A stretch of DNA of 64,000 bases, from the NCBI GenBank assembly GCA_944385095.1, contig CALWVS010000010.1:1-64000 (forward strand), given 5' to 3'. Source of the stretch: an uncultured Oscillospiraceae bacterium (GTDB lineage Bacteria; Bacillota; Clostridia; Oscillospirales; Oscillospiraceae). Each line of letters opens with the position of its first letter. The stretch's first letter is position 1. Under the pieces are notes generated by a model. It was not told the DNA's origin, did no database searches, and saw only the letters and a program-made list of their open reading frames with translations. Both the position numbers and the translations under genes were made by a program. Shown piece after piece: positions 1 to 64,000 of the stretch.

Positions 1-1346
1 TATCCTATTTGCAAAAAAGAGGGCTTTCCCGTGGTACCCTCACTCGATTTGGCTTGGGTTTTGCGCCAAATGCCTGGGATGCGCTTATTTTGGAACTTTC
101 CAAACAGGGATATGACAAGCGGGACTTGCTAGATGCTGGTTTGGCTGTCAGTAATCAGGATGGGCGGATTTATGACCGATTTCGGAACCGTGTTATTTTT
201 CCCATCATTGATGTGCGTGGTGATGTGATTGGGTTTGGTGGTCGTGTGATGGACGACAGCACCCCAAAGTATTTGAATTCGCCAGATTCCTTTGTCTACA
301 ACAAAAGTCGCAATGTGTTTGCTCTAAATATTGCAAAAAAATCCAAATCTGACACAGTGATTTTAACAGAAGGATATATGGACACCATTACACTCCATCA
401 GGCTGGCTTTGATAATGCAGTTGCTTCTCTAGGTACTTCCCTCACGCAGGAACACGCTCAACTGTTGTCCCGATACTTCCACCATGCAATTTTGTCCTAT
501 GACAGTGATACTGCTGGGGTATCTGCTGCCCAGCGTGCCATTCCTCTGCTGGAAAAGGCTGGGCTTCAGGTTCGTGTTCTGCGGATGTCTGGTGCCAAAG
601 ATCCGGATGAATACATCAAACAATTTGGTCGTGATGCCTTCTCCCGTCTGCTGGAACAGAGTGAAAATCAGGTAGATTACCGTCTGCATCAAATTCAAAA
701 AAAATATCAGATGGAAGATGACAACCAAAAAGTAGCTTTTTTGCATGAAGCAGCACAAATGCTCTCCACCCTATCCAGTGCGGTGGAACGTGAAGTTTAT
801 GGCAATCATGCTGCGGCTATGGCTGGTATTTCCTCAGAGGCGATGTCACATGAAATCAAAAAAGCATTTCAACAGCGTGTCAAGCAGTCTCAGCGTCAAA
901 AAGAACGACAGGTTTTAACACCTGCCACTTCACTACAACCCAAGGTACGGGAGTTTCACTACGAAAACTTTCGCTCTGCCCGTGCTGAGGAAGGAATTAT
1001 TCGTATGCTTGCATTGGACCCATCTCTCTATTCCTCCCTCACCCACTTAGCGGCTGAACAGTTTTCCTCTCCTCTGCTGGCAAAAGTTTATCAACTGTTG
1101 ATGGAGCGTGCAAAAGCATCTCTCTCCACTCAACTTGCCACTTTGGCAAATGATTTGAATGCTCAGGAGATGGACCATCTAACTTACGTCATCAGTCAGC
1201 CGGAATCACTTGCCAACAGTCATTACACACTCTCTAACTATGTCAGCATTGTTCAGGAGGAGGCTCTCAAGCGTACTCACCTAGATGATATACAACTTTT
1301 AGTTGAAAACAAACGGAAAACAAAAGAAAGCATATATGGAGGATGA
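1..1346 (+). CDS. dnaG: DNA primase DnaG, 5' end cut by the window edge
   Basis: DnaG makes the RNA primers for DNA replication at the fork together with the replicative helicase. The frame is open through the left edge (S-Y-L precedes Q-K-R-G), so the apparent TTG start at 9 is an internal leucine, and the zinc-binding domain lies outside the window. The visible part carries the TOPRIM core: EGYMD near visible residue 120, DSDTAG near 165 and DPDEY near 198. The last ~150 residues are the poorly conserved helicase-binding domain. The stop is 3 bases before the rpoD start, the classic dnaG-rpoD pairing. Confidence 0.97.
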   Translation, partial: SYLQKRGLSRGTLTRFGLGFAPNAWDALILELSKQGYDKRDLLDAGLAVSNQDGRIYDRFRNRVIFPIIDVRGDVIGFGGRVMDDSTPKYLNSPDSFVYNKSRNVFALNIAKKSKSDTVILTEGYMDTITLHQAGFDNAVASLGTSLTQEHAQLLSRYFHHAILSYDSDTAGVSAAQRAIPLLEKAGLQVRVLRMSGAKDPDEYIKQFGRDAFSRLLEQSENQVDYRLHQIQKKYQMEDDNQKVAFLHEAAQMLSTLSSAVEREVYGNHAAAMAGISSEAMSHEIKKAFQQRVKQSQRQKERQVLTPATSLQPKVREFHYENFRSARAEEGIIRMLALDPSLYSSLTHLAAEQFSSPLLAKVYQLLMERAKASLSTQLATLANDLNAQEMDHLTYVISQPESLANSHYTLSNYVSIVQEEALKRTHLDDIQLLVENKRKTKESIYGG

Positions 1347-1349
1347 ACC

Positions 1350-2720
1350 ATGAGTAAGAAAGATAAGCCCACCTTAATTGAAACCCAGCACAACGGTGTC
1401 ACAATGGTACTGGAAAAGCGTACACCATCCACTCCAAGCCGCAATCCCAAAACCACACCTCCCAGCCAGGAAGTACAGGCTCGAATGGAAGCAGGCAAGG
1501 TGGAAATTATGAAGGTGGTTGAGGGGGTTGCTGGCTCTGAAAAGCTCAGTGACCTCATTGAGCGGGGTAAAAAGAAAGGCAACCTCTCCTCCACTGAGTT
1601 GATGGACGTTCTGGAGGATATGGATCTGGAATCCGAACAGATGGATAAAATCTATGATACCCTTGAAAATCTGGGTATTGATACAGTGGGAGAGGACTAT
1701 ATTCCTGAACTTCCCGACGACATAGACCCACCTTTGGAAGCGATGGAGGACATTAGCGACGAGGATATTGTAGACCCCAATACTATGGTGGATTCTTTTG
1801 GTACAGACGACCCTGTTCGCATGTATCTAAAGGAAATCGGCAAAGTAAATCTCCTGTCCTCTGATGAAGAAATTGATTTGGCACAGGCAATGGGAGCGGG
1901 CAATGCTGCCAAAGCCCAGCTGGAGGAACTGGAAGCGGCTGGAGAAGAAATTCCTGACGATGTGCGTCGTGAGTTAAACCGTGCCATTAGTCGAGGGGAT
2001 CGTGCCAAGAAACGTCTGGCTGAGGCAAACCTCCGTCTGGTGGTTTCCATTGCCAAACGCTATGTGGGACGTGGTATGCAGTTCCTGGACCTGATTCAGG
2101 AGGGTAACTTGGGTCTGATTAAGGCTGTGGAAAAGTTCGACTATACAAAGGGTTATAAATTTTCCACATATGCCACATGGTGGATTCGTCAGGCCATCAC
2201 TCGCGCCATTGCAGATCAGGCTCGCACCATTCGTATTCCAGTGCATATGGTAGAAACCATTAACAAGGTCATTCGTGTTTCCCGTCAACTGTTACAGGAG
2301 TTGGGGCATGACCCCTCCCCTGAAGAAATTGCAGAAGAAATGTCCATGCCTGTAGAGCGAGTGCGTGAGATTCTGAAAATTGCGCAGGAGCCTGTCTCAT
2401 TGGAAACTCCTATTGGCGAGGAGGAGGACAGCCATCTGGGTGATTTTATTCCCGATGAGGATGCCTCTGAGCCTGCGGAAGCTGCTTCTTTCACTCTTTT
2501 GAAAGAACAGCTTGTAGAGGTGCTTGCCACTTTGACTCCCCGTGAGGCAATGGTATTGAAACTGCGTTTTGGCATTGAAGATGGTCGTACACGCACTTTG
2601 GAAGAAGTGGGTAAAGAATTTAAAGTAACCCGTGAACGCATTCGTCAAATTGAAGCCAAAGCATTGCGTAAACTGCGCCACCCCTCCCGTTCCAAAAAGT
2701 TGAAAGATTTCTTGAACTAA
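1350..2720 (+). CDS. rpoD: RNA polymerase primary sigma factor SigA/RpoD
   Basis: This is the housekeeping sigma factor that directs RNA polymerase to -35/-10 promoters. The 456-residue product has an acidic region 1.1-like N-terminus ([16 protein letters not shown]) and region 1.2 ([14 protein letters not shown]). Region 2 follows with the -10 recognition helix ([17 protein letters not shown]), then region 3 and region 4 with the -35 helix-turn-helix ([20 protein letters not shown]). It is longer than typical Bacillus SigA because of an N-terminal extension of about 60-100 residues. The SD GGAGGA lies 6 bases before the ATG, overlapping the end of dnaG. An unbroken terminator follows directly. 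Confidence 0.98.
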
Positions 2721-2726
2721 CATAAG

Positions 2727-2764
2727 AAAATCACCATAGAGGAATTCCTCTATGGTGATTTTTT
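2727..2764 (+). terminator. Rho-independent terminator of dnaG-rpoD
   Basis: Perfect 12-bp stem TCACCATAGAGG with an AATT loop, preceded by A4 and followed by T7. It begins 10 bases after the rpoD stop. The flanking A and T tracts could let it work on the opposite strand too. Confidence 0.93.
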
Positions 2765-2768
2765 ACAC

Positions 2769-2805
2769 AAAAAATGGGACTGTACAGAAACAGCCCCATT
2801 TTTTC
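2769..2805 (-). terminator. Terminator of the rnf operon
   Basis: Imperfect stem (arms at 2771-2782 and 2791-2802, one mismatch) located immediately downstream of the rnfB stop. It ends in a T-run when read on the minus strand. It is back to back with the rpoD terminator. Confidence 0.8.
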
Positions 2806-2806
2806 A

Positions 2807-3607
2807 TTATAGATTGGCAGGTACATGGATAACGCCCACTGGGCACTCCTTCACACAGAGCTGACAACCCACACACTTCTCCTGATCAATGTGTGCCAGA
2901 TTGTTCTCCACCGTGATGGCATCCTTAGGACATGCCTTTGCACACTTCATACAGCCGATACAGCCGGCAGTACATGCCTTTCTGGTCTGTGCTCCCTTGT
3001 CCTTGTTTTCACACAGAACTACAGGCTTACGCTTATGCTCAGGCACAATTGCAATGACGCTGTTTGGACAGACAGCCGCACAGGCACCACAACCAGTACA
3101 CTTTTCACGGTCTACCTTTGCAATTCCATTCTCAATATGAATGGCATCAAAAGCACATGCTTTAGTACAGTCACCATAGCCCAGACAGCCAAATTGGCAC
3201 ATACCATCGCCGCCGTAGAGCCCTTTGACTGCCTGACAGCTCTGAATACCCTCAAATTCATATCTCTTGGATGTCTTATCACAAGTACCAGAACAGGAAA
3301 CCACTGCCTTCATAGGAGTAGAAGCACCTGCTTCCACACCCATAATACCAGCAATCACCTGAGCAGTATTGGCACCACCAGGAATACATTTATTGACAGC
3401 ATTGCCATCTTCTACAATGGTCTTTGCATAGTCAGCACAACCAGCACAACCACAGGCACCACAGTTTGCGCCGGGCAGAGCCTCTGTAATCTTCTCAACA
3501 CGCTCGTCTACAGGAACAAACATCACAATAGAGGCAATGACCAGAATCACAGCACCAATGAGACCGATTACAGTGACCAGAAGGATTGCCATTAAAATTG
3601 GATTCAT
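2807..3607 (-). CDS. rnfB: Rnf complex iron-sulfur subunit RnfB
   Basis: RnfB is the polyferredoxin that takes electrons from reduced ferredoxin into the ion-pumping Rnf complex. The 266-residue product has one N-terminal membrane helix (residues ~3-31). A CGACGCAGC cluster motif follows, with further cysteines at 110-150, then two ferredoxin-type pairs (CTGCGACAAVC and CIGCMKCAKAC/CVGCQLCVKEC). It is the last gene of the operon, 19 bases after rnfA, with SD GGAGGGTGAG before the ATG. The B subunit placed last matches the Acetobacterium/Clostridium order C-D-G-E-A-B. Confidence 0.96.
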   Translation of the reverse strand: MNPILMAILLVTVIGLIGAVILVIASIVMFVPVDERVEKITEALPGANCGACGCAGCADYAKTIVEDGNAVNKCIPGGANTAQVIAGIMGVEAGASTPMKAVVSCSGTCDKTSKRYEFEGIQSCQAVKGLYGGDGMCQFGCLGYGDCTKACAFDAIHIENGIAKVDREKCTGCGACAAVCPNSVIAIVPEHKRKPVVLCENKDKGAQTRKACTAGCIGCMKCAKACPKDAITVENNLAHIDQEKCVGCQLCVKECPVGVIHVPANL

Positions 3608-3626
3608 CTTCTACTCACCCTCCTCA

Positions 3627-4253
3627 TTATACACCAAAGATGGACTCAACAATGCCACCAAAGCCCATAAAGGACATGGACACCATTGCAGCAGCCACCA
3701 GAGTGATGGGCAGACCCTCAAAACACTTGGGAGGCATAGCCATCTCAACACGGCGACGTACACCAGAGAACAGCACCATAGCCACCAGGAAACCAATACC
3801 AGCACCAGCAGCACAGACAATACTTTCAATGAAAGTATAGCCGTTGTCAATGTTCAGGATGGTAACACCCAGAATGGTACAGTTGGTGGTAATCAGAGGA
3901 AGGTACACACCCAAAGATTTATACAGTGCAGGGATAAACTTTTTGAGAATATTCTCCAGCAGCTGAACCAGAACAGCAATGATGAGAATAAAGACAATGG
4001 TCTGCAAGTAGCCCAGATCCCACTTTAACTCCCCAGTCACAGCGTCCACAGGAGTCAGCAGAAAAGTCTGAATGGGCCAGGTGGTTGCTGTAGCAAGCAC
4101 CATAACAAAGGTAACTGCCAAAGACATACCCACAGCACTGTCCAGCTTCTTGGACACGCCTAAGAAGGGGCAAATACCCAGGAATTTAGCCAGAACATAG
4201 TTATCCACCAGAATCATGGTGAAAAAGATGCTGGCAAGCTTCATCATATCCAT
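3627..4253 (-). CDS. rnfA: Rnf complex membrane subunit RnfA
   Basis: Integral membrane subunit (208 residues, six predicted helices) that forms part of the ion path with its paralogue RnfE. The family signatures DNYVLAKFLGICPFLGVSKK near the N-terminus and LPLITTNCTILGV near 117-129 are both present. Cysteines in the two half-repeats are where the family holds a membrane [2Fe-2S] cluster with RnfE. The start ATG shares one base with the rnfE stop (TAATG), so the two are translationally coupled. Confidence 0.96.
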   Translation of the reverse strand: MDMMKLASIFFTMILVDNYVLAKFLGICPFLGVSKKLDSAVGMSLAVTFVMVLATATTWPIQTFLLTPVDAVTGELKWDLGYLQTIVFILIIAVLVQLLENILKKFIPALYKSLGVYLPLITTNCTILGVTILNIDNGYTFIESIVCAAGAGIGFLVAMVLFSGVRRRVEMAMPPKCFEGLPITLVAAAMVSMSFMGFGGIVESIFGV

Positions 4254-4924
4254 TACGCATTTCCTCCTTCTTCAGCAGAGGACTTCTTTGCCTTGGGAGT
4301 AGTCAGATAGATAGCCACAGCCATCAGAGTACCATAAACGAAGAAGCCACCGGGAGCACCAGTCATGATGCTAAAGGGATCAATGGAAGCAGGAATGACC
4401 TGAATCTTAAAGCCCTCTGGCAGGAAGGGGAACAGACCATCCAGCCCAGACATCCATGTACCAGAACCCAAAATCTCACGAATAGAACCCATCACAGTCA
4501 AGGTCAAGGTAAAACCAATGCCCATACCAATGCCATCCAGTGCGGATGCCAACACGCCATTTTTGGAGGCGAACATCTCTGCACGACCCAAAATGACGCA
4601 GTTTACTACAATCAGAGGCAGATACACACCCAGAGCGGAGTCCAAAGAAGGCACAAATGCCTTAACCAGCATCTGAACAACAGACACGAAACCTGCAATG
4701 ACTGTAATATAGGCAGGAATACGCACCTGATTTGGAATAATATTACGCAGGGCAGAAATAACTACATTGGAACACAGCAACACGAAAGTAGCTGCCAGAC
4801 CCATACCAATACCATTGGAGGCCATGGTAGTAACAGCCAGCGTGGGACAGGTACCCAGAACCAGACGCAGAACAGGGTTCTCTTTCAGGATACCATTGGT
4901 TAAAATCTGCAAATTCTTACTCAT
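4253..4924 (-). CDS. rnfE: Rnf complex membrane subunit RnfE
   Basis: Paralogue of RnfA with opposite membrane topology, part of the Rnf core. The repeat motif LPLIVVNCVILGRAE is visible in the middle, matching the corresponding RnfA segment. An in-frame TTG 21 bases upstream would add 7 residues and overlap rnfG. The ATG at 4924 is preferred because a GTGAGG ribosome-binding sequence sits just upstream. The C-terminal ~20 residues are charged (PKAKKSSAEEGG). Confidence 0.95.
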   Translation of the reverse strand: MSKNLQILTNGILKENPVLRLVLGTCPTLAVTTMASNGIGMGLAATFVLLCSNVVISALRNIIPNQVRIPAYITVIAGFVSVVQMLVKAFVPSLDSALGVYLPLIVVNCVILGRAEMFASKNGVLASALDGIGMGIGFTLTLTVMGSIREILGSGTWMSGLDGLFPFLPEGFKIQVIPASIDPFSIMTGAPGGFFVYGTLMAVAIYLTTPKAKKSSAEEGGNA

Positions 4925-4941
4925 CTTTGCCTCACCGCCTT

Positions 4942-5466
4942 TCAAGGAATCTGGTTGTAGGCTTCAACCGCGGCATTGACCGCATTGGTTACAGCTTTAC
5001 TGGAAATGGTTGCGCCAGAAATGGCGTTGATGTCAGAGATTGTGAAAGGCTGGGCTGCCAGACCAGAGAAGCTGCCCCAGAAGGACTCATTCTCAATCTT
5101 AGTACCTAAACCAGCAGTCTCTGTCTGCTCTGTAATCTTAATCTGCTTGATTGTGTCATCCACAAAAGCCACCATAACGGTAATTGTGCCGCCATAGCCC
5201 TTTCCCTCACAGGTGATTACTGTACCTGTGCCATTGTCAGCGGTATAGATGTCTGTCACATTTTCCACTTCAATTCCAGTGACGGGAGAAAATGCTCCCT
5301 CTGCCTCAGGCAGAAGTTCTGTACGGGCGGCATTCTGTGCTGCAATGGTAGCAGCCTCGATAATAGGCGCAGTGACACTGTTGGTTGCTGCCAAGGCACC
5401 TGTAATGACAACACAAATTGCACAGAGTACCACGATGGGCTTAAAAATACGATTCCAGTTACTCAT
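4942..5466 (-). CDS. rnfG: Rnf complex FMN-binding subunit RnfG
   Basis: RnfG carries a covalently bound FMN outside the membrane. The 174-residue protein has an N-terminal membrane anchor (residues ~8-28) and the FMN-attachment motif SGATISSKAV near residue 150, where the threonine is the flavinylation site in the family. Its start overlaps the rnfD stop by 4 bases (ATGA). Flavinylation requires an ApbE-type transferase, which is not in this window. Confidence 0.95.
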   Translation of the reverse strand: MSNWNRIFKPIVVLCAICVVITGALAATNSVTAPIIEAATIAAQNAARTELLPEAEGAFSPVTGIEVENVTDIYTADNGTGTVITCEGKGYGGTITVMVAFVDDTIKQIKITEQTETAGLGTKIENESFWGSFSGLAAQPFTISDINAISGATISSKAVTNAVNAAVEAYNQIP

Positions 5467-6410
5467 TTCGCAGCACCCTCCTTTTTCACTTTTGCAATAC
5501 CCAGACGGTCCTGACGGGTCAGAACTTCAATGTAAGGTACTGTCAGATTCATCAGCAAAATAGCAAAGGACACACCCTCATTCATAGTGCCGAGGAAACG
5601 AATAGCGCAGGTAATAATACCCAGACCAATGCCAAATACCAGCTTTCCCTTTGTAGTGGTGGGAGAAGTCACATAGTCTGTTGCCATAAAGAAGGCACCC
5701 AGCATTAGACCACCAGAGAGCAACTGATAAATTGGGTCCTGTCCTCCGATGAGGGAGAGCACTGCCACAGTGGCAATGTATGTAACAGGAATCACAGGGC
5801 TGATGACTTTGGTCCAAATCAGGTACAAACCACCCAAAATCAGGGTAATCGCACAGGTCTCCCCCAACACGCCGCCATGCTGACCCAGCAACAAGGTCAC
5901 ATAACTCTCAGCACCTACTTCACCGGCCACAGCCAGAGGAGTGGCAGAAGAAAAAGCATCAATCCCATTGGCAGGCAGAGGATAATTTGTCATTCTGCTG
6001 GCAAAACCAACTGCCAAAGCAATACGACCTACAATAGCGGGGTTGGCAAAGTTGAAACCCAGTCCACCGAAGAGCTGCTTTACCAGCACAATGGCGATAA
6101 ATGCACCCACAACAGCCATCCACCAGGGCAGAGTGGCAGGCAGGTTAAAAGCCAGCAGCAGACCAGTGACAACAGCAGAAAAATCCCCCACTGGGATTTC
6201 CTTGCCCATCAGCTTACAGTAGAGATATTCAAACACAACACAGGCAATCACAGTAACCGCTGTGAGAATCAGAGCATTCAGCCCAAAAATAATCACAGAC
6301 GCAATCAGGGTTGGCACCAGAGCCAGAGACACACGCTGCATAATCTTCTGCGTGGTATCCTCACTGGTAATATGAGGTGCCGCAGTGACAATCAGTTTAT
6401 TAGACATCAC
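5463..6410 (-). CDS. rnfD: Rnf complex membrane subunit RnfD
   Basis: Membrane subunit (315 residues, about nine helices) with a second covalently bound FMN. The motif DAFSSATPLA near residue 155 contains the threonine used for FMN attachment in RnfD/NqrB proteins. In the subunit order the flavin electron path goes through C, D and G. The start codon overlaps the rnfC stop by 4 bases, and a second ATG follows directly, so either methionine could be used. Confidence 0.95.
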   Translation of the reverse strand: MMSNKLIVTAAPHITSEDTTQKIMQRVSLALVPTLIASVIIFGLNALILTAVTVIACVVFEYLYCKLMGKEIPVGDFSAVVTGLLLAFNLPATLPWWMAVVGAFIAIVLVKQLFGGLGFNFANPAIVGRIALAVGFASRMTNYPLPANGIDAFSSATPLAVAGEVGAESYVTLLLGQHGGVLGETCAITLILGGLYLIWTKVISPVIPVTYIATVAVLSLIGGQDPIYQLLSGGLMLGAFFMATDYVTSPTTTKGKLVFGIGLGIITCAIRFLGTMNEGVSFAILLMNLTVPYIEVLTRQDRLGIAKVKKEGAAK

Positions 6411-7717
6411 TTCTTACCTCCATTTTTCATCATGATCTTTGCCAGGGCAATGGAGGGAGCCAAAGGCCGCTTGGCAGGGCATACAAAGGAACAGGTTCCG
6501 CAGCTCATGCAGAGGTCTGCATTCAGCTCTTGCAGCATTTCCACATTGCCCTTATTGTAGGCTTGGACAATGTCCTTAGCAGCAAGACCCAGAGGGCATG
6601 CGTTGACACAACGTCCACAGTGGATGCAATTTGTCATCTTGGGCGTATGGGCACGTGCCTTGGAAAATGCCAAAATCGCATTATTATTCTTCAGGATAGG
6701 CTGAGAGAGGTCTGCCACACAGGTACCCATCATAGGACCACCATACAGCACCTTACCAGGCTCCTCAGTCAGTCCACCACAGAAGTTAATCAGCTCCTCC
6801 ACAGGGGTACCAATGATCACTTCTACGTTTTTAGGTTCCTTCACAATGTCACCATCTACAGTAAGACGCTTGGTGATGAGTGGCATACCAGTTTCCATGT
6901 ACTTGGACACAAAGGCAACTGAAGTCACGTTCATCACAATCACACCCACATCAGAGGGCAGACCGGGGAATGGAACCTCACGACCGGTACAGTTTTCAAT
7001 CAGCACCTTTTCAGCACCCTGTGGATAGCAACAGGGCAGTTCTTTTACCTCAATACCTGCCACGTCAATGGCTGCCTTCATTTTAGCAATGGCCTCAGGC
7101 TTATTTCCCTCAATACCAATGATACATTTTGGGATATTGAGATACTTCATCACTGCCTTGATGCCAGCCAGAACATGGTGGGTATCTTCAATGAAACAAC
7201 GATTATCAGAGGTGATATATGGCTCACACTCTGCACCATTGATCACCAAAGTATCAATCTCATCCAGATTCTTTGGAGAAAGTTTGACAGCCGCAGGGAA
7301 ACCTGCGCCACCAAGACCAACCAGACCACTGGCTCTGACTGCATCTACAAAAGATTTGTAGTCTGTCACTTCAGGGGGTGCAATGGAGGGGTCTACCTTC
7401 TGCTCCCCATCTGGAATGATGACAACAGCAGTTTGTTTTGCGCCATTGGAAGCGGTCATGGTTGTAATTTCAGACACAGTACCGGAAACGCCAGAATGAA
7501 TATCAGCAGACACAAAGCCACCTGCTTTACCCACCACGGTACCTACATAAACTTGATCGCCCTGTGCCACAGCAGGAGATGCAGGTGCACCAGTATGCTG
7601 TCCCATAGACAGGACAATCTTAGACGGAAGCGGCATCACTACCGTCTCAAGGTTGGATGTTCTTTTGGTGTGAGGAACCTCAGCACCCTGTGCAGAACGT
7701 TTGAGAAACTTACCCAT
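6407..7717 (-). CDS. rnfC: Rnf complex NADH-binding subunit RnfC
   Basis: RnfC is the peripheral NAD/FMN/[4Fe-4S] subunit where NAD+ is reduced (or NADH oxidised). Visible are the GLGGAGFP nucleotide-binding segment (~133-140), the INGAECEPY motif (~178) and two ferredoxin motifs near the C-terminus (CIHCGRCVNACPLG and CMSCGTCSFVCPAKRP). It is the first gene of the operon and is preceded by SD GGGAGG 11 bases before the ATG. Upstream lies a long structured leader. Regulation may therefore act at leader level; no Rex half-site pair was found in it. Confidence 0.97.
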   Translation of the reverse strand: MGKFLKRSAQGAEVPHTKRTSNLETVVMPLPSKIVLSMGQHTGAPASPAVAQGDQVYVGTVVGKAGGFVSADIHSGVSGTVSEITTMTASNGAKQTAVVIIPDGEQKVDPSIAPPEVTDYKSFVDAVRASGLVGLGGAGFPAAVKLSPKNLDEIDTLVINGAECEPYITSDNRCFIEDTHHVLAGIKAVMKYLNIPKCIIGIEGNKPEAIAKMKAAIDVAGIEVKELPCCYPQGAEKVLIENCTGREVPFPGLPSDVGVIVMNVTSVAFVSKYMETGMPLITKRLTVDGDIVKEPKNVEVIIGTPVEELINFCGGLTEEPGKVLYGGPMMGTCVADLSQPILKNNNAILAFSKARAHTPKMTNCIHCGRCVNACPLGLAAKDIVQAYNKGNVEMLQELNADLCMSCGTCSFVCPAKRPLAPSIALAKIMMKNGGKK

Positions 7718-8109
7718 TCAGATTTCAACCTCCCTATTACTTGCAATCGCTGGGATTATTCCGCTCTCTAGCTTACATTGCATGACCTGACTGGTCACCT
7801 TGTTCTTCAGCCCTCCCTACACACATGCGAGTTTTCATTATGTCCATACCACAATTGACAGGACAAAACCCGACGATTTCTCATCTGTTTCCATCAGAGA
7901 TATCGTCGGAATGAATGGGGATATTGTTGATGTACCAAAGAATATGGTGCCACATCGTCCAATCAGACGACCCACCTTTCCTTTTCCCTGACTCCCCCAT
8001 CAGTGGACTGATACACTTCATGACAACGCAGCATCAACAGATTGCTCCTCAGAACCATGATCTCTTGTTGCCAGTCAGAAAAATCAACTTGTCTATGCTC
8101 CGCTCATTG
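7718..8109 (-). ncRNA. Long structured leader or independent ncRNA upstream of rnfC
   Basis: About 390 bases lie between the consensus minus-strand promoter and rnfC with no plausible gene. Read on the minus strand, several hairpins form. One has ATCAG/CTGAT arms (about 7999-8012). A small CGTC...GACG hairpin lies near 7956-7969. A GATGT...ACATC stem encloses an inner ACCA/TGGT stem (about 7930-7957). A long hairpin has CCGACGAT/ATCGTCGG arms (7870-7909). A G-rich stretch near 8000 can pair with CCCCATTCA near 7915, closing a multi-hairpin domain. I do not match it to a named family. It could be a riboswitch-like leader or a separate RNA of ~240 nt ending near 7865. Confidence 0.5.
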
Positions 8110-8115
8110 TCTTAC

Positions 8116-8144
8116 ATCATACACCTTTTTTCATAAAAATGCAA
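8116..8144 (-). promoter_or_regulatory. Promoter of the rnf leader/operon
   Basis: On the minus strand TTGCAT and TATGAT are separated by exactly 17 bases. Transcription would start near 8109, ~390 bases ahead of rnfC. No better promoter is visible nearer to rnfC. A weak CATAAT near 7837 was considered. Confidence 0.65.
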
Positions 8145-8235
8145 CTATTCTTTTCAGAAATTGCAGTAAAACTTTCTGTTTTTTTGTGGTATTAACAGGA
8201 ATTATTTTTGGTTGTTGTGATTTTATACAAAGATA

Positions 8236-8271
8236 GCTACTTTTTACAGAAGGAAAGCCGTAAAAAGCAGC
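8236..8271 (-). terminator. Hairpin after the SLH-protein gene
   Basis: A 12-bp stem with one G-U/A-C position (GCTRCTTTTTAC arms) lies ~55 bases past the stop of the SLH gene. No strong T-run follows on the minus strand. It may therefore be a weak terminator or a processed 3' end. Between it and the rnf promoter (8145-8235) nothing else is seen. Confidence 0.45.
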
Positions 8272-8324
8272 CATTTTTGTTCCACAGAGCTATGGTTTCA
8301 TTGCCTTTCTTATACACACAATAC

Positions 8325-9413
8325 TCATTGCCCTGTCTGTATCCTTTGTTCAAATCGCATTAAAATATCTGCCACTTCTGCACGGGTTGCCGCATCGTTG
8401 GGGCGCAGCGTTCCATACTCCAATCCACTGATTAGTCCATTTGCAGCTGCCCAAGCCACTGCCTCCTTTGCCCAATCTGCCACTTCTGCACCATCCTGAT
8501 ACGCCTGTAAATCGGCTGCACCAGTCAATGTGAGTTTTAAGTAACTGTTGGCAAAACTATGGAGCATCACCAAAATTTGCTGTCTGGTCACTGACTGCTC
8601 AGGCGCAAATAAATTGTCCCCTACCCCTGCTGTCACACCATGCACATATCCCCATCTGACAAAGTCATAATACCAGCTTCCCTCTTTCACGTCCTGAAAA
8701 GAAGCCTGTGCCTGACTCATTTCCTGTTCTGGTGAACCTGCCAGACGATAAAATACTGTCACCACCATAGCACGGTTCATAGTCAGTTCTGGTGCAAAAG
8801 AATCTGTACTCACACCAGAAAAGAGCTGTTTATTGTATACATAGTCCACGGCTGGTTCATACCAGTCGGAAGCTGACACATCTACAAAGGGATGCCCAGT
8901 TCCCTCTCCTTTTTGTGTCTGATAAGAACCTTCCACTGCCAAATAGGCTGCACCAGAGTCCACAACTGCTGTTCCACTTGTATTTTCTGCCACAAGATAG
9001 CGGTGTCCCTGCTCCAGTACACTGACGCTTGGAATCTCCTCTCCTGTGGTTACATCGACCACAGTTCCTGTATGAGACAGGGAAACTACACCAGCACCCA
9101 TCAGAACACTGCTTCCCTGTGTCAGCACAAATTGGTCTCCCTGTCGGACCACTTGCATCTGGAGTCCATTGCTGTCTGGTTGTTGGGATTCCTGCCCTGA
9201 ATCGGTTTGTACCTTGGATGCAGCATCTTCATAAACTTCCTTCAATGCCTGTGCAATGGTCTGCTCCATCTCTGTTTGTATCGACTCCTGAATGGTATTC
9301 TTCCAATATTCCAAAGAAACCAGGCTGTCCCCTGTGCTATACGCAGCAATTCCTACCACAAGGGTTGCAGAAATCAAAATACCCGCCAGGATTCCTTTTC
9401 CATGTCGTTTCAT
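8325..9413 (-). CDS. Secreted/membrane-anchored protein with three SLH domains
   Basis: The 362-residue product has an N-terminal hydrophobic helix (residues ~8-25). A short coiled region rich in E/Q/S and a ~90-residue beta-rich domain of unknown function follow. Three S-layer homology repeats begin near residues 175, 240 and 300 (e.g. FVDVSASDWYEPAVDYV, FQDVKEGSWYYDFVRWG). SLH domains bind pyruvylated secondary cell-wall polymers, so the protein is expected on the cell surface. The start ATG overlaps the rex stop by 4 bases, so it is co-translated with rex, an unusual partner. The function of the middle domain is not recognised. Confidence 0.88.
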   Translation of the reverse strand: MKRHGKGILAGILISATLVVGIAAYSTGDSLVSLEYWKNTIQESIQTEMEQTIAQALKEVYEDAASKVQTDSGQESQQPDSNGLQMQVVRQGDQFVLTQGSSVLMGAGVVSLSHTGTVVDVTTGEEIPSVSVLEQGHRYLVAENTSGTAVVDSGAAYLAVEGSYQTQKGEGTGHPFVDVSASDWYEPAVDYVYNKQLFSGVSTDSFAPELTMNRAMVVTVFYRLAGSPEQEMSQAQASFQDVKEGSWYYDFVRWGYVHGVTAGVGDNLFAPEQSVTRQQILVMLHSFANSYLKLTLTGAADLQAYQDGAEVADWAKEAVAWAAANGLISGLEYGTLRPNDAATRAEVADILMRFEQRIQTGQ

Positions 9414-10063
9414 ACTGTCTCCTCTTGTTCTTCTCGTTGGGAAATCATGTAACTCAATGCCAAAAGACTGTCAGAAAAATGGACATTTTCAATTACCACA
9501 TCTGCATCTGGAAAGGAAATCTCAGAATTGGTAAAATTCCAAATCCCTTTCACGCCAGAAGATACCAGTCGTTCCCCCATACATTGTGCCACAGAAATTG
9601 GCACAGTCAGCAAACCTACACTCACAGGATGCTCTGCCAGAAATGCCTCCAACTGATCTGCATGGTAAACTGGAATCCCTGTAATGGTGCTTCCCACCAT
9701 TTTTTCCTGCACATCAAATGCAGCCAGCAATTCAAAGCCATTACTAGAGAAACGGAAATTTTCAATGAGCGCACGTCCCAAATTACCAGCACCTACCACT
9801 ACAACTGTGTGCCCACGATTGATTCCCAAAATCTCTCCAATTTCCTCTTTCAAACTGTCCACTTTATATCCATAGCCCTGCTGTCCAAATCCGCCAAAAC
9901 AAAACAAGTCCTGTCGTATCTGAGAAGCAGTCAATCCCATGGACTTTCCCAAGGCACTGGAGGAAATGCGTACCACCCCTTTTCTTTGCAGCTCTGCCAG
10001 ATGTCTATAATACCGTGGTAGCCGCCGTATCACCGCCGTTGAAACCCTACTATTGCGCTTCAT
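9410..10063 (-). CDS. rex: Redox-sensing transcriptional repressor Rex
   Basis: Rex senses the NADH/NAD+ ratio and represses fermentation and energy genes when NADH is low. The 217-residue product has an N-terminal winged helix (RISSSALGKSMGLTASQIRQD, 32-52), the family motif FGGFGQQGYGY (55-65) and a Rossmann fold with GAGNLGRAL (about 91-99). The C-terminal helix for domain swapping follows. Its position close to rnf fits redox control, although no consensus Rex operator is visible before rnfC or rex in this window. A promoter lies ~70 bases upstream. Confidence 0.96.
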   Translation of the reverse strand: MKRNSRVSTAVIRRLPRYYRHLAELQRKGVVRISSSALGKSMGLTASQIRQDLFCFGGFGQQGYGYKVDSLKEEIGEILGINRGHTVVVVGAGNLGRALIENFRFSSNGFELLAAFDVQEKMVGSTITGIPVYHADQLEAFLAEHPVSVGLLTVPISVAQCMGERLVSSGVKGIWNFTNSEISFPDADVVIENVHFSDSLLALSYMISQREEQEETV

Positions 10064-10132
10064 GTCTCGTGCTCCTATCTATTTATGTTCCTACCTTTCA
10101 AGGAGATGGAACTTCTACACTTTATTCTCTAT

Positions 10133-10161
10133 AGTTTACATGATTCCTGCTACCATGTCAA
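10133..10161 (-). promoter_or_regulatory. Promoter of rex and the SLH gene
   Basis: Minus-strand TTGACA and TAAACT are separated by 17 bases, placed ~70 bases before the rex ATG. The -35 box lies only 21 bases after the sigE stop, so readthrough from sigE is also possible because no terminator is visible in between. Confidence 0.65.
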
Positions 10162-10182
10162 ATCCTGTCCCAATCTTTCCTG

Positions 10183-10905
10183 TCACATCATTCTTATCAT
10201 TTCTTTTTTTAATCGTGCGATAATCCGCTTTTCCAGTCTGGAAATATAGGACTGCGAAATCCCCATTTCATCTGCTACCTCTTTTTGTGTTCGTTCTTTT
10301 CGTCCATCCAATCCAAATCGCAGTGTCATAATTTTTTTCTCTCTCTGGTCCAATCGCTCCAAAGCCTGCCATAAAAGTTGTCGGTCCACATCTGCTTCAA
10401 TGGGACGCATCACTACATCCCCATCTGTACCCAATACATCAGAGAGCAACAGCTCATTTCCATCCCAATCCGTATTCAGTGGTTCATCAAAGGATAATTC
10501 AGTTTTTTGTGATGCCACTTTTCTCAGATGCATTAAAATTTCATTTTCGATACATCGAGAGGCATAGGTTGCCAATTTAATTCCTTTTGCTGGTTGATAG
10601 GTTCCCACCGCTTTGATTAAACCGATGGTTCCAATGGAAATCAAATCCTCCAGATTCACCCCTGTATTTTCAAATCTCCTTGCAATGTACACAACCAAGC
10701 GCAGATTATGTTCAATGAGTATTTTTCTTGCCTCCTCATCTCCCTGTACCATTCTTTCAATCATCTCCCCCTCTCTTCCTCTCTCCAAAGGGGTTGGGAG
10801 TACCTCGCTCCCTCCTATGTACATAATTTTTCCCGGGCTTGTCAACCCCAGTTTGTAGAGCAACGCCTCCCATATTGCCTGCCACCGTTTGAATATCCCA
10901 ATCAT
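10183..10905 (-). CDS. sigE: Sporulation mother-cell sigma factor SigE
   Basis: SigE drives early mother-cell gene expression after asymmetric division. The 240-residue protein starts with the amphipathic pro-sequence ([17 protein letters not shown]) removed on activation. The sequence following it includes YIGGSEVLP near the processing site. Region 2 is clear ([33 protein letters not shown]) and region 4 ends in [20 protein letters not shown]. It lies 16 bases after spoIIGA, the gene for its processing protease. This is one of the best indicators that the organism makes endospores. Confidence 0.97.
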
Positions 10906-10921
10906 ATACCATAGTTCCCCC

Positions 10922-11785
10922 TTATTTTGCCCCTATTAACAAGTGATATGCGCCACCATCTGAAACTGGTGTTGGTGATAACGCCAATAACCGACCAGCA
11001 TCCCGCCTCCCATCAATCAACAATTTGTCTACTCTCAATGCCAACAACATCCCGCGTTCTATCCCCACTGCCCGATATGGAATTAACTGAAATCGCCTCT
11101 GCCACTCGGGTTCCTGTTCCAGTTGTGCCAAAAATTCGGTTGACTCACCTGCCTTTTCCCATAATTGCCACAGTGTAGTAGGCAACAGCTCTTTGATGGC
11201 TTCTATGTGTGCCACTGGAACAGCCTGCCCAGATATGGGGTCTGTCAATGTGTTTCCAGTATCAACCAATGCTGTGCGCTGAATTACCTTCTCCCCTATC
11301 CCAATCACTACCTGACAAAGCTGGTGCCCTCCCCCATGATGCGTTCCAAATCGGGCAAATACCACACTGAGAACCACATAACAGCCAGCACCAGATAACA
11401 ACACTATTTTTAAATCCATTTCAGAGTAGAGGACACCACTGCCCAATGCCAATGGAACGCCCCCCAATAGCTCGATTGCATAGACACCCCCTCCAAATCC
11501 ACATGCCACTGCAAAAAAAATCAGACACTGTCTCAACAGTCGGCTGCTCTCCCAAAATGCCAGCAGCACCATCCAGATGGCAACTGCAAACCGGCAGGGT
11601 ACAGCTGACAGAAATGACAGCTCAGGTATAAAAATAGCCACAGTATACAGACCACCCAGCACAGCTGCAATGGCAAAGCGGAGCCGTTTGAGCGGCTCTC
11701 CGGCTATTTTCGCTGATGTCAACAACAAAAAATAATCTATGATTGCATTAAGTAAAAATAGGGTATCTACATAGATGACCTGCAC
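10922..11785 (-). CDS. spoIIGA: Sigma-E processing peptidase SpoIIGA
   Basis: Membrane aspartic protease that matures pro-SigE when triggered by SpoIIR from the forespore. The 287-residue protein has five predicted membrane helices in residues 1-150. A cytosolic protease domain follows with the catalytic motif [11 protein letters not shown] near residue 175. Translation starts at a GTG preceded by GAGGGGAGGG. A TATAAT-like -10 box lies at 11813-11818, without a clear -35 at 17 bases. A TTATGA about 23 bases upstream is compatible with the long-spacer, Spo0A-dependent type known for spoIIG promoters, but no clean 0A box is seen. Confidence 0.95.
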
Positions 11786-11872
11786 CCTGCTTCCCTCCCC
11801 TCACATCGCCTGATTATATTCCTGTCCTTGTACGAAAGCAGTCATAACAGGCCATCACCCAAAACCATTAAA

Positions 11873-11916
11873 AAAAGATTGTATTTCATGCAAGTCTGCA
11901 TAAAATACAATCTTTT
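11873..11916 (-). terminator. Terminator of the trmB-to-rnmV operon
   Basis: Perfect 14-bp stem (AAAAGATTGTATTT and complement) with an inner ATGCA/TGCAT extension in the loop. It is followed by a T-run on the minus strand and starts 3 bases after the rnmV stop. It closes the long unit that begins at the trmB promoter near 21.98 kb. Confidence 0.9.
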
Positions 11917-11918
11917 CT

Positions 11919-12524
11919 TCAAGTTTTTTCAAGTCCCAACAGTTCTTTTGCCTCTTGTGGTGTGTAGAAGGTGTTGAGCAACTCCAAAAGAGCATTTGCA
12001 CTCATATGTTCTGGCAACTGGAGTGCATGAAGAAACTGTACTCTTTTTTCATGGCTGTTGGCACCACCTACCAGTCCAGCCAGATAGAGGTCTGTTTTAC
12101 TCAGTGCCTGTCCTGCTGAACGTCTCTCCTGCGACTCTCCCAGAATCGTTGCACCTGCCCGTTTCAAAACCTGTTGGAGTATCTCTGGTGGCATTCCTTC
12201 CACCCCGAGTTTTCCTTCTTTACCCGCCTTACGTTTTCTCTTTTCTTTCCCATACTGGTCTGGAATATAGGCGTGTTTTACATATTGTGGTGGAATCTCC
12301 CCCTTAATGCGATTGCGAATGACAAAACCAGCTCCATCTGAATCCGTCAGTACAATGAGACCACGCTTTTGGGCAACCTGCCCCAATAATTTCATTTTGG
12401 GCTGATTCTTAAAAATACCAAATCCATCTGTCTCTAAAATCAGGGTATCTACCACCTGAGACAGGGCATTTTTGTCATACCGTCCTTCCACTACAATGGC
12501 TTCCTGAATTTGAATCTTTACCAT
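11919..12524 (-). CDS. rnmV: Ribonuclease M5 (5S rRNA maturation)
   Basis: RNase M5 cuts the 5S rRNA precursor on both sides of the mature molecule. The 201-residue TOPRIM protein has the acidic motif VVEGRYDKNAL (12-22), LTDSDGAG (about 58-65) and the RNase M5 stretch YIPDQYGKEKRKRKAGKEGKLGVE, split here as IPDQYGKE and GKLGVEGM. The start overlaps the holA stop by 7 bases with SD AAGGGGAACGAG. It is the last gene of the operon. Its TOPRIM domain is the ordinary M5 type, not the JetD nuclease missing from the upstream jet genes. Confidence 0.95.
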   Translation of the reverse strand: MVKIQIQEAIVVEGRYDKNALSQVVDTLILETDGFGIFKNQPKMKLLGQVAQKRGLIVLTDSDGAGFVIRNRIKGEIPPQYVKHAYIPDQYGKEKRKRKAGKEGKLGVEGMPPEILQQVLKRAGATILGESQERRSAGQALSKTDLYLAGLVGGANSHEKRVQFLHALQLPEHMSANALLELLNTFYTPQEAKELLGLEKT

Positions 12525-13576
12525 CTCGTTCCCCTTTTCTGCATTGGGGCTGCCAATTCCAATAACAGTTCTGTTAACAACTCTTGATTTTCACGCCCTG
12601 TTGACTTCATGGCAAAGTCAGTCTGAGCACAGCGCACCACACTACGGCGGCACCACTCCACCCCAAAACGGCGGGCAGAATAAAAAATACGCTCTGCCCG
12701 AAATGATTTTAACTCCCAAAGTTCTGCCACATAGGCTGGATTTTTTCCACGCTCCAACGCCAATGCTGCACAGTAAATTTGCCGTAACTGTTTGCCCAAA
12801 GCAGCCAGTATCTTCATGGGCGGTTCTTGCATCTGATACAGTTCCCCCAGAACAGCCGCTGCATGGTCAAATTTCCCCTCACCAATGGCATTTGTCATTT
12901 GATAAATCACAGCATCCAACTGCACTGTGACCACTGCTTCAATATCTCCTCTGGTAATCCTGGTCTGTTTGGCATAGGCTCCCACTTTCTCAATTTCACC
13001 AATGAGTGTGTGCATCAAATCGCCGCAGAGAAAAATCATCTCTCGAGCCAGTCCCTTGTCAATCTCTCGTCCCAACGCTCGAAACCTACGTTGAATCCAT
13101 GCCACCAGATTTGCCTCATCGCTTCTGGCAAAATCCACCAAAACACCGCTTTTTTTCACTGTGGCTGCCAATTTTGTTCTTGCATCCCACTTAAATGGCA
13201 CTAAATCATAGAAGAAAACCAGACAACAGTAGTCAGGCAACTGACTCAATATGGTGCGGTATTGTTCCCTTTCTGCCTCTCTAGTCTGAAACAAATCAAA
13301 ATCTGTCACCAAAATAAAGGTGCGTTCTGCCATCATAGGCAGACAATCAATTGCTTCTTCCAGTTTTTTAGGTGTGACTTCCTTTTCCTTCAAAACATGA
13401 TAATTAAAGGTCTCCATACCATTGGTGAGAAGGATTGTTTTCAACCGTCCCAGATAATATTCTTTTAAATAGCTCTCCTCACCATAAAAAAAATATAACT
13501 GGCGAATCGTTCCCTCAGATAGTTCCTTCTCCAACTGTCGAAAGTCCATGGCTTCTGTTTTCGCTTTCGCTGCCAA
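12518..13576 (-). CDS. holA: DNA polymerase III delta subunit
   Basis: HolA opens the sliding clamp within the clamp loader. The 352-residue protein follows the delta-family layout: AAA+-like N-terminal domain (LYFFYGEESYLKEYYLGRL near 28-46), lid (WIQRRFRALGREID) and C-terminal collar domain. The start is a TTG placed 8 bases after AGGAGGT, a near-perfect ribosome-binding site. Thus the gene begins inside comEC, overlapping its 3' end by 62 bases. comEC-holA adjacency is common in Firmicutes. Confidence 0.94.
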   Translation of the reverse strand: MAAKAKTEAMDFRQLEKELSEGTIRQLYFFYGEESYLKEYYLGRLKTILLTNGMETFNYHVLKEKEVTPKKLEEAIDCLPMMAERTFILVTDFDLFQTREAEREQYRTILSQLPDYCCLVFFYDLVPFKWDARTKLAATVKKSGVLVDFARSDEANLVAWIQRRFRALGREIDKGLAREMIFLCGDLMHTLIGEIEKVGAYAKQTRITRGDIEAVVTVQLDAVIYQMTNAIGEGKFDHAAAVLGELYQMQEPPMKILAALGKQLRQIYCAALALERGKNPAYVAELWELKSFRAERIFYSARRFGVEWCRRSVVRCAQTDFAMKSTGRENQELLTELLLELAAPMQKRGTRW

Positions 13577-15851
13577 ATGTTTTCACCTCCTGAATTTGTA
13601 TTCGAATGTTGCCTGACTGGTCTGTGCGAAGTACGCCAGCCCCTATTTCCTGAATCCGCTGTAAGGTCTCTGGGGCTGGATGCCCATATCGGTTATTTTC
13701 CCCCACAGAAATCAACACAAGTTCTGGTTTCAACTGAGATAGCAGTTGTTGCGAGGTTGAGGTAGCGGAACCATGATGCCCAGCCATCAACAATTCCACC
13801 TGTGAAACAGATAACTGCTGCAATAGTTCCTGTTCCCCCTCCTCGCTCATATCTCCTGTCAGTAACAAGTCTGTCTCACCCCATGAAACAAGGCAGGATA
13901 AGCCCTGTTCATTCACATCTCCTGATTGAAACATAGGCGGAAACAGGGTAATAGTACCATCCTTCAGTTGAACTTGTGTCTTGGTGTCTATCATACACTG
14001 GTTTACCCCTGTCAATACACACAGTTCCTCTATGTCACTTCTCAAACTGCTGTCTTCTTCCACATCAGCCAATGCAATGTGGTCCACCTGAATTTGTTTG
14101 AGCACCTGTTCAATTCCATTGGCATGGTCATTGTGATAGTGAGTCAGTACCAGCATATCCAACCTGGAAACACCAGCGTTTTTCAAATAGGCTACTGCTT
14201 TTTCACCTGCATCATAATCCCCTCCACAGTCAACCATACACAGAAAATTTCCCATTCGTACCAGAACACACTGTCCCTGCCCCACATCCAGCACTGTAAC
14301 ACTTGCCTCTCCCCACCAAAAACTCCATGCGGTCAGCAAAATGGAGAGAGACAGCATACCAATGATTCCACAAATGGGGGCAATTGCCCTTTTTCTTCCC
14401 GGAATCAGCCATACACCTGCCAGAATCAAATAGCCATACAGAAACCAGATGCAGTAGTATTCCCCATCCAAGCTGAGGGAGGAAAAAGGCAATCCGTCCA
14501 ACCATGTCACTGCCCCTTGGATGTAGTGCGTCAAAAATATGGTGGGAACTGCGATAAGCTGTGCCAATGGAGCCAACACAAGCCCCAATAACCCCAGCAC
14601 TAGCCCAATTTGGAACAGCAAATCCATTGCCCATAGTACAAACAAATTGGAAAGTGGTGCAATCAGAGAGACTGATTGCATGTGAAACGCAATCAGCGGC
14701 AGTGTAAACACAGAAGCTCCCGCTGTCGATGCCAGTGTGGCAATCACCAGCTTTGGTATGAGCTGTTTCCACCACAATATGGACCATCTCTTTGCTTTTT
14801 TCAAATGGAAACAGCCCTGTAACCCGTTGTATACCACATCACTGCACAACAAAATACCTGCCACTGCGGCAAAAGAGAGCTGCAAACCAATATGAAGGAG
14901 TGTATATGGATTCTGGAGCACCTGCAACCCCAGTGCAACTGCCATGGTCGTTAAGGAATCGCTCTCCCGATTGACTAACGGTGCCAATTGGGTCAACAAA
15001 ATCATAATGGTAGCCCTCACAACCGATGGTGTACAACCTGTCATAATTGTAAATATGATACAAATTGGAATCAACAGGATGGCGGTCAGCCTGCGATTAC
15101 CTCCTAAGCAGAGGGATACCATTCCAGCCAAAAAAGCCAGGTGCATCCCTGACACCGCAACAGCATGGCTTAACCCTGTATGCTGCAATGCCAGATTGAG
15201 TTCCTCTGACAACAGGTCTGTATCCCCTGTCACAACTGCCACCGTGATGGGGCTGACAGTCTCAGGAAAAACCTGTACAATGGTATCCTTCAACCTGTCT
15301 ACCCAGATGAGGGGAAACATCCAGAACGGCATGTGTTCTGGAGATTGAACGGTTAAATCTCCATAGAATTTCCCGGTCAGTACAATCCCCTGCGCACGTT
15401 GGTATGTTCCTGCTAGTTGACAGTGGGCAATCCCTGAGATTTCGTCGCCTGGCTGTAGTGTCTCTCCACGCTCATCTATGGTCAACAGCATGGGGAGGCG
15501 TCTACCCTGCTCTGTGATACAAGTAACTGGTAACTGCCACATATCATAACTTGGTTCTGGAATTCCTGTTACCACTGCCTGAAGTTCTATGGTTGTATTG
15601 TTCAGCTCCTGTGCTGGTTGGAATTGCATCTCCTGATGGCACACCATAGAGAAAAATCCAATTGCAAACCCCACAGACACATATCGCAACACACATGACA
15701 TTTTTGCATTGCGTTTTCTTGATAGAACCCCTACCAAACAGAATCCAATGCTAACTCCACACAGTGGAAGCAGCATTGCAGTCAGTGAGCATACCATGGC
15801 TGCCAACACAGCTCCAACTAAGCCCACTGACAAAATCCCCAGCTTTCGCAC
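13515..15851 (-). CDS. comEC: ComEC/Rec2 DNA-uptake channel protein
   Basis: ComEC transports single-stranded DNA across the membrane during transformation. The 778-residue protein has N-terminal helices with a DUF4131-like domain. The competence domain follows (HTGLSHAVAVSGMHLAFLAG near 235). The C-terminal metallo-beta-lactamase domain carries LTHYHNDHANG near 575 and GHHGS near 700. Start is GTG with upstream AAGGGGAG. It lies 48 bases after jetC with no terminator between, so it is probably co-transcribed. Full length and intact motifs suggest a functional protein. Confidence 0.95.
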   Translation of the reverse strand: MRKLGILSVGLVGAVLAAMVCSLTAMLLPLCGVSIGFCLVGVLSRKRNAKMSCVLRYVSVGFAIGFFSMVCHQEMQFQPAQELNNTTIELQAVVTGIPEPSYDMWQLPVTCITEQGRRLPMLLTIDERGETLQPGDEISGIAHCQLAGTYQRAQGIVLTGKFYGDLTVQSPEHMPFWMFPLIWVDRLKDTIVQVFPETVSPITVAVVTGDTDLLSEELNLALQHTGLSHAVAVSGMHLAFLAGMVSLCLGGNRRLTAILLIPICIIFTIMTGCTPSVVRATIMILLTQLAPLVNRESDSLTTMAVALGLQVLQNPYTLLHIGLQLSFAAVAGILLCSDVVYNGLQGCFHLKKAKRWSILWWKQLIPKLVIATLASTAGASVFTLPLIAFHMQSVSLIAPLSNLFVLWAMDLLFQIGLVLGLLGLVLAPLAQLIAVPTIFLTHYIQGAVTWLDGLPFSSLSLDGEYYCIWFLYGYLILAGVWLIPGRKRAIAPICGIIGMLSLSILLTAWSFWWGEASVTVLDVGQGQCVLVRMGNFLCMVDCGGDYDAGEKAVAYLKNAGVSRLDMLVLTHYHNDHANGIEQVLKQIQVDHIALADVEEDSSLRSDIEELCVLTGVNQCMIDTKTQVQLKDGTITLFPPMFQSGDVNEQGLSCLVSWGETDLLLTGDMSEEGEQELLQQLSVSQVELLMAGHHGSATSTSQQLLSQLKPELVLISVGENNRYGHPAPETLQRIQEIGAGVLRTDQSGNIRIQIQEVKTFGSESENRSHGLSTVGEGTI

Positions 15852-15899
15852 TTTGTTTTCTCCCCTTCAAACAAACGGTGCCTTCCCTCTGCTTTTTGT

Positions 15900-18800
15900 C
15901 TACAACTCTATCTTCTCAAATGGTGCCAAAACGGCTCTGGACCCCGCTTTTACAATGGAATAGGTCACATCACAGTAGGGATAAATGGAACTGCATTTTT
16001 CAACGGTGGAAATCAGTACCAACTGTAAGCCCAATTTATGAAACATCTGCATCATGGGTTCAATACGGTCACTAGTCATGTTGTTGAACGCCTCATCCAA
16101 CAATACCAGTCGAATGCTGTTTGGGCTATGGCGATAGATTTGCAGCAGAGAGGCACAAATTGCCACATAGAAGGGAGCCTGATTTTCACCACCGCTACTA
16201 TCTCCACTGACCTGAGAAAGTGGAACTTTCAGACCTGTTACCACATTTTCCACCTGAATGTCATACTCCAAATAGGTACGGTAGTCCACATAACGGGATA
16301 GTTGCTCACTGACTGGCTTTTCTCCTGTGGCTCGTTCCTGTGCTGCCTGATTGATGTCTGCCATAATCCGCTCCATCAGCTCATCTACCTGTGCCTCATA
16401 GGCTGGCTGGCTCATGGCTTCTCTTGTAAAAAAGCTGTCTGATTCGGTAATCTGCACATTGGCTTCATCCAAAATCATATGGTAAAAATTCCTCAGTTGT
16501 GGATCTTGTGGCTCTGACAGGGAAAAGTGGTACCGCTCCTCACCATAGGTCAGTTGGGTCATCACGCGGTCCAGTGCCCGGAACTGCAGCTTTGCATTTT
16601 GAATGTCATCTTTCATGCGGAACAGGATTTCTTTTCGAAAACGCTCCTTACATCTGAGTTTTGCCTCCTGTAAGTTCTCAATAGACCGCTCCAGTTCAAT
16701 ATGTACCAGTTCACTGTACGCTTTGCGGTATTCCTCCAACCCATTCAGCCCCAATGGATAGTCCATCACATAGTTTTGGTTGTACTCCTGTTGTTTGGGT
16801 TGTAATTTCTGATAAAGTGCCTCCTGAAGCAATCCCGCTGTCTCACTGCGCACTCTGCCACAGGTACGCTCACGCTCCTCCGGTTTGCTGTCCTGCTGTA
16901 ATTTCTGATATTGCTGTATCACTGCCTCAATCAGTTCAGGGTGTATCTGTTCAAACCGCTGCTTCTCCCCATAAATCACATCCAACTCCTGTTGATTGCG
17001 TTCTATGTTCTTCTGTGTGTTTTCCATCCCTTTTTCATAGACCCAAATCTGTTTTTTCAATTCATCCAGTGCTGAATCTACTTCTTCACATGCTACCTGA
17101 CAGTTTTTCACCCGGTCAAATAGCCCAGCCAACAGGGGATTTGTCTCATAGTCTCTGATTTTTTCTGCCACCTGAGCAAGTTTTGCCTGTGCCTGTTCTA
17201 ATTGATAAAATACATCCAGATTTTGTTTCAGAGTAAGCAGGTGGCGACCATAGATAAATTGAGAGAGTGTCTGGGCACACACCCCATACTTTGTCCCCTG
17301 TTCCTCCAAAATTTTGAGTTGCTCCATCTGTTCTGCAATCAGTTCCTGTAACTGCTCCTGTCTCTCCCTGCGTGCATCGGAACCAATACATCGGATGGGT
17401 TGTTTCATTCTCTGCAACCGGTAGCCCTGATGGCGCAATAAATCTTGACTGACACTGTTTCTGTACTGCTCAAGCTGTTCTATCTGCTCACAGCAGATAA
17501 TATCATGTAATAAATAGTTGATATATTGCTTTGCGTATCTGTTTTCACTGCCTACCTTGGCTGCCAACATCTCTTTTTGTGGTGGTTCCCACTGTTTACT
17601 GTCCTGCTCTAAGACCACAGTATTGACAAGAGCAATATCTTCCACCTGCTCTCCCAACTGTGCAAATACCTGTTTTGCCATTGGATAGTGTTTGGGGGGT
17701 ACCAGCACATCAAACCGCCTGCGCCCCAAGGCTGCCTCTGCACAATCCTGCCATTCCTCATCTTCCATGTAGAGCAATTCACATAAAATTTTGGCATCCT
17801 GTTCCAGCCCCTGCTTCTCCAGTTCCCCGTTGATTTTCCTACGCAACAGTTCTGCCGGTGGCGGAAATACCATTTTGCCCTTTTTCAGCTCGTTTAGCTC
17901 CTGCACATGGTTTTTTCGTTCCTCTTGCAGTTGTTCCCGTTTGCGGCGAAGCTGGTAACTCTCTTCATCCAGAACTTCCTCCAGCTTATGCAGCTTTTCC
18001 TCCACCTCTACCAGAGCAGATAGTTGCTGTTCTTGGTCCTGTTCCAGCAAGTGTTCCTTTTGTATTGTTGGAGTATCATCCAGTTTCAGTGTGTCCAACT
18101 GTCCCAATAGCTGTTCCAGTTCTGTCATACTCCGATTCCAGTTCTCATACCGCTTTTGCTGTCTGTTCACTTCCTGCTGACATTGTGCCTGCTCCTGTTG
18201 ATAAAACACAGCCGCCTGCACCTGTGGGTCATCATCCCGTTCCCGTTCCGCCTGTCTGAGTGCCTCCTGAGTCTGTTTTTTCCGTTCCTCCAGCCGTTGG
18301 CGTTCTGGTACAAGGTTAGAAAGCTCCTGCTTTGCCTGTATCAACTCCTGCTGACACTGCTTACCTCTGCGCTGTTCCTGCTCCAGTCTCAGACGAATCA
18401 GCAAACCATCATAAATCCAAACCTGATTTTGGAGTTCTTGGGTTCGATTTCCCTGTTCTACCACCTCTCCCAGCAACTTTTCTCTGGTTTTGGCTTCTAA
18501 CAGTGTCTCCTCCAGTCGCTCCAATTCTCTCATATCACTTTGTAAATCTTCTACCTTAATCTCCGGTTCAGGCAGAATATAGGCATAGATAAAACTGCGT
18601 ATATCCTGAATTTCTTTGAGAGAGGTTCCCATATGAAATACTTCATTGAACTTCTTGCCCAGATTGGATTCTGCATCTCCTATCCCCAGAGAACGGCAGA
18701 TATAATTGCGTGCGTCTCTTTGGGTAGCTGGATTTCGGATACCATCGCAGGAATTTTTAAATACCTCTTTTGTAGTTGGACGGCGGTCTGCATCCAGAAA

Positions 18801-19211
18801 CTGTAAATCCTCCAACCGTATCCCGTGTCTGGTTAGAAACCAATCCTGTGCCACCTGTTTCAGCTCCTGGGTTGGGCTGTCTGACTCCACACGCACTACA
18901 ATCACAAAAGGTGCATTTTCTTTATGGTCAAAAAATTCAACCCCAACATAAGCCACCGTCCGCCCGGGTCTTAAATACAGATTTTCCCCTCTCTGCTTTC
19001 CATGTACAGAGCCCTGCAAGGTTCGCTTGCTGCGTTGATTGCCCGCTGTATTAAACTCCTTATTGGTGGTCAAACAGTAGCGGATGGCATCCATAATGGT
19101 GGTCTTACCAACTGCATTGACCCCAATCAGATAGGTTGCATTGCGGAAAGAAATGGTTTCATCCTGAAAATTGTGCCAGTGAATGAGGCGTAATCTGGTC
19201 AACTCAATCAA
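15900..19211 (-). CDS. jetC: MukB/JetC-type SMC ATPase of a Wadjet/MksBEF-like complex
   Basis: Large coiled-coil ATPase expected to extrude DNA loops as the motor of an SMC complex. It has an N-terminal Walker A (GVNAVGKTT, about residue 31), ~700 residues of Q/E/L-rich coiled coil and a hinge-like middle (LVPPKHYPMAKQVF region). The C-terminal head has the signature SGDSSGGENQ and Walker B VLLDEAFNNM. An ATG 33 bases further upstream gives a longer frame, but it lacks an SD. The TTG at 19211 is preceded by GGAGGAGAACC and overlaps jetB by 8 bases, so it is preferred. JetD is absent, so plasmid cleavage is not implied. Confidence 0.9.
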   Translation of the reverse strand: MIELTRLRLIHWHNFQDETISFRNATYLIGVNAVGKTTIMDAIRYCLTTNKEFNTAGNQRSKRTLQGSVHGKQRGENLYLRPGRTVAYVGVEFFDHKENAPFVIVVRVESDSPTQELKQVAQDWFLTRHGIRLEDLQFLDADRRPTTKEVFKNSCDGIRNPATQRDARNYICRSLGIGDAESNLGKKFNEVFHMGTSLKEIQDIRSFIYAYILPEPEIKVEDLQSDMRELERLEETLLEAKTREKLLGEVVEQGNRTQELQNQVWIYDGLLIRLRLEQEQRRGKQCQQELIQAKQELSNLVPERQRLEERKKQTQEALRQAERERDDDPQVQAAVFYQQEQAQCQQEVNRQQKRYENWNRSMTELEQLLGQLDTLKLDDTPTIQKEHLLEQDQEQQLSALVEVEEKLHKLEEVLDEESYQLRRKREQLQEERKNHVQELNELKKGKMVFPPPAELLRRKINGELEKQGLEQDAKILCELLYMEDEEWQDCAEAALGRRRFDVLVPPKHYPMAKQVFAQLGEQVEDIALVNTVVLEQDSKQWEPPQKEMLAAKVGSENRYAKQYINYLLHDIICCEQIEQLEQYRNSVSQDLLRHQGYRLQRMKQPIRCIGSDARRERQEQLQELIAEQMEQLKILEEQGTKYGVCAQTLSQFIYGRHLLTLKQNLDVFYQLEQAQAKLAQVAEKIRDYETNPLLAGLFDRVKNCQVACEEVDSALDELKKQIWVYEKGMENTQKNIERNQQELDVIYGEKQRFEQIHPELIEAVIQQYQKLQQDSKPEERERTCGRVRSETAGLLQEALYQKLQPKQQEYNQNYVMDYPLGLNGLEEYRKAYSELVHIELERSIENLQEAKLRCKERFRKEILFRMKDDIQNAKLQFRALDRVMTQLTYGEERYHFSLSEPQDPQLRNFYHMILDEANVQITESDSFFTREAMSQPAYEAQVDELMERIMADINQAAQERATGEKPVSEQLSRYVDYRTYLEYDIQVENVVTGLKVPLSQVSGDSSGGENQAPFYVAICASLLQIYRHSPNSIRLVLLDEAFNNMTSDRIEPMMQMFHKLGLQLVLISTVEKCSSIYPYCDVTYSIVKAGSRAVLAPFEKIEL

Positions 19212-19788
19212 GGTTCTCCTCCCCCTCCCACTCGGAACGCTCATACTGTGAAAGTCGCTCTCTGGTCTCCTGACAGGCTTTTTCTATCTTTTCCTCTGGC
19301 ATAAGAAGAATAATAGAGGGAAAAATCTGTATTCTCCCTGTAGCACTGTCCAACCGCTCCAGTGCCATTGCCAAATGGTACCGCCTGAACTTTCGCAGAC
19401 TGTCCTCCAGCATCCGTCGGTCTAATTTTCTTGGCAAATTCAGTTTATTGTATTCTGTCTCCAATTCCTCCACTGTGATGGTCACAATTTGTTCCTGAAC
19501 GGACAGCGTTTCCCGTTTTTCCACATAGAGTAAACGGAATAACAACAATAAAATACTTTCATATTTCAGAAATTCCACCCGTCCTGCACCAAACTGGTTC
19601 ACCAACTGCGCCACTCGCAAGGTGCGATTGATTTGAATGGTATAGCCCAGCGGCTCAAATAGCTGCTGCATCTCCTCCAAATTTGCCAGAAGGGAATAGT
19701 ATTTTTCTTTTGTAACATCCAATGTGCCAACTAAAAAACAGTGATTGAGCAGGTAGTTTGCCAGCTCTGTTCGCACCTCACGTTTCAT
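19204..19788 (-). CDS. jetB: JetB/MksE-like (DUF4194) subunit of the SMC complex
   Basis: KITE-type accessory subunit that bridges the kleisin and the SMC head in MukBEF/Mks/Wadjet complexes. The 194-residue protein shows the winged-helix family layout. It has an N-terminal NYLLNHCFLVGTL segment, a central LLLLFRLLYVEKR helix and a C-terminal FRRYHLAMALERLDSATGRIQIFPSI strand region, here quoted in parts (YHLAMALERL, IQIFPSI). SD GAGGAGGCGG precedes the ATG. It overlaps jetA by 11 bases and jetC by 8 bases, indicating fixed stoichiometry. Confidence 0.88.
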   Translation of the reverse strand: MKREVRTELANYLLNHCFLVGTLDVTKEKYYSLLANLEEMQQLFEPLGYTIQINRTLRVAQLVNQFGAGRVEFLKYESILLLLFRLLYVEKRETLSVQEQIVTITVEELETEYNKLNLPRKLDRRMLEDSLRKFRRYHLAMALERLDSATGRIQIFPSIILLMPEEKIEKACQETRERLSQYERSEWEGEENLD

Positions 19789-21202
19789 GTTTCCGCCTCC
19801 TCACTGTGAAATCCTGAAACCGCAACCCACCACAGACAAGAATACGGGGCTGCATTTCAATTTCATACACTCTGTCCGATGATTGGGAGTAGGTATGTAG
19901 TCCAATCATCAATACCAGTTCTTCTGATGTGCCATATTGTTCTGCCAACGCATGGGCACTGGTCTCCTCCTGCTTTTGCAGTACCTTTTGGGCAAAGTGG
20001 TTGACATTTTCCGCAGTAACTGCACTTCGGATATAGTGCATGAGTTGCTCTTGCCCTTGCACAATGACATCTACTGGCAGTTCAGGCAGAGGCTCCATCT
20101 GCTCAATGATACGCCCCTGTTTGGGTTGGACTGGTGCTTTGAGTGACTGCCAATCCACATATCCCTGTTCAAAGCAGCAGATGGTATTTGCCATCCATAA
20201 TTCCACCGGCTCCATCAGTTCATCTGTATCCTGTATTTCCTGAGAAATCACCTGTAACAGTCGATTCACCTTACTTTTTACCGTTGCATCAGACAATAAC
20301 AAAAATTGTGCCCGCTGTACTGCCCTTGTACGGTACAGAATATGCTGTCTGTCAATTTCATTCATCAGGTTTCCAATTTCTTTCAGATTTTCTTCCAGAT
20401 TGGAAATCAGTTGTTCGATGGTCTCTGCCGCCTCCTCCTGAGTGATTCGTTCCACGGTGGAACAGTCTTGGCAAAGCTGCTGAACATATCGACCTCTGCA
20501 CAACTGTAATTGCTCCAATAAATCTGACTTGTAACAAAAGAGATTTTCACTGGTTTTAAATCGGTGATAAGCCCCCTGTACAATCTCCCGTTCATAGGTA
20601 TCAAAGAGCTGCAATACCTCCTGTGGCGTTTTTCCTTTGGTCAGGTCATACATGTACTCCCCAATGGATGCCGCCAATTGTCGCAGTGCTGTATTCAAAT
20701 CCTCCAAATCTCCCACCGCTTCCCGCAGTACTGCCTCATAGGGGTGTTCTGTCTGCTCTATCCCCTGAAGCAATTTGCATACTTTGAACAGCTTGCCCTG
20801 ATAGGCGGTCACATTGGGGGATATGACATCACCAAAGGAGCGGATAATGGGTACAATTTTATGGTGAAAAACGAACTTTGGTTCCTCCTCATAGCTGCCT
20901 GGGCGTTCCTCCAGCCACCCGGTCTGTTTCAGACGGCGCAGGAAGGCGGTTGCCATCGTTCGTGGCGTCTGCCCTCCACCTTCTGAAAACTCCAGTTCTT
21001 CTTCCTCTAATACCACTTCTTTTTGTAACCCCATGAAGTAATCCTCTGCCCAGTCAATCATCATGGTTTTTGAGGCACCGTGGAGAGGGGTACGCCTGCA
21101 ATTTTCCCACAAGCAGAGCAGAATATCCATATATTCCCGTCTATGGTTTCCGGTTAACGGTCTAAAAAAATCCTGTGGAACTAGATCAAAAAGCTGCACC
21201 AA
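19778..21202 (-). CDS. jetA: JetA/MksF-like (DUF5716) kleisin subunit
   Basis: Predicted kleisin that closes the SMC ring. The 474-residue protein begins MVQLFDLVPQDFFRPLTG, the conserved start of the JetA family. A winged-helix region follows (GGGQTPRTMATAFLRRLKQTG), then long helical segments with LEENLKEIGNLMNEIDRQH and a C-terminal winged helix. The start is TTG (next codon GTG) directly after AAGGGGAGGGG. It lies 20 bases after trmB. The tight packing trmB-jetA-jetB-jetC places the complex in a housekeeping transcript. Confidence 0.88.
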   Translation of the reverse strand: MVQLFDLVPQDFFRPLTGNHRREYMDILLCLWENCRRTPLHGASKTMMIDWAEDYFMGLQKEVVLEEEELEFSEGGGQTPRTMATAFLRRLKQTGWLEERPGSYEEEPKFVFHHKIVPIIRSFGDVISPNVTAYQGKLFKVCKLLQGIEQTEHPYEAVLREAVGDLEDLNTALRQLAASIGEYMYDLTKGKTPQEVLQLFDTYEREIVQGAYHRFKTSENLFCYKSDLLEQLQLCRGRYVQQLCQDCSTVERITQEEAAETIEQLISNLEENLKEIGNLMNEIDRQHILYRTRAVQRAQFLLLSDATVKSKVNRLLQVISQEIQDTDELMEPVELWMANTICCFEQGYVDWQSLKAPVQPKQGRIIEQMEPLPELPVDVIVQGQEQLMHYIRSAVTAENVNHFAQKVLQKQEETSAHALAEQYGTSEELVLMIGLHTYSQSSDRVYEIEMQPRILVCGGLRFQDFTVRRRKHET

Positions 21203-21222
21203 AACCCCTCCCCTTTTATCCT

Positions 21223-21924
21223 TTAATCTTCGTTCTGTTGCTGTTGTGTAAGCACACCACTGGGAATATAGACAGGTTCATCATCCAAATGCTGTTTTGT
21301 ACCTACACAGCGGTTGATGGTCATGCCCTGATTGTGAAATTTCTCCTCATAGTCTGTCATCACACCGCAAATTCCCTGTCCATGCAAGTCTCGTGTCACT
21401 TCAGACAGGGTATATCCTGCCTTTGGAAATTGGAACAGGGAATATTCAAATAAATCTCGGTTATCTGTTTTGAAATGAATCTGACCACCCTCACGCAAAA
21501 TACCACGATACAAAATCAAAAACTGTTCGTGGGTCAGCCGACGGCGTGCGTGGCGGTTGGATGGCCACGGATCACAGAAGTTAATAAAAATCCGCTCCAG
21601 CTCATCTGGCTGAAAATAGTCTCTCAGATAGGCAGCATCCCCATCTACAAAAAATACGTTATCCAGTCCCTTTTCTTCACACCGCTCCATTGCCACCACC
21701 ATAGCATCTGCCACACGCTCAATGGCAATATACAGGATCTCTGGGTTCTGTGCCGCTGTCTCTGCTGTAAACCGTCCTTTTCCGCAGCCAATCTCCAGCC
21801 AAATTCCCTTGGCGTCCGGTTTTAACGTATGCCACTTGCCTCGATACTGAGCTGGTTCACGAATCAGCATTCTGGCACAGCGTTCCATTCTGGGAATTAA
21901 ATTGGGTTTTTTTCTCATTCGCAT
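21223..21924 (-). CDS. trmB: tRNA (guanine-46-N7)-methyltransferase
   Basis: TrmB methylates G46 in the variable loop of tRNAs using S-adenosylmethionine. The 233-residue protein shows the SAM motif LEIGCGKGRF (43-52), IAIERV (about 69-74) and the catalytic-site stretch FINFCDPWPSNRHARRRL (112-129), matching the family DPWPK motif with S for K. It is the first gene of the long operon, with SD GAGGTG before the ATG and a promoter just upstream. Confidence 0.96.
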   Translation of the reverse strand: MRMRKKPNLIPRMERCARMLIREPAQYRGKWHTLKPDAKGIWLEIGCGKGRFTAETAAQNPEILYIAIERVADAMVVAMERCEEKGLDNVFFVDGDAAYLRDYFQPDELERIFINFCDPWPSNRHARRRLTHEQFLILYRGILREGGQIHFKTDNRDLFEYSLFQFPKAGYTLSEVTRDLHGQGICGVMTDYEEKFHNQGMTINRCVGTKQHLDDEPVYIPSGVLTQQQQNED

Positions 21925-21960
21925 GGAGTTTACACCTCATTCTGTCGTTCTAACAGTTGT

Positions 21961-21989
21961 ATCTTAGCATAGGAACTGACCCCTTGCAA
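21961..21989 (-). promoter_or_regulatory. Promoter of the trmB-jetABC-comEC-holA-rnmV unit
   Basis: Minus-strand TTGCAA and TAAGAT with a 17-base spacer, ~37 bases before the trmB ATG. It is back to back with the tRNA-Pro promoter 30 bases away. Confidence 0.65.
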
Positions 21990-22017
21990 TATTTTTAAAA
22001 AAATTTTGAAAAAGTAC

Positions 22018-22045
22018 TTGCATTTTTTCAAATGTGTGTTATAAT
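22018..22045 (+). promoter_or_regulatory. Promoter of tRNA-Pro
   Basis: TTGCAT and a perfect TATAAT separated by 16 bases. Transcription would start ~25 bases before the tRNA. Confidence 0.8.
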
Positions 22046-22076
22046 GACATAGCTGTCAGCGATGAGGCAGAAATTT

Positions 22077-22152
22077 CCGGGTGTAGCGCAGTTGGTAGCG
22101 CGCCTGCTTTGGGAGCAGGATGCCGGGCGTTCGAGTCGCCCCACTCGGACCA
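22077..22152 (+). tRNA. tRNA-Pro: tRNA-Pro (anticodon TGG)
   Basis: The 76-base gene folds as a normal cloverleaf. The acceptor stem CCGGGTG pairs with CACTCGG through one G-U pair. The D-arm is GCGC/GCGC, the anticodon stem CCTGC/GCAGG has loop TTTGGGA (TGG at 34-36), and the T-arm is GGGCG/CGCCC with loop TTCGAGT. CCA is encoded. Confidence 0.97.
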
Positions 22153-22155
22153 GAA

Positions 22156-22204
22156 CAAAATCCGAACTGTATCTCATAGAGATGTCAGTTCGGATTTTTC
22201 TTTT
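22156..22204 (+). terminator. Terminator of tRNA-Pro
   Basis: AAAATCCGAACTG pairs with CAGTTCGGATTTT around a ~16-base loop and is followed by a T-rich tail, four bases after the CCA end. Confidence 0.92.
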
Positions 22205-22216
22205 ATAACGTACAAA

Positions 22217-22247
22217 CGGCAGGGAATTTTGTGTGGATTCCCTGCCG
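22217..22247 (-). terminator. Hairpin after the ABC ATPase gene
   Basis: Perfect 11-bp stem (CGGCAGGGAAT and complement) with a 9-base loop, ~12 bases past the ATPase stop. Only TTTG follows on the minus strand, so termination strength is uncertain. Confidence 0.6.
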
Positions 22248-22259
22248 CTTATGATATCA

Positions 22260-22910
22260 TTACATCTTTTTTGCTTTTAATCGAATTTGTTGTTTGGCAC
22301 ATGCGTTGACATAGGGGTCATGTGTTACCACAACAATTGTTTTTCCATAACGATTCAGTTCTTTTAGAATTTCAAGGACATAATTTCGATTGTATTCATC
22401 CAAACTACCTGTTGGCTCATCTGCAAATACAATTTGTGGAGATTTTGCAATCACTTTTGCCAATGCCACACGTTGTTGTTCCCCACCGCTTAAGGTGTAA
22501 ACCTTGCGCCCCTCATACCCATGTAATCCCACCTGTTCCAATGCTCCAGCAATGATGCGACATTCCTTTTTTCTGCTGATTTGTTTGAAATGTGTCACCA
22601 ATCTCATGTTATACATCACATCTTCTGTTTCAATCAACCCATAATTTTGAAAAAGATAGGACAGTTTATACCGCCGCAGTTTCACTGCCGCTGGAGAGAA
22701 AAAGACCGGATTTTTTTGCCCCAAAATGGAAACCGTTCCACTGTCTGGTCGCTCCAGCATCCCCATGATATTTAATAGTGTGGTTTTTCCCGTTCCACTC
22801 TCCCCCATGATAGATAAAAAGTCCCCTTGCTCTATTTTGAGGGAAAAATCCTGAAAAAGCACTTGATTTCCAAATTGCTTACAAATATTTGACAGCACAA
22901 GATCAGCCAT
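22260..22910 (-). CDS. ABC transporter ATP-binding protein (MacB/lactococcin-972 exporter type)
   Basis: The 216-residue ATPase has Walker [10 protein letters not shown] (36-44), Q-loop [14 protein letters not shown], signature [13 protein letters not shown], Walker [14 protein letters not shown] and H-loop VVTHDP. This subclass energises FtsX/MacB-like export or bacteriocin self-protection rather than uptake. It begins one base after the stop of the membrane partner, with GGGAGC as ribosome-binding site. No bacteriocin precursor gene is seen beside it. Confidence 0.9.
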
Positions 22911-22911
22911 C

Positions 22912-24960
22912 TTACTCAGCTCCCTTCACCATTTGATAAAGATTTTTTGTGGCATAGTTCTGCCCTGTCACTCCTGTGATTCCCAGTTCTCCAACCAATG
23001 CCGCCAGCAAAAGCCCATCATGGATGGATACATGTGTTGTTATGGTGACAAATGTCAGCAGGATGAGAACCATTCCATAAGAAATTATGGTTCCAATTAG
23101 ATGTTTTTTCAGGCAGTGGAACAAGGAATATCCTTCCATCAGACCATAGGCAATTTTATCTCTGTCATTCTCACAATACAGTTTTGCACCAAATAAAATG
23201 AGACAGACAATTCCAACCAGTAAAACCACAGACTGGGTTGCATAGAGGGAAAGCATCTGTTGTTGATGGTGTATGGTTTCCAAGAAAGTTTCGGAAATTG
23301 TAGGGGTGTTTGGTGTTGTTCCATCAATCCCAGCTTTCTGGAGTATAGGAAGTAATGCTTCATAGGGGTTTTCCGCCGTAACTTTGAGAAAATAGGAGCC
23401 TTGTGAGCAATAACTGAACACAAATGCCCCACTCAACTGCTTTTCATCCACAACCAAAATCACTGGTTCCTCAATTTCACCGTAGTTTCCAGTTCCTGTG
23501 TCTGCATTGTAGGTATAAATTTGACTTAGCATTCCATCATATGGGATAAAGTTTACATCCATTTGATAGCCATTGGAGAAAAATTCAGCCCAATCCCTCT
23601 CTGTCTGTTCTTTTGAAATTGGAATTAACACATTACATGCAGTTTGTGATAGTTCGTGTTGGGTAATCTTGTTTCCGTTGCTATCATAAATTGGATTGAA
23701 TTTCAGATAATTTTGGTTGACTGTGACATAAGTTTGCCCAAATGCTTCTGCCGCAGTGGTGCCACTGATTAAACTATACTGATAGTTGCTTGCATCCATT
23801 AAAACCCCTTGATAGCGGTCAACAGTTTCGGAATAGAATGCCATATAATTTTCCTTCAGATTTTCTGTCGTAGATGTATTGCTTGTGTTCACAGGGATGG
23901 TAACATATCCTGTCATCTTCTCTGCAAAATATTCTGCCGTTTCCATAGAATGATAGGCAATCATTCCATTGCGCACTGCAATAGACAGAAAAAACATACA
24001 AAATGCAAGAAAAATGACTTTTGATACCATAGTTGCAATATAAATTCCCTTTTTTGGTACTCTCCCTTTGATATAATCTGACCCATGCTGTCGGCTCGTC
24101 AATAGGGCAGAACTGGCGAATCCAACCACCAAAACAAATAAAATTTCCAACATGTGCTGAAGAAAAAAGACAGTATACTGTGGTAAAGTGGATGTGTATA
24201 TCTTTGCTGCTACCACAAAATGAATAATCTGCACTATTCCAAAACTAAATCCCATCATAGGCAGCAGTTCTTTTCCCTCATCCAACAAAATGGTCTGTGT
24301 GGTGTAGCCCTCCATCTTTTTTAATACATTGCGTTTTCCACTGGATAACACATAAAAAATCATACTTATCACCAGCATAAATGCTGGTACAAAAGAAAAG
24401 AGCAAAACAGAGAACTGCCCAGAAACACAACTTGCTGATTGCATCGTAACAGTATACCCCAACTGCTCAATGGCATTTTTCACTTTGGATTGTTCCTCTA
24501 TTTTCACATAGAAAGTACCTTCATTCAGATTAAACGGTTGGGCATCTGACCATGGAAAAAAGGATACATCCTGTAAGAGTGATGGTACATTGAGAGGATG
24601 CACCACATATCCATCTGGATTTGTAGTGGATTGACATTCCCCCTGTTTCAGAGGCTTTCCATCTATGCCAGAAAGTAATTCAACAAAATTCTCTGTGTGA
24701 CTTGTTTTGTAATATTGGTAGTGCACTTTTTCTCCTGTGGCATCCAGGTAGCGAAACATAATATCTTCATCTACAGCACCCAATGCCTCACCAATGTCAT
24801 TCAAAAATTCTGTGTTGGATTTGCTCTCTGGTTTCTCAATCACACAGGTTATTTTATCTTTTTCAATGCGGTCAAATGGCTCAAATGCAAAATTAAAACA
24901 GGATAGTACAGACAAAACAGCCACAAAAATGGTAAAACAGAACTGCACCAATGGTTTCAT
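22912..24960 (-). CDS. Bacteriocin-associated seven-helix integral membrane protein (DUF1430-like)
   Basis: The ~682-residue membrane partner of the ATPase. Helices lie near residues 5-25, then a ~170-residue extracytoplasmic domain. Four helices lie between ~185 and 340, followed by a second ~200-residue external domain, and three helices end the protein (SVVLLVGIVCLILFGAKLY near 590). This matches the layout of proteins paired with lactococcin-972-like ABC ATPases. The upstream frame extends 17 codons, but the ATG at 24960 has AGAGGGG 7 bases ahead and is followed at once by the first helix. Substrate is unknown. Confidence 0.75.
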   Translation of the reverse strand: MKPLVQFCFTIFVAVLSVLSCFNFAFEPFDRIEKDKITCVIEKPESKSNTEFLNDIGEALGAVDEDIMFRYLDATGEKVHYQYYKTSHTENFVELLSGIDGKPLKQGECQSTTNPDGYVVHPLNVPSLLQDVSFFPWSDAQPFNLNEGTFYVKIEEQSKVKNAIEQLGYTVTMQSASCVSGQFSVLLFSFVPAFMLVISMIFYVLSSGKRNVLKKMEGYTTQTILLDEGKELLPMMGFSFGIVQIIHFVVAAKIYTSTLPQYTVFFLQHMLEILFVLVVGFASSALLTSRQHGSDYIKGRVPKKGIYIATMVSKVIFLAFCMFFLSIAVRNGMIAYHSMETAEYFAEKMTGYVTIPVNTSNTSTTENLKENYMAFYSETVDRYQGVLMDASNYQYSLISGTTAAEAFGQTYVTVNQNYLKFNPIYDSNGNKITQHELSQTACNVLIPISKEQTERDWAEFFSNGYQMDVNFIPYDGMLSQIYTYNADTGTGNYGEIEEPVILVVDEKQLSGAFVFSYCSQGSYFLKVTAENPYEALLPILQKAGIDGTTPNTPTISETFLETIHHQQQMLSLYATQSVVLLVGIVCLILFGAKLYCENDRDKIAYGLMEGYSLFHCLKKHLIGTIISYGMVLILLTFVTITTHVSIHDGLLLAALVGELGITGVTGQNYATKNLYQMVKGAE

Positions 24961-24980
24961 AGAACATCCCCTCTTTACAT

Positions 24981-25031
24981 AAAAACTCCCTTGTTTTGGC
25001 AATCCAATCATACCAAAACAAGGGGGTTTTT
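24981..25031 (-). terminator. Terminator between the histidine kinase remnant and the ABC genes
   Basis: Near-perfect 19-bp stem (arms at 24981-24999 and 25013-25031, centred on CTTGTTTTGG and CCAAAACAAG), with T5 on the minus strand. It separates the two-component remnant from the ABC genes, so the transporter needs its own promoter or readthrough. Confidence 0.85.
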
Positions 25032-25049
25032 ACTTGTCATTCTTCTTTT

Positions 25050-26052
25050 TTATTTATGACTTGTTTCTTCTGTATTTCTTACGATTTTCTGACAATCCAT
25101 TGGCAGTTGCATCACAAACTCTATGGTTCCTTCGCTGCTGTGGGCTGTTATGGTTCCTCCATGCAGGGTTACAATCTCTCTGGCAATGGCAAGCCCCAAC
25201 CCGGCACCACCTGTACGGGTGGAACGGGCATAGTCCAAACGATAAAACTGCTCAAAAATCCGCTCCAGCTTCTCTTGTGGTATGGTCTGCCCTCGGTTCC
25301 GAATACAAATTCGCACAACATCTTCCATCTGTATCAACGATAAAAACAGTTCTGTATTGGCATCACTGTAATAGATGGCATTCTGAATGAGATTGTCAAT
25401 GACTCGCTCTAATTTATCAGTATCACAGACCACTTCCACCTGCTCTGGAATTTCTAACTTCCATTGCAAGCCCTTCTCTGCAAGAATGGGATGGAATTCA
25501 TAGGTCATCTGCATCAACATACGGCTAAGGTTCGTTTTGACTGGCTCCAAGGAAAATTCATGGATACGATACCGTGTCATTTCAAAAAACTCATTGATGA
25601 GCAATTCTAATCGCTCTGCCTTCCCCCTTGCAATTCCACTATATTTTTGAATTAACTCTGGTGTAATTTCTGGTTCATCTTCAATCAGTTTTAAATAGCC
25701 TATCACACTGGTCAATGGTGTTTTCAGGTCATGTGCCAAATACACCAGTAAATCTTCTTTTTGCTGTTCTGCCTTCTGGGCTGTTCTGATTCTATCCAGT
25801 GCCTGTGTCCGAACAAGGTTTAAATCCTGCTCGATGCTGTTTAGATTGTCAGGAAGCATGATAGGAACCTCTGTGGGGTGGGCAAGCTGTTTTGCCGCCT
25901 CTGCCACATCCTCCAGATATTCCAATGGTCGCAACAGAAATTGGAATAAAAAATGGCTTAAATCCTTGAAACCATGCTGTTCTGTCCAGGTTGGTGGTTC
26001 CCATGATAATGAGAAACAATAGCCCCAATAAAACCACTGTTATCACAAACAC
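25050..26052 (-). pseudogene. VanS-like sensor histidine kinase, 5' truncated and frameshifted
   Basis: The intact 3' frame (25050-25934) encodes a HAMP-proximal linker, the H-box YLAHDLKTPLTSVIGYL, N-box NLIQNAIYYS and G-boxes TGGAGLGLAIAREI, as in VanS-type kinases. The frame continues upstream as SHFLFQFLLRPLEYLE without a start. The transmembrane helix (VITVVLLGLLFLIIMG, 26000-26050) lies in another frame, so a one-base shift is present around 25945-25990. Before that helix the sequence jumps directly into the response-regulator gene. The sensory N-terminus is therefore lost. A TTG could still start a soluble 294-residue kinase core, but signal input is missing. Confidence 0.8.
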
Positions 26053-26267
26053 AATAGCCTAAATCCATCCAGTTCTGGCATCATTACATCTAAAATAGCA
26101 AGACTCACTGGCTCCTGTTCCAGATATGGAATGACCTCTTTGGGATGGTAGCATGTTTTCACCTGAAACTGTTCATTTTTCAGGTAGACTTCCAATAAAT
26201 CAGCAATTTCCTTTTCATCATCCACAATTAAGATTGTCTCCCTGCTTTGATCCACTGATATCACCAC
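26043..26267 (-). pseudogene. VanR-like response regulator, truncated to its receiver N-terminus
   Basis: Only 74 residues remain: ILIVDDEKEIADLLEVYL with the acidic pair, then the phospho-acceptor motif AILDVMMPELDGF. Directly after DGFRLL the sequence enters the kinase transmembrane region and stops. The rest of the receiver and the whole winged-helix DNA-binding domain (~150 residues) are absent. It overlaps the kinase remnant by 10 bases. The product cannot bind DNA. Confidence 0.82.
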
Positions 26268-26311
26268 ACTGTTTTCTTTTCATTCTATTGCAATTTCTGA
26301 CAAAAGACAAG

Positions 26312-26342
26312 CCAAAAGCCCACCAAACTGGTGAGCTTTTGG
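26312..26342 (-). terminator. Hairpin after rtcB
   Basis: 14-bp stem with one mismatch (CCAAAAGCYCACCA arms) and a 3-base loop, 33 bases past the rtcB stop. The T-tract on the minus strand is weak. It would end the DUF4241-to-rtcB operon. Confidence 0.6.
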
Positions 26343-26374
26343 TTCCTGCTCTTTTATAGATACCATATACTTGG

Positions 26375-27583
26375 TTAATCCTCATCCCCCGCTTTAAAGT
26401 TATAAATGGGTCGGATGATTTTCACCACTTCTGCCGTTGGTCCAATGTTGTTTAGAATACTGTCCATGTCTTTGTATGCCATTGGGCATTCATCTAAGGT
26501 TGCCTTACTCACCGAAGTGGTATAAATATCTGCCATTTGTTTTTTGAACTCAGAGACGGTAAAGGATTGTTTTGCATCTGCCCGGCTCATCAGCCTCCCT
26601 GCACCGTGTGGTGCAGAGCAGTTCCAATCCTCATTCCCTTTCCCTACACACAAAAGACTTCCATCTCTCATATTGATTGGAATGAGCAGTTTTTCCCCAG
26701 CTTGGGCAGAAACTGCCCCTTTTCTCAAAATCATCTGGTCTGTATCAATATAGTTGTGAATTGTAGTAAACTGCTCCTCTACATGGAGCTTCATTCCCTT
26801 CACAATTTCATCCATCATTGCCTGCCGGTTGAGCATGGCAAATTGTTGAACAATTTTCATGTCATGAATGTATCGGTCAAACCATGCACCTGATACATAG
26901 GCAAGTGCTTTGGGAATGTTGGTCTGCTTTAGGTTCTTTAACTTTTTCAGCTCTTTTTGAATTTCTTTGTCGCGACCCTCTGCCTTCATCTGTGCAATTA
27001 ACACCTGAATGGAGGCGTCATCTGTGCCGTTCAGGACTTTGTAGCCCATTTCCTGATAATAGTTTGCCACTTCTACACCCAAATGACGGCTGCCGGAGTG
27101 AACCACAATATAGAGGTTTCCCTCATCATCTCTGTCCACCTCAATAAAATGATTGCCTCCACCTAACGTACCAATACTTTTCTCGGCTCGCAGCAGGTGC
27201 ACATGTTCAGCACAGAACAGCTCTGAAAGTGGAACCTCCCGATGGTACTTGTGCGCCTTGGAGCGGATGGAAAAACCAGATGGGATTTTCTCATAAATGA
27301 GCCTATCCAGCTTTTGCAGCTCCAGATGGGATTCCCGAATGCGGATGGTTTCCATCCCACATCCAATATCAACACCCACCAGATTGGGCACTACCTTGTC
27401 TGTAATGGTCATGGTTGTTCCAATGGTACAGCCAGCACCAGCATGAATATCAGGCATCAACCGAATGCGACTGCCTGTTGTAAATTCCTGATTACACAGT
27501 TCCTGTACCTGTGCGATTGAGGTACTGTCCACGATATCTGTAAAAATTTTTGCCTCATTATACTTTCCTTTAATTTCAATCAT
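26375..27583 (-). CDS. rtcB: RNA-splicing ligase RtcB
   Basis: RtcB joins RNA ends with 2',3'-cyclic phosphate (or 3'-phosphate) and 5'-OH using GTP and Mn2+, sealing cleaved RNAs. The 402-residue protein has the metal and guanylate site motifs GVDIGCGM (70-77), GTLGGGNHFIEV (about 138-149), VHSGSRHLG and the nucleotidylated-histidine region APHGAGRLMSR (~312-322). SD GGGAGGAAGCT precedes the ATG. It follows the CbrC-like gene by 70 bases and is likely the last gene of that operon. This suggests a role in repair of toxin-cut RNA; that part is inference. Confidence 0.96.
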   Translation of the reverse strand: MIEIKGKYNEAKIFTDIVDSTSIAQVQELCNQEFTTGSRIRLMPDIHAGAGCTIGTTMTITDKVVPNLVGVDIGCGMETIRIRESHLELQKLDRLIYEKIPSGFSIRSKAHKYHREVPLSELFCAEHVHLLRAEKSIGTLGGGNHFIEVDRDDEGNLYIVVHSGSRHLGVEVANYYQEMGYKVLNGTDDASIQVLIAQMKAEGRDKEIQKELKKLKNLKQTNIPKALAYVSGAWFDRYIHDMKIVQQFAMLNRQAMMDEIVKGMKLHVEEQFTTIHNYIDTDQMILRKGAVSAQAGEKLLIPINMRDGSLLCVGKGNEDWNCSAPHGAGRLMSRADAKQSFTVSEFKKQMADIYTTSVSKATLDECPMAYKDMDSILNNIGPTAEVVKIIRPIYNFKAGDED

Positions 27584-27653
27584 AGCTTCCTCCCAATCTG
27601 ATACAATTCATAGTGAATGGACAACAGAAGGTAGAAAGATTCACAGGGTTATT

Positions 27654-29115
<1,462 letters not shown>

Positions 29116-29130
29116 ATAACCATCCTTCCC

Positions 29131-29862
29131 TCAATCCATTGATTCGTCATAGCATTCTTCAATATCAAGAAAAAGAATATACACACCACACACTGCTCCA
29201 TTTTGGTCATAGCCAAAATAACAGGGATATACCCCATCACCCCAACCAGAGGAAAACATGGGAAGGTTGCAATCAGTACCTGGAATGGTCCAATTCAGCC
29301 AATTTCCCCATTCCAACTGATATTTTGGATGTTCTTTTGCATTTTGCTCCAACAACTGACAAAACAATCCACCATATAAATCAAATTCATGCTCTTTCTG
29401 AAGTTGCTGTTGTAAATAGGTCAGAACTGCCTGTTTTGTTTGTATGTCCGCAATACACCCCATACCAGCATCCACACCAAACCCAAAAAATTCATCTTCT
29501 TCGAGTGGTGTCTCCAAATCTTCATTTCCCACCACGCCCAACTCATAGCGGATGGGTTTATGGTTGTTGATTTCCACCTTGACACAGGCATAGCGGTCTC
29601 CATATTGTTCACTGGGCACCACACAAATTTTGATTGGATATGTGCCAACAGGGATTGTCTGAAGGTATGGTTGTGCCTCACAGAGCTCCACCATTGGGTC
29701 GCATGCAAACAGAACCCCAGTTGGAACATGGAGCATCCCAATATCTAATACATCTACTTTCATTTTTCCAATTTTCTGCTCAGTAAAATAAGCATCTAAG
29801 TCTATTTTGCATTCCAACTGCTTTTTTATCTGTGTATAGTGCTCCATCCATTCTTTTGTCAT
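29131..29862 (-). CDS. DUF4241 family protein
   Basis: About 243 residues, soluble, acidic. The family hallmarks are visible: a P-x-G-TYPIKICV strand near 75, the GFGVDAGMGCIAD motif near 130 and the C-terminal SSGWGDGVYPCYFGYDQNGAVC segment (quoted in parts: WGDGVYPCYFGYD, GVYILFLDIE). DUF4241 members are scattered in polymorphic-toxin and stress loci, with no known activity. A start 5 codons upstream exists, but the ATG at 29862 follows ATGGAGGGCAGCACA with a good SD. It is the first gene of the NADAR/RtcB operon. Confidence 0.82.
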   Translation of the reverse strand: MTKEWMEHYTQIKKQLECKIDLDAYFTEQKIGKMKVDVLDIGMLHVPTGVLFACDPMVELCEAQPYLQTIPVGTYPIKICVVPSEQYGDRYACVKVEINNHKPIRYELGVVGNEDLETPLEEDEFFGFGVDAGMGCIADIQTKQAVLTYLQQQLQKEHEFDLYGGLFCQLLEQNAKEHPKYQLEWGNWLNWTIPGTDCNLPMFSSGWGDGVYPCYFGYDQNGAVCGVYILFLDIEECYDESMD

Positions 29863-29891
29863 TGTGCTGCCCTCCATTTCTGTCTATATCT

Positions 29892-29909
29892 ATTTCCTTT
29901 CTAGGAAAT
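29892..29909. promoter_or_regulatory. Perfect inverted repeat just downstream of the DUF4241 transcription start
   Basis: ATTTCCT and AGGAAAT flank a TTCT loop. It sits at about +4 to +21 relative to the predicted start site. It could be a repressor site or a 5' stabilising hairpin of the mRNA. Confidence 0.4.
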
Positions 29910-29919
29910 GTCGTCCTCT

Positions 29920-29948
29920 ATTATAGCATCATTCATCCATAATTGGAA
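29920..29948 (-). promoter_or_regulatory. Promoter of the DUF4241-NADAR-CbrC-RtcB operon
   Basis: A perfect TATAAT on the minus strand, with TTCCAA 17 bases upstream. The weak -35 suggests possible activator dependence. Confidence 0.6.
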
Positions 29949-29993
29949 CTATTTTATTGTGTTTCTATTATCTTTTGGAATACATCAAGCAAA

Positions 29994-30036
29994 AAACCGT
30001 TATAAACACCCATTTTGTGGATGTCTATAACGGTTG
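29994..30036 (-). terminator. Terminator of the acetyltransferase-hydrolase-CMD operon
   Basis: AACCGTTATA and its complement form a stem with a partly paired inner part, followed by T6 on the minus strand, ~11 bases after the stop. Confidence 0.88.
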
Positions 30037-30046
30037 TATTGAATGC

Positions 30047-30799
30047 TCAATCCAACTTACTGTACTCTGTCTGGCTCACTGCCTCCAACCACTCATTGGA
30101 GCACTGCTCCCCTGGTACTTCCACAGCAAGATGAGAAAACCAACTGTCTGGTGTAGCACCATGCCAGTGTTTGACCCCGACGGGGATGTTGACCACATCT
30201 CCTGGATACAATTTTCTGGCTTTCTTTCCCCATTCCTGATAGTAGCCACAACCAGCGACACAGATAAGGATTTGCCCTCCACCTTTTATGGCGTGGTGAA
30301 TATGCCAATGATTGCGACAACCTGGTTCAAATGTCACATTGAAAATCCCCACTTGGTCTGTGGAAACGGGTGCCAAATAGCTTTGACCTGTAAAATATTG
30401 GGCAAAGTCATGATTGGGCTGCCCGATTGGGAAAACCATGCTGTTTTCATGGATGGCTTTTTCGTCCTCTATATCCTCTTGCTGATAAACTTCTTTTGCC
30501 ATGCGAAAGGCTGCCCACGCTTTGGACCATCCAACATAAAACGCTGCATGGGTCAGGACCTCTGCCATTTCTGTTTTGGTCACGCCGTTTTTCTTTGCAT
30601 TGGTAAGATGATACTGGAAAGAGGAGTCCACCAATCCCTGTGACATCAGTGCCACCACTGTGACCAATGAGCGGTCACGCAAAGACAGCAGATTTTCTCT
30701 GCTCCACACCTCTCCAAAGAGTACATCATCATTTAACTGGGCAAATTTGGGGGCAAACTCCCCCAAAGCCTCCCTACCAGCCGTCTGTTTGATTGCCAT
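30047..30799 (-). CDS. Carboxymuconolactone decarboxylase-like and cupin fusion protein
   Basis: Residues ~10-105 form an AhpD/CMD-type helical domain (RDRSLVTVVALMSQGL, HLTNAKKNGVTKTEMAEVLTHAAFYVGW). It lacks a clear CxxC redox pair. Residues ~130-245 form a cupin (NHWHIHHAIKGGGQILICVAG, split here as RNHWHIHHA and VKHWHGA) with metal-ligand histidines. Such fusions are common next to LysR regulators and hydrolases in gut Firmicutes. They are assigned to quinone or aldehyde detoxification without firm substrate. The ATG at 30799 has CAGGAGGG ahead and is preferred over a start 8 codons upstream. Confidence 0.85.
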   Translation of the reverse strand: MAIKQTAGREALGEFAPKFAQLNDDVLFGEVWSRENLLSLRDRSLVTVVALMSQGLVDSSFQYHLTNAKKNGVTKTEMAEVLTHAAFYVGWSKAWAAFRMAKEVYQQEDIEDEKAIHENSMVFPIGQPNHDFAQYFTGQSYLAPVSTDQVGIFNVTFEPGCRNHWHIHHAIKGGGQILICVAGCGYYQEWGKKARKLYPGDVVNIPVGVKHWHGATPDSWFSHLAVEVPGEQCSNEWLEAVSQTEYSKLD

Positions 30800-30835
30800 T
30801 GTCCATCCCTCCTGAGACTCCATCCTGTGGTTCTC

Positions 30836-31825
30836 TTAATTCAACTCTGTATCAAGATATTTCCGAAAGAATTGTTCCATCTTATCAAATGGAATCACAT
30901 CCACTTGGTCATATAGGTCTGTATGCACTGCATTGGGAATGAGCATCAACTCCTTATTGTCCCCTGTCAGCTTTTTAAACGCATCCTGACTGAAATAACA
31001 GGAGTGGGCTTTTTCTCCATGTACCATTAAAACTGCACTGCGGATTTCATGGCTGTACTGTAAAATTGGCATATTCAAGAAAGACAGAGAAGAAGTCACA
31101 TTCCAGCCGTCATTTGAATTGAGGGATCGGACATGATACCCTCTCTCTGTCTTGTAGTAGTCATAATAATCTTTTACAAAGAATGGCACATTCTCTGGCA
31201 ATGGGTCTAACACACCACCTGCTCTGGCGTAGCTCCCGGTTTTGTAATCTGCTGTTCTCTGGGCATTGAGACTTTTTCTCTTTTCATAGCGGGCTTCTTC
31301 GCTGTCCTCACTGTCAAAATATCCTTTTGCATTGACACGGGACATATCATACATGGTAGATGCTACTGTTGCTTTGATTCTGGTATCAACGGCAGCGGCA
31401 TTGAGTGCCATTCCACCCCAGCCACAAATTCCAATGATTCCTATTTTTTCTGGGTCAACTTGTTCCTGTACAGACAGAAAATCCACCGCTGCCTGAAAAT
31501 CTTCTGTATTGATATCAGGGGATGCCACATAGCGTGGACTGCCACCACTCTCCCCTGTAAAGGAGGGATCAAACGCCAAGGTCAAAAATCCACGCTCCGC
31601 CATCGTTTGGGCATACAATCCAGAACACTGCTCTTTCACTGCACCAAAGGGACCACAGACTGCAATGGCAGAGAGTTTTCCTTCTCTCTTTTTTGGGATA
31701 TACAGGTCAGCCGCTAATGTAATGCCATAGCGATTGGGAAAGGTCACTTTGCAGTGGTTCACTTTTTCACTTTTAGGGAATGTTTTATCCCATCCTTGTG
31801 TCAATTTTAATTCTTCCTTCATCAT
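30836..31825 (-). CDS. Alpha/beta hydrolase with a cysteine in the nucleophile elbow
   Basis: The 329-residue protein has the alpha/beta fold with an oxyanion-side CGPFGAVKEQ segment near 57, the elbow GICGWGG (~131-137), an acid-site VHGEKAHS near 270 and the histidine NAVHTD near 300. The elbow carries C where most esterases have S, as in dienelactone-hydrolase-type enzymes. The substrate is unknown. SD AAGGAG precedes the ATG. It lies between the acetyltransferase and the CMD/cupin gene with short gaps, in the LysR-linked operon. Confidence 0.85.
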   Translation of the reverse strand: MMKEELKLTQGWDKTFPKSEKVNHCKVTFPNRYGITLAADLYIPKKREGKLSAIAVCGPFGAVKEQCSGLYAQTMAERGFLTLAFDPSFTGESGGSPRYVASPDINTEDFQAAVDFLSVQEQVDPEKIGIIGICGWGGMALNAAAVDTRIKATVASTMYDMSRVNAKGYFDSEDSEEARYEKRKSLNAQRTADYKTGSYARAGGVLDPLPENVPFFVKDYYDYYKTERGYHVRSLNSNDGWNVTSSLSFLNMPILQYSHEIRSAVLMVHGEKAHSCYFSQDAFKKLTGDNKELMLIPNAVHTDLYDQVDVIPFDKMEQFFRKYLDTELN

Positions 31826-31849
31826 ATGATCACAACTCCTTCTATCATT

Positions 31850-32425
31850 TCATTTTTCTATTTCAATTTCCCGTATTTTTACGGCAGGAACCCCGCCAAC
31901 CACTGTATTTTTTGGCACATCCTTTGTGACCACTGCACCTGCTGCCACCACTGCACCATCTCCAATGGTAACACCTGGCAAAATGGTGGCATTTGAGCCA
32001 ATCCATACACGTTCTCCAATATGAATAGGCTTTGGAATCATGGTACTGCGCTCATTTGGCTGCATGGCATGGTTGAGGGTTGCCAAAACCACATTATGCC
32101 CAATCAAGGTACCATTTCCAATAAAAATGCCGCCTTGGTCCTGAAATTTACAACCCATATTGATAAATACATGGGTTCCTATATGGATATTTTTTCCACA
32201 ATCTGTATGAAATGGTGGAAAAATTGCAAACGTCTCATCCACTGGCTTTCCAATCAGCTTAGAAAACAACACTCGCAGTTCCTCTGGTTCATGATACTGA
32301 CTGTTGATTTCTGATGTCAGTTTCAAAGCCTCCTGACTGACTTTGTGCATATATAAATGGGCTTCACTGCCCCCTTCTACCGGTTTTCCACTGTTTAAAT
32401 GGTCTAAAAATTCCTGTAATTCCAT
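31850..32425 (-). CDS. Maltose/galactoside O-acetyltransferase-like left-handed beta-helix protein
   Basis: The 191-residue protein has hexapeptide repeats (IGTHVFINMGCKFQDQGG, IGERVWIGSNATILPGVTIG) and the catalytic-site NHAMQP segment near 117 with the conserved histidine. The end is VVGGVPAVKIREI, as in the Maa/LacA family (acetyl-CoA:sugar O-acetyltransferase). It is the first gene of the operon facing the LysR gene. SD GAGGAG is present. Confidence 0.88.
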   Translation of the reverse strand: MELQEFLDHLNSGKPVEGGSEAHLYMHKVSQEALKLTSEINSQYHEPEELRVLFSKLIGKPVDETFAIFPPFHTDCGKNIHIGTHVFINMGCKFQDQGGIFIGNGTLIGHNVVLATLNHAMQPNERSTMIPKPIHIGERVWIGSNATILPGVTIGDGAVVAAGAVVTKDVPKNTVVGGVPAVKIREIEIEK

Positions 32426-32454
32426 GTCTGTCTCCTCAATATTTTTCTATACCC

Positions 32455-32483
32455 ATTGTAGCATCATCTATCTTCAATCACAA
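32455..32483 (-). promoter_or_regulatory. Promoter of the acetyltransferase operon
   Basis: Minus-strand TTGTGA and TACAAT with a 17-base spacer. The start site would be near 32448, 66 bases from the centre of the LysR palindrome. Confidence 0.65.
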
Positions 32484-32499
32484 ATACCTATAAAAAATA

Positions 32500-32528
32500 A
32501 CAATCTATGCTTTACAAGCATAGATTGT
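32500..32528. promoter_or_regulatory. LysR-type operator: perfect 13-bp inverted repeat with 3-base centre
   Basis: The arms ACAATCTATGCTT and AAGCATAGATTGT flank TAC. It contains the LysR T-N11-A motif (T at 32508, A at 32520). It is centred ~66 bases upstream of the acetyltransferase start site and overlaps the -35 box of the lysR promoter. That geometry is typical of activation of the divergent operon with autorepression. Confidence 0.8.
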
Positions 32529-32539
32529 CTTTATATACT
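32511..32539 (+). promoter_or_regulatory. Promoter of the LysR-family gene
   Basis: TTTACA and TATACT with a 17-base spacer. The -35 box lies inside the LysR palindrome. Confidence 0.65.
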
Positions 32540-32561
32540 TAGAAAAAGGAGGAATTTGAAT

Positions 32562-33452
32562 ATGGAATTGAGAGTATTACAGTATTTCCTTGCAGTAGCA
32601 AGAGAACAGAGTATTTCAGCGGCTGCCCAGTCATTGCACCTCACCCAACCCACCCTCTCCAGACAACTAAAAGAACTGGAATTAGAACTGGGCAAAACCT
32701 TGTTGATTCGAGGCAGTCGAAAAGTAACACTGACGGAGGACGGCATGCTGTTGCGGAAGCGTGCTGAAGAAATTCTGGATTTGGTGGGACGGACAGAAAA
32801 AGAGGTGAGGCAATCAGACAAAATTTTGAGTGGTGATATCTATATTGGCACTGGGGAAACGGATGGTGTACGCCAAATTGCCAAAGCTGCCCACCAACTG
32901 CAAACCCTCTATCCCAACGTACAGTTTCATATTGTCAGTGGAGATGCAGTGGATGTGTGTGAACGTCTTGACAAAGGATTGCTGGACTTTGGTATCCTTT
33001 TAGGAGATATGGACAAGACAAAATATCACTATATGGAACTGCCTATGAAAGATGTTTGGGGTGTTTTGATGCAAAACAGCAGTCCTCTGGCAAAAAAGGA
33101 GAGCATTACACCAGAAGATTTGTGGGATAAACCATTGATTTTATCCAGACAAGTGGAAAACAAAAGTGGTTTATACCGCTGGCTGCGCAAAAAACCATCT
33201 GAACTGCAAACCGTTGCTACCTATAACCTGATTTACAATGCCTCCCTTATGGTGGATGAGGGAATGGGGTATGCATTTACTTTGGACAAATTAGTAAACA
33301 CAATGGGAAGCACCCTGTGTTTTCGCCCATTAAAACCCCATTTGGAATTGGGTATGTATTTGGTGTGGAAAAAATATCAAATACTGTCCAGACCTGCGGA
33401 ACGATTTTTAACCCATCTCAGTGACTTTTTCTCTATGGAGGACACAATATAA
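32562..33452 (+). CDS. LysR family transcriptional regulator
   Basis: The 296-residue regulator has the N-terminal helix-turn-helix (YFLAVAREQSISAAAQSLHL, TQPTLSRQLKELE), a linker helix and a two-lobed effector domain (IYIGTGETDGVRQIAKAAHQ, FGILLGD). The frame is open 73 codons upstream. The ATG at 32562 is nevertheless certain from AAAGGAGG and from the family start MELRVLQYFL. It diverges from the acetyltransferase-hydrolase-CMD operon and is its likely regulator. Confidence 0.93.
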   Translation: MELRVLQYFLAVAREQSISAAAQSLHLTQPTLSRQLKELELELGKTLLIRGSRKVTLTEDGMLLRKRAEEILDLVGRTEKEVRQSDKILSGDIYIGTGETDGVRQIAKAAHQLQTLYPNVQFHIVSGDAVDVCERLDKGLLDFGILLGDMDKTKYHYMELPMKDVWGVLMQNSSPLAKKESITPEDLWDKPLILSRQVENKSGLYRWLRKKPSELQTVATYNLIYNASLMVDEGMGYAFTLDKLVNTMGSTLCFRPLKPHLELGMYLVWKKYQILSRPAERFLTHLSDFFSMEDTI

Positions 33453-33482
33453 AACATAAAACTTATTATCTATACACATAAA

Positions 33483-33520
33483 AAACCACACGACTGGCAT
33501 AAATACCAGTCGTGTGGTTT
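33483..33520 (+). terminator. Terminator of lysR (also usable by the minus-strand sugar operon)
   Basis: Perfect 15-bp stem AAACCACACGACTGG with an 8-base loop, A-rich on one side and TTTTG on the other. It lies ~30 bases from both converging stops. Confidence 0.92.
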
Positions 33521-33552
33521 TGCTGTCCGCTCATTGTAATCTTATGTACCAT

Positions 33553-34167
33553 TTATAGGTAAACTCGTACAAAAAATTGTGCCAGCAGTGCAGGAAAGAC
33601 TAGTCCGCCTAACAGAAAATAAGGGATTGTAATAGGTAGAAAACCAATGGCAATCACTGTGAGCACAGTCCCCACCATAGTGGCAGGAATAGAGCGTGTC
33701 AGTCTTCCACAACCCAATACAACACTTTGTCGAACTGCCTGAGACAGTTTCATAGAAACAGCCAATGGATAAAGAAAGGCACCTGCCAATGTGGAAACAA
33801 TCAAAACAACAATACTAAACACACACATCACAAAGGCAACCGGCTGTGTCAGAACATAGGCAGCATAGAAATAACTGGCACAAGCTGCAATCACCGGAAT
33901 CAGCACTGCCACAAAAAAGACTCCATAGGAACGCCAAAAATATTGCTTGAATGCGCCCCAGTAGGTCTGCTCAGTGCAATTTGTAAGACAATGTCGGATG
34001 GAAACATGCATTGCCATCAAAGCAGGTGGAATGGTGATAATGGGTAACATACATAAGACAGTTAGCAAATTCACCTGAAAAAGATGAATACAATCTGTGG
34101 TGAGAATCTCATTCAGACGGCGCAGTCCACTGGTATTCTCTTGATGGTCAAATGAAAGCTTAAACAT
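33553..34167 (-). CDS. YesL-like (DUF624) membrane protein
   Basis: About 204 residues with five predicted helices. The family start FNEIL-like RLNEILTTDCIHLFQVNLLTVL and the TYWGAFKQYFWRSYGVFF segment are seen in part. DUF624 proteins accompany oligosaccharide ABC importers in Firmicutes; their function is unknown. An in-frame GTG lies 2 codons upstream. AAGGAG spaced 5 bases favours the ATG at 34167. It is the last gene of the raffinose-type operon, 9 bases after the AraC gene. Confidence 0.8.
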   Translation of the reverse strand: MFKLSFDHQENTSGLRRLNEILTTDCIHLFQVNLLTVLCMLPIITIPPALMAMHVSIRHCLTNCTEQTYWGAFKQYFWRSYGVFFVAVLIPVIAACASYFYAAYVLTQPVAFVMCVFSIVVLIVSTLAGAFLYPLAVSMKLSQAVRQSVVLGCGRLTRSIPATMVGTVLTVIAIGFLPITIPYFLLGGLVFPALLAQFFVRVYL

Positions 34168-34176
34168 AAACACTCC

Positions 34177-35058
34177 TTACTGAGCAGAACCATTTTGCCG
34201 TTCCTGCTCAATGGCAAGGGCATCCTCCTGTCGGAACGTTCTGGGAGGAATCCCATGTATCTTACGAAATACTTTGGAGAAATAGAGCTGATTGGGATAG
34301 CCAACCATATTTGCTATTTCTCCAATGCTCATATTGGTATTGCGCATCAGCTCGATTGCTTTACTAATGCGATAATTCGCCAGATAATCTTGGGGCGTCT
34401 GCCCAATGACCTCTTTGAACAATCGACTGAAATAAGTTCGATTTAATCCACAGTAGGTGGCAATCTGTTCCACTCGGATTTCTGTTCGGTAATACTGTTC
34501 AATATAGTGGATTGCTTCATGGATGTAGAAACTCTGCTGGGACTGCCCTCTGACACGTTGTTTATAGGAAGATGTTTCAATTAACGCATCTAAAAAGAGA
34601 TAAAAATGCGCCATCAGATGCAGGGAGGACTCCTGTGCATGATTGGAAATATAGAGCAGCTCATCCTGCACCTTCTGGGATGCTTCTTTTTGCAGAGGGA
34701 TATACAGTGGCTGGCTGTCATTCATCCCAGCCAGCCCCAGTCGATACTGTGCTTGGGCACCAGTAAACTCCACCCATGTATAAAACCATGGGTCGTGCTC
34801 ATCTGCACAGTAGGTCGTCACTTGCCCTGGGCAGATGAGGAACCCCTGTCCCCGCTCAATATCAAATCGCTTGTTGGTCTGGTCAGGCTGCAACACTTCC
34901 AGATAACCTTTTCCAGAAATCACATAGTGAAATAAATAGTTGTTTCGCACATAGGGACCATAGGAATAGAGAGAGGCACATTGCTCCCAGCCATATTGAA
35001 CCATGGAAAGATCGACTAGATTTTCATGTGGAAAAATGGAAAAAAAATGCTGACTCAT
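34177..35058 (-). CDS. AraC family regulator of the alpha-galactoside operon
   Basis: The 293-residue protein has an N-terminal cupin-type sugar-sensing domain (FHYVISGKGYLEVLQ near 43) and a C-terminal pair of helix-turn-helices (IRVEQIATYCGLNRTYFSRLFK, IGEIANMVGYPNQLYFSKVFRK, shown as YFSRLFKEVIGQTPQDYL and YFSKVFRKIHG). It resembles MsmR/RafR activators of melibiose/raffinose operons. It lies within the operon it probably activates, 18 bases after the GH36 gene, with GGAGG before the ATG. Confidence 0.9.
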   Translation of the reverse strand: MSQHFFSIFPHENLVDLSMVQYGWEQCASLYSYGPYVRNNYLFHYVISGKGYLEVLQPDQTNKRFDIERGQGFLICPGQVTTYCADEHDPWFYTWVEFTGAQAQYRLGLAGMNDSQPLYIPLQKEASQKVQDELLYISNHAQESSLHLMAHFYLFLDALIETSSYKQRVRGQSQQSFYIHEAIHYIEQYYRTEIRVEQIATYCGLNRTYFSRLFKEVIGQTPQDYLANYRISKAIELMRNTNMSIGEIANMVGYPNQLYFSKVFRKIHGIPPRTFRQEDALAIEQERQNGSAQ

Positions 35059-35076
35059 ATGTGCCTCCCAAATACG

Positions 35077-37257
35077 TTATACTGCTTCGATTTCAAATTG
35101 TACAGCCTGGTATTCATCCAGAATTGGCAGGGAAATGCCTACATGAAGCAGAACATCACCGCCATACACTGTACCATTTACCTTATAATCACGATTTGGG
35201 TCCAGTCCCTTCAGACGCAAAATGCCACGGATGGGGTTGGCATGACCAACGCCTGTCACTACACTAGCCAATGCACGGGTTTGATCTTCTGAAACGTGCA
35301 TCCAGCCATAAAATGGGGCTTCTTCAAATGGATTGCCCAGACGGTAGTAGGTTCCCTTTGTGACTAGCTCCCAATTTTTCTTGAAATGTGCTATCTGCTG
35401 GGGTACTTCAGCCAGTTCCTCCTCAGACAACTCATTCAGGTCCAACTCATATCCAAAGGTCCCTGCCTCTGCCACCACACCACGGGTATGGAGTGGCACA
35501 CACCGTCTTGTCATACCGTTTGGCACGGCAGACACATGTGCTCCCATAGTGGAACATGGATAACAGAAGGAGGTTCCATACTGGATGCGCAGCCGTTCGA
35601 TGGCATCGGTGTTATCACTGCACCAAATCTGTGGAGTATAGTGTAACATACCACAGTCAAAACGTCCACCACCTCCGCTGCATCCTTCAATCAAAATGTG
35701 GGGAAATTCCTGATGCAGTGCCTCCAGAATTTCGTAAACCCCCAACACATATCTATGATAGACCTCACCCTGCCGGTCGCTGGGCAGTGAAAGAGAAAAT
35801 ACATCCGTCAGGCTTCGGTTCATATCCCATTTTACATAGGAGATATGGGCAGAAGAAAGGGTGTTGCGCAAATTGGTCAGGATGTAGTCCCGTACCTCCT
35901 TTCGGCTGAGGTCCAAAACAAGTTGATGACGGCTTCTAGTGCCCTCTCGTTCGGGAATTTTAAATGCCCAGTCTGGATGGAGGCGATACAGCTTAGAGTC
36001 TTCACTGACCATTTCCGGCTCAACCCAAAGTCCAAACTTCATACCCAGTGCCTCAATTCTCTCTGCGAGTGCAGAAAGCCCACCAGGCAACTTTTTCTCA
36101 TTCACATCCCAGTCACCAAGCCCACGGAAATCGTCGTTGCGCTCTCCAAACCATCCGTCATCCATAACCATCATTTCTACGCCCACTTTGGAGGCCTTCT
36201 CCGCAATGGATACAATTTTATCTGCATCAAATGCAAAGTAGGTGGCTTCCCAGTTGTTAATCAGAATAGGACGGCGTGCATCTTTCCACTGACCACGGCA
36301 GAGGTTCAGACGGATTGCCTTATGGAAACGCTGGCTCAATGTGGACAGACCACAATTAGAAAACACCATAGCTGCTTCTGGTGCACAGAAAGTCTCCCCT
36401 GCTTCCAGCTTCCAGGAGAAGTGGAATGGATGAATGCCCATCACAAAACGGGTTTCATGGAACTGTGTATACTCTGTCTGAGCAAGGAAATTGCCAGAAT
36501 AGACCAGTGCAAAACCCCAACAATGTCCACTGTCTTCTGTGGTGTCAGGTGAGCAGAGAACAGTAAATGGGTTCTGCTGGTGGCTGGAGGAACCTCGAAT
36601 GCTCTGTGCTGTGTGAATTCCCTGTGTCAGTGGCATTCTCACAGGCTCCCGCTCCCGTCCATAGGCTCCACCCAATGTAATAGTATGGAAGGTTCCAGAT
36701 GGGAAATCAACACAGGTTGACATAACACGCTCCAACGAGACAGGGTTGGTCCCACTATTTGACACTTTGACTGCCCGTGTAATCAAATCACACTCTGCAA
36801 ATACACCATACAGGAGTTCCACTGTCAAATTGGTACATGTATCTTTCAAAAGAACACGCAATGTTTCCCACTCACCACCATTGTCATAGAAGCTGGGCAG
36901 TCCATCTAATGTATATTTTCCAGCTTCAATGGAGTGGCTCACATACCGCAAATCTACTGTATAGCTTCCATCTAAACTGGTGGCTTCAATGGAAGGAATC
37001 CGAAAATCGCCCACACCACTGGAGGAATACTCCTGAGGTTGGGTGTCCAGTGAATAAGTGCGGTCTAACCCAGCTTCCGATGGCTGAGGAGAAAATCCAC
37101 GATCTTCCTGTAAAATCCAGTTGGAGAAATCCCCACTTCGAACACGAGGACCATAGTAAGTATGCAGCAACACACCTTTGGGATCAATTTTCATCTGGTA
37201 AGTGCTGTTTTTTGTGTGGATTGTGATGGTGTTATTTGTATTATTGTAACAGATCAT
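35077..37257 (-). CDS. GH36 alpha-galactosidase
   Basis: Retaining alpha-galactosidase expected to remove galactose from raffinose, stachyose and melibiose in the cytoplasm (no signal peptide). The ~726-residue protein has the N-terminal beta-supersandwich, the barrel motif DDGWFGERNDDFRGLGDW, the nucleophile in YVKWDMNRS (Asp ~478) and the acid/base in GCSGGGGRFDCG (Asp ~534). The frame extends 20 codons upstream. The ATG at 37257 follows AAGGAAG and begins at the family N-terminus (MICYNNTNNT). Unlike Ruminococcus gnavus AgaSK there is no C-terminal kinase domain. That domain appears as a separate gene in the divergent operon. Confidence 0.94.
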   Translation of the reverse strand: MICYNNTNNTITIHTKNSTYQMKIDPKGVLLHTYYGPRVRSGDFSNWILQEDRGFSPQPSEAGLDRTYSLDTQPQEYSSSGVGDFRIPSIEATSLDGSYTVDLRYVSHSIEAGKYTLDGLPSFYDNGGEWETLRVLLKDTCTNLTVELLYGVFAECDLITRAVKVSNSGTNPVSLERVMSTCVDFPSGTFHTITLGGAYGREREPVRMPLTQGIHTAQSIRGSSSHQQNPFTVLCSPDTTEDSGHCWGFALVYSGNFLAQTEYTQFHETRFVMGIHPFHFSWKLEAGETFCAPEAAMVFSNCGLSTLSQRFHKAIRLNLCRGQWKDARRPILINNWEATYFAFDADKIVSIAEKASKVGVEMMVMDDGWFGERNDDFRGLGDWDVNEKKLPGGLSALAERIEALGMKFGLWVEPEMVSEDSKLYRLHPDWAFKIPEREGTRSRHQLVLDLSRKEVRDYILTNLRNTLSSAHISYVKWDMNRSLTDVFSLSLPSDRQGEVYHRYVLGVYEILEALHQEFPHILIEGCSGGGGRFDCGMLHYTPQIWCSDNTDAIERLRIQYGTSFCYPCSTMGAHVSAVPNGMTRRCVPLHTRGVVAEAGTFGYELDLNELSEEELAEVPQQIAHFKKNWELVTKGTYYRLGNPFEEAPFYGWMHVSEDQTRALASVVTGVGHANPIRGILRLKGLDPNRDYKVNGTVYGGDVLLHVGISLPILDEYQAVQFEIEAV

Positions 37258-37333
37258 ATCAATGTCTTCCTTTTTATGGTAGTGTAGGGACAGGCAGCTC
37301 CTGCCACCTGTCCCCAAGAGGTTGAAGTCTATT

Positions 37334-38197
37334 TTATTTTCCGCCAGTCAGTGCAATTCCTTCAATGAACTGACGCTGGAAAATGAGATAGAGGATGAGC
37401 ATGGGAACCATTGCAAACAGACTTCCAGCCATCAATACTGGATAGTTGGTCATAAACTGCCCCTTTAAGGTTGCAAGACCAGAGGACAATGTCATCATGT
37501 TGATATCAGTGTTGACCACCAAAGGCCACATCAGGTCTGCATAAGCAAAGACAGCAGTAAAAATTGTCAGTGCAGCAATGGAAGTACCAGTCAATGGCAA
37601 CATCACTTTATAGAAGGTCTGCCACTGATTACAGCCATCCAAATAGGCAGCCTCTCCAATTTCAGAGGGAATACCCATATAGGCCTGCCGCAAGAAAAAG
37701 GTTCCAAAAGCAGAGACCAAGCCAGGGAAAATCAGTGCAAAATGGCTTTCTGTCAAACCAACTTTTGCCAACATCTCATACTGTGGGATGACAAAAATCT
37801 GAGAAGGCATCATCATCTGTATCAGAACCAGTGTGAACAGAACATTTTTCCCTTTAAATCTCAGTTTTGCAAAGGCATAGCCAGCCATAGAAGAAAATAC
37901 AATGGCACAGATCACACGGAAAAACACCATAATTCCAGTGTTGATATACAGTGCACCAAAGGGCAGACTGGTCAGTGCATCTTTGAAGTTATTGAAATAG
38001 TAGACCGCAGGAAAGAAGGTGGGTGGAATCTGCATACTCTCTCCAAGGGATTTCAGAGAAGTGAGAATCATCCACAAAAATGGAAATACCATCAAAACAG
38101 AACCTGCAATCAGAAAGAAATAGGTAAGAACCGTGAACAAACGGCGACTACCCTGCATAGATCCGGTGCGCATGGTTTGCACTCTTCCTTTCATCAA
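37334..38197 (-). CDS. Carbohydrate ABC transporter permease (MalG/MsmG type)
   Basis: The 287-residue inner-membrane permease has six helices and the ATPase-contact EAA loop EIGEAAYLDGCNQWQTFYKV near 188-207. Its start overlaps the upstream permease stop by 4 bases. No ATPase gene is encoded here, as is usual for such systems in Firmicutes, which share an MsmK-type ATPase encoded elsewhere. Confidence 0.93.
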   Translation of the reverse strand: MMKGRVQTMRTGSMQGSRRLFTVLTYFFLIAGSVLMVFPFLWMILTSLKSLGESMQIPPTFFPAVYYFNNFKDALTSLPFGALYINTGIMVFFRVICAIVFSSMAGYAFAKLRFKGKNVLFTLVLIQMMMPSQIFVIPQYEMLAKVGLTESHFALIFPGLVSAFGTFFLRQAYMGIPSEIGEAAYLDGCNQWQTFYKVMLPLTGTSIAALTIFTAVFAYADLMWPLVVNTDINMMTLSSGLATLKGQFMTNYPVLMAGSLFAMVPMLILYLIFQRQFIEGIALTGGK

Positions 38198-39081
38198 ACG
38201 TCATAGTTAACCCATTTCTTCTGCCCAATAAACTGGACAACGGTTACAATGCCAATGAGTAGAATGGTCCAAATGACAATGGCAGAAGCAAAGCCCTTAT
38301 TGCCTGCCACAAAGGCCTCCCGATAAAAGAGATACATCAAACTCTGAACATTGGGGATCACTGGATTGCTCTGATCAATCATCATGTAGATCAAATCATA
38401 GACCTTCAGAGATGCCATCATACGCATGATCAATGTAACAAACAGTGTGGGAGAAATCATAGGCAGTGTGATGGAGAAGAACTGGCGAATGGGTCCAGCA
38501 CCATCCAGATGTGCTGCTTCATAATAGCTTTTTGAAATATTCTGCAAACCAGACAGAAGCAGAACTGCATCATAACCAATGGAACTCCAAATGGCAACAA
38601 TGGCACAAGCTAAAATGGCTGTACTTGGATTGGTGAGCCAGTTGATATTTACCCCCAAAATGGAGTTGATAATACCATACTCACCATTGAACATCCAACG
38701 CCATACCATTGCAATGGCAGCAGGTGCACAGACCATTGGCAGAAAATAGATGGCTCGGAATCCACCTTTGAAACGCACCTTTGCATTCAAAAGAATTGCA
38801 ACCAACAATGCCAGTGCAATCCCCACAGGTACTGTGAGAATACAGAAAAGAATGGTATTCCAAGTGGCTTTCCAGAACTCAGGCATTTGGAACATATCAA
38901 TATAATTCTGAATGCCATTAAACTCTACTGCTCCAAAGGTTTTTGTCTTTGAGAAACTGAGAAGGAATGTCTGGATTAAAGGATAGTAGTTTAGAACGAG
39001 CAGACCAATGATGGTAGGAGCCACCATAAGCCATGCCCACCGCTGCTCCTGTTTGGCAACCATGGTTTTTTGCTTTGACAT
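38194..39081 (-). CDS. Carbohydrate ABC transporter permease (MalF/MsmF type)
   Basis: The 295-residue permease has six helices and the EAA loop SKSYYEAAHLDGAGPIRQF near 187. It pairs with the MsmG-like permease to form the transmembrane channel for the oligosaccharide. SD AAAAGGAG precedes the ATG, 24 bases after the binding-protein gene. Confidence 0.93.
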   Translation of the reverse strand: MSKQKTMVAKQEQRWAWLMVAPTIIGLLVLNYYPLIQTFLLSFSKTKTFGAVEFNGIQNYIDMFQMPEFWKATWNTILFCILTVPVGIALALLVAILLNAKVRFKGGFRAIYFLPMVCAPAAIAMVWRWMFNGEYGIINSILGVNINWLTNPSTAILACAIVAIWSSIGYDAVLLLSGLQNISKSYYEAAHLDGAGPIRQFFSITLPMISPTLFVTLIMRMMASLKVYDLIYMMIDQSNPVIPNVQSLMYLFYREAFVAGNKGFASAIVIWTILLIGIVTVVQFIGQKKWVNYDV

Positions 39082-39105
39082 AAGGAAAACTCCTTTTTAA
39101 TTTGA

Positions 39106-40392
39106 TTAGCCGGCTGCGCCGTCTGCAATTGCAGTGTTGATAATGTTGTTGATGCTAGCAAGACCATCAGTAACAGTCAGCTCACCACTGTAAATCTTCA
39201 GCAGTTCATCTGTTACTTTGCTCTTCCATACAGGACGTGTGGCATCGTTGACAGACTGTACAGAGTAATCGAACATATCAATACATGCCTGAACATTCAG
39301 CTTGTAATCAAACTGATCAAATGCGGCAACCCACTCATCCTCACAGCCCTCATAGCCGGAGATGGCTGCGCCATAAGAGGAGTGAATCTGCTGTGCCTCC
39401 TCAGTACCCAGCCACTTTAGGAAGTCCATTACAATGGCGTTGTCCTGATTCTTAGCAGAGGTGGAATAGCACAGACCGTTAGAAATGGTGGCACGTCCAT
39501 CTCCAGAAACAGGATTTGGAGCTTTGGGAAGTACAGCAACATCCCACTTGCCCTGCATATCAGGATAGTTCTTCATCTCACTGAGGAGGTTCCATGTGCC
39601 CTCCAGGAACATAGCACCCTGTTCAGAGAAAAATGCGTTACCAGGAGCGGTTTCAGCAAAGTATTTCTGATCTGGGCACCAGTCATTGTCCTGCAAGCCA
39701 ATGTAGAATTCCATTGCCTCAATGGTGGCAGGCTGGTCAAAACCGGCAGCTGTCTTGTCATCATTCAGGATGTAGCCACCATTCTGATACACAAAGTTCC
39801 AGTAGCCAAGTTGGTCATCTGCATAGGCCATATAGCCATACTTTCCGGTTTTCTCATAAATCTGTGCAGAGGCGGCAGTCAGGTCATCCCAAGTCCAGGT
39901 ATCATCAGGATAGCTGACACCTGCTGCATCAAACATCTCCTTATTGTATACAAGACACACAATATCCTTGTCCTTTGGAATGCCATACATACGACCGTCT
40001 GAACCCATTGTATTGGCAATGGAGACCTCGGAATAGTGGGAGTAAGTATCATCATCATAAATATCTGTCACATCTGCCAACATGCCATTGTCTGCATAGG
40101 TGAGAATGTAGTTGGTGTGCATCCAGAACACATCAGGAAGGTTGCCTGCACCAGCAGCAGCTTCCAACTTTGTCCAATACTCGTCCCAGCTTGTAACCTG
40201 AACTTCAATGGTTACATCTGGGTTTTTCTCGTGATAGGCATCTGCAAGAGCCTGCATCGCATCACGCTGGGAATTATCCCAAATTTGCATGGTGAGATTG
40301 CCATCTGCTTTGCCACCTCCACCACAGGCAGCCAAACTCAGGGTCATACCGGCTGCAAGCAGGGCTGTTAAGGTACGTTTTACATTTTTCAT
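39106..40392 (-). CDS. Sugar-binding lipoprotein of the alpha-galactoside ABC importer
   Basis: The 428-residue extracellular binding protein has a lipoprotein signal with lipobox LAAC (Cys ~23). It shows the type-1 extracellular solute-binding fold (ITLQIWDNSQ-like LTMQIWDNSQRDAMQALADA near 34, VFWMHTNYILTYADNGML, GTWNLLSEM). With the two permeases and GH36 it fits raffinose-family oligosaccharide uptake. It is the first gene of the minus-strand operon, with GAGGAG before the ATG. The exact ligand is inferred from context. Confidence 0.92.
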   Translation of the reverse strand: MKNVKRTLTALLAAGMTLSLAACGGGGKADGNLTMQIWDNSQRDAMQALADAYHEKNPDVTIEVQVTSWDEYWTKLEAAAGAGNLPDVFWMHTNYILTYADNGMLADVTDIYDDDTYSHYSEVSIANTMGSDGRMYGIPKDKDIVCLVYNKEMFDAAGVSYPDDTWTWDDLTAASAQIYEKTGKYGYMAYADDQLGYWNFVYQNGGYILNDDKTAAGFDQPATIEAMEFYIGLQDNDWCPDQKYFAETAPGNAFFSEQGAMFLEGTWNLLSEMKNYPDMQGKWDVAVLPKAPNPVSGDGRATISNGLCYSTSAKNQDNAIVMDFLKWLGTEEAQQIHSSYGAAISGYEGCEDEWVAAFDQFDYKLNVQACIDMFDYSVQSVNDATRPVWKSKVTDELLKIYSGELTVTDGLASINNIINTAIADGAAG

Positions 40393-40504
40393 TGTAATAC
40401 TCCTCTCTTCATCTCTACATGAACTTGTAGGAAAAACTCCATCCCCTTATGCAGTTTTCCAAAGTTCCACTGTATTACTCGCCGATTGCTCGGCTTTTGT
40501 GAAC

Positions 40505-40519
40505 TAAGTGTAACACTTA
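40505..40519. promoter_or_regulatory. Perfect 15-bp palindrome overlapping the importer promoter
   Basis: TAAGTGTAACACTTA is a perfect palindrome about a central A. It overlaps the -10 box and start site of the minus-strand importer promoter, the position expected for a repressor. It shares the AGTGT...CAC pattern with the inverted repeat ahead of the divergent kinase gene. Confidence 0.6.
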
Positions 40520-40544
40520 TATCCATCGAATGGAAATGGAACAA
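40516..40544 (-). promoter_or_regulatory. Promoter of the importer/GH36 operon
   Basis: Minus-strand TTGTTC and TATAAG with a 17-base spacer, giving a leader of ~115 bases. A GCCGA/TCGGC hairpin (40481-40494) lies within that leader. The weak -35 fits activation by the AraC-type regulator. Confidence 0.5.
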
Positions 40545-40721
40545 AGTTCTTAAAATATGTACAAAAAATACTATAGAATACAAAACAATAATATCGAGCA
40601 ACATAAAGATATATTTTGGCGTTGATTTACAAATTTCGTATTGTTGCACAGAAAAAAATATGCAATTTGTAGCATACTACACAAGGTTTCAAGAAGTATT
40701 TCATTTTCATCAGATTATTTC

Positions 40722-40751
40722 TTGACAAAATGTTTTGATAGATTTTATAAT
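40722..40751 (+). promoter_or_regulatory. Promoter of the kinase-GH13 phosphorylase operon
   Basis: Perfect TTGACA and perfect TATAAT separated by 18 bases, giving a leader of ~195 bases. The 561-base gap between the two divergent operons holds this promoter, the minus promoter and two palindromes. The rest is AT-rich sequence with no gene. Confidence 0.85.
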
Positions 40752-40910
40752 CACAGGGACAATGAAGAATGAATATATCTTTATGTTTGATGAAAGAAAA
40801 CAACCGTCAAAAAATATCAGTGGAGAAATATAATTTTTACATAGTGTTTATTTTCGTTTTTGATTGACCATTCATTTTGTTAGTTTGTTCATGAATACCA
40901 TCTTTAAGCT

Positions 40911-40930
40911 GTAATAACCAGTGTTATCAC
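40911..40930. promoter_or_regulatory. 20-bp inverted repeat ahead of the kinase gene
   Basis: GTAATAAC and GTTATCAC (7 of 8 positions complementary) flank CAGT, 24 bases before the ATG and within the transcribed leader. It is a candidate repressor roadblock site. Confidence 0.5.
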
Positions 40931-40953
40931 AAACATAAAAAGGAGTAAACTGT

Positions 40954-41907
40954 ATGGAAAACTACAAAAACTTGTTGTCAAAGTTAGAGGAAGCCACCTT
41001 CCCAGACTTCAGCAATCTGGAAAATATGATGCATGGAGATATGCCTGGTGACAAAATTTCCATTCAGGCATCCCACATTGAAAAGGCATCTCTGGTATTT
41101 CCAAAATTAGCCCAGAAACTCAGCACTGTCTTTGCACAAAATCCACACTGCCGCGCTGTCATCTCTGTGTGCGGTGGCAGTGGTGTCGGAAAAAGTGAAA
41201 CAGCCAGTCTGTTGGGAGAAGCATTTCAGCGCAATGGCATTGGTGCCTATGTGTTGAGTGGTGATAATTATCCCCATAGAATCCCAGCACAAAATGACGC
41301 AGAGCGTTTGCGTATTTTCCGTGTCAATGGAATCTCTGGACTGGTTGCAAATGGAATCTACAACGCTGAGATCAAAGAAACCCTAAAACAGTTACAAGAA
41401 CAGGATTTGGATGCAGCTCCCTCAGCATGTGACCAATATCCATGGCTTGCAGTTTATCAGAAAGAGGGGCGAAAGGCATTGTCCCGGTATTTGGGCAGTG
41501 CTGAGGAGCTGAATTTTGGAGAATTGAGCCATATCATCTCCAATTTTAAACAGGGAGCATCTCATCTCTATCTGAAGCGTATGGGACGCACTCCTTTGGA
41601 GTTGTGGTATGACAAAGTAGATGTTTCTGAAAAAAATCTGCTTATCATTGAGTGGACACATGGAAACAGTGATGGTTTCACTGGTGTAGACCTTCCTATT
41701 TTGTTAAACAGCACACCACAGGAGACATTAGAGCACAGAAGAAGCCGCAACCGTGATGGTGCAGTAGACAGCCCCTTTGTCACCATGGTTTTGGAACTGG
41801 AACAGGGACAACTACAGGCACAGGCACACAAAGCTGCTTTTATCATTTCCAAAAGCGGCTCTCTGTTAAGCTATCAGGAATATTGCCAGATGATGGCTCA
41901 GGCATAA
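40954..41907 (+). CDS. P-loop kinase resembling the sucrose-kinase domain of AgaSK
   Basis: The 317-residue cytosolic protein has Walker A CGGSGVGKSETA (~73-84) and LSGDNYPHRIPAQND shortly after, as in adenylylsulfate-kinase-like folds. A conserved IIEWTHGNSDGF segment is seen near 232 and HRRSRNRD near 265. Databases often call such proteins adenylylsulfate kinases, but the sulfate-pathway context is absent. Its position beside a GH13_18 phosphorylase and opposite GH36 matches the kinase half of R. gnavus AgaSK, which phosphorylates sucrose. That assignment is from context and remembered family knowledge. SD AAAAGGAG precedes the ATG. Confidence 0.75.
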   Translation: MENYKNLLSKLEEATFPDFSNLENMMHGDMPGDKISIQASHIEKASLVFPKLAQKLSTVFAQNPHCRAVISVCGGSGVGKSETASLLGEAFQRNGIGAYVLSGDNYPHRIPAQNDAERLRIFRVNGISGLVANGIYNAEIKETLKQLQEQDLDAAPSACDQYPWLAVYQKEGRKALSRYLGSAEELNFGELSHIISNFKQGASHLYLKRMGRTPLELWYDKVDVSEKNLLIIEWTHGNSDGFTGVDLPILLNSTPQETLEHRRSRNRDGAVDSPFVTMVLELEQGQLQAQAHKAAFIISKSGSLLSYQEYCQMMAQA

Positions 41908-41920
41908 GGAGGAACATCAA

Positions 41921-43588
41921 ATGGGATTTGCAACTGCCACCCCTATGTTAAATGCGTACCCTGACAGTGTTGGTGGATGCCTGTCTGGTATGGTGCGTTT
42001 TTTGAAAAACAAAGATGTACAGGACGCATTTGGTTCTTTTTACATTTTGCCCAGTCTGTTTCACACAGATTTAGACCGCGGATTTTCTGTGATTGATTAT
42101 TCTCTCTGTGAACAGTTCGCCTCCAGAGAGGATTTGACTCATTTAAAAGAGCTTGGAATTGACTTAAAATTGGATTTTATTTTAAACCATGCCTCTGTTC
42201 TCAGCCCTCAATTCCAACATATGTTACAGCATCCAGACTCCCCCTATCAGGACTTTTTCATTAACTGGAATCAATTCTGGGACGGCTACGGAACTATGAC
42301 AGAAGATGGCTATATTCAGCCAGACAAACAGTACATAGAGCAGATGTTTTTCCGTAAACCTGGGCTTCCTATTCTGATGGTGCGTATGCCAAATGGTCAG
42401 GATGTCCCCTATTGGAACACATTTTACCAAAAAGTGACTTATCAGATGCCAACCGTCCAGCAGCTGATGACCTTAGCCAATTTACAGTATACCACTGCTG
42501 ACCGTCTTCATAAAGCCCTCACTGATGAACTTGCAGAGGAAAAAGCTCCCCGTGACTGCGATTTCTCAGTGGCACCACATGCCAAAGATGTGGTCTGTGA
42601 CTATCTGGAAAATCATCGGGAATATTTAGGTCAGATGGATTTGAACATAAAATCTCCTCTTGTCTGGGAGTTTTATGAAAACACATTGAGAACTTTGTCT
42701 GAATATGGTGCCTCCATTGTGCGTCTGGATGCCTTTGCCTATGCGCCCAAAGAGCCTGGCAAGAAAAATTTCTTGAATGAGCCTGGCACATGGGACCTCT
42801 TAGAACAGGTTCGCAACATCGCAGACCGGTATCACCTTCAGCTTCTCCCCGAAATTCATGCAAGCTATGGAGAAAAAATCCATGAGAAGGTCGCCCAACA
42901 GGGCTATATGACCTATGACTTCTTCCTTCCCGGTCTTTTAATTGATGCGCTGGAGTTCCATGAAAGTGAATACCTCTGCCGCTGGGCAACCGAAATCTAT
43001 GAGAAAAACATTCGAGTTGTCAATATGCTCGGCTGTCATGATGGTATTCCTCTACTGGATCTCAAAGGCTTAATTCCAGATGAGCGGATTGAAACCCTCA
43101 TTGATACCGTCGTATCCCGTGGGGGATATGTGAAGAATCTCCATGGTGCAAAGAACATGTATTATCAAGTCAATGCAACCTACTACAGTGCACTGGGAGA
43201 ATCCGATGAAAAAATGCTGCTTGCCAGAGCCATTCAGCTCTTTATGCCAGGCAAACCACAGGTCTGGTACTTGGATTTATTCTGTGGAAAGAATGACCAT
43301 GCCGCTGTTGCTTTGGCAGGTCCTGGCGGTCACAAGGAAATCAACCGTACCAATCTAACCATGGAACAGGTAGAAACTGCCTATCAAAATCCCGTTGTGA
43401 AAAAACAACTGGAACTTCTGGCTTTCCGAAAAAATCATCCAGCCTTTGGTTTTGATTCTGAATTCAGTGCTGAGGGAGATGGTGCAAATTTGACCTTACA
43501 TTGGAAGAATGGCACCCATTTCGCCACTTTAACCGCAAATTTGGATGCCTATGCTTATGAGATTACATCCAGTGAATTGCCGTCATAA
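41921..43588 (+). CDS. GH13 subfamily 18 sucrose or sucrose-6-phosphate phosphorylase
   Basis: The 555-residue enzyme begins with the GH13_18 start (LNAYPDSVGGCLSGM) and GSFYILPSLFHTDLDRGFSVIDY. The catalytic residues are visible: nucleophile in IVRLDAFAYAPK (~272), acid/base in LLPEIHASYG (~311) and the third acid in GCHDGIPLLDL (~370). It cleaves a glucosyl-fructose bond with phosphate to give glucose-1-phosphate. After a kinase gene (13-base gap), sucrose phosphate is the more likely substrate than free sucrose, but sequence alone does not settle it. Confidence 0.88.
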   Translation: MGFATATPMLNAYPDSVGGCLSGMVRFLKNKDVQDAFGSFYILPSLFHTDLDRGFSVIDYSLCEQFASREDLTHLKELGIDLKLDFILNHASVLSPQFQHMLQHPDSPYQDFFINWNQFWDGYGTMTEDGYIQPDKQYIEQMFFRKPGLPILMVRMPNGQDVPYWNTFYQKVTYQMPTVQQLMTLANLQYTTADRLHKALTDELAEEKAPRDCDFSVAPHAKDVVCDYLENHREYLGQMDLNIKSPLVWEFYENTLRTLSEYGASIVRLDAFAYAPKEPGKKNFLNEPGTWDLLEQVRNIADRYHLQLLPEIHASYGEKIHEKVAQQGYMTYDFFLPGLLIDALEFHESEYLCRWATEIYEKNIRVVNMLGCHDGIPLLDLKGLIPDERIETLIDTVVSRGGYVKNLHGAKNMYYQVNATYYSALGESDEKMLLARAIQLFMPGKPQVWYLDLFCGKNDHAAVALAGPGGHKEINRTNLTMEQVETAYQNPVVKKQLELLAFRKNHPAFGFDSEFSAEGDGANLTLHWKNGTHFATLTANLDAYAYEITSSELPS

Positions 43589-43618
43589 ACCCATTCTAAT
43601 TTAACAAAAAGTATAATT

Positions 43619-43662
43619 CCTCCCCATATGCCATACCTGAGCATATGGGGAGGATTCTTTTT
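43619..43662 (+). terminator. Terminator of the kinase-phosphorylase operon
   Basis: Perfect 13-bp stem CCTCCCCATATGC with a 9-base loop and a T5 tail, ~30 bases after the stop. Confidence 0.93.
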
Positions 43663-43688
43663 GACTGAACCAAACACTCACAAAAAAC

Positions 43689-43717
43689 TTGACATCCAAT
43701 AGAGTCTCCTATATACT
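43689..43717 (+). promoter_or_regulatory. Promoter of the marR-FUSC operon
   Basis: TTGACA and TATACT with a 17-base spacer. The -10 lies inside the large palindrome. Confidence 0.85.
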
Positions 43718-43740
43718 TAACAATGTTAACTATATAGGAG
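43706..43740. promoter_or_regulatory. 35-bp near-perfect palindrome covering -10 and SD of marR
   Basis: The outer arms CTCCTATATA and TATATAGGAG are perfectly complementary. The inner core TTAACAATGTTAA is also perfect around a central A at 43723. Only the pair 43716/43730 is mismatched. It covers the -10 box, start site and ribosome-binding site, so MarR binding could block both transcription and translation. Confidence 0.8.
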
Positions 43741-43752
43741 GCTATTGTATCC

Positions 43753-44193
43753 ATGGAATGGACCGATATGATGCACTATCAACAACAAATTCAAAAAATT
43801 ATGCGTTCTCTCTTGCCTGTACAGAAAACAGTACTGACTGCCAGTGAATGTGAACTACTGGCTCATCTATACCTAAAACCAGAACAAAATACACCCAATT
43901 TACTCAGCCAAAGCAGTGGCATGAAAAAAGAGGCAGTCAGTCGATGTCTCAAGTCTCTCTATGAAAAAAACTGCATCCATAAACAGCGACAGACAATGGA
44001 TGAGCGAAGCTACCAGTTGACCATAACAGAAACCGGTTTGGCTGAGTTAAAGAAAGGCTATGAGAGCATCTTACAGCCTTTTTATGATTTATGGCGCAGT
44101 TCTACAGAAGATTTTGAAGCATTTATGTACTATGCAGATAAACTTGCGACTCATATAAAGAAAGGAGAGGAAAACATCCATGAAGTTTTATGA
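43753..44193 (+). CDS. MarR family transcriptional regulator
   Basis: The 146-residue protein has the winged-helix core (TASECELLAHLYLKPEQNTPN, recognition segment GMKKEAVSRCLKSLYEKNCI, wing KQRQTMDERSYQLTITETG) between two dimerisation helices. It is the first gene of a two-gene unit. The large palindrome at its promoter is the probable autoregulatory operator. It overlaps the exporter gene by 14 bases. Confidence 0.92.
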   Translation: MEWTDMMHYQQQIQKIMRSLLPVQKTVLTASECELLAHLYLKPEQNTPNLLSQSSGMKKEAVSRCLKSLYEKNCIHKQRQTMDERSYQLTITETGLAELKKGYESILQPFYDLWRSSTEDFEAFMYYADKLATHIKKGEENIHEVL

Positions 44194-45247
44194 CACCTTA
44201 CAGTTGGACCCCTCTATCATCAAACAAAAAATCACTGTATCAGAGACAAAACGGGAAAAATTATATTACTGGAATGCCATGTTCCTTCGCTCCGTGCTGA
44301 TTGTAACCTTTGCCATTGTGTTTATCAGCCTATTATCTGGTATATTTGGAGCGGATAATACCCCTATGGCAGTAGCAGTGTTCTGTATTCTGTTGGGAAT
44401 TCGCTTTGTCAACTTTGAATATTGTGTGGGAGATTCCCTGATTACCTTAGCTGTGGCAATGCTCATTCTGCTATTGGCTCCCAGTATGGTTGTGGTCATT
44501 CCCCCTATTTTACTCATTCCCTTTCATTTTATCTCCTTTTTTGTTCTGCTTTTTATCACCACTCAGAGACCAGAAATGGGAAATGGTGGTTTATATAGCT
44601 TTGCCTATATCTACCTGACAGGTAACCCAGTGATGGGAGAATCCCTCATCCGGCGTGGTCTTCTCGCTTTGGCAGGTTATCTGATTTGTGGTGCCATTCT
44701 ATTCCTGAAACACCGGAATTACCACAAAAGCATTCGTTTTCACCATGTTGTTCAAAAATTTGATGTATCTAAACTGGTTCATCTTTGGCAACTGCGTATG
44801 GCTCTTGGAGTCAGTCTTGTGTTGACTATGGGACAGGTATTTCATATCGAGCGGTTTATGTGGATGGGCTTTGCCTGTGCATCTTTACTATCTGCCTATC
44901 CATACTCCAGTTGTACAACCACACGTTTCTGGCAGCGGATTGTAGGTGCAATCGCTGGTTCCTGTGCATTTTTTGTACTGTATGTCACACTTCCAGCATC
45001 CTTCCATCCATTGATGGGTCCATTGGGTGGGCTATGTCTTGGTTTTTGTGTGGATTACCGATACAAAACAGCGATGAACTGTTTTGGTGCACTTATGTTG
45101 GGGGCTGGAATTTATGGTATTCAGGAAGCTGTGATGTTACGCATTGCAGATACCATTTTAGGGGTCACATTTGGTTTGATATTTGCTCTGCTCTTTCATA
45201 AACTAGCTATGTTGAAATATAGCTTCACACCCAAAACCAATCCCTAA
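44180..45247 (+). CDS. FUSC-family (aromatic acid/fusaric acid exporter-like) membrane protein
   Basis: The 355-residue protein has two repeats of about five helices. The first half is at ~35-180, then a charged linker (FLKHRNYHKSIRFHHVVQKF). The second half is at ~205-345 with the family signature WMGFACASLLSAYPYSSCTTTRFWQRIVGAI (quoted in part: TRFWQRIVGAIAG). FUSC proteins export aromatic compounds or are exporter-associated. Pairing with MarR suggests induction by a phenolic or similar small molecule. The exact substrate is unknown. Confidence 0.8.
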   Translation: MKFYDTLQLDPSIIKQKITVSETKREKLYYWNAMFLRSVLIVTFAIVFISLLSGIFGADNTPMAVAVFCILLGIRFVNFEYCVGDSLITLAVAMLILLLAPSMVVVIPPILLIPFHFISFFVLLFITTQRPEMGNGGLYSFAYIYLTGNPVMGESLIRRGLLALAGYLICGAILFLKHRNYHKSIRFHHVVQKFDVSKLVHLWQLRMALGVSLVLTMGQVFHIERFMWMGFACASLLSAYPYSSCTTTRFWQRIVGAIAGSCAFFVLYVTLPASFHPLMGPLGGLCLGFCVDYRYKTAMNCFGALMLGAGIYGIQEAVMLRIADTILGVTFGLIFALLFHKLAMLKYSFTPKTNP

Positions 45248-45471
45248 CATTGCCCATAGAGACATTCTCTCCCAATTTCAATGGCTCGCTCTATGGTATC
45301 TGCACAGTGTTTCCCATCAGAAAGATCCGAGTAGGAAAACCACTCTTTCCCCATCATATCATCCCTGATTTTACGTTGCACCCATATTTCATAAAAATTT
45401 CGATTGCGATATACTTCAAATCGATAGTCTTCATTGGCTGAGTATTCTTGATAAACTAACGTGTCTTGCAT
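45244..45471 (-). CDS. Small hypothetical protein (75 aa)
   Basis: Not recognised. The acidic 75-residue protein has aromatic-rich strands (YRFEVYRNRNFYEIWVQRK) and a helix DTIERAIEIGRECL. That pattern is like small immunity-type or DUF proteins with a beta-beta-alpha end. It overlaps the 3' end of the FUSC gene by 4 bases, tail to tail. It lies in a minus-strand group with the next two genes. Confidence 0.55.
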   Translation of the reverse strand: MQDTLVYQEYSANEDYRFEVYRNRNFYEIWVQRKIRDDMMGKEWFSYSDLSDGKHCADTIERAIEIGRECLYGQC

Positions 45472-45528
45472 GTGTCCCCTCCAATATCATTACCTTGGAT
45501 ATCATGTAAGGTATAAGCACCATCTGTA

Positions 45529-45819
45529 TCATCGTCTATATGGTAAATATGGAACAGCTTTTGCCAGAATCTTAAGTACAGCCTCATCATTTACATCCCA
45601 AAAGGTATATTCCATCAATCCATCCTGTCTGCTCTGTTCTACATAATCTGAAATATCCCCCAACACACAATGGCTTTCTTTGACTTCCTCTACTTCATGG
45701 TAGATGAGTACCAGTTTTTTCGCGTCCCATGTCTGAAATGAGACTTTGACTGTTTCACAACCAATGAGCACACTTTCAATGTGACCATCACACTCTGAGA
45801 ATGTATCCAATTCTTTCAT
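45529..45819 (-). CDS. Small hypothetical protein, immunity-like (96 aa)
   Basis: Not recognised. The 96-residue protein has alternating strands (HIESVLIGCETVKVSFQTWD, KKLVLIYHEVEEV) ending in a helix. That layout recurs in small immunity proteins of polymorphic toxins. It starts 11 bases after the stop of the 252-residue gene upstream, so it is probably co-transcribed. Confidence 0.6.
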   Translation of the reverse strand: MKELDTFSECDGHIESVLIGCETVKVSFQTWDAKKLVLIYHEVEEVKESHCVLGDISDYVEQSRQDGLMEYTFWDVNDEAVLKILAKAVPYLPYRR

Positions 45820-45830
45820 AACTATGGTCC

Positions 45831-46589
45831 TTATTCCTCATAAAAATGGTATAGCCAATCCCAGTATGGCTCTTTTTCGCCACACTCTGGGCATACCCCT
45901 GTCCCATAAACCAGAGGCAAAATAGGACTGATTGGATTGTCACCCACCAGTTCCAGTACCCCATTCAACCATACAACTTCACAATCAAATGAGACTCCAT
46001 CCCAAGGGTCTATTTGGATTTCTTCTATACAATCTGGCTGTTCCAAGAATGGGATGGACTCCTCATCCCATCCACATGCACAGGCGGCCATTCCCTCCTC
46101 CCAAACGGAGCCAGATAAAAGCCAAAATCCATAGGCGTGTTTTCTATTTCCTATGATAGCCAACGCACCCAAAGCAAACATCACCCCAAGTTCTGTATCT
46201 TCTGATAACAGGGGTTGTACCTGTGGGTCAACCATCATTGCCTTTACTTCCTTTTGTAAGCCTGACAAACCTTCATGAAATTCCTGATACGCTTCTGTAC
46301 CCAATGGGAGGGGACATTTTGCTTCTGCTGCAATGGCTGCCCCCATTTGAGCAACCAAATAAATCTGATCTTTTTTCGATAGATTTGGAAAGAAATCAGC
46401 CAAATATGGCAACACACAAGCAGTAATCCTATTCCAGCTAAGCTGATGACCTAATTCTTCAGACAACCCTAAAATGGCTTCTTGTTGGCTTCCATCGCCT
46501 TTGAGCAATTTTGTGAGCCATGTATCCACTTGAGCTCCATTTAAGTCAGAAATCACACTGTTCCATCTGGCATCTGTCCGTTGAATCAT
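45831..46589 (-). CDS. Hypothetical protein (252 aa) with C-terminal zinc-type cysteines
   Basis: Not recognised. The N-terminal two thirds is helical (ILGLSEELGHQLSWNRITAC, LVAQMGAAIAAEAKCPLPLG). The C-terminus is acidic with CACGWDEE and CPECGEKEP, suggesting a metal site. No signal peptide. It is the first gene of a three-gene minus-strand group with the two small proteins, preceded by AGGAGGAATGATG. Confidence 0.65.
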   Translation of the reverse strand: MIQRTDARWNSVISDLNGAQVDTWLTKLLKGDGSQQEAILGLSEELGHQLSWNRITACVLPYLADFFPNLSKKDQIYLVAQMGAAIAAEAKCPLPLGTEAYQEFHEGLSGLQKEVKAMMVDPQVQPLLSEDTELGVMFALGALAIIGNRKHAYGFWLLSGSVWEEGMAACACGWDEESIPFLEQPDCIEEIQIDPWDGVSFDCEVVWLNGVLELVGDNPISPILPLVYGTGVCPECGEKEPYWDWLYHFYEE

Positions 46590-46640
46590 ACATCATTCCT
46601 CCTGTTTTATCTTCTTTTGGAAAAGTATAACACAAATCTA

Positions 46641-46670
46641 TTGACAAATCCATTGTTATTTGTATATAGT
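46641..46670 (+). promoter_or_regulatory. Promoter toward the DUF6258-like pseudogene
   Basis: Perfect TTGACA, with TATAGT 18 bases downstream (or TATATA at 16). Confidence 0.6.
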
Positions 46671-46740
46671 ACAGAGGTGTTCTGCCACAGCTCCACCACC
46701 ATTCAGACATCAAATTCTATGTAAAAATCAGGTATTGTGT

Positions 46741-47080
46741 ATGGAACCTATGAAAAAATTTTTGTCATCCCTCTATCTAGGGGACCGATTTTGTGAAAAA
46801 GTCACATTGGAAAACCATAAAATTTCATTTCAAATGAATTGCATTTCCAGATTAAAGGAGGGCACAAAAAAGTGGAATTATCATTGCAAACAAGATATAG
46901 AACATGGATGCCTTGTTTTTGATGGAGTTGTAGGCTTTTCTTTTAAATGGAATCTACACCTTTGTTGTATATGGCTGCAATGTGTCTGATGATGCAACCT
47001 CAACCGACATACAACTACACATAAAAGCAAAAGAATTTTATTTTTTTGATCCAAAAAACGATGAGATGATTACAAAATAG
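46741..47080 (+). pseudogene. Small immunity-like protein (DUF6258-type), frameshifted
   Basis: The first frame encodes KKFLSSLYLGDRFCEKVTLE and SRLKEGTKKWNYHCKQDIEHG, then LVFDGVVGF, a pattern I associate with DUF6258 proteins. Near 46925-46945, in a T-rich stretch, the coding frame shifts. The downstream frame reads NGIYTFVVYGCNVSDDATS and continues to FFDPKNDEMITK before TAG at 47080. Joined, the two halves make a ~112-residue protein. As it stands, translation of the first frame runs to an out-of-frame stop at 46989. The family name is from memory and moderate at best. Confidence 0.6.
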
Positions 47081-47139
47081 GGAACCACAAAGGTCTCCTT
47101 CCCTGTTATATCACTTTGCATAGGGTGTGTGAGCAATCA

Positions 47140-47670
47140 ATGGCTGCAAAATTTGAAGTTTATATGATCAGTGAAGCATATTTTGATATCAGACAATGTA
47201 ACACACTTTTTTCTCGAATTGGTGAGACTGTATTTTCTCAAGATTGTGTGATATGGGATAGCTGGTTGCCAGAAAAAGAGGAAATGGTAAAGATACAGGA
47301 TGGCATATCATTAAAAAAACGCCTCTTAAATGGAAACATCATTCACTTTCAAGGAACCATAGGTTCTTTCCCAGTGGGTGCAATGCAATACTTTGGGCAT
47401 GGGCAATTCCATACACAACAATGGATTGATACAGCCAATCTTCCAGAATTAGATACTGACTCATCCAATGAATTTTGTACTTCTTTTTGTCAATCCGTGG
47501 CAGAGAGGCTTATGGAGTTATCGCAACAAGTAAATATCAAATTTTTTGCAATGGGTACAGAAATGGTTTTGTATGATTCAGAGCAATTAGAAGAAATCCT
47601 CCATAAAAGCTATCACATCCTATATTATGGAATGAAACAAAATAACCACTTTCTGACCTGTTACAGATAA
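47140..47670 (+). CDS. Hypothetical protein (~176 aa)
   Basis: Not recognised. The frame is open from 47116, but the ATG at 47140 begins a more regular sequence (MAAKFEVYMISEAYFD). The ribosome-binding sequence is weak for either. The protein is soluble with a beta-rich N-terminal half and helices at the end. Just downstream (47696-47760) a short open stretch reads PEKKIVVISDSQDSVLQIYNE without a start, perhaps a remnant of another gene. Confidence 0.5.
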   Translation: MAAKFEVYMISEAYFDIRQCNTLFSRIGETVFSQDCVIWDSWLPEKEEMVKIQDGISLKKRLLNGNIIHFQGTIGSFPVGAMQYFGHGQFHTQQWIDTANLPELDTDSSNEFCTSFCQSVAERLMELSQQVNIKFFAMGTEMVLYDSEQLEEILHKSYHILYYGMKQNNHFLTCYR

Positions 47671-47761
47671 CCTTCAAAAATACCTTAAATCAATCAAATC
47701 CCTGAAAAGAAAATTGTAGTGATTAGTGATAGTCAGGACAGCGTATTACAAATATATAATG

Positions 47762-47809
47762 AAATCCCAACAGAAGGGGAATGGAATCTATCCTTCTGTT
47801 GGGATTTTT
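47762..47809 (+). terminator. Terminator after the 47-kb hypothetical genes
   Basis: Perfect 16-bp stem (AAATCCCAACAGAAGG arms) with a 14-base loop followed by T5. It converges with the SLH gene on the other strand. Confidence 0.9.
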
Positions 47810-47865
47810 CGTTTTTTACATAACCTGTGTTCGGCAAAAACTTTGTAGCTTCTGACTGTCCAATA

Positions 47866-49248
47866 TCAGGTATTTTTCAAGAATTGCCGCAAGATAGTAG
47901 CCACTTGCGCTCTTGTTGCCACACCTTGTGGTTCCAGTGTTTGATTGCCTACACCAGACAAAAGCCCTTGTTCCACAGCCCAGCTCACAGGGACAGTGGC
48001 ATAGCTGGAGATGTTTCCAGCATCTGCAAATGTTGCAAGGGCAGCTTTTGCATCTTCGTCCACCTGAGCATTGGCATAGCTGTATAGAATGGTTGCCATC
48101 TGCTCCCGTGTGATAGGCTGATTGGGTGCAAATGATGTCTCACTGACACCACTGACAACTCCAGCTTCTTTTGCCCAAGCAACAGCAGCACTGTACCAGG
48201 CATCGGCTGGCACATCAGCAAAGCCACTGTCCCCATTGCTGGTTTCTCCAGACAAACGATACAGCACTGTCACCAGCATTGCACGGCTCATTTCTACATT
48301 AGGACCAAACTCTGTCTCACTCAGTCCTGCAAACAATCCACGTGCAACAACAAAATCCACTGCTTCTGCAAACCAGTCGGTGGGCTGTACATCTGTGAAT
48401 GTCAGGTTAGCCTCCTCCACCTTTTCAAAGGTCACTACAACCTTATCTTTGGCGGTGAGCCCCGTCAGCTTTGTTGTAATTGCCACTTCTTTCCCATTGA
48501 CTAGGATTTTTGCAATGCGATAACCTGCATCAGGAGTAATGGTAACACTGCCATCACTGGCAGCCTGAACTTTGCCACCAACTCCATCTGTGGATACAGT
48601 TGGGGTACGATTTGTAGACCCACCTGTCCCTCCAGTAGAGCTACCTCCTGTGGAAGAATCGTCTCCTGTGGAACCATTACCTGTAGAACCACCACCCGTG
48701 GAGTCACCACCTGTAGAACCGTCTCCTGTGGAGCCGTCATCTGTGGAACCACTACCTGTAGAATCGCCTCCTGTGGAGTCATCACCTGTAGAACCGTCCC
48801 CTGTGGAACTATCGTCATCTCCACCATAGCTCACTGTAATCCCAATCTCTGGATAGGTATAACGATTCAGAAATTGGTCTAACACAACTGTGTGCCCAAC
48901 ACCAGTAATTTCTGTCTTTTCATCTACCAACAATGTCCCAATATTCAACATCCCATTGGAACCAGTCAGTGGGGTACGTGAAGCCACATACAGTGTAACT
49001 GTTTTTTCTACACTATCAATGGTAACCGCATAGCTATCAGCATAGCTTTGGAACTGCACCCCCTGCATATTCAGCAGTGGCAAAGTAATTTCTGCGGCAT
49101 AACGGTCAGTACCCATATCTTGTAATTGTACAGCCGCAGCCGTTCCTGCCTGATCAAAAGACAGGTCAATCCCCGCTGCCAGTGTTTGCACTGGCAGCAG
49201 GGTGCACAACATCAGTGTGCCAATTCCTTGTTTCATCCAACGCCTCAT
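47866..49248 (-). CDS. Cell-surface protein with three C-terminal SLH domains and an STG-repeat linker
   Basis: The 460-residue protein has a signal peptide (to about VQTLAAG). A ~110-residue beta-rich domain follows (EITLPLLNMQGVQFQSYADS, GMLNIGTLLVDE) with a cohesin-like feel. Then come a ~65-residue Ser-Thr-Gly-Asp repeat linker and a ~70-residue bacterial-repeat domain (ITPDAGYRIAKILVNGKEV). Three SLH domains follow from ~285 (FTDVQPTDWFAEAVDFVVAR). It is surface-anchored through the SLH domains. It follows the dockerin-bearing M60 peptidase gene by 29 bases and may be its anchor; that is inference. Confidence 0.85.
   Translation of the reverse strand: MRRWMKQGIGTLMLCTLLPVQTLAAGIDLSFDQAGTAAAVQLQDMGTDRYAAEITLPLLNMQGVQFQSYADSYAVTIDSVEKTVTLYVASRTPLTGSNGMLNIGTLLVDEKTEITGVGHTVVLDQFLNRYTYPEIGITVSYGGDDDSSTGDGSTGDDSTGGDSTGSGSTDDGSTGDGSTGGDSTGGGSTGNGSTGDDSSTGGSSTGGTGGSTNRTPTVSTDGVGGKVQAASDGSVTITPDAGYRIAKILVNGKEVAITTKLTGLTAKDKVVVTFEKVEEANLTFTDVQPTDWFAEAVDFVVARGLFAGLSETEFGPNVEMSRAMLVTVLYRLSGETSNGDSGFADVPADAWYSAAVAWAKEAGVVSGVSETSFAPNQPITREQMATILYSYANAQVDEDAKAALATFADAGNISSYATVPVSWAVEQGLLSGVGNQTLEPQGVATRAQVATILRQFLKNT
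48640..48825 (-). repeat. Coding minisatellite: degenerate 15-base repeat (GDGST/GGDST linker)
   Basis: The pattern (T/A)CxCCTGTRGARCC recurs every 15 bases about a dozen times in the SLH gene and encodes a five-residue G-D/G-x-S-T unit. Units differ at several positions. Copy number may vary between strains. Confidence 0.75.
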
Positions 49249-49277
49249 TGCGTTCTTCCTTTCTAATCTTGGGTCTC

Positions 49278-52200
49278 TTATGATTTTAAGATAATCTCAG
49301 GCATACTGTCATAACGAGGTACGCTGATGAACAGGGTGTCACTGGTCATACGGGGATTACTTCCTTCGCTATCCACAGCACGCCACATTTGAGCCTGCAA
49401 GGCAATCATGACCAGATTTCCAGCAGCATGATTTTCTCCATGGTCCTCATTCACCTGTTTGAAGCTCTCCTGATTCTCTGGGATAAACACAAAGAAACCG
49501 TCACTAATGGTACTGACTGCACCGTCTTTTGGAATCTCTGCAAAGAGCAATGTCTCACCAGACAGGGTCTGCTCTGTTACCACTGGTGCCTCACTGGAAC
49601 CTGGCTTCATGGACTGCATCTTTGCTTTCACACGAATGCTGTTGTAAATTGGATCTCCTCGATAGCTGCCAGTGATGATGATGGTTCCAGCAGAAATTGT
49701 TTCTGTTGTTGTTTTACCTTCTTCATCCATAACAGTATAACTGTAATCCGCTCCCAGTATGCCAATCGATGCACCCTCTGTAAATGCAATGTTGTCACCT
49801 GGATAGCTTAGCAACTGAATATTGGATGTAGACACATCAGCAGGCATGCCAGAAATCACAATACTGACAGCATCATAAATCCAGATACGGGTATCTGTGG
49901 CATCTGTACCCGGCTTATTCCAATAAGTCAGGAAGGAAGCTTCACTTTGACTGTTAGAGAAACGATCACTTTTTGCAACCACACTTCGTCCATCTGCTGT
50001 GGTAATGGTAACGGTATAATCGCCACTGGTAGGAATGGAATCTCCAACGATTTTCAATCCACTGGTGGTCAATACTCCACCATCCTTAGCTGTAATCTGG
50101 ATATTTTTTGTATTTGTATCCTGATTTAGCCCATATTCACTGATATCATACAGAGTTGCATCGAGGGTTACATCATAGGAAATTCGTACCTGCTCAGCCT
50201 GTGCTGTGGCAACCTCATAACCCAGCTTGTCAATGACACGAACAGAATAGGTAAATGACATATGGTTGGCTGCACCCACTGTATCCACATAGGTCTGAGT
50301 GTTTTCCCCATTGCCCATCAAAAATCCTACTGGTGTACCATTGCGCAAAATCTCATAACCCTGAACTCGGCTGGCATCACCAGACACTGTGACGGTCAAT
50401 TTTACCTGTTTCTCGTTCTCCACCACAGCAGTGAGATTGGCAGTCAATTCTGCTTTATTCTCACCATTGAGACGGTCACGGCGGGACTGGTCGTTAAGAT
50501 ACCAAATATTGCGGGGTTCATTCTCATATTCAGCTAGAGTCTCTTTTGTTTTAACACTCAACTCCATGCCCCAACGAGTGAAGAATTCAGTCAGATTCTT
50601 GCCGGTCACTTCGGCAGCAATCAAGGCAATCTGATCATCTTTACTGGGTGCATCACTGTGCACTCCAGCCTTCCACTTGCTAAAGAAAGCATTGTAGAAG
50701 TCCAATGCACCACTACCATCAAATGGACTGCCTGCCTCATCATAGGTCAGATGCAACTGCCAATACATTCCCAACTGGGTAAATACATCGCCAGCCTGAC
50801 CGGGCTTTCTTAGGGCAACCTTATCAAAGATAGTCTGATACATACCCTCTAAACGGGATTGACCAACCATGTCACCTGTATCTGCTGTCTGGGCTACCAG
50901 AGAATAGATATTGTTGGTGATTTCTGCATAGCCAATCTTGTCCATGTTATGGCCAATCTCATGTGCAATACCCCAGCCATAGAGACCATTGAGATCGTCT
51001 CCATCAATTCCACTACCGCTGCCTGTCATTTCTACTGGATAGCCTGTGACCATAGCACGGGTTTCATTGTAGTCAATCCCTATATAGCTTCCAGCTGCAA
51101 ACATAAATGCACCAGAGAACATGCGAGAGAATCGGATATTTTGTCTGGTTTGCATGGGGTACTGGTAGGAAGCAAAGTCCGCATCTGCCTGAATAATACC
51201 CTGTGTTTTATTAACTAGGAACAACAGCTGCTCCCATGCACAAATGGCATTATAAAGTTTGGATGTGGCATCCTCCACTGATACTGTAGTACCACCTAAA
51301 CCGGACAGTACCTGATCAGCTGGTAAGGACAACAATACACTGGGAGTTGCAATCTCGGTCACATTGCGGATATTTGTTTTGCGACTGCTGTCATTGGGGA
51401 AAGACAGCCCTGCCACATAGGTCTGCAACTCTTGTACATAATCACGAATCAGGGTTTTACGTTCGTCCTCACTTTTACCATACCACTGGGTTGGGTCAAT
51501 GTTTAACATTGGGATTTCCGTTACTACAGTTTTCTGTTCAGATGTATCACGGATTTGTAGTTTCAGCGCATTTGCATTGCTGCCACTGTACTCAATGTAG
51601 AGGGAACCACCACGTTCACCACTGCCGGAATTTCCAATTTCGGTGAGGTAAATACGGTTGCGTCCATTGTGGAGTGTGTAACTCTGTCTTGTATTTCCAG
51701 TCTCAGAATACTGCTGCCACTGTACTAATGTAGCTGTTTCCCCATCGCCCAGACCTTCAACATAAATGGAAATTGCCTGGTTGGACAGGGCAGAAATACC
51801 CAAAGGTTGCAATGCAGAAGCAGTTTGCCCATACTTCTGGTCTGCCGCTCCACTGCGGGATGCAAAACCAGCCCGGACCATCAGTTCCTCCCCATTGAGC
51901 AGTTGCTGTGCATTGTCCAGCTCATCCAACAGAACCGCCCGATCCACATAGTAGGCATCTACATCACTGGCTTTCTCATACAGTGCATCAATGGTAGCCT
52001 GATCCACACCGGCTGCCAACGCTGTGTGGCTGTCATTTGCAAACATTGCCTCAATAGAATCAGCCAACCCATCATACTCATAGAATGCCACTTCTGTCAA
52101 ATTCATATTGCCTGCACCATCCCACTGACTGGGCTCCACTGTTAAAGAAGTGACCGTTGAACGAGGGAATTTAACAATAAAGTAAGAGTTGTCATCTACC

Positions 52201-54254
52201 TTTTCAAAAGATACTTGCCCTTCTGGTATTGCTACACCATTGATAGAGATGTTGAATTTTTTAAAATAGTCACGATATCTATTTCCACTGTTATTTTGAG
52301 TATCCAGCCCTAAATTTGGCACATAAATAAAATAGTCCATCTCATAGGCTTTATCAAAATGAAATGTAAACTGTTTAGGATCCCACCATCTGGAAGCAAC
52401 CCATCCAGTGTGGTAATCTCCATCATAGACTGCACTGGGCAACTGACCTACACTCACCTTTGTATCTGTGTTGTTTGTGGGATAAGTTGCAGATACAATA
52501 ACGCTGTTATCCAATCGGTTCACTGTGGGCAGGTCTGGAGCTTCTATATCCTCCCGTTCTGGTGTTCCTTCTGCTGTGAGAGAAACAGGTCCATTTCCTC
52601 TGATGTTGACACCAAATACCTGTACTTCATAGGTAACGCCATTCTCCAAACCAGAAATGTAGGTTGAATTTTGGAACTCCCCATCCAACACCACAAATTC
52701 ACTCTGTCCCTTGACCCGGTACTGAACTTTGCTGTATTGGGTATCTTTTCCGGGCTTCCATGTCACCTGTAACATGGTATCTTTGGGTGTAACTGTTACA
52801 TTATCCGGTTTATCTGGTACACTTGCAGGCTGTGGTGTGGCACTGACAACATCAGACTTTCCACCTTCCCACTTTTGGTCGCTGGCAGTAGAAATAGGGG
52901 CTACAGCAAAATAATAAGTTGTGAGATTTTTTAGATTTTTGATTGTGCAGGAAGTGCGGTCTGTCTCCACAGTGCTGGTCATTTGATTCTGGCTTGTACC
53001 ATAGTAGACCTTATATCCAGTGATATTGGGGAACACATCCCAAGACAATGTGACCTCTTCCGCTCCAGCCTGTGCTTTTACATTTTGTACCTTTGTGTTC
53101 TCCTGTACTGGATTCTCAGGTAAAATATCTTTCAGGAACTTAATCTGTTCCACCACAATTTCCTGATTGTCCACTACTTCCACTCGAATGGTAATCTTCT
53201 TTACTGGAACCCGTGCACCCAGAGAAATGGTCACAACTTTGCGTCCATCATCTCTGGTCTGTATGGCATACACACCATCTGGTGTGCTTTCATCAAACAG
53301 TACCTCAAATGTATTTCCATCTACGGTAGTTACTTCCACAACACCTTTTTCCAATGGGGCTGCTGTGGAACTGACAATCTCTACCTGTTCCAGCTCCACA
53401 CCCTCATTGGCAGTCAAAGGAATGGGCAGTGCAATCTGGCTCTCATTCTCCTTGGCAGCCAGTCGCACTGTTTCGCTATTGTCTGTAAACAGGGATGCAA
53501 TATTACCACTTTTAATGGTTCCCTCCAGCTCCTGTTCTGCACTGGCAATATCCACTACTTTAGACAAAATGGCTGAGGTCTGATAGACCTGTGCCTCCCC
53601 TGTGGCACCGGATGCCATAGTGATCATTGCCAAATCAGTGATATCTACCGCTCCATCTCCATTAAGGTCAGCTAAGCTATTCTCCGTATCCAGATACTGT
53701 TTCAATACCTCAATGTCAGCCTCATTCACTCTGTCATCGCCGTTCAAGTCACCTTGTGTAAAGGTGCCGTCACCAGTACCCAGAATCATCCCCTGAGAAT
53801 AGTTTGACAAGGTCAATACTTCACTGCGATAGGATTGAAACCCAGTACCTGTCAATTCAAGGTAGTATTGGTTTTCGTTGGCTTCCGCAGACAGTCCAGT
53901 AAATTGGACATCTACTGAAGTAACCATAGTTTCATTGGTTTTCCATGTAACAGTTCCAGTGGCTGCGCTGCCATCTGTAAATGTCAAGGTTCCCTCTTGC
54001 AAAGAACCAGAAGCAATCTTCTGATTGCCGCGGTACAGATCGACAGCAATGTCACTGTCTTTCAGTTTATCTATGGAGATGGGATAATCCATTCGGATCA
54101 TCGCCTGAATATCTCCCGTTGCTTTGGTTGTCCTGGTAGAAACCAGTTCCACACTGGTGTAATCGGTTGCCACTGCCTGGGGGATACCACCCAACAGACC
54201 CATGCCTATTGCAGCTGCAAGAACACCAGACAGGGCTCTTTGATGCCATCTCAT
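49278..54254 (-). CDS. Large secreted M60-like (enhancin) metallopeptidase with dockerin, FN3 and CBM32-like domains
   Basis: The ~1658-residue protein has a signal peptide (RALSGVLAAAIGMGLLGG) and a beta-rich domain. A type I dockerin lies near 165-215 (GDLNGDDRVNEADIEVLKQY and ADLNGDGAVDITDLAMIT). Two FN3 domains follow (~390-570), then an F5/8-type sugar-binding region (~580-740). The catalytic motif AHEIGHNMDKIGYAEI lies near 1097 and fits HExxH-x8-E of the M60 family, whose gut members cut mucin-type glycoproteins. A TTG gives 9 more residues, but the ATG at 54254 follows AAAGGAAATAAG. Putatively tethered through a cohesin partner. Confidence 0.9.
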   Translation of the reverse strand: MRWHQRALSGVLAAAIGMGLLGGIPQAVATDYTSVELVSTRTTKATGDIQAMIRMDYPISIDKLKDSDIAVDLYRGNQKIASGSLQEGTLTFTDGSAATGTVTWKTNETMVTSVDVQFTGLSAEANENQYYLELTGTGFQSYRSEVLTLSNYSQGMILGTGDGTFTQGDLNGDDRVNEADIEVLKQYLDTENSLADLNGDGAVDITDLAMITMASGATGEAQVYQTSAILSKVVDIASAEQELEGTIKSGNIASLFTDNSETVRLAAKENESQIALPIPLTANEGVELEQVEIVSSTAAPLEKGVVEVTTVDGNTFEVLFDESTPDGVYAIQTRDDGRKVVTISLGARVPVKKITIRVEVVDNQEIVVEQIKFLKDILPENPVQENTKVQNVKAQAGAEEVTLSWDVFPNITGYKVYYGTSQNQMTSTVETDRTSCTIKNLKNLTTYYFAVAPISTASDQKWEGGKSDVVSATPQPASVPDKPDNVTVTPKDTMLQVTWKPGKDTQYSKVQYRVKGQSEFVVLDGEFQNSTYISGLENGVTYEVQVFGVNIRGNGPVSLTAEGTPEREDIEAPDLPTVNRLDNSVIVSATYPTNNTDTKVSVGQLPSAVYDGDYHTGWVASRWWDPKQFTFHFDKAYEMDYFIYVPNLGLDTQNNSGNRYRDYFKKFNISINGVAIPEGQVSFEKVDDNSYFIVKFPRSTVTSLTVEPSQWDGAGNMNLTEVAFYEYDGLADSIEAMFANDSHTALAAGVDQATIDALYEKASDVDAYYVDRAVLLDELDNAQQLLNGEELMVRAGFASRSGAADQKYGQTASALQPLGISALSNQAISIYVEGLGDGETATLVQWQQYSETGNTRQSYTLHNGRNRIYLTEIGNSGSGERGGSLYIEYSGSNANALKLQIRDTSEQKTVVTEIPMLNIDPTQWYGKSEDERKTLIRDYVQELQTYVAGLSFPNDSSRKTNIRNVTEIATPSVLLSLPADQVLSGLGGTTVSVEDATSKLYNAICAWEQLLFLVNKTQGIIQADADFASYQYPMQTRQNIRFSRMFSGAFMFAAGSYIGIDYNETRAMVTGYPVEMTGSGSGIDGDDLNGLYGWGIAHEIGHNMDKIGYAEITNNIYSLVAQTADTGDMVGQSRLEGMYQTIFDKVALRKPGQAGDVFTQLGMYWQLHLTYDEAGSPFDGSGALDFYNAFFSKWKAGVHSDAPSKDDQIALIAAEVTGKNLTEFFTRWGMELSVKTKETLAEYENEPRNIWYLNDQSRRDRLNGENKAELTANLTAVVENEKQVKLTVTVSGDASRVQGYEILRNGTPVGFLMGNGENTQTYVDTVGAANHMSFTYSVRVIDKLGYEVATAQAEQVRISYDVTLDATLYDISEYGLNQDTNTKNIQITAKDGGVLTTSGLKIVGDSIPTSGDYTVTITTADGRSVVAKSDRFSNSQSEASFLTYWNKPGTDATDTRIWIYDAVSIVISGMPADVSTSNIQLLSYPGDNIAFTEGASIGILGADYSYTVMDEEGKTTTETISAGTIIITGSYRGDPIYNSIRVKAKMQSMKPGSSEAPVVTEQTLSGETLLFAEIPKDGAVSTISDGFFVFIPENQESFKQVNEDHGENHAAGNLVMIALQAQMWRAVDSEGSNPRMTSDTLFISVPRYDSMPEIILKS

Positions 54255-54619
54255 TTTCTTATTTCCTTTCTTTTGATTCAATCACTGTATTTCTTTGACA
54301 GCCCTACAGTATCTCTTATATTGTATCACAAGTGATCCCATTTTGTATCCCATAAACTGAAAATTTAGGGAAATTTGTGTATAAGTTAAAAAAGAAAAAT
54401 AATAACCATTTAAATTAAGCAGAACACACAAATATTTTACTACTAATTTGGTATGATTTTAAAATAAAAGGGATAAATTGTATTTTATATATTTTTTATC
54501 CATCTGTTTTTTCCATTTGGAAAGCTTCTCAACCATACATGGATTGTCAGCTTATAGCATAGCAAGGTATTCCATACTGTGGTAAAATGGGAATCAAGTT
54601 TTGTGGGAGGTACAAGAAA
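54255..54619. other. AT-rich divergent intergenic region with a 12-bp palindrome
   Basis: This 365-base gap separates the M60 gene and the LytTR regulator. ATCACAAGTGAT (54325-54336) is a perfect palindrome. It lies next to TACAAT/TATAAG-like -10 candidates for the M60 gene, and TTGTATC recurs 22 bases apart around it. A weak TTGTCA-18-TATTCC (54544-54573) may serve the regulator. No gene is seen. Confidence 0.45.
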
Positions 54620-55327
54620 ATGACCATTGCAATTTGTGAGGATGAAGTTTATTTTGCTACACACCTACACCATATGTTACAGCAATATCTTCAAGAGAAA
54701 AAATTACATGCTACCATTTTTATATATTCCAGTGGGGAAGCTCTTTTGTGCTTTGGTGTTACTCCAGACATTATTTTGATGGACATTAAACTTTCTGGCA
54801 AAAATGGAATGGACATCATTAAACAGCTTCGAGAGCTTGGATATTATGGGCAGGTCATCTTCATCATGGCATATTCCAACTATGTATTTCAGGCGTTTGA
54901 TGTAGATGCAGTCCAATATCTTGAAAAACCCCTTAATCAAGTTCAGTTTTATTCTGCTATGAACAAAGCCTATCAGCGGGCTGTTTCTGACAACGAAAAG
55001 ACCATTTTATTGACCAATCAATCCATTGTATCTAAAGTAAGAATCAGAGACATCATCTATTGTGAAGTGTTTGACCATCAAACAATAATTCACACCCTGA
55101 CCAATCAGTACCACTATTCTGGTCCCTTGGATGCTCTGGAACAAGAACTGGACCACCATTTTTTCCGCTGTCACAGAAGCTATCTTGTCAATCTTGACTA
55201 TGTTGTAAAAAAGGACTCCACTATGACTGTATTGGTTGGAGGAGACAAAGTTTTTATCTCACGCAGAAAACAACAAGAATTTATGGTGCGGCTTTTAGAG
55301 TCATGCAGAGGGGGAAATAGAACTTGA
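54620..55327 (+). CDS. LytTR family response regulator
   Basis: The 235-residue regulator has a receiver domain (IAICEDEVYFA with the acidic pair, phospho-acceptor in IILMDIKLSGKNG near 59, lysine in LEKPLN). The C-terminal LytTR DNA-binding domain reads RIRDIIYCEVFDHQTIIHT and FFRCHRSYLVNLDYV. The frame opens 11 codons earlier, but the ATG at 54620 has GGGAGG ahead. It overlaps the kinase gene by 4 bases. Its target is probably the 21-bp-spaced direct repeat at 56583-56613. Confidence 0.93.
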   Translation: MTIAICEDEVYFATHLHHMLQQYLQEKKLHATIFIYSSGEALLCFGVTPDIILMDIKLSGKNGMDIIKQLRELGYYGQVIFIMAYSNYVFQAFDVDAVQYLEKPLNQVQFYSAMNKAYQRAVSDNEKTILLTNQSIVSKVRIRDIIYCEVFDHQTIIHTLTNQYHYSGPLDALEQELDHHFFRCHRSYLVNLDYVVKKDSTMTVLVGGDKVFISRRKQQEFMVRLLESCRGGNRT

Positions 55328-56571
55328 CCGTTACTTTATATCTCTGGTGGATTCTGTCCAACGGAATTCTATCTTATCGTTCCATTGATTTCCTTCTCTC
55401 TGCAACCCAAACAAATTGCAGAAAGCACATTCCAATTCTGTTGACCATCTCCACAGTTTTTGTAAGTATTGTGACTCACTTCCAAATTTTCGGCTCCTTT
55501 TGGATGGAACTCCCATTTTGGATTCTCTATGCATTTATTTTTGTCAAAATACAATGGCACCGTTTACTCCTGCCCACTTCGATTTTATTTACATTACGTA
55601 CGTTTACAGAGGGCTTTACCGCTGTACTGACTGCGTATGTATGTGCAAATCTTCAGTTAGCTTCAGATGGAACATGGGCACAAATTTTCATTTCCTTGTC
55701 TTTTGATGTTCTATTCCTGTTTTTGTTACATTGGTTACAGAAACATTTTGTATTTGCACCGCAAAACCCAATCTCTCCCTATCCATATACTTTACTACTC
55801 CCCTCCTCCTTGATGGTGCTAGCCATTCGATACAGGTTACGGTTGGACAGCCCAAATTTTTCTCAGTATCTTCTCTCCCTTTCTATGGATGGCAGATTTA
55901 CTATATTGTCTTTTATGATTGGTGCAATCATTGTCTTTTTCATTTTGATTCAGGCATTTGAGAAAATCATCCAATTCACAGAACAGATTGCTGCACAACA
56001 ACTCTTTTTGGATGAGGCAAAAACATATAACGAACAATATGCTTCCTTTCGACATGATATCAAAAATCATCTGTTGGCTTTATCTGCACTGATACAAGAA
56101 ACAAACTATCAGGCAGCCCAACAATATGCAACAGATTTACAAGCCAGTTATACATCCCCCTCCATCCCCATTTCTACGGGAAATCTCATTTTAGATGTCC
56201 TTTTGAAAGAAAAATTGAACCATGCCAGAAGCTGTGAAATTGATATACATTGCAAAGTTCAAATTCCATCTAAATTTCGTGTAGAGGATATGGATTTGTG
56301 TATTCTCTTTTCCAATCTCCTTGACCATGCAATCACAGCATGTATGGAAGTGGAGTCACCCAATCGAGTTTTCCATCTTACAACAAAAGAACGGGCGAAC
56401 TTTCTTGTGATAGAATCCAGCAATTCTGTGGCAACCAGCCAACCCATTCAAAAAGGCATTGGTCTACAAAACATAGAAAAGGTTTCCAAAAAGTATCAGG
56501 GTATTATGAAAGTTGAAAATAGGGATGGAATGTTTCAGATTTGTGTACTCCTCTGTTCTCTGGAAAAATAG
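55324..56571 (+). CDS. GHKL (AgrC/ComD-like) sensor histidine kinase
   Basis: The 415-residue protein has six or so N-terminal helices (residues 1-215). The H-box is YASFRHDIKNHLLALSAL near 238-255 and the ATPase domain has DLCILFSNLLDHAITACMEV and KGIGLQNIEKV. This is the peptide-sensing kinase type paired with LytTR regulators. The start is TTG, overlapping the regulator stop. No AgrB/AgrD-like genes lie nearby, so the signal is unknown. Confidence 0.88.
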   Translation: MTVTLYLWWILSNGILSYRSIDFLLSATQTNCRKHIPILLTISTVFVSIVTHFQIFGSFWMELPFWILYAFIFVKIQWHRLLLPTSILFTLRTFTEGFTAVLTAYVCANLQLASDGTWAQIFISLSFDVLFLFLLHWLQKHFVFAPQNPISPYPYTLLLPSSLMVLAIRYRLRLDSPNFSQYLLSLSMDGRFTILSFMIGAIIVFFILIQAFEKIIQFTEQIAAQQLFLDEAKTYNEQYASFRHDIKNHLLALSALIQETNYQAAQQYATDLQASYTSPSIPISTGNLILDVLLKEKLNHARSCEIDIHCKVQIPSKFRVEDMDLCILFSNLLDHAITACMEVESPNRVFHLTTKERANFLVIESSNSVATSQPIQKGIGLQNIEKVSKKYQGIMKVENRDGMFQICVLLCSLEK

Positions 56572-56582
56572 GTTGTAGATAA

Positions 56583-56613
56583 CACCATTCACGCACGAAA
56601 AACCACCGTTCAC
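56583..56613 (+). promoter_or_regulatory. LytTR-type direct repeat (21-bp period)
   Basis: CACCATTCAC (56583-56592) and CACCGTTCAC (56604-56613) differ at one base and start exactly 21 bases apart, two helical turns. That is the spacing used by ComE/AgrA-class regulators. It lies 12 bases after the kinase stop and 110 bases before the FlxA-like gene. The promoter beyond it has no good -35 (TTTTCA, then TATGTC), as expected for an activated promoter. Confidence 0.7.
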
Positions 56614-56657
56614 GTCAATTTGCTTTTCATCCAAAGAAATATTCCGATATGTCTTAT

Positions 56658-56671
56658 GTAGACTTTGGGAA
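56658..56671 (+). repeat. Left copy of a 14-bp inverted repeat flanking the FlxA-like gene
   Basis: GTAGACTTTGGGAA, with its exact reverse complement at 57143-57156. The pair brackets the FlxA-like gene. It could close the transcript into a long-range stem or mark a past insertion. No transposase is seen. Confidence 0.6.
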
Positions 56672-56722
56672 ATATGTTATATGGGATATGGTGAAACAAC
56701 CAAAGTATAAGGAGGGAGTTGT

Positions 56723-57124
56723 ATGTCTTTACAAATACGACCAGGGTATACCAACCCATTGACTGCGATGACCCATACAAAACAAATACATCCATCCCTT
56801 GGAAAGCACGATTCTGTTGATAAAACAGCAGAGTTACAAACAAAACAGCAACAACTGCAAAATACACTGCTTCTCATAAAATCAACAGGTACAGATGGTG
56901 GAGCCTCTAGTGTAGAACAACAAAAAACATTGCAGGCTGAGTTAGAAGAAGTATCCAAAGAACTCCAGTCAGTGAAAAATGATATTTCACAAAATTCATC
57001 TGCCACAAAGCTCAGAATGGATACTTATGAAAAAAGAGTAGAAGAACTGTCCTCTGGTATCTATCAGGTGCAACGTGAGAAGAACTCTAACTACCATATT
57101 TCCTTTCTTCCATACAAGGAATAA
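56723..57124 (+). CDS. FlxA-like small coiled-coil protein
   Basis: The 133-residue soluble protein has a disordered start (MSLQIRPGYTNPL). Two amphipathic helices follow, LQTKQQQLQNTLLLIKSTG and VEQQKTLQAELEEVSKELQ, separated by a short loop, resembling FlxA-like coiled-coil hairpins. Function is unknown. AGGAGGGAG precedes the ATG. It is the first gene after the LytTR repeats and is the likely primary target of the two-component system. Confidence 0.65.
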   Translation: MSLQIRPGYTNPLTAMTHTKQIHPSLGKHDSVDKTAELQTKQQQLQNTLLLIKSTGTDGGASSVEQQKTLQAELEEVSKELQSVKNDISQNSSATKLRMDTYEKRVEELSSGIYQVQREKNSNYHISFLPYKE

Positions 57125-57142
57125 ACTTACATAAATGTGAGA

Positions 57143-57156
57143 TTCCCAAAGTCTAC
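57143..57156 (-). repeat. Right copy of the 14-bp inverted repeat
   Basis: Exact reverse complement of 56658-56671, 18 bases after the FlxA-like stop. CCGATAT and TATGTCT elements occur near both copies, hinting at similar promoter or processing signals ahead of the two genes. Confidence 0.6.
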
Positions 57157-57273
57157 CCTCTTACTATTTTCCAAAATCATCCGATATTCTATATGTCTGT
57201 GGTTTATATATAGAAACAACAAAAAAACTAGTAGAAAATCATGGCACAAAATCGAGCCTGAGGGGGAATCTCA

Positions 57274-58216
57274 ATGTATGTTGGTCAGTTTGGTTCTAAT
57301 ACTTGGTTCAAAAATAGCTGGCTGAATGGTACAGGTTTTTCATCCAATCGCACAGATAGGCTGCACACTCTTTCTATGGAGCGGGGCATGCAACAATCCA
57401 AAACAACAAATGGACATCCGTTTTGATAATGCGGAACGGTTTGAAACCAAGGTAGACGATCTTGCCTCCCGTTATGCAGTTTTGAAAGACCGTATCCAAA
57501 CCCAGTACACGGGTGAAAAACTGGAACAGGAAATGCAAACATTAGACACTCTATACACCCAAGCCAAAGAGGAACTGGCAAATTCCTATGCCAAAAACAT
57601 TGGTGGCTTTTATGAGGGAATGGGGCAATCTGGTATAGCTGAGGGTATGAAGGAAAGTGTGCTATCAGCCATCGACAACAAAGCAAATGAATATAGTTCC
57701 TATCTTGCAGAAAATGACATTTATGCAGACATAACTGACCCCAGCAAGCAGTGGCTTAAGCAGGATGATGGCTATATGGCAGCTAAGCTGAGGGAAACTG
57801 TAGCTGTATCATCAATGGATACACCTACTACACAAACCAACAACCCACAGACCCTGTACAGTGCAAATGATTTGTCTTTTTCCGCTGCCTATGCAAAGGA
57901 GCTTTCTGAGCAAATAGAAAAACCGGAGTGGGATACCTATAAAATCAAGGAGAATGACGCTAATTTGGGCAAATATCTTGCCCAACAATATCAGTCTCTT
58001 ACCAATGAACTGCAACATGCAGATATCAGCAACCAACTGTCTACTCTATTAAAAGACTCCTTTGAACCATTCATGGAGCAATTTTTGGATGCGTTGGACG
58101 CAAAAATCGACCAGAACCGAGAACGGGTTGCCAATAAACCTTGGCAGTCTGGGTTGATTCGCACCCAATCTATCAATCGGGAAGAAGTATACCGTGTGTT
58201 TAGAATGTTTCAGTAG
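57274..58216 (+). pseudogene. Hypothetical helical protein interrupted by a one-base frameshift
   Basis: From an ATG with AGGGGG 8 bases ahead the frame reads MYVGQFGSNTWFKNSWLNG and continues to MERGMQQSKTTNGHPF, then stops (TGA at 57424). The downstream frame continues as DNAERFETKVDDLASRYAVL and on to the stop at 58216. Removing one T from the T4 run at 57421-57424 joins them into a ~313-residue protein. The product is largely helical with no signal peptide or known domain. It may be expressed from ATG 57410 as a 5'-shortened form. The gene follows the FlxA-like gene and may belong to the same regulon. Confidence 0.6.
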
Positions 58217-58230
58217 ATAGTCACAATACA

Positions 58231-58276
58231 AAAAAGCAGAAATATGCCCCAACCGTGGACATGCTTCTGCTTTTCT
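58231..58276 (+). terminator. Terminator after the 58-kb gene
   Basis: AAAAGCAGAA (58232-58241) pairs with TTCTGCTTTT (58265-58274) around a partly paired loop. T-rich on both strands, it may serve the converging minus-strand gene too. Confidence 0.75.
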
Positions 58277-58339
58277 CTCTCTTGAAAAACATCTCATTAC
58301 TATTTTACAATATCGAGTCACCAACCTTTTATGTATTGC

Positions 58340-59104
58340 TCAAATCTCACGTGGTTGATAAATACCAGCTTCTGCTTGTCTTTCTATTTCATCGCAAAGC
58401 TCACTACGAATCAAGGACTCTTCTTCTGAAATGAATGTCCAAGCCTTTTTCTTTGCACCCGGAAACTCAAACATATCTACAAAAAAATCAACCAAATTTT
58501 CCGCAAAAATTCCTGAAATCCCTGCATCTCTATAGTAATAATAAACTTTATCGTCTCTACCTAAAAACAACATCAGATCCCAATAACCAATAGGGTCTTT
58601 TGTTCCCCAATAATACTCTAAACTCTCAGCTTGACACTCGAAATCATTATAAAAATATAGAAGAACACCAATCATAATCATCCTAACATTATATTGTATG
58701 CTCATGATTTCCGACTCGTAAAAATCTTCACACCATTCATATGGACTGAAGTCAAGACTAGCTCCCAGCCCACCATAACGAATGGGAATCTTAATTTTGT
58801 AAAATTGTTTTATGAATTCTTCTCCATTTTTAGGAAATACAAATTGCTTTTCTTTCATTTTTCTGATGGCTTCACTAGCCTCTCTCCACTCTTCTCCTAC
58901 ACACCTCCAGTCTCGAGTTCTGACAGTGTCGTTAGTCTCCATTCGTTCTTTTCCTGTCCAGCCCCAATGGCACAATGCAAACTCTACTCTTTCTGTATTT
59001 TCACAGTCACACTCTCCTAACTTCTTATAAAGTTGGTATGCTTTCTCTTGTTCCCCTAAATAGCCAATTTTCTCGGAAATCGCTTTCCATCTCTCTTCTG
59101 TCAT
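58340..59104 (-). CDS. Hypothetical protein (254 aa), immunity-array member
   Basis: Not recognised. The acidic, aromatic-rich soluble protein has a helical N-terminus (EEWREASEAIRKMKEKQFVF), a central IRYGGLGASLDFSPYEWCEDF segment and a GYWDLMLFLGRDDKVYYYYR strand pair. The layout vaguely recalls SUKH/SMI1-type proteins, but no diagnostic motif is present. It is the first of six small minus-strand genes (with one on the plus strand) between two terminators. Confidence 0.6.
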   Translation of the reverse strand: MTEERWKAISEKIGYLGEQEKAYQLYKKLGECDCENTERVEFALCHWGWTGKERMETNDTVRTRDWRCVGEEWREASEAIRKMKEKQFVFPKNGEEFIKQFYKIKIPIRYGGLGASLDFSPYEWCEDFYESEIMSIQYNVRMIMIGVLLYFYNDFECQAESLEYYWGTKDPIGYWDLMLFLGRDDKVYYYYRDAGISGIFAENLVDFFVDMFEFPGAKKKAWTFISEEESLIRSELCDEIERQAEAGIYQPREI

Positions 59105-59166
59105 GTAAGAACACCCTATTTCAAAATGATTTTATCAACCAACATCATTTTATATGCGCTGTCTTT

Positions 59167-59718
59167 TTAAAGAATCACTTCTGTGACTTCATAAATAATA
59201 AAATCCCCCGGCTCTAAATAATATTCACTCTTCAAATAAAGTAATTGATTTCTTATTTCCTTGAATTGATTTGCTTCTTCATAAGTGTCAAATAATCCAT
59301 TTTTGTTCAATCTGATTGTTTTGAATGACTCAATTCTACCAGATATAATGTCGTTTAGTATACTAGAATAATAACTGCCCCCAGAATATGCAAAATCATA
59401 CCCTAATTTCACTCCCTTTTTCCTAAGTCTTCGGTTTTTCATAATAGGAAATCTTCTACATGTGGAGCACCCTAATATCCTAAACTCTATTCCCAATTTT
59501 GTGGATTCCTTTACATATTTCTCTATATATGATTCATCTGTACAACAATCCACATAGTCTTGGTTTGCCCATACCTTGTTGATATACTCATCATAAAACA
59601 TCTCAAAAAAGCGGTCGCTACTACAATGATTCAAATACCAATTATCCCCATCTACTCCCTGATAAAGATTGTTTATCTTTCTCTGTATGATGTAACCATT
59701 GTCATTCAACTGATTCAA
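59167..59718 (-). CDS. Hypothetical protein (183 aa), immunity-array member
   Basis: Not recognised. The N-terminal half is rich in Y/D/N (NNLYQGVDGDNWYLNHCSSD). A CSTCRRFP segment and a basic patch (KNRRLRKKGVKLGYDFAYSGGSYY, shown in part as NRRLRKKGVKLGYDFA) follow. It is AT-richer than the flanking genes, suggesting later acquisition. Soluble, no signal peptide. Confidence 0.55.
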   Translation of the reverse strand: MNQLNDNGYIIQRKINNLYQGVDGDNWYLNHCSSDRFFEMFYDEYINKVWANQDYVDCCTDESYIEKYVKESTKLGIEFRILGCSTCRRFPIMKNRRLRKKGVKLGYDFAYSGGSYYSSILNDIISGRIESFKTIRLNKNGLFDTYEEANQFKEIRNQLLYLKSEYYLEPGDFIIYEVTEVIL

Positions 59719-59927
59719 CCTATTTGCCCCCTACAAATCAAGCAAAGAATCTACTGCTCCCTCTTATGGACATACCAAAACGCAAAGAGAAAACTATATT
59801 CTATTCTTTATAAAACATAAAAACAGGATTGAAGAAATACACAAAACTTGTTATCATAAAATAGACAAATGTTCTGCTTCTTTTCAGCAAACAAGTCTTA
59901 AAAATTATGAATTGGCAGGTGGATGGA

Positions 59928-60272
59928 ATGCTTGACTTACTCAACCAATTAAGCAAGATTGATTATGAAAATTTGGATATAGATGAACTTTTGGAACAAA
60001 GAGAATGTAATCCGTTTGATTGTGAATGGATGCGAGTTTATCAGGCTATCGAAGCATTAAAAGTCAATCAAGAAGTTGATGATACCACCGAAATACGTGA
60101 AAAAGCATTTATGATTGTTTATGAACAATCTGGTTCTGATGAACTGGCAGGATATGTTTCTGACGATTTTGGGTTAATTGCTGATAGTAAATCTCTGCAT
60201 TATTCTGACAAGTGGCTAACAAAGTTGATTGTCTGCTACCAAAAAAACACCATTCCATGTGGAGAACTTTAA
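59928..60272 (+). CDS. Small hypothetical protein (~114 aa)
   Basis: Not recognised. The acidic helical protein reads MLDLLNQLSKIDYENLDIDE and later FMIVYEQSGSDELAGYVSDD. An in-frame ATG 7 codons earlier lacks a ribosome-binding site, while AGGTGG precedes the chosen ATG. It is the only plus-strand member of the array. The repeat-of-helices style is like some immunity proteins. Confidence 0.55.
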   Translation: MLDLLNQLSKIDYENLDIDELLEQRECNPFDCEWMRVYQAIEALKVNQEVDDTTEIREKAFMIVYEQSGSDELAGYVSDDFGLIADSKSLHYSDKWLTKLIVCYQKNTIPCGEL

Positions 60273-60335
60273 ACATTTTGTTGTAGATTTTCTAAGATGC
60301 ACTTGAGTAATACTGTACCCTGATTTCCCTGATGA

Positions 60336-60665
60336 TTATCCTTCACAGTCCTCTATTATGAAGTACGAATTTAGTTTCAAAAAAGTGTCATCGTCATTTT
60401 GACTTGTGCAGATTTGAATGAGTTCTTTTATCTTTTCCTCTATCATAGATTCACTGTAATATTTTGTAATCATCCAACCCCGATTCAGCATAACACCTTC
60501 TCCCATAAATTCCTCACAAAGTCTCTTGAGACTAATCACATAAAAACGATAGACTTCATACTCATATGGTTTCTGTTCGGGTCCAATGAATGCCTGAACA
60601 GACAAGAAAAAATCCTCATCACTTTTATAATCTTTTTGAAGTATATTGATTGTTTTTAATTCCAT
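60336..60665 (-). CDS. Imm8-like immunity protein
   Basis: The 109-residue protein follows the Imm8 pattern: a short leading strand, DEDFFLSVQAFIGPEQKPYEY, the FYVISLKRLCEEF segment, MLNRGWMITKYYS and a final helix with IEEKIKELIQIC. Imm8 proteins neutralise toxins of polymorphic secretion systems. No partner toxin lies in the window. The family call is by pattern from memory. Confidence 0.55.
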   Translation of the reverse strand: MELKTINILQKDYKSDEDFFLSVQAFIGPEQKPYEYEVYRFYVISLKRLCEEFMGEGVMLNRGWMITKYYSESMIEEKIKELIQICTSQNDDDTFLKLNSYFIIEDCEG

Positions 60666-60688
60666 AACTGTCGTCCTTTTCTCTTTGA

Positions 60689-60970
60689 TTATGTATGTTT
60701 CAAATACTCAGCACAGACGTCATGTAGCTCTATCCCTTGTCTTAAAGAAACATTTCTGTTCTCCTCTATGATTTTAAATTTGAGGTCATCTTTAACATAT
60801 CCATCTAATAACTCCATGATACAACATGCCATCTCATAGGTTACATCATAGAGCAGTTCTTCCATATTTTGTTGCTGATTCATATTGAGAAGTGAACATA
60901 CGCACACTTCTTTCTGTTTCTGACTCAATAGACGGAAAAATTCCATCTGTACCTCATTTAAAATTTCCAT
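60689..60970 (-). CDS. Small hypothetical helical protein (93 aa)
   Basis: Not recognised. It is all-helical with a QQQNMEELLYDVTYEMACCI stretch and a cysteine-rich centre. It begins ~60 bases after the next array gene and ends 24 bases before the Imm8-like start, so the two are probably co-transcribed. Confidence 0.55.
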   Translation of the reverse strand: MEILNEVQMEFFRLLSQKQKEVCVCSLLNMNQQQNMEELLYDVTYEMACCIMELLDGYVKDDLKFKIIEENRNVSLRQGIELHDVCAEYLKHT

Positions 60971-61033
60971 AAAGCATTTTCCCCTTCCCTCTTATTTTGT
61001 TCAATTTTATAAATTTACAAATCAATGAAAAGA

Positions 61034-61531
61034 TTAGAGTTGACACGCCCAGTCAATCCCTGGATAAAGTTCCCCAGTGTGAATAAAATATTCCACCGCC
61101 TTTACACCAGCTTCCATGTCTGTGATTGCCTCTACTTTTGGAATTGGGGATTGTCCACCACTTTCCAATGTTGTCCAAACAGTTCTATCAGAATAATTGA
61201 ATTTCTCGATTTCTTCAGAAGTGCTTTCATAATCTGCATTGTAAGTATAATAGTTTTGAAATTCTCCCTCTCGGTCAAAGGAGCAGCCAATAGACAGCCA
61301 TTCCCCATCTGAGAGCACCTCCATAAAGTCACATTCTCCATTGGGGTCTAAATAGAGATAAATACTGATCCCCTTTGGAATTTCTCTCAGTATAGTTTCA
61401 ATCAGTTCTGGTGTGATATGGTCTTCCTCATAGATATCGCCACTGGGATAATATTCAATATACTTCACTGCCACTGTATTTGTATCAAATGTTGGCATAC
61501 TCTCTTTCTTTACAATGATTTTTTTATCCAT
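61034..61531 (-). CDS. Imm1-like or related immunity protein (165 aa)
   Basis: The acidic protein has strands around YIEYYPSGDIYEEDHIT and ISIYLYLDPNGECDFMEVLS, and ends SPIPKVEAITDMEAGVKAVE plus a short helix and PGIDWACQL. The end pattern (proline-rich strand then EAGVKAVEYFI helix) is seen in Imm1-type immunity proteins and related DUFs. The exact family is uncertain. It is soluble and likely binds a toxin domain not encoded here. Confidence 0.55.
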   Translation of the reverse strand: MDKKIIVKKESMPTFDTNTVAVKYIEYYPSGDIYEEDHITPELIETILREIPKGISIYLYLDPNGECDFMEVLSDGEWLSIGCSFDREGEFQNYYTYNADYESTSEEIEKFNYSDRTVWTTLESGGQSPIPKVEAITDMEAGVKAVEYFIHTGELYPGIDWACQL

Positions 61532-61571
61532 GATGTGCTCCTTTCGGCTTCCCTAAAATTCTGATTTTTCT

Positions 61572-62107
61572 TTATTCATACACATAATCTTTGAAAAAAT
61601 CTGGTTGTTCTGGATCATCCAACCATAATTCAAACCATCCCAAAAAATCCTGACGTTGGCAACAGGGCTGGACACCCACATCTGTAAAATTCCAAACCTC
61701 TCCACGACAGTTTCCAGTTACAATCAGGTGATAAGAGTTGCCACAGCCAAAATCAATCAGCTCCATTTCACCTTGATAAACTTTGGTTTGCATCTCCTCC
61801 CAAATAACATCTGCATTGCGTTCATCATCCTCCCAAACCCAAACATCCTCTAGCATAAAAGGGTGAGATAAATCCCTCTGTTCCATCTGTTCCAATGGAT
61901 GTAGATGGAATCCACCGCAGTTACAGCCATTACCCACAGACTTCAAAAACATGCGATACGCCAGTGGCAACACAATCTTACAGTTTTTTCAAATGCTGCT
62001 ATGGTATCTTCTGAAATACATGCCCCCATTTTGACCTTTTTTTCAGCTATTTTTTTCTGAATACGGGCAATTACCTTCTCATACTCTTTTGGGTCATAAA
62101 TAGGCAT
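61572..62107 (-). pseudogene. SMI1/KNR4 (SUKH) family protein, frameshifted in an A-tract
   Basis: From an ATG with GGAGG at 62107 the frame reads MPIYDPKEYEKVIARIQKK and continues to ISEDTIAAFEKT, then goes out of phase. The rest follows in the other frame: KIVLPLAYRMFLKSVGNG, then HLHPLEQM and MELIDFGCGNSYHLIVTG, typical of SUKH immunity proteins. Adding one A to the A6 run near 61981-61986 (minus strand) joins them as FEKNCKIVLPLAYR, giving a ~178-residue protein. A slipped-strand change is the simplest cause. Confidence 0.75.
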
Positions 62108-62283
62108 ACAAATTCCTCCCATTTCTGTTCCGTTTACCGCTCCTTTGGTTTAGAAATCCCTTTTCTAGTGGCTGACTTACAAGTATACCGAACATTTGTT
62201 TATGTAATTCCATTATACTATGATTTGGATTTTTTTCAATCCTATTTTTGTTATACTGTATTGTAATAAAACAATATCACCTG

Positions 62284-62312
62284 TTGTTTTGAACAGAATT
62301 GTGTATTATAAT
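62284..62312 (+). promoter_or_regulatory. Promoter of the MATE exporter gene
   Basis: TTGTTT and perfect TATAAT with a 17-base spacer, ~28 bases of leader before the ATG. Confidence 0.75.
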
Positions 62313-62347
62313 GGTGTGTCGCTTATGGAAAAGGAGGAAAACCTTGA

Positions 62348-63718
62348 ATGACACAGCAAAAGAACGATTTTTCTCAGGGAAACATCCCAAAAACGATTAT
62401 GACTTTGGCAGCTCCTATGACTTTGGCACAACTGATCAATGTATTGTACAGTGTGGTAGACCGAATGTATTTAGGACGGTTGCCGGGTCATCTGGCTCTC
62501 ACAGGTCTGGGGCTTACCATGCCCATTATCTCTATTCTGATGGGTTTTGCCAACCTCTGTGGTATGGGTGGTGCTCCTTTGTGCTCTATTTATCGTGGCA
62601 GGGGGGAAACGGAGGAAGCGGAGTATGTGATGGGAAACTCCTTCACACTGCTTCTTATTTTGGGTACTTTGGTCACGTTAGTCTGTATGTTTGTAAAGAA
62701 ACCTTTGCTTTATCTTTTTGGTGCCAGTGATGCCACGTTTCCCTATGCTGATGCCTATCTCACTATCTATCTTATGGGTACACTGTTTGTTATGATTAGT
62801 TTGGGACTCAATCCCTTTATCAACTCACAGGGGTTTGCCAAAATTGGTATGATGACAGTTGGACTAGGTGCTGTGGTCAATATCATACTGGACCCCATTT
62901 TTATTTTTGTATTGAATCTGGGCGTTCGGGGTGCAGCTCTTGCCACCATTCTGGCTCAGGGATGTTCCGCAGTATGGGTGCTCCATTTTCTCACAGGAAA
63001 AGAAGCAATCCTGCGTCTGCGTCTCAGTCGGATGCGTTTGACCATACAACGTGTCAAAAAAATTCTCTCTCTTGGGTTGTCTGGATTTTTTGTCAATCTC
63101 ACCAACAGTTTGGTTCAGGTGGTATGCAACGCCACCCTTCAGTCTTGGGGTGGAGACCTCTATGTAGGAGTGATGACCATTGTCAATTCCATCCGTGAGG
63201 TGGTGTGTATGCCTCTCACTGGTGTAAGCAATGGTGCCCAGCCTGTACTGGGTTTCAACTATGGTGGAAAACTATATCATCGAGTTCGTCAGGGCATTCG
63301 TTTTTCTGCTTCTGTTGTCATCATTTACTCTTTTGTGGCTTGGATTGTAATTATGACATTCCCTGAGTTGTTCATCCGAATTTTCACCACAGAGGAGGAA
63401 CTTGTGAGAATTGGTGTGCCAGCTTTGCGCATGTATTTCTCTCTTTTTATGTTTATGTCTCTGCAAATGTCGGGGCAGTCTATTTTTACCGCCTTGGGGA
63501 GAGCCAAAAATGCGATTTTCTTTTCACTCCTTCGCAAAGCATTGATCAATGCACCTCTCACTTTGCTCCTTCCTTATCTTTTTGATACCAACGGTGTATT
63601 TATTGCAGAAGCAATTTCTCAGTTTTTAGGTGGTCTCATCTGTTTCACCACCATGTATTTTGTGGTCTATCGACCAATGCAACAGTTGGAAACTGAAAAA
63701 ACAAATGTTACAGTGTAA
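62348..63718 (+). CDS. MATE family multidrug efflux transporter
   Basis: The 456-residue protein has twelve predicted helices in two six-helix halves. The family start reads NIPKTIMTLAAPMTLAQLINVLYSVVDRMYLGRL, seen in part as PMTLAQLINVLYSVVDRMYL. Further motifs are GMGGAPLCSIYRGRGETEEA near 73 and GVSNGAQPVLGFNYGGKLY near 295. It would exchange Na+ or H+ for drugs or metabolites at the cytoplasmic membrane. AAGGAGG lies 10 bases before the ATG. It stands alone between terminators. Confidence 0.94.
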   Translation: MTQQKNDFSQGNIPKTIMTLAAPMTLAQLINVLYSVVDRMYLGRLPGHLALTGLGLTMPIISILMGFANLCGMGGAPLCSIYRGRGETEEAEYVMGNSFTLLLILGTLVTLVCMFVKKPLLYLFGASDATFPYADAYLTIYLMGTLFVMISLGLNPFINSQGFAKIGMMTVGLGAVVNIILDPIFIFVLNLGVRGAALATILAQGCSAVWVLHFLTGKEAILRLRLSRMRLTIQRVKKILSLGLSGFFVNLTNSLVQVVCNATLQSWGGDLYVGVMTIVNSIREVVCMPLTGVSNGAQPVLGFNYGGKLYHRVRQGIRFSASVVIIYSFVAWIVIMTFPELFIRIFTTEEELVRIGVPALRMYFSLFMFMSLQMSGQSIFTALGRAKNAIFFSLLRKALINAPLTLLLPYLFDTNGVFIAEAISQFLGGLICFTTMYFVVYRPMQQLETEKTNVTV

Positions 63719-63728
63719 ACAGGCGAAA

Positions 63729-63769
63729 ATAGCCAGACAACGACAGTCATAAACTCGTTGTCTGGCTAT
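63729..63769 (+). terminator. Terminator after the MATE gene
   Basis: Perfect 15-bp stem ATAGCCAGACAACGA with an 11-base loop. The better T-tract is on the minus strand, so it serves both converging genes. Confidence 0.85.
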
Positions 63770-63783
63770 GTAACATTGGCATA

Positions 63784-64000
63784 TTACAAGTTTTCCACAG
63801 ATGACAGGCAGGTCACAGCCTTTTTCAACTCCATCAAATCCTTTTGGTCAGGATGGCTGAGTGCCTGGTCAAAGTTTTCCAGCATCATAGTGCGTTTGGG
63901 GCTGTCCTCCATGGTTGCATAGCGGTCCCGTACCACTTGTGGCATTTTACCTTGGCACATATAGGTCCCTACCACTTGCACACTGGAGGAGAGATATTCC
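63784..64000 (-). CDS. Flavodoxin-family protein, C-terminal part
   Basis: The frame is open through the right edge, so the apparent GTG start at 63981 is internal. The visible end reads VVGTYMCQGKMPQVVRDRY, then ENFDQALSHPDQKDLMELKK. This is the usual C-terminus of flavodoxin-family electron-transfer proteins of gut Firmicutes. The FMN-binding N-terminus lies outside the window. Confidence 0.75.
   Translation of the reverse strand, partial: EYLSSSVQVVGTYMCQGKMPQVVRDRYATMEDSPKRTMMLENFDQALSHPDQKDLMELKKAVTCLSSVENL

Follow-up and report, generated by a model that had tools for sequence, protein, structure and literature searches.

A type I Wadjet motor without JetD in a housekeeping gene unit of an Oscillospiraceae bacterium, possibly kept as an auxiliary condensin

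The window analysed here, 64,000 nucleotides of contig CALWVS010000010.1 from an uncultured Oscillospiraceae bacterium (genome G000), carries jetA, jetB and jetC, which, judged from their sequences, are full-length type I Wadjet genes, and lacks jetD, the nuclease gene of such systems. That jetABC is a type I Wadjet motor which lost jetD and was kept as an auxiliary condensin is a reading to which we give about as much credence as doubt, its function being deduced; in more general terms, the motor probably now serves some other task in DNA handling, e.g. chromosome folding. A sequence-only reading of this DNA had already described jetABC without JetD among housekeeping genes, and the genes, their flanks and the absence of a match to the JetD family PF09983 bear this out.

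All three motor genes lie on the minus strand. The gene for the kleisin JetA (MksF-like; 19778..21202; 474 aa) starts with TTG at 21202 or GTG at 21199, and its product matches PF18982 (270.5 bits) and PADLOC JetA1 (572 bits). It overlaps by 11 bases the gene for the KITE subunit JetB (MksE-like; 19204..19788; 194 aa; PF13835, DUF4194; PADLOC JetB1, 199 bits). The SMC ATPase JetC (MksB-like; 15900..19211) has SbcC/SMC ATPase domains and matches PADLOC JetC1 with 1305 bits. Its longest ORF spans 15900-19244 and would overlap jetB by 41 bases; the TTG at 19211 (M-I-E-L-T-R, AGGAG upstream) is preferred because it fits the homologues, and leaves an overlap of 8 bases, so that the overlaps of 8-11 bases noted earlier stand. 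All three ATPase motifs are present in JetC: Walker A (GVNAVGKT), signature (SSGGE) and Walker B (LVLLDE). Thus, SMC, kleisin and KITE genes occur together with complete ATPase motifs, as expected by sequence of an MksBEF-type complex, and the subunit families, the order A-B-C and the overlapping genes are those of type I Wadjet (JetABCD/MksBEFG). Although phmmer with JetC alone found no match among solved structures, a profile search retrieved the solved E. coli JetC (8as8, E = 6.1e-42). The JetB profile likewise matches a solved E. coli protein, and the predicted JetB model (pLDDT 85.7) resembles JetB of E. coli and P. aeruginosa PA14, then MukE. For JetA, the structure search returned a single weak hit (E = 0.0096), a chain resembling a designed coiled coil, and the JetA assignment therefore relies on Pfam and PADLOC; all three type I subunit families are recovered when Pfam, PADLOC and structure matches are taken together. 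MukBEF is also a KITE-type SMC complex, and the JetC profile matches MukB (E = 1.6e-10); however, the match to solved JetC is far better, and Pfam PF04310 reaches only E = 0.28.

Unlike type I Wadjet systems, the window has no jetD downstream, PF09983 has no match elsewhere in the genome, and housekeeping genes lie on both sides. As the sequence-only reading had it, no JetD gene follows jetC: only 48 bases (15852..15899, minus strand) separate its stop from comEC, at the site occupied by jetD in JetD-bearing relatives. The genome-wide check agrees, with PF09983, the one JetD family searched across the whole genome, finding no match in G000 (98.89% complete, 59 contigs) or in the genome of its sister species, G189. 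The same PF09983 search recovers jetD in 13 of the 13 relatives in the order with jetD directly 3' of jetC (own profile). Remnants of jetD in the JetD-less loci, including the window, were sought by tblastn, with chance-level matches only (best E = 0.10). A JetD profile built from JetD-bearing relatives had no match among solved structures at E = 0.01. We also considered the IFDR motif at the JetB N-terminus, which contacts JetD according to the available text of PMC10586767, as a marker of JetD coupling. It is found in 0 of 19 JetB of the order and 0 of 49 of the phylum, most of them JetD-bearing; its absence is thus uninformative here, and the marker was dropped.

The flanking genes match by family searches the placement of jetABC between trmB and comEC-holA-rnmV given earlier. 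On the minus strand, trmB (21223..21924; NF001080, 192.6 bits against a cut-off of 132) would be the first gene of a presumed operon. After jetABC come comEC for the DNA uptake channel (13515..15851; TIGR00361, 197.8 bits, cut-off 190.05), holA for DNA polymerase III delta (12518..13576; TIGR01128, 238.9 bits) and an rnmV-like gene with TOPRIM and DUF4093 domains (11919..12524), which exceeds the cut-off of PF13331 (70 bits) and stays under that of TIGR00334 (75.2 bits, cut-off 110.65). The genes from trmB to rnmV are co-directional, with 20 bases between trmB and jetA and 48 between jetC and comEC, and the scan listed no terminator in the gaps of the unit. Of the single promoter and single terminator proposed earlier, the latter is supported by a terminator-like hairpin after rnmV (11871..11918, minus strand; 20 pairs, 3 of them G-C), whose stem is the longest among the hairpins listed. 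The promoter (21961..21989, minus strand; TTGCAA-17-TAAGAT, extended -10) remains a candidate: by hand count it has 8 of 12 consensus bases besides the extended -10, and it is missing from the scan output because the scanner's threshold is 9. Over the surrounding 105 bases, G189 has the same sequence.

Two of these neighbours invite other explanations. The rnmV-like gene has a TOPRIM domain and shares a unit with jetABC, so that its product, or an unlinked enzyme, might stand in for JetD; we regard this as very improbable. The gene is the sole DUF4093 match of the genome and adjoins holA also in G128, G132 and G026 (loci L036, L047 and L048), where jetABC is not adjoining. It looks like an ordinary rnmV, and we rejected RnmV as a substitute nuclease. 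In addition, unrelated genes come after jetC in three other genomes, G053, G500 and G473, encoding VWA_CoxE/AAA, asparaginase and MatE proteins. As for comEC, it is co-directional with jetC at a distance of 48 bases, with no terminator or promoter listed in the gap, and the complex had been suggested to handle DNA entering through ComEC. DNA incoming through this channel is single-stranded, and a double-strand loop extruder would be unlikely to act on it. Moreover, G000 and G189 are the only genomes in which the order trmB-jetABC-comEC was observed; the gene order of one lineage being its sole basis, the proposed tie is unsupported, and we rejected it as a scarcely credible coupling. Among the other 18 genomes with JetA (family, order and genus searches), none of the fetched jet loci contains comEC, nor does any of the 53 phylum loci taken at E = 1e-10. 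In G128 comEC and trmB are ~390 kb apart and in G039 they are on different contigs; both genomes lack a JetA match.

The distribution of the complex does not support the earlier view of a condensin inherited vertically. Within the genus, JetA turns up in 5 genomes out of 64 (5 of the 31 that are at least 90% complete); in the samples of the family and the order the counts are 10 of 200 and 12 of 394. This is the patchy pattern that, together with flanking mobile genes, had been named as evidence against the earlier view. The nearest relatives, G207 and G208 of the same genus, have jetD directly 3' of jetC, and the G207 system is neighboured by a ResIII helicase, an FRG protein and a type I restriction specificity subunit. 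In the JetC tree, G000 and G189 are sister to JetD-bearing G207 and G208 with support of 99/97. A core condensin would be present lineage-wide at a conserved locus; this one occurs in few members of the genus (5 of 64), and its locus in two species only. From these sequence comparisons, jetABC is not an old core condensin. A contig scan with JetA confirmed a single locus, taken as the contig of G189.

In the order, 6 of 19 full-length JetABC loci, in four separate lineages, are without JetD; for the remainder of the phylum sample the figure is 2 of 48. On the sequence evidence, JetD has apparently been lost repeatedly in the order. The four JetD changes were counted from the JetC tree, and both the JetC and JetA trees carry warnings on long branches and uneven composition. 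The genome G003, in which a related jetA/jetC pair has decayed to pieces, lies outside the JetC tree, and in the JetA tree this remnant was scored as JetD-bearing despite having no JetD match. JetC of G449 and G458, counted as full length and JetD-bearing, has Walker A and Walker B, and lacks the SGG-type signature.

Between G000 and G189, jetABC is under strong purifying selection, with dN/dS of 0.035 for jetA, 0.027 for jetB and 0.039 for jetC (dS 0.18-0.31). These values fall among those of the window's housekeeping genes (the median over 37 window ORFs is 0.061), and for this reason jetABC looks functional, although such selection means some function without telling which. Patchy JetA and the decay in G003 would also fit a passing remnant, in which jetD was lost recently and the decay of jetABC is still to come. 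We consider this improbable, given the low dN/dS at such dS, the full-length ORFs in both JetD-less species, and the jetABC values of 0.041-0.083 in a second JetD-less pair, G053/G198. For JetC, dN/dS is 0.039, 0.041 and 0.098 (G891/G963) in three JetD-less pairs; in pairs scored as JetD-bearing it runs from 0.068 to 0.278, a range covering pairs with defined dS and including G829/G991, where G829 is cut before jetD. The trmB baseline differs between lineages (0.122 in G207/G208 versus 0.013 in G000/G189), so nothing is concluded from this contrast, and lower dN/dS as proof of domestication was dropped, also in view of the G891/G963 value.

A conserved, full-length motor would also suit nuclease-free plasmid control, with JetABC sensing small circles by total extrusion and holding, compacting or silencing them instead of cutting. 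This is unlikely: in B. subtilis all four subunits are reported to be needed to suppress plasmid transformation (PMC10586767, available text), and in C. glutamicum plasmid yield rose whenever mksB, mksF or mksG was deleted singly, as described in the accessible part of PMC10123090.

Under the auxiliary-condensin reading, jetD would have been lost before G000 and G189 split, and the kleisin-KITE-SMC complex would still load on DNA and extrude loops with ATP, presumably without cutting in the absence of the nuclease. Smc (1069.7 bits, contig C24) and ScpA (contig C8), the two subunits searched for as the earlier check called for, were found in the genome. Smc-ScpAB is of the same loop-extruding condensin class, but is encoded by genes separate from jetABC. 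Having both, the cell could use JetABC as an auxiliary condensin, much like P. aeruginosa MksBEF. The position between trmB and comEC-holA-rnmV would give steady housekeeping expression, and a direct tie to ComEC would be unnecessary. The complex is dispensable, since 59 of the 64 genomes in the genus lack a JetA match (31 of the 64 at least 90% complete), which counts against a condensin role. The decayed pair of G003 points the same way.

According to the parts of the sources available, P. aeruginosa MksBEF organises the chromosome (PMC7485682), occurs without JetD alongside Smc-ScpAB (PMC10586767, PMC7485682) and likely arose through JetD loss (review, PMC10586767). The precedent is not clean: the four-gene operon including mksG is described as conserved in the Pseudomonas species having it (PMC10123090), so that nuclease-free MksBEF relies on the review statement (PMC10586767). 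It also belongs to another operon and organism, is likened here by description, and has a measured chromosome role, whereas that of JetABC in the window is deduced. C. glutamicum MksBEFG, nuclease included, reportedly does not organise the chromosome (PMC7083940, available text). In enterobacteria, MukBEF reportedly takes the place of Smc-ScpAB (PMC10586767, in part), unlike the situation in this genome, where Smc and ScpA are present.

More broadly, we tentatively suggest that in this order deletion of the nuclease gene may repeatedly have converted Wadjet systems, once a defence against plasmids, to resident motors that organise DNA; the window would then show an advanced case in which the motor is built into the trmB-comEC-holA-rnmV unit and kept as strictly as housekeeping genes. 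If so, the four JetD-less lineages and their JetD-bearing relatives would offer natural experiments on the origin of MukBEF and MksBEF from defence. A Wadjet origin of these condensins is a proposal under discussion (PMC10586767, available part), and repeated apparent JetD losses next to JetD-bearing relatives make it testable through sister complexes. They also raise the question of what a plasmid-measuring motor does once unable to cut, and annotation of defence from jetABC alone may mislead. Regarding mobile elements as carriers of JetABC, the search gave only two distant plasmid matches to JetA (23.3% and 21.7% identity), and one 'phage' record with JetABC, 98.7-99.4% identical to G473, reads as a bacterial contig.

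On the minus strand of the window, trmB, jetA (19778-21202), jetB (19204-19788), jetC (15900-19211), comEC, holA and rnmV are co-directional, with 20 bases separating trmB from jetA and 48 separating jetC from comEC. jetA and jetB overlap by 11 bases, and jetB and jetC by 8 if jetC begins at the TTG at 19211, a start that agrees with homologues. Family matches are clear for JetA (PF18982), JetB (PF13835, DUF4194) and JetC (SbcC/SMC ATPase domains), and PADLOC type I JetA, JetB and JetC were matched across almost their full length. All three ATPase motifs (Walker A, signature and Walker B) are present in JetC, which in a profile search against solved structures matched E. coli JetC (8as8, E = 6.1e-42). 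The best structure matches of the AlphaFold model of JetB (pLDDT 85.7) are JetB of E. coli and P. aeruginosa PA14, followed by MukE. Of the hairpins scanned, the one with the longest stem sits 3′ of rnmV, and the candidate promoter 5′ of trmB fits the consensus weakly, yet lies in sequence that is unchanged in the sister species (G189).

Genome-wide searches for JetD used PF09983, its C-terminal domain, and produced no match in the whole genome of the window (G000; 98.89% complete, 59 contigs) or in that of G189. Of 22 genomes given to the same search, 13 had a jetD match (5/12 in one set and 8/10 in the other), and a JetD profile of our own placed the gene directly 3′ of jetC in each of these 13; its sensitivity is therefore adequate for this branch. 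Seven loci lacking the gene, the degraded locus of G003 among them, were compared, and none yielded a jetD remnant. Family matches, gene order and the lack of a PF09983 match bear out the sequence-only reading of a JetD-less jetABC between trmB and comEC-holA-rnmV. The complex derives from type I Wadjet, lacks JetD and is similar to MksBEF in composition. Because a defining subunit, JetD, was tested for and not found, we do not class the complex as a Wadjet system.

JetA (PF18982) is present in 10/200 genomes of the family sample, 12/394 of the order sample and 5/64 of the genus (5/31 of those at least 90% complete), which pool to 20 distinct genomes. Full-length jetA, jetB and jetC occur in 19 of these (in G026 split over two contigs), and jetD accompanies them in 13, being absent from six (G000, G189, G053, G198, G500 and G473). 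The twentieth, G003, has just fused jetA/jetC pieces (locus L043, 4123-5630; the jetA piece is ~54% identical to window jetA); a nearby gene encodes HTH_21 and rve integrase domains. On the JetC tree, genomes lacking JetD require four changes, four being forced by well-supported branches, and since a homologous jetD always occupies the same place, we infer losses rather than gains. The sister group of G000 and G189 is formed by G207 and G208, which belong to the same genus and carry jetD, at 54.6-56.0% JetC identity.

In the phylum sample (genomes at least 95% complete), JetA was above the cut-off in 55/398 genomes, seven weaker matches being left out. Among 53 new loci fetched, jetD lies beside the complex in 46 (cut by the contig end in G854), two lack it (G891 and G963, one family), two end at a contig edge before the jetD position (G829 and G952) and three are degraded (G665, G792 and G994). 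JetD absence is thus commoner in this order, with 6/19 loci vs 2/48 (Fisher p 0.005), or 4/17 vs 1/47 (p 0.015) after lineage collapse, a rough comparison in which only the JetD-less side is collapsed and phylum loci are judged from their neighbourhood rather than the whole genome. That this order appears to have lost the nuclease repeatedly is the more interesting result.

The order trmB-jetABC-comEC was seen in G000 and G189 only. In G128, of the same genus, comEC is ~390 kb from trmB and preceded by an ECF-type transporter gene; in G039, also of this genus, the two are on separate contigs and a RarA/MgsA-type ATPase gene precedes comEC. Neither genome has a PF18982 match, and no comEC was seen in 12 fetched trmB neighbourhoods of the genus (five <10 kb). 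The setting of jetABC in the window looks lineage-specific rather than ancestral. The JetD-bearing system of G207 has a ResIII helicase beside it, and an FRG protein and a type I restriction specificity subunit lie further out; that of G066 adjoins a DUF3427/ResIII helicase. Since flanks were searched in just three of the order's 13 loci with jetD (these two and G132), this does not amount to a general finding of a defence neighbourhood.

Between G000 and G189, dN/dS is 0.035 for jetA, 0.027 for jetB and 0.039 for jetC (dS 0.18-0.31), with 0.050 for holA, 0.033 for rnmV, 0.019 for sigE, 0.173 for comEC and a median of 0.061 over 37 window ORFs, a few probably spurious. As both genomes lack a JetD match, this constraint would, by parsimony, have acted after jetD loss. 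For a second JetD-less pair, G053/G198, dN/dS is 0.041-0.083, with medians of 0.035 in the comEC region (9 ORFs) and 0.060 in the jet region (12 ORFs, jetA and jetC counted). The complex probably does something useful without JetD. Higher values in JetD-bearing pairs were set aside as evidence because baselines vary among lineages.

In published work on the family (PMC10586767, PMC10512200), JetABC forms a dimer-of-dimers motor that is modelled as extruding loops, with JetD serving as the nuclease; without JetD the motor could load on DNA and extrude, but could not cut. Two organisms provide a contrast. C. glutamicum MksBEFG, which includes the nuclease, is reported to act on plasmids and not on chromosome folding (PMC7083940), whereas P. 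aeruginosa MksBEF, described as likely to have arisen by JetD loss (PMC10586767), is reported to organise the chromosome alongside SMC (PMC7485682); as a counterpoint, the four-gene operon is reported to be conserved in the Pseudomonas species having it (PMC10123090). SMC/ScpAB had been singled out for a search, and G000 encodes its own Smc (1069.7 bits) and ScpA. Following the Pseudomonas precedent, our best guess, given about an even chance, is that the window JetABC serves as an auxiliary condensin. The main rival, plasmid control by JetABC without a nuclease, is distinctly less probable. The sequence-only observation is confirmed; the interpretation that went with it, of a condensin rather than a defence island, vertically inherited and perhaps linked to ComEC, is supported in part. 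In open-licence papers, we found none on Wadjet together with comEC and, judging by listing, nothing on this subject for Wadjet in Oscillospir-; among those on Wadjet/JetABC, wording of the 'loss of JetD' type occurs in PMC10586767 only.

Several loci have further features. L117 (MT835591.1), an unverified GenBank 'Bacteriophage sp.' record that reads as a bacterial contig, encodes JetABC that shares 98.7-99.4% identity with its counterpart in G473, which lacks JetD; 3′ of jetC lie a 410-aa ORF that matches no Pfam family and a gene for a C-5 cytosine methylase, where G473 has a MatE transporter gene. In JetD-less G963, a gene for a Uma2-family putative restriction endonuclease lies directly 3′ of jetC (L162:4362-5021); no Uma2-type ORF was seen there in its relative G891. 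Two JetABCD loci that are complete in other respects have a gap between jetB and jetC (~2 kb in L149 of G713, ~0.6 kb in L150 of G683), which suggests inserts. JetD-bearing L085 (G458) and L086 (G449) encode full-length JetC with Walker A and Walker B, without an SGG-type signature motif. In the window, a 74-aa ORF (26043-26267), by eye resembling the start of a response regulator and seemingly cut short in the assembly, adjoins a histidine kinase gene (25050-25934) and ABC transporter genes, and 49278-54281 encodes a protein of 1667 aa that combines peptidase M60, fibronectin III and dockerin domains.
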